Shown here: one piece after another, positions 1 to 13,126 of the stretch
Layout: each line of letters begins with the position of its first letter
Numbering within the stretch: position 1 is the first letter of the stretch
Source: an uncultured Fretibacterium sp.
GTDB lineage: Bacteria > Synergistota > Synergistia > Synergistales > Aminobacteriaceae
Reading direction: 5' to 3'
DNA: 13,126 nucleotides
Assembly (NCBI GenBank): GCA_937892105.1
Contig: CALAUZ010000272.1
Span: 1-13,126 of the forward strand
Made by a program: the position numbers and the translations under genes
The notes under the pieces: generated by a model
Seen by the model: only the letters and a program-made list of their open reading frames with translations
The model's database searches: none
What the model was told of the DNA's origin: nothing

Positions 1-24
1 CGTTAAAAATTTTTGTTTCTTCAT
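1..24 (-). CDS. 5' end of an unidentified gene (first 8 codons)
   Basis: Read on the minus strand, an ATG at 24 opens a frame of eight codons (MKKQKFLT) that runs off the window edge. A near-perfect Shine-Dalgarno (AGGAGG, plus-strand cctcct at 33-38) sits 8 nt upstream of the ATG, which is why I call a start here. The gene lies beyond the terminator of the tct operon in the same direction, so it probably has its own promoter in the AT-rich stretch 40-82. A lysine-rich start could lead into a signal peptide, but nothing about function can be said. Confidence 0.55.
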
Positions 25-82
25 CAAAAATTCCTCCTTAAAAATATAAAGTCAAGAAAAAGTGATGAAAAAATTTTACCAT

Positions 83-121
83 AAAAAATTTTCCCTCACG
101 AAAAACTTTCATGAGGGAAAA
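83..121 (-). terminator. Rho-independent terminator of the tct operon
   Basis: Arms at 89-98 and 112-121 are perfect 10-bp complements (TTTTCCCTCA with TGAGGGAAAA) around a 13-nt loop. On the minus strand the hairpin is followed directly by a run of six T (plus-strand A at 83-88). It begins 28 nt past the tctA stop codon, as expected for the end of that operon. The A run on the other side (118-123) could give weak activity in the plus direction. Confidence 0.85.
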
Positions 122-876
122 AATTTGTTTCAGGCAATAAAATTTTCAGTTATTCTTGTTCCGCTTTATCAGCTTTACTTGCCATTCTGTCCATTAAAAT
201 CGGCGATAAAATTCCAAGCACGCATAAAGCTATCAATACCCAACATACAGGAGTTGAGAATAATATTTTCGGGTCTCCTCCTGATAATAATAATGAACGC
301 CTTAAACCTTTTTCACCAATAGGCCCAAGTATTAACGCTAAAACTATTGCGGCATTATTCAAACCGAATTTTCGAGCAAGCCAGCCTATTACACCGAATA
401 TTAACATTATTACAACGTCAACGAAATTTTGATGAATTGCAAATGAACCCACAACACACAAAATTGTTACTGAAGGAATTAATATTGCGTCGGATAATCT
501 TGCGATATTAGCGAAGCCCCTGCAACCTATTAACCCTATTCCTAACATGAAGAACTGTATTAGCACGAATCCCGCAAAGAATGTGTATGTCATCTTGGCC
601 GTCTCACCAACAAAGAGATTCGGGCCGGGCGTTAATCCCTGAATGATTAGTCCTCCCATCAAGACAGCAGTTACGCTCTCTCCAGGAATCCCTAGAGTCA
701 GCATAGGTATCAATGAACCTCCTGTTACTGCGTTGTTTGCGGCCTCACTCCCAGCGACTCCCTCGTAGCTACCATGACCGAAAAGCTCCTTGTGCTTCGA
801 GAACTGTCGAGCAGTGTTATAGCCCATAAAGCAAGCTATTGACGCTCCAGCTCCGGGAAGTATGCCGACAAGATTG

Positions 877-928
877 CCGATTATCCATGAAAGACGAACT
901 CAAGGAAATAGCCCCGATTATCCATGAA
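877..928. repeat. 15-bp direct repeat flanking inserted DNA in tctA
   Basis: CCGATTATCCATGAA occurs at 877-891 and again at 914-928, exactly 37 bp apart. One copy belongs to tctA (minus strand TTCATGGATAATCGG, encoding the SWIIG region). The second copy plus the 22 bp between them form the inserted 37 bp. Confidence 0.95.
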
Positions 929-967
929 CGTCCGATAGTCGGGGCTATTTCCTTGAGTTCGTCTTTC
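889..967. repeat. 34-bp near-perfect inverted repeat inside tctA
   Basis: Arm 889-922 is the reverse complement of arm 934-967 with a single mismatch, around an 11-nt centre (923-933). The right arm is native tctA coding sequence (minus strand, TKDELKEIAPTI region). The left arm is mostly the inserted inverted copy of it. A shorter pre-existing quasi-palindrome (CCGACTATC and GATAATCGG on the minus strand, 8 of 9 matching) sits at the centre and probably seeded the event. Confidence 0.95.
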
Positions 968-1694
968 GTGAGCATCATTCGGTCGCTGAACTTTGCTGCT
1001 CGTGCTCTCTGGCGAATCTTGGACTCCGCGAGAACTAATGCCTGGCTCATCGAGAATAACCCTATCAGTGCACAGGTTACGTTAATTCCCTCGTAGAGTG
1101 ATGCCTGTCCGAACATGAAGCGTTTTACTCCCTGCATAGGATCCATCCCTATAGTCGAAAGCAGAAGCCCTAGTGCGCCGCTCATTAGTCCTTTGACCAT
1201 AGACTTTGACGACACTCCGGCAATAATAGTTAGTCCGAATATCGACAGCCAGAAGTATTCCGGAGACCCGAACATCATTGCGAGTCGGCCAAGTATAGGC
1301 GCGAAGAAGTACAGCGATATGCATGACAGCAACCCCCCAAAGAATGACGCTATACATGCTGTCCCGAGAGCTTTGCCTGCCTGACCCTTCAGAGTCATCT
1401 GGTAGCCCTCGATCGCTGTTGCCGCAGAAGCCGGAGTCCCGGGAGTGTGAATGAGTATTGCCGAGATCGACCCGCCGAAGATAGCTCCGCAGTAGATTGC
1501 GCCGAGCATGATCATTCCTGTTGATGCGTCCATCGAGAACGTCATCGGTAGCAGAAGCGCGACTCCCATAGCCGCCGAGAGTCCTGGAAGACAGCCTATA
1601 ACTATGCCTATTGTTACACCTGCGGCCATTGCTAGAATGTTTACGGGGTAAAGTGCACTGACGAATCCGCCAGCCATAAGTGATAATGTCTCAA

Positions 1695-2150
1695 TCATAA
1701 TAGCCACTCCTCCAGTAATTCCCCTTCAGGCAGACGCACTTCAAGAAAGAGTGTGAATGCGCAGTAGACCAGAACAAAGATTGCGAGTTCAGCGAGGACG
1801 ATTTGCCAGAGCTTAACCCTCAAGAACAGCAGGCTAGCCGTCATGAAAAGTATGCTCGTAATGTAGAAGCCGAGATATGGCATTGCGGCAATGTAGAGCA
1901 CTATCATGATGAACAGGGTGAAGAACTGTGAGGGCAGAAAGTCAGAGAACGCCTCGAGCCCGGAGGTTACGCCTTCACGGATTGCGCCTCGAATCATGTT
2001 GACGACGTGCAGGGACGTTAGCGCAGCCAGCAGGACTATTATGCATAACGGGTAAATCTGTGCGGCTTTGGGGAGCTGCAAGGTCATGTACAGGAAGAAC
2101 GCGCATACTCCATACATGGCCAGGCAGACTCCGATGTCAGTTTTCTTCAT
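1695..2150 (-). CDS. tctB: TctB, small membrane subunit of a tripartite tricarboxylate transporter
   Basis: The 151-residue protein has about four hydrophobic segments: DIGVCLAMYGVCAFFLYM, YPLCIIVLLAALTSLHVV, FFTLFIMIVLYIAAMPYLGFYI with its extension, and LAELAIFVLVYCAFTLFL. This matches the small, poorly conserved TctB subunit that partners TctA. I recognise it mainly from size, topology and its position directly before tctA. The ATG at 2150 is preferred because AGGAAGGAGA lies about 10 nt upstream; a longer frame opening at 2216 would begin inside the intergenic hairpin and adds 22 residues unlike a membrane start. Its TGA overlaps the tctA ATG by four bases, implying translational coupling. 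The gene is intact. Confidence 0.85.
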   Translation of the reverse strand: MKKTDIGVCLAMYGVCAFFLYMTLQLPKAAQIYPLCIIVLLAALTSLHVVNMIRGAIREGVTSGLEAFSDFLPSQFFTLFIMIVLYIAAMPYLGFYITSILFMTASLLFLRVKLWQIVLAELAIFVLVYCAFTLFLEVRLPEGELLEEWLL

Positions 2151-2181
2151 GGTGAACTGTCTCCTTCCTAAGAATATTAAT

Positions 2182-2209
2182 GCCCCGCCGCAATCTCTCA
2201 CAGCAGGGC
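2182..2209 (-). promoter_or_regulatory. Intercistronic mRNA hairpin between the symporter gene and tctB
   Basis: On the minus strand, GCCCTGCTG and CGGCGGGGC form a 9-bp stem around a 10-nt loop. Outer ATTAATG and CATTAAT can extend it across a small bulge. Two pairs are G-U wobbles only when read as minus-strand RNA; on the plus strand they would be C-A mismatches, which supports an RNA function in the operon transcript. No T run follows, so it is not a standard terminator. A role in mRNA stability, processing or partial attenuation between cistrons is inference. Confidence 0.6.
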
Positions 2210-2222
2210 AAATCATTAATAC

Positions 2223-3458
2223 CTAGTTCTTCTGACTCAGGGTCTCGCCCTCACTAGATGCTACTACTGCACACACCGCAGTATCTCCCATAACGTTAAG
2301 GCAAGTCCTCGCCGCATCAAGAATCACATCGATTCCAGCAACGAGAGCAATTCCCTCAATGGGCAGACCGACACTAGTGAGCACCATCGTCAGCATGATT
2401 AGTCCCGCTCCAGGAACTCCAGCCGTACCGATAGACGCGAGAGTCGCCGTTACCACAATGCCGATCTGCATCTGCAGGGTCAGCGGAACGTTAAACGCCT
2501 GAGCTACGAACAATGCACATACTCCCTGATACAGTGCTGTACCGTCCATGTTGATGGTAGCTCCAAGAGGCAGGACGAACGAGCTTACTCCTTCAGACAC
2601 GCCGAGATTATCGCGCACATTAGCCAGAGTTACGGGCAATGTCCCAGAGCTTGAGCGTGTAACAAATGCCGTGATAGCTGCTTCCTGAACTCCCTTGAAG
2701 TACCATGCTGGAGAACGTTTGCAGAAAGCGATAATCATTCCCGAGTAGATCAGCACAGCGTGGATTATGCAGCCTATGAACACCGCCGCAATGACCTTCA
2801 CGAACGGTGCGAGTATAGCTATCCCGAACTTTGCCGCAGTTACCGTGATTAACGCGAACACTCCATAAGGTGCGAAGCCCATAACTATATTAGTAACTGA
2901 GTACATGACCTCAGCGACACTCTCGAAGAAGTCAGAGACCTTCTTACCTCTTTCACCTGCCATGATGCACGCAATCCCGAAGAACAGCGCGAACACTATT
3001 ATCTGCAGCATGTTAGCATTGACCATTGACGCAACAGGATTCGTCGGGAAGATGTCCAGGATCACATCGACTAAGGGTTTAGCTTCACGAGCAGTAGCCT
3101 GAAGATTTCCTGGAATGTTCATGCCCGCTCCAGCCTGGAAGAGATTCCCGCAAGCAAGACCGATAACTATAGCTATTGCCGTAGTTACGAGGTACAGGAC
3201 GAGAGTCTTCACTCCTATTCTGCCGAGCTTGTGGACATCACCGACGGATGCTGCTCCAGCGACTAGCGACGAGAACACTAACGGTACGATGAGCATCATC
3301 AAGAGCCGCAGGAAGATTTTCCCCACGAGGTCAATAAACGGCATGATGTATGTGCTGAGAGCCGTAGACGTGGGAACTACAGGGCCTATAGCGAAGCCGA
3401 AGATTATTCCCAGAATGAAGCCGATAGATATTTTCCAGAGCAGAGATATTTTCTTCAT
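2223..3458 (-). CDS. DAACS-family Na+(H+)/dicarboxylate or acidic amino acid symporter
   Basis: This 411-residue inner-membrane secondary transporter belongs to the glutamate/C4-dicarboxylate symporter (DAACS, GltP/DctA/GltPh) family. Diagnostic motifs are all present: the HP1 serine-rich loop TRSSSGTLP at 267-275, NMDGT at 303-307 in the broken seventh helix, and the C-terminal signature DAARTCLNVMGD at 381-392. Aligned by eye to GltPh, D381, R384, T385, N388 and D392 match its substrate-binding D394, R397 and T398 and sodium-site N401 and D405. That favours an acidic amino acid over a C4-dicarboxylate, but this is only inference. The ATG at 3458 is chosen because GGGAG lies 8 nt upstream, inside the longer frame starting at 3473. 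It begins 5 nt after tctC, so the two are co-transcribed. It is an unusual member of a TTT operon and may take up a related carboxylate. Confidence 0.9.
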   Translation of the reverse strand: MKKISLLWKISIGFILGIIFGFAIGPVVPTSTALSTYIMPFIDLVGKIFLRLLMMLIVPLVFSSLVAGAASVGDVHKLGRIGVKTLVLYLVTTAIAIVIGLACGNLFQAGAGMNIPGNLQATAREAKPLVDVILDIFPTNPVASMVNANMLQIIVFALFFGIACIMAGERGKKVSDFFESVAEVMYSVTNIVMGFAPYGVFALITVTAAKFGIAILAPFVKVIAAVFIGCIIHAVLIYSGMIIAFCKRSPAWYFKGVQEAAITAFVTRSSSGTLPVTLANVRDNLGVSEGVSSFVLPLGATINMDGTALYQGVCALFVAQAFNVPLTLQMQIGIVVTATLASIGTAGVPGAGLIMLTMVLTSVGLPIEGIALVAGIDVILDAARTCLNVMGDTAVCAVVASSEGETLSQKN

Positions 3459-3463
3459 GATGA

Positions 3464-4402
3464 TTACTCCCATAGTTTAGCTACTTCATCAGTGCAGAAC
3501 TCGTACTGCTGGTTAATCAGCTTGGCCGTGTCTTCTGCATTCATGAACATTGTAGTAACTCCAGCCTTCTCCGCAGCTGCTATGTAATCAGGATTCTCCA
3601 TAGCCTTCCTGAAAGCCTCCTCGTAGAACGCGATAACTTCCGGCTTAGTACCTTTAGGAGCGACGATAGCTCTTGCGCTTCCGTACCACTTGTCATAGTA
3701 GCCGAGTTCCCCCAGAGTCGGGACATCAGGGAATGCAGAGAGTCTCTTTTCCGCGAACACTCCGAGCACCTTGACTTCACTGACTATAGCCGCAATATCT
3801 GCCTCTTTAGCGACGGAGAAATCTACTTCACCCTGACGCAGAGCTAGTAACTGGTCTGCCGTTCCGCCGTAAGGTATTGCCATGTAGGTGAAGCCTGCGG
3901 ACTTGGCCAAGAGTTCAGAGCCGATGTGATTGCTGGCCTTCATGCCGTTAGTGGAGGCCTTGAGTTTGCCGGGGTTCTCCTTAGCGTAAGCAATGAGTTC
4001 GTTGAGGGTGTTGAAGGGGGAGTCTTTGGCGAGCAAGACCATAGCAGTCTCGCTTACGTGGTTGCAGATGGGCACGAAGTCGTCGATCTTGTAGTCCCCG
4101 AGCTGTTCGACGATGTTGGAGCAGAGAGTCGGGAGGTTGACGAAGCCGATAGTGTGTCCGTCAGGTCTAGCGTGAGAAAGTGCAGTCCAGCCTATGGAGC
4201 CTGATCCGCCTTCCTGGTTCTGGATGACGAGAGTGCGGCCTATGGTCTCATTCGCGAACTTCGAGAGGACTCGAGCGGTGTTATCAGTTCCGGAACCTGC
4301 TTTGTATGCGACGATGACGGTAACATTTTTTCTTGGCGACCATGCATAAGCGCAGGACACAGCAAGAGCCACAACTAACAATGCGAGAATAAACCTCTTC
4401 AT
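3464..4402 (-). CDS. tctC: TctC, periplasmic solute-binding protein (Bug family) of the tripartite tricarboxylate transporter
   Basis: This 312-residue extracytoplasmic receptor delivers a carboxylate to TctAB. It has a signal peptide (MKRFILALLVVALAVSCAYA, cleavage likely after residue 20). Bug-family landmarks follow: VTVIVAYKAGSGTDNTAR near 27-44, the first ligand-binding loop, and YGGTADQLLALRQGEVD at 178-194, the second, then FPDVPTLGELG and a C-terminal helical end. Length is normal for the family (about 300-330). GAGGTGA sits 6 nt before the ATG. It is the first gene of the operon, consistent with the binding protein being made in excess. Substrate cannot be read from sequence; Bug proteins bind citrate, other di- and tricarboxylates, or aromatic acids. 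Confidence 0.92.
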   Translation of the reverse strand: MKRFILALLVVALAVSCAYAWSPRKNVTVIVAYKAGSGTDNTARVLSKFANETIGRTLVIQNQEGGSGSIGWTALSHARPDGHTIGFVNLPTLCSNIVEQLGDYKIDDFVPICNHVSETAMVLLAKDSPFNTLNELIAYAKENPGKLKASTNGMKASNHIGSELLAKSAGFTYMAIPYGGTADQLLALRQGEVDFSVAKEADIAAIVSEVKVLGVFAEKRLSAFPDVPTLGELGYYDKWYGSARAIVAPKGTKPEVIAFYEEAFRKAMENPDYIAAAEKAGVTTMFMNAEDTAKLINQQYEFCTDEVAKLWE

Positions 4403-4438
4403 AAATAATCACCTCGTAATAAAATCATGGATGCAGAA

Positions 4439-4467
4439 ATTATATCAATGAAGGGAGATTCTCACAT
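4439..4467 (-). promoter_or_regulatory. Candidate extended -10 promoter of the tct operon
   Basis: The minus strand reads TGATATAAT at 4447-4439, a perfect TATAAT with the TGn extension that compensates for a poor -35. No good TTGACA lies 16-18 nt upstream (ATGTGA at the 17-nt position). A transcript starting near 4432 would have a leader of about 30 nt holding the tctC Shine-Dalgarno. The promoter overlaps the leader and start codon of the divergent PARG gene, so the two could interfere with each other. I see no convincing plus-strand promoter in this gap. Confidence 0.5.
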
Positions 4468-5296
4468 GGCAATTGTAGAAAGATGGCAGCTTGTGGAAGA
4501 GTTTCAGGACACTCTGAAGTTTTGCGAGGAAGAGCCTATTTTGCGCGAGGCAGTCAGTAGCACGAATAAGCGCACGAGAGTTTACGCGGTAGATTTTGCG
4601 GAAGAGGTCAGCGTGAAGAAAGATGGGAATGTTCGCGTAGAGTCGGGTCGGACACTTCAGGCGGCGTTGAGACTTCATGCGGAGTTCCCGGAGAAGAGAA
4701 TAGCTGTGCTGAACTTTGCGGCATCAGGGACACCAGGAGGAGGAGTTAGAGGAGGATCGTACGCTCAAGAGGAGAGTATATGCCGGTGCTCGACGTTGTA
4801 CCCATCACTCTTGACGAAAGCGGCACTCGATGGATTCTACCGTTACCCTCACGACTGGAGGGCGAGTGATACATGCATATATTCTCCTGACGTGGTGATA
4901 GTACGGGATGATTCGGATCTGCTGTGCGATAGATTGCGGCCTGAGGAGTTCGTGAAGGTCGACGTGATCACCTGTGCTGCTCCTCATGTCTTCAGGAACG
5001 TAGCGGTCTCGTACAATGACCTTCTGGCAATACACGTCAGACGGGCGAAGAACATCATGCGTGTGTGTGCCTACAACGGAGCGGATATTCTCGTCTCTGG
5101 AGCGTTCGGGTGCGGAGCGTTCCACAATCCTCCTGAGACAGTGTCTAAGGCATGGCACGAAGCGATGAAGTCTTACGGCGAGAAATTCGACCTCGTGGAC
5201 TTTGTGGTGTACGTGAGCGATTACCCGGCCAAGCAAGAGAGCGGGAGGCATAATCTCCAAGTGTTCACTAATGAATTTTGCGGTGAGGATAATTAG
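4466..5296 (+). CDS. Bacterial-type poly(ADP-ribose) glycohydrolase (TIGR02452 family, macrodomain fold)
   Basis: Microbial PARG hydrolyses the ribose-ribose bonds of poly(ADP-ribose) in the cytoplasm, releasing ADP-ribose. The 276-residue protein has the family layout: VLNFAASGTP at 81-90 leading into GGG (91-93), seven residues, then QEE (101-103). This is the catalytic PARG signature GGG-x(6-8)-QEE with both acidic residues intact. Downstream are VDVITCAAP and VSGAFGCGAFHNPPETV, typical of the C-terminal part of the macrodomain. The ATG at 4466 is chosen because GGGAGA lies 7 nt upstream; in-frame ATGs at 4427 and 4448 lack a site and would add 13 or 6 residues. It is divergent from tctC and 68 nt upstream of the trehalose permease in the same direction, so it may share a transcript with that operon. 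Family assignment is secure; the biological substrate is inferred. Confidence 0.88.
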   Translation: MAIVERWQLVEEFQDTLKFCEEEPILREAVSSTNKRTRVYAVDFAEEVSVKKDGNVRVESGRTLQAALRLHAEFPEKRIAVLNFAASGTPGGGVRGGSYAQEESICRCSTLYPSLLTKAALDGFYRYPHDWRASDTCIYSPDVVIVRDDSDLLCDRLRPEEFVKVDVITCAAPHVFRNVAVSYNDLLAIHVRRAKNIMRVCAYNGADILVSGAFGCGAFHNPPETVSKAWHEAMKSYGEKFDLVDFVVYVSDYPAKQESGRHNLQVFTNEFCGEDN

Positions 5297-5364
5297 CAAT
5301 TTCCTGTAGAATCTAACTACTTCAACCATCCCCCAAAAATTTATAGTTACGGAGGCTTATCTCT

Positions 5365-7296
5365 ATGGGCAAATTTGCATCAGACGCTAAAGAACTCCTC
5401 GCCGCTATTAATGGCAAGGAAAACATAGTCGCAGTCTCTCACTGTATAACACGAATGCGTTTCGTCCTAGCTGACCCAAAACAGGCAGACATTAAGCGCA
5501 TCGAAGCTATCCCCAGCGTTAAGGGTACATTCACTCAGGCTGGGCAATTCCAGGTAATCATAGGCAACGAAGTAGCAGACTTCTACAAGGAATTCACAGA
5601 AATTTCCGGAGTAACAGGTGTCTCCAAATCCGAAGTAAAGAGCATGTCTAAGCAGAATCAAAATATCCTGCAGCGACTCATGACATCTATTGCTGAGATA
5701 TTCGCTCCACTCATTCCCGCAATCGTCGTAGGAGGCCTCATTCTGGGCTTCAGGAACGTCATCGATAGCATGGAGATATTCGGAGGTGCTACTCTCGTAA
5801 GTCAGAGCCAGTTCTGGGCAGGAGTAGATCATTTCTTGTGGCTGTTAGGTGAGGCAGTCTTTCATGTAGGCATTCCAGTTGGTATTTGCTGGACTATCAT
5901 GAAGAAAATGGGAGGCACTGAGATGTTAGGCTTGATACTCGGTCTGACTCTCGTCTCTGCGCAATTAACTAATGCTTACGGGGTAGCTTCGGCTCTTGCA
6001 AACGGGACTATTAACCAGTGGAATTTTGGCTTCATCAAGATTAACATGATAGGTTATCAGGCTCAAGTTATACCTGCTATGTTAGCTGCGTTTACTCTGG
6101 CATATCTTGAACGCTTCTTCAAGAAAATAATTCCTCAAGTTGTGCAGATGATACTCGTACCCTTCTTCAGCCTTCTCTTTGCTGTAATGGCGGCACATTT
6201 CGTTCTAGGGCCAATAGGCTGGCGCATAGGGTCAATAATTTCTGCGGCAGTGTATGCCGGAATTTCAGGCTCTTACAGGGTAGTGTTCGGGGCAATATTC
6301 GGGTTCTTCTACGCTCCATTGGTCATCACAGGTCTCCACCACATGAGCAATGCCATAGACATTCAGCTAATCTCAGACTTCGGCGGGACTATGCTGTGGC
6401 CGATGATTGCCCTCTCGAATATCGCTCAGGGAAGCGCGGTACTTGGAATGATATTCCTTCAGAGACGCAGCGCAAAGGCCAAAGAACTTAACATTCCCTC
6501 CTGCATATCGTGTTATCTCGGCGTAACTGAACCGGCAATGTTCGGCGTAAACTTAAAGTATGTCTTCCCGTTCATCTGCGGAATGACTGGCTCATGTATC
6601 GCAGGTATCATCAGTACGGCTTCAAGTGTTACGGCAAGCGCGATAGGAGTTGGCGGACTTCCCGGAATACTCTCAATACAGCCAGGCTCTATCGGAATGT
6701 TTGCATTGTGCATGGCCGTAGCTGTGGCAGTACCCTTCGCATTAACCTACGTTGCCGGAAAACGCAAAGGCATTGACAAGGACGCTGAAGACGAGGCAAT
6801 GAATGAAGAAGCCGCAGAGAAGGCAAAAGCAGAACACGCTCCAGTTGACTTCATGGCATTCCTTACGGGTAAGACTGTGGCAATTACGGAAGTTCCTGAC
6901 GCGACATTCGCAGAGAAAGTTCTGGGAGACGGCATAGCGATTGAGCCTGTCGATAATATCCTGGTATCACCTGTTGACGCTGTAGTTGAGCAGACAATGG
7001 AAGGAAGCAATCACGCAATCGGCCTTGTAATGGCTAACGGTCTCGAAATACTGTTGCATATAGGGCTTGACACAGTGGAGATGAAAGGCGAGGGCTTCAC
7101 CATACATGTTTCTAAAGGCGACAGGGTTAAGGCAGGGCAGGAGTTAATCACGTTTGACCCCGAAAAGATAAAAGCAGCAGGACACCCCATCACAACAATA
7201 ATGGCAGTAACGAATGACGCGGATTACGGAACGTTCAGGTTTGACGCTGGAATTGACGTTAAAGCCGCTGAGAATGTCATTGCACACGCGGAGTAA
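5365..7296 (+). CDS. treP: PTS trehalose-type EIIBCA permease
   Basis: This 643-residue fused phosphotransferase enzyme II imports trehalose and releases trehalose 6-phosphate in the cytoplasm. EIIB (about 1-90) carries the phosphorylated cysteine C27 in SHCITRMRF. EIIC (about 100-470) is the membrane domain, with GLHH at 323-326 and TEPAMFGVNL beginning at T388. After a charged linker rich in Glu, Lys and Ala, EIIA (about 505-640) has FAEKVLGDGIAIEP, H550 in NHAIG and the phosphorylated H565 in LLHIGLDTVEMKG, with the 15-residue spacing of the E. coli EIIA-Glc histidines. GGAGG lies 9 nt before the ATG. Many trehalose enzymes II lack EIIA and borrow EIIA-Glc; this one is self-contained. Trehalose specificity rests on the adjacent phosphotrehalase gene; sucrose or another disaccharide is the alternative. 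A weak -10 (TATAGT, 5342-5347) lies upstream. No treR repressor gene is present. Confidence 0.9.
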   Translation: MGKFASDAKELLAAINGKENIVAVSHCITRMRFVLADPKQADIKRIEAIPSVKGTFTQAGQFQVIIGNEVADFYKEFTEISGVTGVSKSEVKSMSKQNQNILQRLMTSIAEIFAPLIPAIVVGGLILGFRNVIDSMEIFGGATLVSQSQFWAGVDHFLWLLGEAVFHVGIPVGICWTIMKKMGGTEMLGLILGLTLVSAQLTNAYGVASALANGTINQWNFGFIKINMIGYQAQVIPAMLAAFTLAYLERFFKKIIPQVVQMILVPFFSLLFAVMAAHFVLGPIGWRIGSIISAAVYAGISGSYRVVFGAIFGFFYAPLVITGLHHMSNAIDIQLISDFGGTMLWPMIALSNIAQGSAVLGMIFLQRRSAKAKELNIPSCISCYLGVTEPAMFGVNLKYVFPFICGMTGSCIAGIISTASSVTASAIGVGGLPGILSIQPGSIGMFALCMAVAVAVPFALTYVAGKRKGIDKDAEDEAMNEEAAEKAKAEHAPVDFMAFLTGKTVAITEVPDATFAEKVLGDGIAIEPVDNILVSPVDAVVEQTMEGSNHAIGLVMANGLEILLHIGLDTVEMKGEGFTIHVSKGDRVKAGQELITFDPEKIKAAGHPITTIMAVTNDADYGTFRFDAGIDVKAAENVIAHAE

Positions 7297-7301
7297 CGGC
7301 C

Positions 7302-8912
7302 ATGAAAGATGAATACAAGAGTTCAACAGTTTACCAGATATACATCAAGTCATTCTGCGACTCCAACGGCGACGGTATAGGCGACATCAACGGCATACGC
7401 TCAAAGCTGCCTTACATAAAGTCGCTTGGTGTCAAATACATCTGGGTAACTCCCTTCTTTTGCTCACCAATGGCGGATAACGGCTATGATGTCTCGGATT
7501 ACCGCAACATTAACCCGATGTTCGGAACAATGCAGGACTGTGAAGCAATGATAGCTGAGGCTGACGCTATGGGAATGGGCTTCATGTTCGACATGGTGTT
7601 CAACCATACTTCGGACGAGCATGAATGGTTCAAGAAAGCACTTTCCGGCGACCCAGAATACATGGACTACTATATCTTCAGGGATAAGCCTACGGAATGG
7701 ACATCGGTATTCGGCGGTTCAGCATGGAAGTACGTCCCATCGCTGGGAAAATGGTATCTTCATATTTTTGACCCCAAGCAGCCAGATTTGAACTGGGATA
7801 ACCCCAAAGTCCGAGAAGAATTAAAGGACGTTGTTCGTTTCTGGAAGGGAAAAGGCGTAAAGGGATTTCGTTTTGACGTTCTCAACCTCGTATCGAAGCC
7901 CGCAAAACTTGAGACATTACCGGCAGGAGGAGCAGGAACATTCTGCAAGGACGGGCCGCATATTCACGAGTATATACAGGAGCTTGCGAATGATGCAGGG
8001 ATAACGGACATGATTACGGTGGGCGAAATGTCGTCAACAACCCTTGAACAGTGTATACAGTATTCCAACCCTTCAGGCTCTGAACTTTCTATGTGCTTCA
8101 ACTTCCATCATCTGAAAGTCGATTACAAGGACGGCGGCAAATGGACGCTAATGCCCCCAGACCTTCACGAACTGAGACGGATATTCAGTACGTGGCAGGA
8201 GGGAATGTCAAAGGCTGGAAGCTGGCAGGCGTTATTCTGGTGCAACCACGACCAGCCCAGAATAGTCTCGCGTTTTGGGGACGAGGGGCAGTACTGGAAG
8301 GAGTCGGCGAAAATGCTTGCAACGTTCATTCACCTTCTGAGAGGGACACCATACATCTATCAGGGTGAGGAACTCGGAATGACGAACGCGCATTTCACTG
8401 ACATATCGCAATATCAAGATGTAGAGTCGCTGAACTATTACGGGATTATGAGGGACAATGGAACTTCTGAGGCTGATGCTCTGGCGGTTCTTGGTGCGAA
8501 ATCGCGTGACAATGGACGCACTCCAATGCAGTGGACGGCGGGGCATGAGGCAGGGTTCACGGAGGGCAAATCATGGCTTGGCATTCCGGCGAACTACGCA
8601 ACAATCAACGCAGAGGCAGAAGATGATGATCCAAACTCAATCCTCAACTACTACAGGCAACTGGTACAGCTCAGGAAGGATTACCCCGTTATTGCGGAAG
8701 GTGAAGTGAAGTTCCTCGACACTGGGAATGATAACGTTATCGGTTATGAGCGCAGACTGGGTGATACGAGGCTTGTGGTTCTCTGCAACTTTAGCGGGAA
8801 TGACGAGAAAGTTGCGGGGGTTGACGTTAAAGGCAAAGTGCTTGTCGGGAACTACTCAGGCTCCCATAAAATGATGAAGCCTTATGAGACACTCGCTATT
8901 ATTGAAGGTTGA
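7302..8912 (+). CDS. treC: Trehalose-6-phosphate hydrolase (alpha,alpha-phosphotrehalase, GH13)
   Basis: This cytoplasmic enzyme of 536 residues splits trehalose 6-phosphate into glucose and glucose 6-phosphate. The start, MKDEYKSSTVYQIYIKSFCDSN, and the calcium-loop-like DSNGDGIGDI are typical of the oligo-1,6-glucosidase/TreC group of GH13. Catalytic residues are intact: nucleophile D192 in GFRFDVLN, acid/base E242 in VGEMSS, and D317 in CNHDQPR. Region I is DMVFNH at 97-102. RTPMQW follows about 170 residues further on, and the protein ends in a beta-rich C-terminal domain. Length fits TreC (about 540-560). GGAG, just before the permease stop codon, lies 8 nt from the ATG, and the genes are only 5 nt apart, so they form one operon with the permease. 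Specificity for the phosphorylated sugar is inferred from that pairing. Confidence 0.92.
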   Translation: MKDEYKSSTVYQIYIKSFCDSNGDGIGDINGIRSKLPYIKSLGVKYIWVTPFFCSPMADNGYDVSDYRNINPMFGTMQDCEAMIAEADAMGMGFMFDMVFNHTSDEHEWFKKALSGDPEYMDYYIFRDKPTEWTSVFGGSAWKYVPSLGKWYLHIFDPKQPDLNWDNPKVREELKDVVRFWKGKGVKGFRFDVLNLVSKPAKLETLPAGGAGTFCKDGPHIHEYIQELANDAGITDMITVGEMSSTTLEQCIQYSNPSGSELSMCFNFHHLKVDYKDGGKWTLMPPDLHELRRIFSTWQEGMSKAGSWQALFWCNHDQPRIVSRFGDEGQYWKESAKMLATFIHLLRGTPYIYQGEELGMTNAHFTDISQYQDVESLNYYGIMRDNGTSEADALAVLGAKSRDNGRTPMQWTAGHEAGFTEGKSWLGIPANYATINAEAEDDDPNSILNYYRQLVQLRKDYPVIAEGEVKFLDTGNDNVIGYERRLGDTRLVVLCNFSGNDEKVAGVDVKGKVLVGNYSGSHKMMKPYETLAIIEG

Positions 8913-8930
8913 TTGACACGGCATGACAAA

Positions 8931-8967
8931 GGGGCGTTCCTGTGAGTTTGTGGGGACGCTCTTTTTT
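8931..8967 (+). terminator. Rho-independent terminator of the trehalose operon
   Basis: Arms 8931-8940 (GGGGCGTTCC) and 8953-8962 (GGGACGCTCT) pair over 10 bp as plus-strand RNA, with three G-U wobbles, around a 12-nt loop, followed by T at 8962-8967. It starts 18 nt after the treC stop. The wobble pairs show that it acts on the plus strand. Confidence 0.85.
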
Positions 8968-9025
8968 GTGTTCGTAGTACAATGTCCGATATGCCCCTTC
9001 TTGACGTTATTTTTTATGTATGAAT

Positions 9026-9226
9026 ATGAAAACGGAGAAGAGATTGTATTTCTCCCTGCTGACATTGGATAAAATGCTAGAAATATTGGATTTGGGGTAT
9101 AAAGAGCAACAAGAGTTTTTAGATAATATACTCGATGTGGTTAAGAACAGGAGGACTGTAAAATTGTGCTTATACACAGACGGACTTATTTTGGGCTCCT
9201 TGTATTTTTGTTTGTCTGCGTTGTAA
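9026..9226 (+). CDS. Possible small protein, unrecognised (doubtful)
   Basis: A 66-codon frame lies in the AT-rich gap between treC and pstS. It encodes a soluble, charged, probably helical N-terminal half (residues 1-45, with DLGYKEQQEFLDNILDVVKNRR) and a hydrophobic C-terminal end. No good Shine-Dalgarno precedes the ATG at 9026 or the in-frame one at 9020. The C-terminal part overlaps another frame (from 9166) that has a better start signal, so either may be the real one, or the two could be one older gene with a frameshift. I do not recognise a family. Confidence 0.3.
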   Translation: MKTEKRLYFSLLTLDKMLEILDLGYKEQQEFLDNILDVVKNRRTVKLCLYTDGLILGSLYFCLSAL

Positions 9227-9315
9227 CTGGGAAATATTTAGCAGCATATCTTATTTGTAGGGATCATCATCAGCTTACAATGCTGGATATATTTAAAAAT
9301 AGTATTAATCGCTAA
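9166..9315 (+). CDS. Possible small single-span membrane protein (GTG start)
   Basis: A 49-codon frame opens with GTG at 9166, 11 nt after a strong AGGAGG (9149-9154), and ends at TAA 9313-9315. The product is a short basic N-terminus (VLIHRR), one hydrophobic stretch (about residues 8-30, containing LLVFLFVCVV), and a polar tail ending in FKNSINR. That is a plausible small membrane protein with a positive-inside N-terminus. It overlaps the 9026-9226 frame by 61 nt in a different reading frame, so translational coupling or a frameshifted ancestor are both possible. No family is recognised. It lies in the same direction as, and 80 nt ahead of, pstS. Confidence 0.35.
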   Translation: MLIHRRTYFGLLVFLFVCVVTGKYLAAYLICRDHHQLTMLDIFKNSINR

Positions 9316-9319
9316 TTAA

Positions 9320-9343
9320 TTTTACGAACTCTTTTACTATAAT
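9320..9343 (+). promoter_or_regulatory. Candidate pst operon promoter with paired TTTTAC boxes
   Basis: A perfect TATAAT lies at 9338-9343, about 53 nt before the pstS start. The -35 region has no good TTGACA. Instead TTTTAC occurs twice, at 9320-9325 and 9332-9337, 12 bp start to start and partly overlapping the -10. A poor -35 covered by regularly spaced hexamers is how PhoB/PhoP-activated pst promoters look, but these boxes do not match either consensus closely. The -10 is seen directly; phosphate control is inference. Confidence 0.45.
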
Positions 9344-9395
9344 TAAAAATTAAATACAAATTTTATCTTGTCGGTAAAGGAAAATTACTATTCAC

Positions 9396-10223
9396 ATGAA
9401 AAAAATCTTGGCGTTATTATTTGTCCTCGTTTTCACAGCTTCGGCTGTATCAGCTGACCCACTCGACACGTTCAAGGACTTGTCAGGAACACTTGACATC
9501 GCAGGAGGAACAGCTCATATCCCCGTCATGACTCAGGAAGCACAGAACATAATGAGCGTTAATCCCAATATCCGCATCAGAGTCGCAGGAGGTGGCAGCG
9601 GAGTAGGAGTTAAGCAGGTCGGAGAGGGCTTAGCAGGAATTGGTAACACTGGCCGTCCCCTGAAAGCTAATGAAATCGAACAGTACGGGTTAAAAACTTT
9701 CCCGTTTGCAATTGACGGTGTAGCTTTAGCAGTGCACCCTGATAATCCCGTTAAGGCCCTCGCTACAGAGCAGGTACGGGGCATTTACTCAGGGAAAATA
9801 ACAGACTGGAAGGAACTTGGAGGCAATGAAGGGGCTATTAATATCTATGGCCGTGAGGACGGAAGCGGAACTCGTGAGACCTTTACCGATAAGTTATTCG
9901 GCAAAGGTGAGTTATCTCCGGCAGTAAACGTTGTAAACTCAAATGGTGCAATGAAAACGGCCATTGCTCAGGACAAACGCGCAATCGGTTATGTCGGTAT
10001 CGGACATCTTGACACGTCAATAACAGGTGTCGCAGTAGACGGGCATGTACCATCTCAGGAAAACGCTACTTCAGGTGAATATCCAGTAGTTCGCAATCTT
10101 TTCATGAACACTAAGGGAGAGCCTGCGGGATTAACAGCTGCTTTCATAGATTATATTTACAGTGAGGCAGGAGCAAAGATAATTGAAAAAAGCGGTTATA
10201 TTCCACTGAAAAGGGCAGAATGA
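9396..10223 (+). CDS. pstS: PstS, periplasmic phosphate-binding protein
   Basis: This 275-residue solute-binding protein of the high-affinity phosphate ABC importer has a signal peptide (MKKILALLFVLVFTASAVSA, cleavage after A20) with no lipobox cysteine, implying a soluble periplasmic protein. Phosphate-pocket motifs are present: GGGSGVG at 65-71 and EDGSGTRETF at 154-163, where the serine, threonine and arginine bind the anion. GIGNTGRPL and RAIGYVGIGHL also fit the PBP-like PstS fold. The Shine-Dalgarno is weak and far (AAAGGA about 14 nt upstream), but the signal peptide fixes the start. Its TGA overlaps the pstC ATG (ATGA). Other tetrahedral oxyanions are conceivable ligands, but the pstCA neighbours favour phosphate. 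Confidence 0.92.
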   Translation: MKKILALLFVLVFTASAVSADPLDTFKDLSGTLDIAGGTAHIPVMTQEAQNIMSVNPNIRIRVAGGGSGVGVKQVGEGLAGIGNTGRPLKANEIEQYGLKTFPFAIDGVALAVHPDNPVKALATEQVRGIYSGKITDWKELGGNEGAINIYGREDGSGTRETFTDKLFGKGELSPAVNVVNSNGAMKTAIAQDKRAIGYVGIGHLDTSITGVAVDGHVPSQENATSGEYPVVRNLFMNTKGEPAGLTAAFIDYIYSEAGAKIIEKSGYIPLKRAE

Positions 10224-11044
10224 GACCTGTAATTCTGAGGGCTTTTGCGGTCTTTACAGGTGCAGTGCTGGGGACTGTAACGGCCTTCATAATTTATTCA
10301 GGGATTGAGGCTCTGTTACAGGCTAAAAATCTCGCGTTATTAGGCTCAGTCTGGAACCCTGCTTCCGGAAAATTCGGAATCCTTACGATGATTCAGGCTT
10401 CAATATTGCTCGCGTTATCTGCTCTTGTCATAGGTTGGACGCTTTCACTGGGGTTATGCTGTCTGGTAAACGGACTTGCTCCGAGCTTTATTGCAAAAAC
10501 TTTAATGGCATTATTAAATCTTATGGCTACAATCCCAACTGTAGTATACGGCTTTGCTGCGGTATTCCTTCTCGTACCCGTTATACGAAATGCACTCGGA
10601 GGTACTGGCTTTTGCTGGCTGACTGCCGGAATGATTCTTGCGCTTCAGGGAGTTCCAGCAATGACATTAATCATGAACGGAGCAATGCGTTCACTCTCAA
10701 ACGAAAACAGACTTACCTCACAGGCGTTAGGTATGACAGGTACGCAGCATTTAAGCCGTGTCGTATTGCCACTATCGCACAAAGCAATGATTTCATCAGC
10801 AATAATAGGACTTGGCCGGGCAGCAGGCGATGCTCTTCTTCCTACTATGTTAGCGGGAAACGCAATAAGATTTGCACGTTCACCGCTTGACTCAATGAGA
10901 ACTCTGACCGCTCATATCTCGCTGGTATTATCATCAGACATTGGGGGCGGCGAACATCTCTCGCTATTGCTGTCAGGAGCATTGTTACTGACTTTTTGTG
11001 CAGTCGTCAGCTTGACCGCAAGGCATTTGTTCAAGAGTAAATAA
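10220..11044 (+). CDS. pstC: PstC, phosphate ABC transporter permease
   Basis: This 274-residue inner-membrane permease has about six membrane segments. The N-terminal part has the PstC-type VWNPASGKFGIL segment after the first helix. The cytoplasmic EAA-type coupling loop reads SQALGMTGTQHLSRVVLPLSHKAM, followed by IIGLGRAAGDALLPTMLAGN, the counterpart of the usual GLGRAIGET run with D in place of E. It is translationally coupled to pstS by a 4-bp overlap and pairs with PstA to form the channel. At 274 residues it is slightly short for the family but has no visible lesion. Confidence 0.88.
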   Translation: MRPVILRAFAVFTGAVLGTVTAFIIYSGIEALLQAKNLALLGSVWNPASGKFGILTMIQASILLALSALVIGWTLSLGLCCLVNGLAPSFIAKTLMALLNLMATIPTVVYGFAAVFLLVPVIRNALGGTGFCWLTAGMILALQGVPAMTLIMNGAMRSLSNENRLTSQALGMTGTQHLSRVVLPLSHKAMISSAIIGLGRAAGDALLPTMLAGNAIRFARSPLDSMRTLTAHISLVLSSDIGGGEHLSLLLSGALLLTFCAVVSLTARHLFKSK

Positions 11045-11046
11045 TC

Positions 11047-11925
11047 ATGAGGTTACGCGAAATTATATTATCATTTATAAGCTGGCTTTCTCTCGCTATT
11101 GTACTATTCAGCGTGTCATGTCTGGTTATATTTTTATTCATGAGGGGAGGAGCCGCAATCAATGCAAATTTACTTTTCGGAAATACCCCTGCATTTGACG
11201 CGATATTTGCTCTTCGTCCTGTCTGGAATGGAATATGGCCCGCTGTTGCCGGAAGCCTTTTATTATTACTCGTAACAATGATAATCGCGATAATTCCCGG
11301 AATTTGTTGCGGAGTGTATTTAGCGTGCTTTGCCTCATTTCGTGAACGTGAATATATAAGTTGCTGTGTAGATGTTTTAGCCGGTATTCCTTCAATAGTG
11401 ATGGGACTTTTCGGACTTGAGTTAATCATTATGCTGAGAAAAACTTTCCTGCCTCATGGTACTACGTGTTTATTATTAGCCGCAGTATGTCTCGCAATTC
11501 TCATTTTGCCAACTCTGATAGCTGCTGTACGTTTGTCAATCGAAGCTCTGCCCTCAAGATTAACAATTACTGCAAATGCTTTAGGTATGAGCCATTCACA
11601 TACTGTGAGAAATATATTAATACCTTCAGCAATGCCCGGAATTCTTGGAGGAGTAATATTATCTATGGGACGCGCAATGGAAGATACGGCAGTAATCATG
11701 CTGACGGGAGCTGTGGCTAACGCTGGGCTGCCAGCAGGATTGGGCGCAAAGTTCGAGGCTCTGCCCTTCAGGATTTATTACACGGCCGCACAGTATACCA
11801 GTCAGGAAGAATTGACGCGTGGTTTCGGAACCGCATTACTGTTATTATTATGCTCGTGGAGTTTAATTCTGATTTCTGGAATATTTCAGGCTCACATGAT
11901 GCACAAATGGGGAGGGGTTAAATAG
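11047..11925 (+). CDS. pstA: PstA, phosphate ABC transporter permease
   Basis: This 292-residue second permease of the phosphate importer has six or so membrane segments: the N-terminal helix SWLSLAIVLFSVSCLVIFLF, IWPAVAGSLLLLLVTMII, a DVLAGIPSIVMGLFGLE segment, and the C-terminal group. The coupling loop TANALGMSHSHTVRNILIPSAMPGI is followed by VILSMGRAMEDTAVIMLTG, characteristic of PstA. It begins 2 nt after pstC and ends 1 nt before the pstB ATG, so the operon is tight. The gene appears intact although its ATPase partner next door is broken. Confidence 0.88.
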   Translation: MRLREIILSFISWLSLAIVLFSVSCLVIFLFMRGGAAINANLLFGNTPAFDAIFALRPVWNGIWPAVAGSLLLLLVTMIIAIIPGICCGVYLACFASFREREYISCCVDVLAGIPSIVMGLFGLELIIMLRKTFLPHGTTCLLLAAVCLAILILPTLIAAVRLSIEALPSRLTITANALGMSHSHTVRNILIPSAMPGILGGVILSMGRAMEDTAVIMLTGAVANAGLPAGLGAKFEALPFRIYYTAAQYTSQEELTRGFGTALLLLLCSWSLILISGIFQAHMMHKWGGVK

Positions 11926-11926
11926 C

Positions 11927-12202
11927 ATGTTTTGTGCAGAGATTAATGATTTGCACGTATCTTTCAGTGGACGCGAGATACTTCACGTAATAAACATAAA
12001 CTTTCCTGATAATTCAATCAGCGTAATTCTCGGACGTTCAGGCTTCGGCAAATCTACTCTGTTACGTTCTATTAACAGGCTTAATGAGTGCTTTGACGGC
12101 TATGCAGGTTCAGGGACTGTAAGAGTTCGTGTGAATAACAATCTTGCCGTCTCCCATAAGGGTAGGGCTTTTTGCTACTCTCTTTCACGGAGAAGCATAT
12201 AA
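11927..12202 (+). pseudogene. pstB: PstB, phosphate ABC transporter ATPase, truncated and out of frame
   Basis: The frame starts with a good site (GGAGGGG 9 nt upstream), one base after pstA. Residues 1-66 are a normal PstB start: Walker A GRSGFGKST at 36-44, then LLRSINRLNECFDGY, the phosphate-importer version that follows Walker A. After about residue 70 (near 12135) the sequence turns into non-homologous codons and stops at 12200-12202, after 91 residues. PstB is normally about 240-260 residues. The Q-loop, LSGGQ signature, Walker B and H-loop are all missing, so this cannot be a working ATPase. A different frame at 12144-12170 reads ILPSPIRVGLF, weakly like the stretch just before the Q-loop, suggesting a frameshift followed by a deletion. 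PstS, PstC and PstA would then need an ATPase from elsewhere or are idle. Confidence 0.85.
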
Positions 12203-12317
12203 CAAACAGGAATTAATCACGTTAATAAAAGCCGGAGCATGTGAACCCGTTGCGTGGGACGGAAAAAAATTTGTCTATGCTGAACAATGGACTTTATCAC
12301 AAAAAACAAAATCATAA
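12135..12317 (+). pseudogene. Unidentified C-terminal coding remnant fused behind the broken pstB
   Basis: A frame open from just after a TGA at 12132-12134 to a TAA at 12315-12317 encodes 60 residues. The part from about 12180 looks like a genuine protein C-terminus: HGEAYNKQELITLIKAGACE, then PVAWDGKKFVYAEQW. It has no start codon with a ribosome site and overlaps the out-of-frame end of pstB. The simplest reading is that a deletion removed the rest of pstB and most of a following gene, leaving this tail; a lineage-specific PstB C-terminus is the alternative. I do not recognise the tail. Confidence 0.45.
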
Positions 12318-12332
12318 GGGGGAGTTTTCATA

Positions 12333-13020
12333 ATGAAAAAAATTTGTCTCAGCATTACTATTAGCCTTATGTCTCGTCTTGCCTGTCATGGCAGCGGACT
12401 CAAACCCAATAAGCATCTTCATCGCTTACACAGGAATTAAGCCGATACTCGAAGCCTTTACCCGTGATACAGGTATCAAAGTCGAATACCTCGAGATGTC
12501 ATCAGGTGAAGTCTTAACCCGCATAAAGGCAACAGGCAAAGCAGGTGCGGACGCGTGGTTCTGAGGCTGTCTTGACAGTTACGTAGCGGCAGCCTCAGAA
12601 GGTTTTCTGGAGCCTTATATCTCCCCTGAACGTGCAGTCTATGATCCAATATTCTATAACGAACAGGGACTATGGAGCGGAATATCTTTAGGTTCAGTCG
12701 TGTTAATGGGCAATACGGAAATCCTGGCTCAGAAGAATTTATCAATGCCTCAGAGCTGGGAAGACCTCACCAAATCCGAATACAAAGATGAAGTCTTAAT
12801 GGCTACTCCTGCGGTCAGTGGAACGTTCTATGCAATGGTCTCAGGAATTGTTCAGACTATGGGAGAAGCAGAAGGTTGGAAGAGGCTTGAAGCCATTGAC
12901 GCAAACGTACCCTATTATTCAAAGTGCGGTGCTGAACCTGCAAATAAAGTCAGTATGGATGAGGCAGCTGTTGCTGTAGCTCCGTTCGACACAGTACAGA
13001 GATTGCAGAGTGAGGGATAT
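12333..13020 (+). pseudogene. Ferric-iron-type ABC transporter substrate-binding protein, broken by frameshift, nonsense codon and IS insertion
   Basis: The start is clear: GGGGGAG lies 8 nt before the ATG at 12333. Three lesions follow. First, ATG is followed by A7 and reads out of frame at once; with six A it gives a normal signal peptide (MKKFVSALLLALCLVLPVMA). Second, at about residue 77, TGA (12562-12564) interrupts ADAWF-stop-GCLDSY where relatives have WFGGG, consistent with a GGA to TGA change. Third, at about residue 229 the homology ends at EGY and IS630-type sequence begins. Between them the protein is well preserved: TRDTGIKVEYLEMSSGEVLTRIKA near 43-66, LLEP-like FLEPYISP, LGSVVLMGN, and EPANKVSMDEAAVAVAPF. 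This is the FutA/AfuA/FbpA group of Fe3+ or phosphonate binding proteins, normally about 330-350 residues. No permease or ATPase partner is visible. Confidence 0.88.
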
Positions 13021-13126
13021 ACTCGCCACAGTTGAAAAGCTGTAAAAATGGCACTGTCAAAATCTGTGGAATTTTTAAGTGTATCTGCTGTAGTTTTTGC
13101 CAAAAATGTTCAATAGGATTAAGTTC
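13018..13126 (-). mobile_element. End of an IS630-family insertion sequence, running off the window
   Basis: Homology to the substrate-binding protein stops at the TATA at 13018-13021; IS630 and Tc1/mariner elements insert at TA, so the junction fits. The remainder to the window edge reads, on the minus strand, as the C-terminal end of an IS630 transposase. Only one end is in the window, so terminal inverted repeats and target duplication cannot be verified. Confidence 0.75.
13022..13126 (-). pseudogene. IS630-family transposase, C-terminal fragment
   Basis: From the right edge, the minus strand encodes ELNPIEHFWQKL, the hallmark of the IS630/DDE_3 superfamily, where the Glu in the PIE motif belongs to the catalytic triad. 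After FW the matching frame changes: ADTLKNSTDFDSAIFTAFQLW, in a different frame from about 13094, is the expected C-terminal continuation. One missing base in the GG at about 13099 would join the two as HFWAK. The copy is thus probably frameshifted. The frame passes the junction into the target gene without an obvious stop of its own. Confidence 0.7.

Follow-up and report, generated by a model that had tools for sequence, protein, structure and literature searches.

The tctA gene of an uncultured gut bacterium is interrupted by a 37-bp excess, for which a natural quasi-palindrome template-switch mutation (QPM) is the best explanation and, in our judgment, quite probably the right one. The lesion is a fresh example of an established mutation type; QPMs have been established in Escherichia coli (PMC7202029 and PMC6357072). 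The window, meaning the entire 13,126-base stretch of DNA analyzed here, is probably a whole contig. Its minus strand carries tctC, an SDF-family symporter gene, tctB, and tctA in that order (Table 1). The nearest relatives of its tct genes are found in Synergistaceae MAGs from ruminant guts, with a tctA DNA identity of at most 80%. Beyond what an earlier note had described, our analysis adds the decay of the surrounding operon, a mosaic of third-position GC content (GC3) in tctA near position 530, and damage to two further genes of the contig.

Anatomy of the 37-bp excess and its absence from relatives

Read along the plus strand, the site consists of a 15-bp sequence (CCGATTATCCATGAA) at 877 to 891, an inverted copy at 892 to 913, the same 15 bases again at 914 to 928, and then native sequence. 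The two 15-bp copies are spaced 37 bases apart, and the 22 bases between them are the exact reverse complement of 943 to 964. The site also contains a 34-bp inverted repeat (889 to 922 and 934 to 967) that is identical in 33 of 34 columns and that a repeat search widens to 886 to 922 and 934 to 970 at 95%. Its sole mismatch falls among the nine inner bases that pre-date the event, and the 25 outer ones match without exception. The inverted repeat with one mismatch, the direct repeat, and the 37-bp excess had all been reported in the earlier note, and all are confirmed here.

Table 1. Features of the tct locus and of the lesion site in the window
Feature	Position	Strand	Remark
tctC	3464..4402	-	Open; PF03401
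SDF-family dicarboxylate symporter gene, between tctC and tctB	2223..3473	-	PF00375
tctB	1695..2150	-	Open; PF07331
Broken tctA, first open piece	820..1698	-	262 native and 31 out-of-frame residues; stop at 817-819
Broken tctA, second open piece	150..827	-	225 residues; internal ATG at 825-827
Copy of the 15-bp direct repeat, putatively made second, after return to the normal template	877..891	-	With 892-913, missing from 78 covering relatives
22 bases, putatively copied backwards from 943-964	892..913	-	Exact reverse complement
Copy of the 15-bp direct repeat, putatively made first; 914-922 is the 3' arm of the pre-existing quasi-palindrome	914..928	-	Repeats, fold, and base reading
5' arm of the pre-existing quasi-palindrome	934..942	-	8/9 paired with 914-922, 11-nt loop; fold and 3'-end scan
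Putative native template stretch (943-964) plus 965-967, whose copy TTC matches the landing site	943..967	-	Base reading

Such a structure is not expected by chance. Folded as DNA, the 111-nt stretch at the site reaches -37.4 kcal/mol, compared with a mean of -10.8 (standard deviation, 2.4; z, -11.1) for shuffled sequences, none of which folded as well (0 of 200). Across 863,948 bases (the window and loci L001 to L080), a search for inverted repeats 20 bp or longer with no more than one mismatch yielded 14. The one in tctA exceeds all others in length, and no other has a direct repeat of 10 bp or longer within 40 bases, the next best being 9. The same 14 include a pair of perfect 24-bp arms without a loop at 1271 to 1318 of L037, a Treponema MAG contig.

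The earlier note had suggested comparing tctA with its relatives, and the outcome is uniform. Among 80 related tctA loci, 78 cover the site (L033 and L041 have no sequence there), and exactly those 37 columns are missing from all 78. This gap stands alone in 75 loci, and it is accompanied by a second gap run of 54 or 58 columns in the other three (L058, L076, and L080). We thus conclude that this lineage acquired the 37 bases. More broadly, a TctA match is present in 111 of 112 related loci (L081 to L107 being largely from the same genomes as L001 to L080), and 102 of the 112 have a one-piece open frame of at least 470 residues. The remaining nine matching loci comprise three paralogs with 38 to 47% identity, five in which the frame runs to the end of the compared DNA (L004, L016, L102, L105, and L108), and one in which the match ends at residue 439 (L053). 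Apart from the lesion, the tctA frame of the window appears intact, a reading that rests on its two open pieces and on the relatives.

The out-of-frame tail of tctA is absent from all other proteins compared (the best 120 of 4,624 and the best 120 of 338). Further members of two of the clusters represented, P0001 (2 members) and P0242 (3 members), may include a second carrier of the lesion. Among the matches listed, the TctA protein P0025 is 97% identical over its length and stops after 251 residues, about 11 short of the lesion; it sits on a 1,908-bp contig, and its end is either the contig end or another break.

Direct repeats flanking an insert could also mark a small mobile palindrome that entered with a 15-bp target duplication. 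We regard this as barely conceivable, as the repeats enclose 22 bases that reproduce the adjoining native gene as its reverse complement, and mobile element insertion was rejected because the inserted DNA is local native sequence and not from elsewhere. A search for the junction in viral contigs returned 0 matches, and a megablast search of the window against plasmids returned no match.

The proposed fold-back route and its inter-strand counterpart

In the sequence of events that we propose, the minus (coding) strand would have been under synthesis when its 3' end reached base 914. There, the 3' end would have paired with the strand's own bases 934 to 942 (8 of 9 pairs, 11-nt loop), and the unpaired upstream bases 943 to 967 of the same strand would have served as the template for 22 bases plus TTC. 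The TTC match at 926 to 928 would then have provided a landing on the normal template 15 nt behind the exit point, so that 15 bp were made twice, with a net gain of 37 bp. The tctA frame would have been lost after residue 262 and the gene inactivated. Native tctA sequence continues on both sides, as a return of synthesis to the normal template requires.

The minus-strand DNA that would precede the first switch (981 to 914) is contiguous in the window, and its best predicted DNA fold contains a hairpin of 934 to 942 with 914 to 922 that pairs the 3' end, with a core of -2.8 kcal/mol. The finished hairpin is predicted to fold at -36.1 kcal/mol. The imperfect inverted repeat pre-dates the event, and both of its arms are ordinary gene sequence present in relatives; it would have been lengthened from 9 to 34 bp by a copy templated from the other arm, with the inner mismatch left uncorrected. 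Elsewhere in the window, counting both strands, only 78 of 25,712 3' ends (about 0.3%) have an equally good partner (8 of 9 pairs, the last four exact, and a loop of 3 to 30). In 75 aligned relatives, the two arms pair at 8 of 9 positions in 6, at 7 in 19, at 6 in 30, at 5 in 15, and at 4 in 5. With just those six relatives pairing as well, the site is not a conserved hotspot.

The QPM reading is therefore supported by the anatomy, by the 78 covering relatives without the 37 columns, by a best fold that pairs the 3' end, and by the rarity of such partners. The mismatch in the old inner nine bases and the perfect outer 25 are what copying predicts. Additional support comes from the conserved appearance of both tctA pieces, from the decay of the G030 operon by other lesions (see below), and from the precedent in E. 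coli. Against the QPM reading stand the return on only 3 nt, the existence of an inter-strand path to the same product, the lack of a second sighting among the compared proteins, the few relatives that pair at 8 of 9, and the GC3 break near 530 on the same contig, which makes recombination or a faulty join possible.

The inter-strand path reproduces the identical sequence. At GAA, the growing plus strand would have crossed to 965 to 967 of the opposite strand; after copying 22 nt in the backward direction, it would have come back at CCGA (914 to 917). Intra- and inter-strand switches have both been described (PMC8794818), and an intermolecular, leading-strand case is named in the reference list of that paper. 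We consider this path unlikely, although it leads the alternatives: its first switch would rest on 3 nt, compared with 8 of 9 pairs for the fold-back, and it would reduce the existing quasi-palindrome, a structure available to about 0.3% of 3' ends, to a coincidence. The earlier note had recognized at this site the exact signature of a hairpin-templated switch on the minus strand. The fold-back geometry is borne out by the 8 of 9 pairs and the best predicted fold, and the copying of 22 bases, the TTC return, and the 15-bp duplication agree with our base reading. However, fold-back is not the only route to this signature, since the same product would result from an inter-strand switch on the opposite strand.

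Under the QPM reading, the tctA event resembles the bacterial QPMs of the thyA hotspot and the lacZ QP5/QP6 reporters (PMC7202029 and PMC6357072) in its pre-existing imperfect inverted repeat, its nascent strand as template, its more perfect final repeat, and its return to the normal template. Unlike in those cases, the tctA copy extends 25 bases past the old quasi-palindrome with the single mismatch kept, and the return 15 nt behind the exit point adds a direct repeat; the reporters of PMC6357072 score a 4-bp change in an 18-bp quasi-palindrome. Two close switches, a reverse-complement copy, and a hairpin formed in one step are shared with the short template-switch mutations described by four switch points (PMC8794818 and PMC7954356). 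Those have been studied mainly in RNA genes and eukaryotic genomes, whereas here a bacterial protein gene is broken. The direct/inverted/direct layout (877 to 891, 892 to 913, and 914 to 928) and the short junction matches also recall small inverted triplications, for which fold-back followed by return is one proposed route, but their median dimensions are 148/160/148 bp (PMC13334657), compared with 15/22/15 in tctA. Their three-copy feature is absent from tctA, where the inverted piece copies 943 to 964, outside the duplicated 914 to 928. Snap-back at quasi-palindromes followed by a second switch reportedly also underlies the tandem inversion duplications in Salmonella described by Kugelberg et al. 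in 2010; these are said to be large, selected amplifications, unlike the small tctA event. A narrowly worded search for metagenomic quasipalindrome literature found nothing beyond a genome-browser paper and PMC8794818, and an earlier published case may exist.

Mutation or artifact, and the consequence for TctA

Of the two origins between which the earlier note had not chosen, a natural mutation is likelier than an artifact of amplification or library preparation, in which the same fold-back would have occurred in the tube and been kept by a low-coverage assembly. Strand-displacing amplification does generate many inverted chimeras (PMC9484634 and PMC4595205), PCR polymerases switch at inverted repeats (PMC5218489), and an independent sighting of the out-of-frame tail is lacking among the proteins compared. 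Nonetheless, we rank this origin just behind the inter-strand switch and likewise hold it to be unlikely, since it would need a single molecule to have switched twice at a distance of 37 nt. In human data, the overlaps of phi29 chimeras peak at 5 to 8 nt and their distances at 250 to 300 nt (PMC4595205); these peaks are no limits, and the corresponding values here are 9 nt with one mismatch plus 3 nt, with a loop of 11 nt. PCR switching, where detected, involves 0.001 to 1.54% of strands (PMC5218489), which would be too rare to enter the consensus at ordinary coverage. The operon is also broken in G030, and this context favors real gene loss. An assembly-overlap test gave 29 nt for both joins, but this figure is of no help because it includes the repeat arm itself. 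In our view, which is based on reading the 3- to 4-nt border matches, overlaps alone could not have created the joins.

A contig chimera at the hairpin, suspected from the low GC content of the left end, was rejected: GC3 breaks some 350 bp from it, near 530, and it is at that point, not at 877 to 967, that the closest relatives change. Within the 3' third of tctA (150 to 530), GC3 drops from about 0.5 to about 0.26 near this point. Against the remainder of the gene, the contrast amounts to 0.287 in the window (last 348 nt) and to at most 0.157 in 83 distinct relatives (last 330 nt). An AT-richer relative may have contributed this part by recombination, or the join may be faulty.

Other irregularities lie at the far end of the contig. 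The pstB frame (11927 to 12202) has 91 residues, compared with open frames of 258 to 275 (stop to stop) in three relatives; similarity ends near 12114, and the gene looks truncated by rearrangement. A solute-binding protein gene (12379 to 13035) has an in-frame TGA at 12562 to 12564 that separates two open pieces sharing one frame. Two 36-nt copies that are 72% alike and 73 apart (12262 to 12297 and 12335 to 12370) lie upstream of this gene and at its start. On the minus strand, the contig end (13027 to 13126) gives ELNPIEHFWQKLQQIHLKIP, with a weak DDE_3 match (E 0.015, below the cutoff), and is repeated in G044; it resembles the end of an IS630-type element.

The earlier note had called the event very recent. 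The copied bases indeed show no drift from their source (0 of 37 differ), but the claim is overstated, because the 95% upper bound is only about 4% change per copy and the arms of palindromes can correct each other. The dN/dS values of the two tctA pieces against eight relatives were 0.016 to 0.042 in 13 of 16 comparisons, with synonymous sites near saturation throughout and without a finite dS in the other three. Judged from these values, both pieces still look conserved. The age and dN/dS data fit a recent loss and an artifact equally well.

The 37 bp break the reading frame of tctA, in agreement with the earlier note. The in-frame protein ends after residue 262, before the conserved NLVGILPGAGASIACF (LPGAG) stretch, and G.LPGAG is present in all 105 compared proteins of 470 to 525 residues (from the best 120 of 4,624 and the best 120 of 338). 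TctA has thus probably lost its function, and transport with it. Two working halves could in principle be made if translation terminated and restarted where the stop and the ATG overlap (817 to 827), and both pieces look conserved. We find this very improbable, given that the NLVGILPGAGASIACF stretch is in frame in neither product and that reading by eye revealed no Shine-Dalgarno-like stretch at the usual distance from the restart ATG. Because tctA is the last gene of its run, the other tct genes would be expected to escape any polar effect.

Operon decay and the SDF-family symporter

We evaluated how widely the symporter gene accompanies tct genes. A tblastn search of the SDF protein against the 80 tctA loci gave one match, which is 20.6% identical and lies outside the tct genes (L006). 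Within the family, 75 of 81 genomes have an SDF match at 1e-20, and the best (94%) is in G030, a sister lineage. The G030 layout is that of the window, with a PARG-like gene, SDF, tctB, and tctA, and trehalose genes beyond; tctC was not found in its 10-kb stretch. There, tctB is frameshifted and occupies two frames, with one gap in 456 bases, tctA is internally deleted with only its ends left and the lesion site gone, and SDF is open. No tct gene was found in 15 other SDF neighborhoods examined from the 75 genomes with SDF, some of them on short contigs, and G039 has SDF genes beyond an open tctA, a different order. Among the neighborhoods examined, an SDF symporter gene in place (2223 to 3473 in the window; 6333 to 7568 in L131) is common only to the window and G030. 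Both genomes seen with this arrangement thus have a broken tctA, by different lesions, and the symporter may have made the tct system dispensable. In L002, the closest tctA relative, a different, unrelated-looking 380-residue frame lies between tctC and tctB (4351 to 5493), and the tctC-tctB gap may be a repeated insertion site.

The off-state could also be reversible, with tctA flipping off and on in the population while the captured dicarboxylate symporter takes over its role. We offer this as a long shot, suggested by the long hairpin bounded by 15-bp direct repeats, a structure that slippage removes precisely; replication slippage precisely removes inverted triplications on plasmids in E. 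coli (PMC13334657). If true, fold-back insertions would mark operon loss while it is still early and reversible, and G030 would represent a late stage.

Quasi-palindrome template switching is known mostly from reporters and eukaryotic genomes. In tctA, both switch points can be read to the base, and the same error would have broken a gene in nature, in an uncultured bacterium. Together, G030 and the window appear to capture a transporter operon at two stages of decay.
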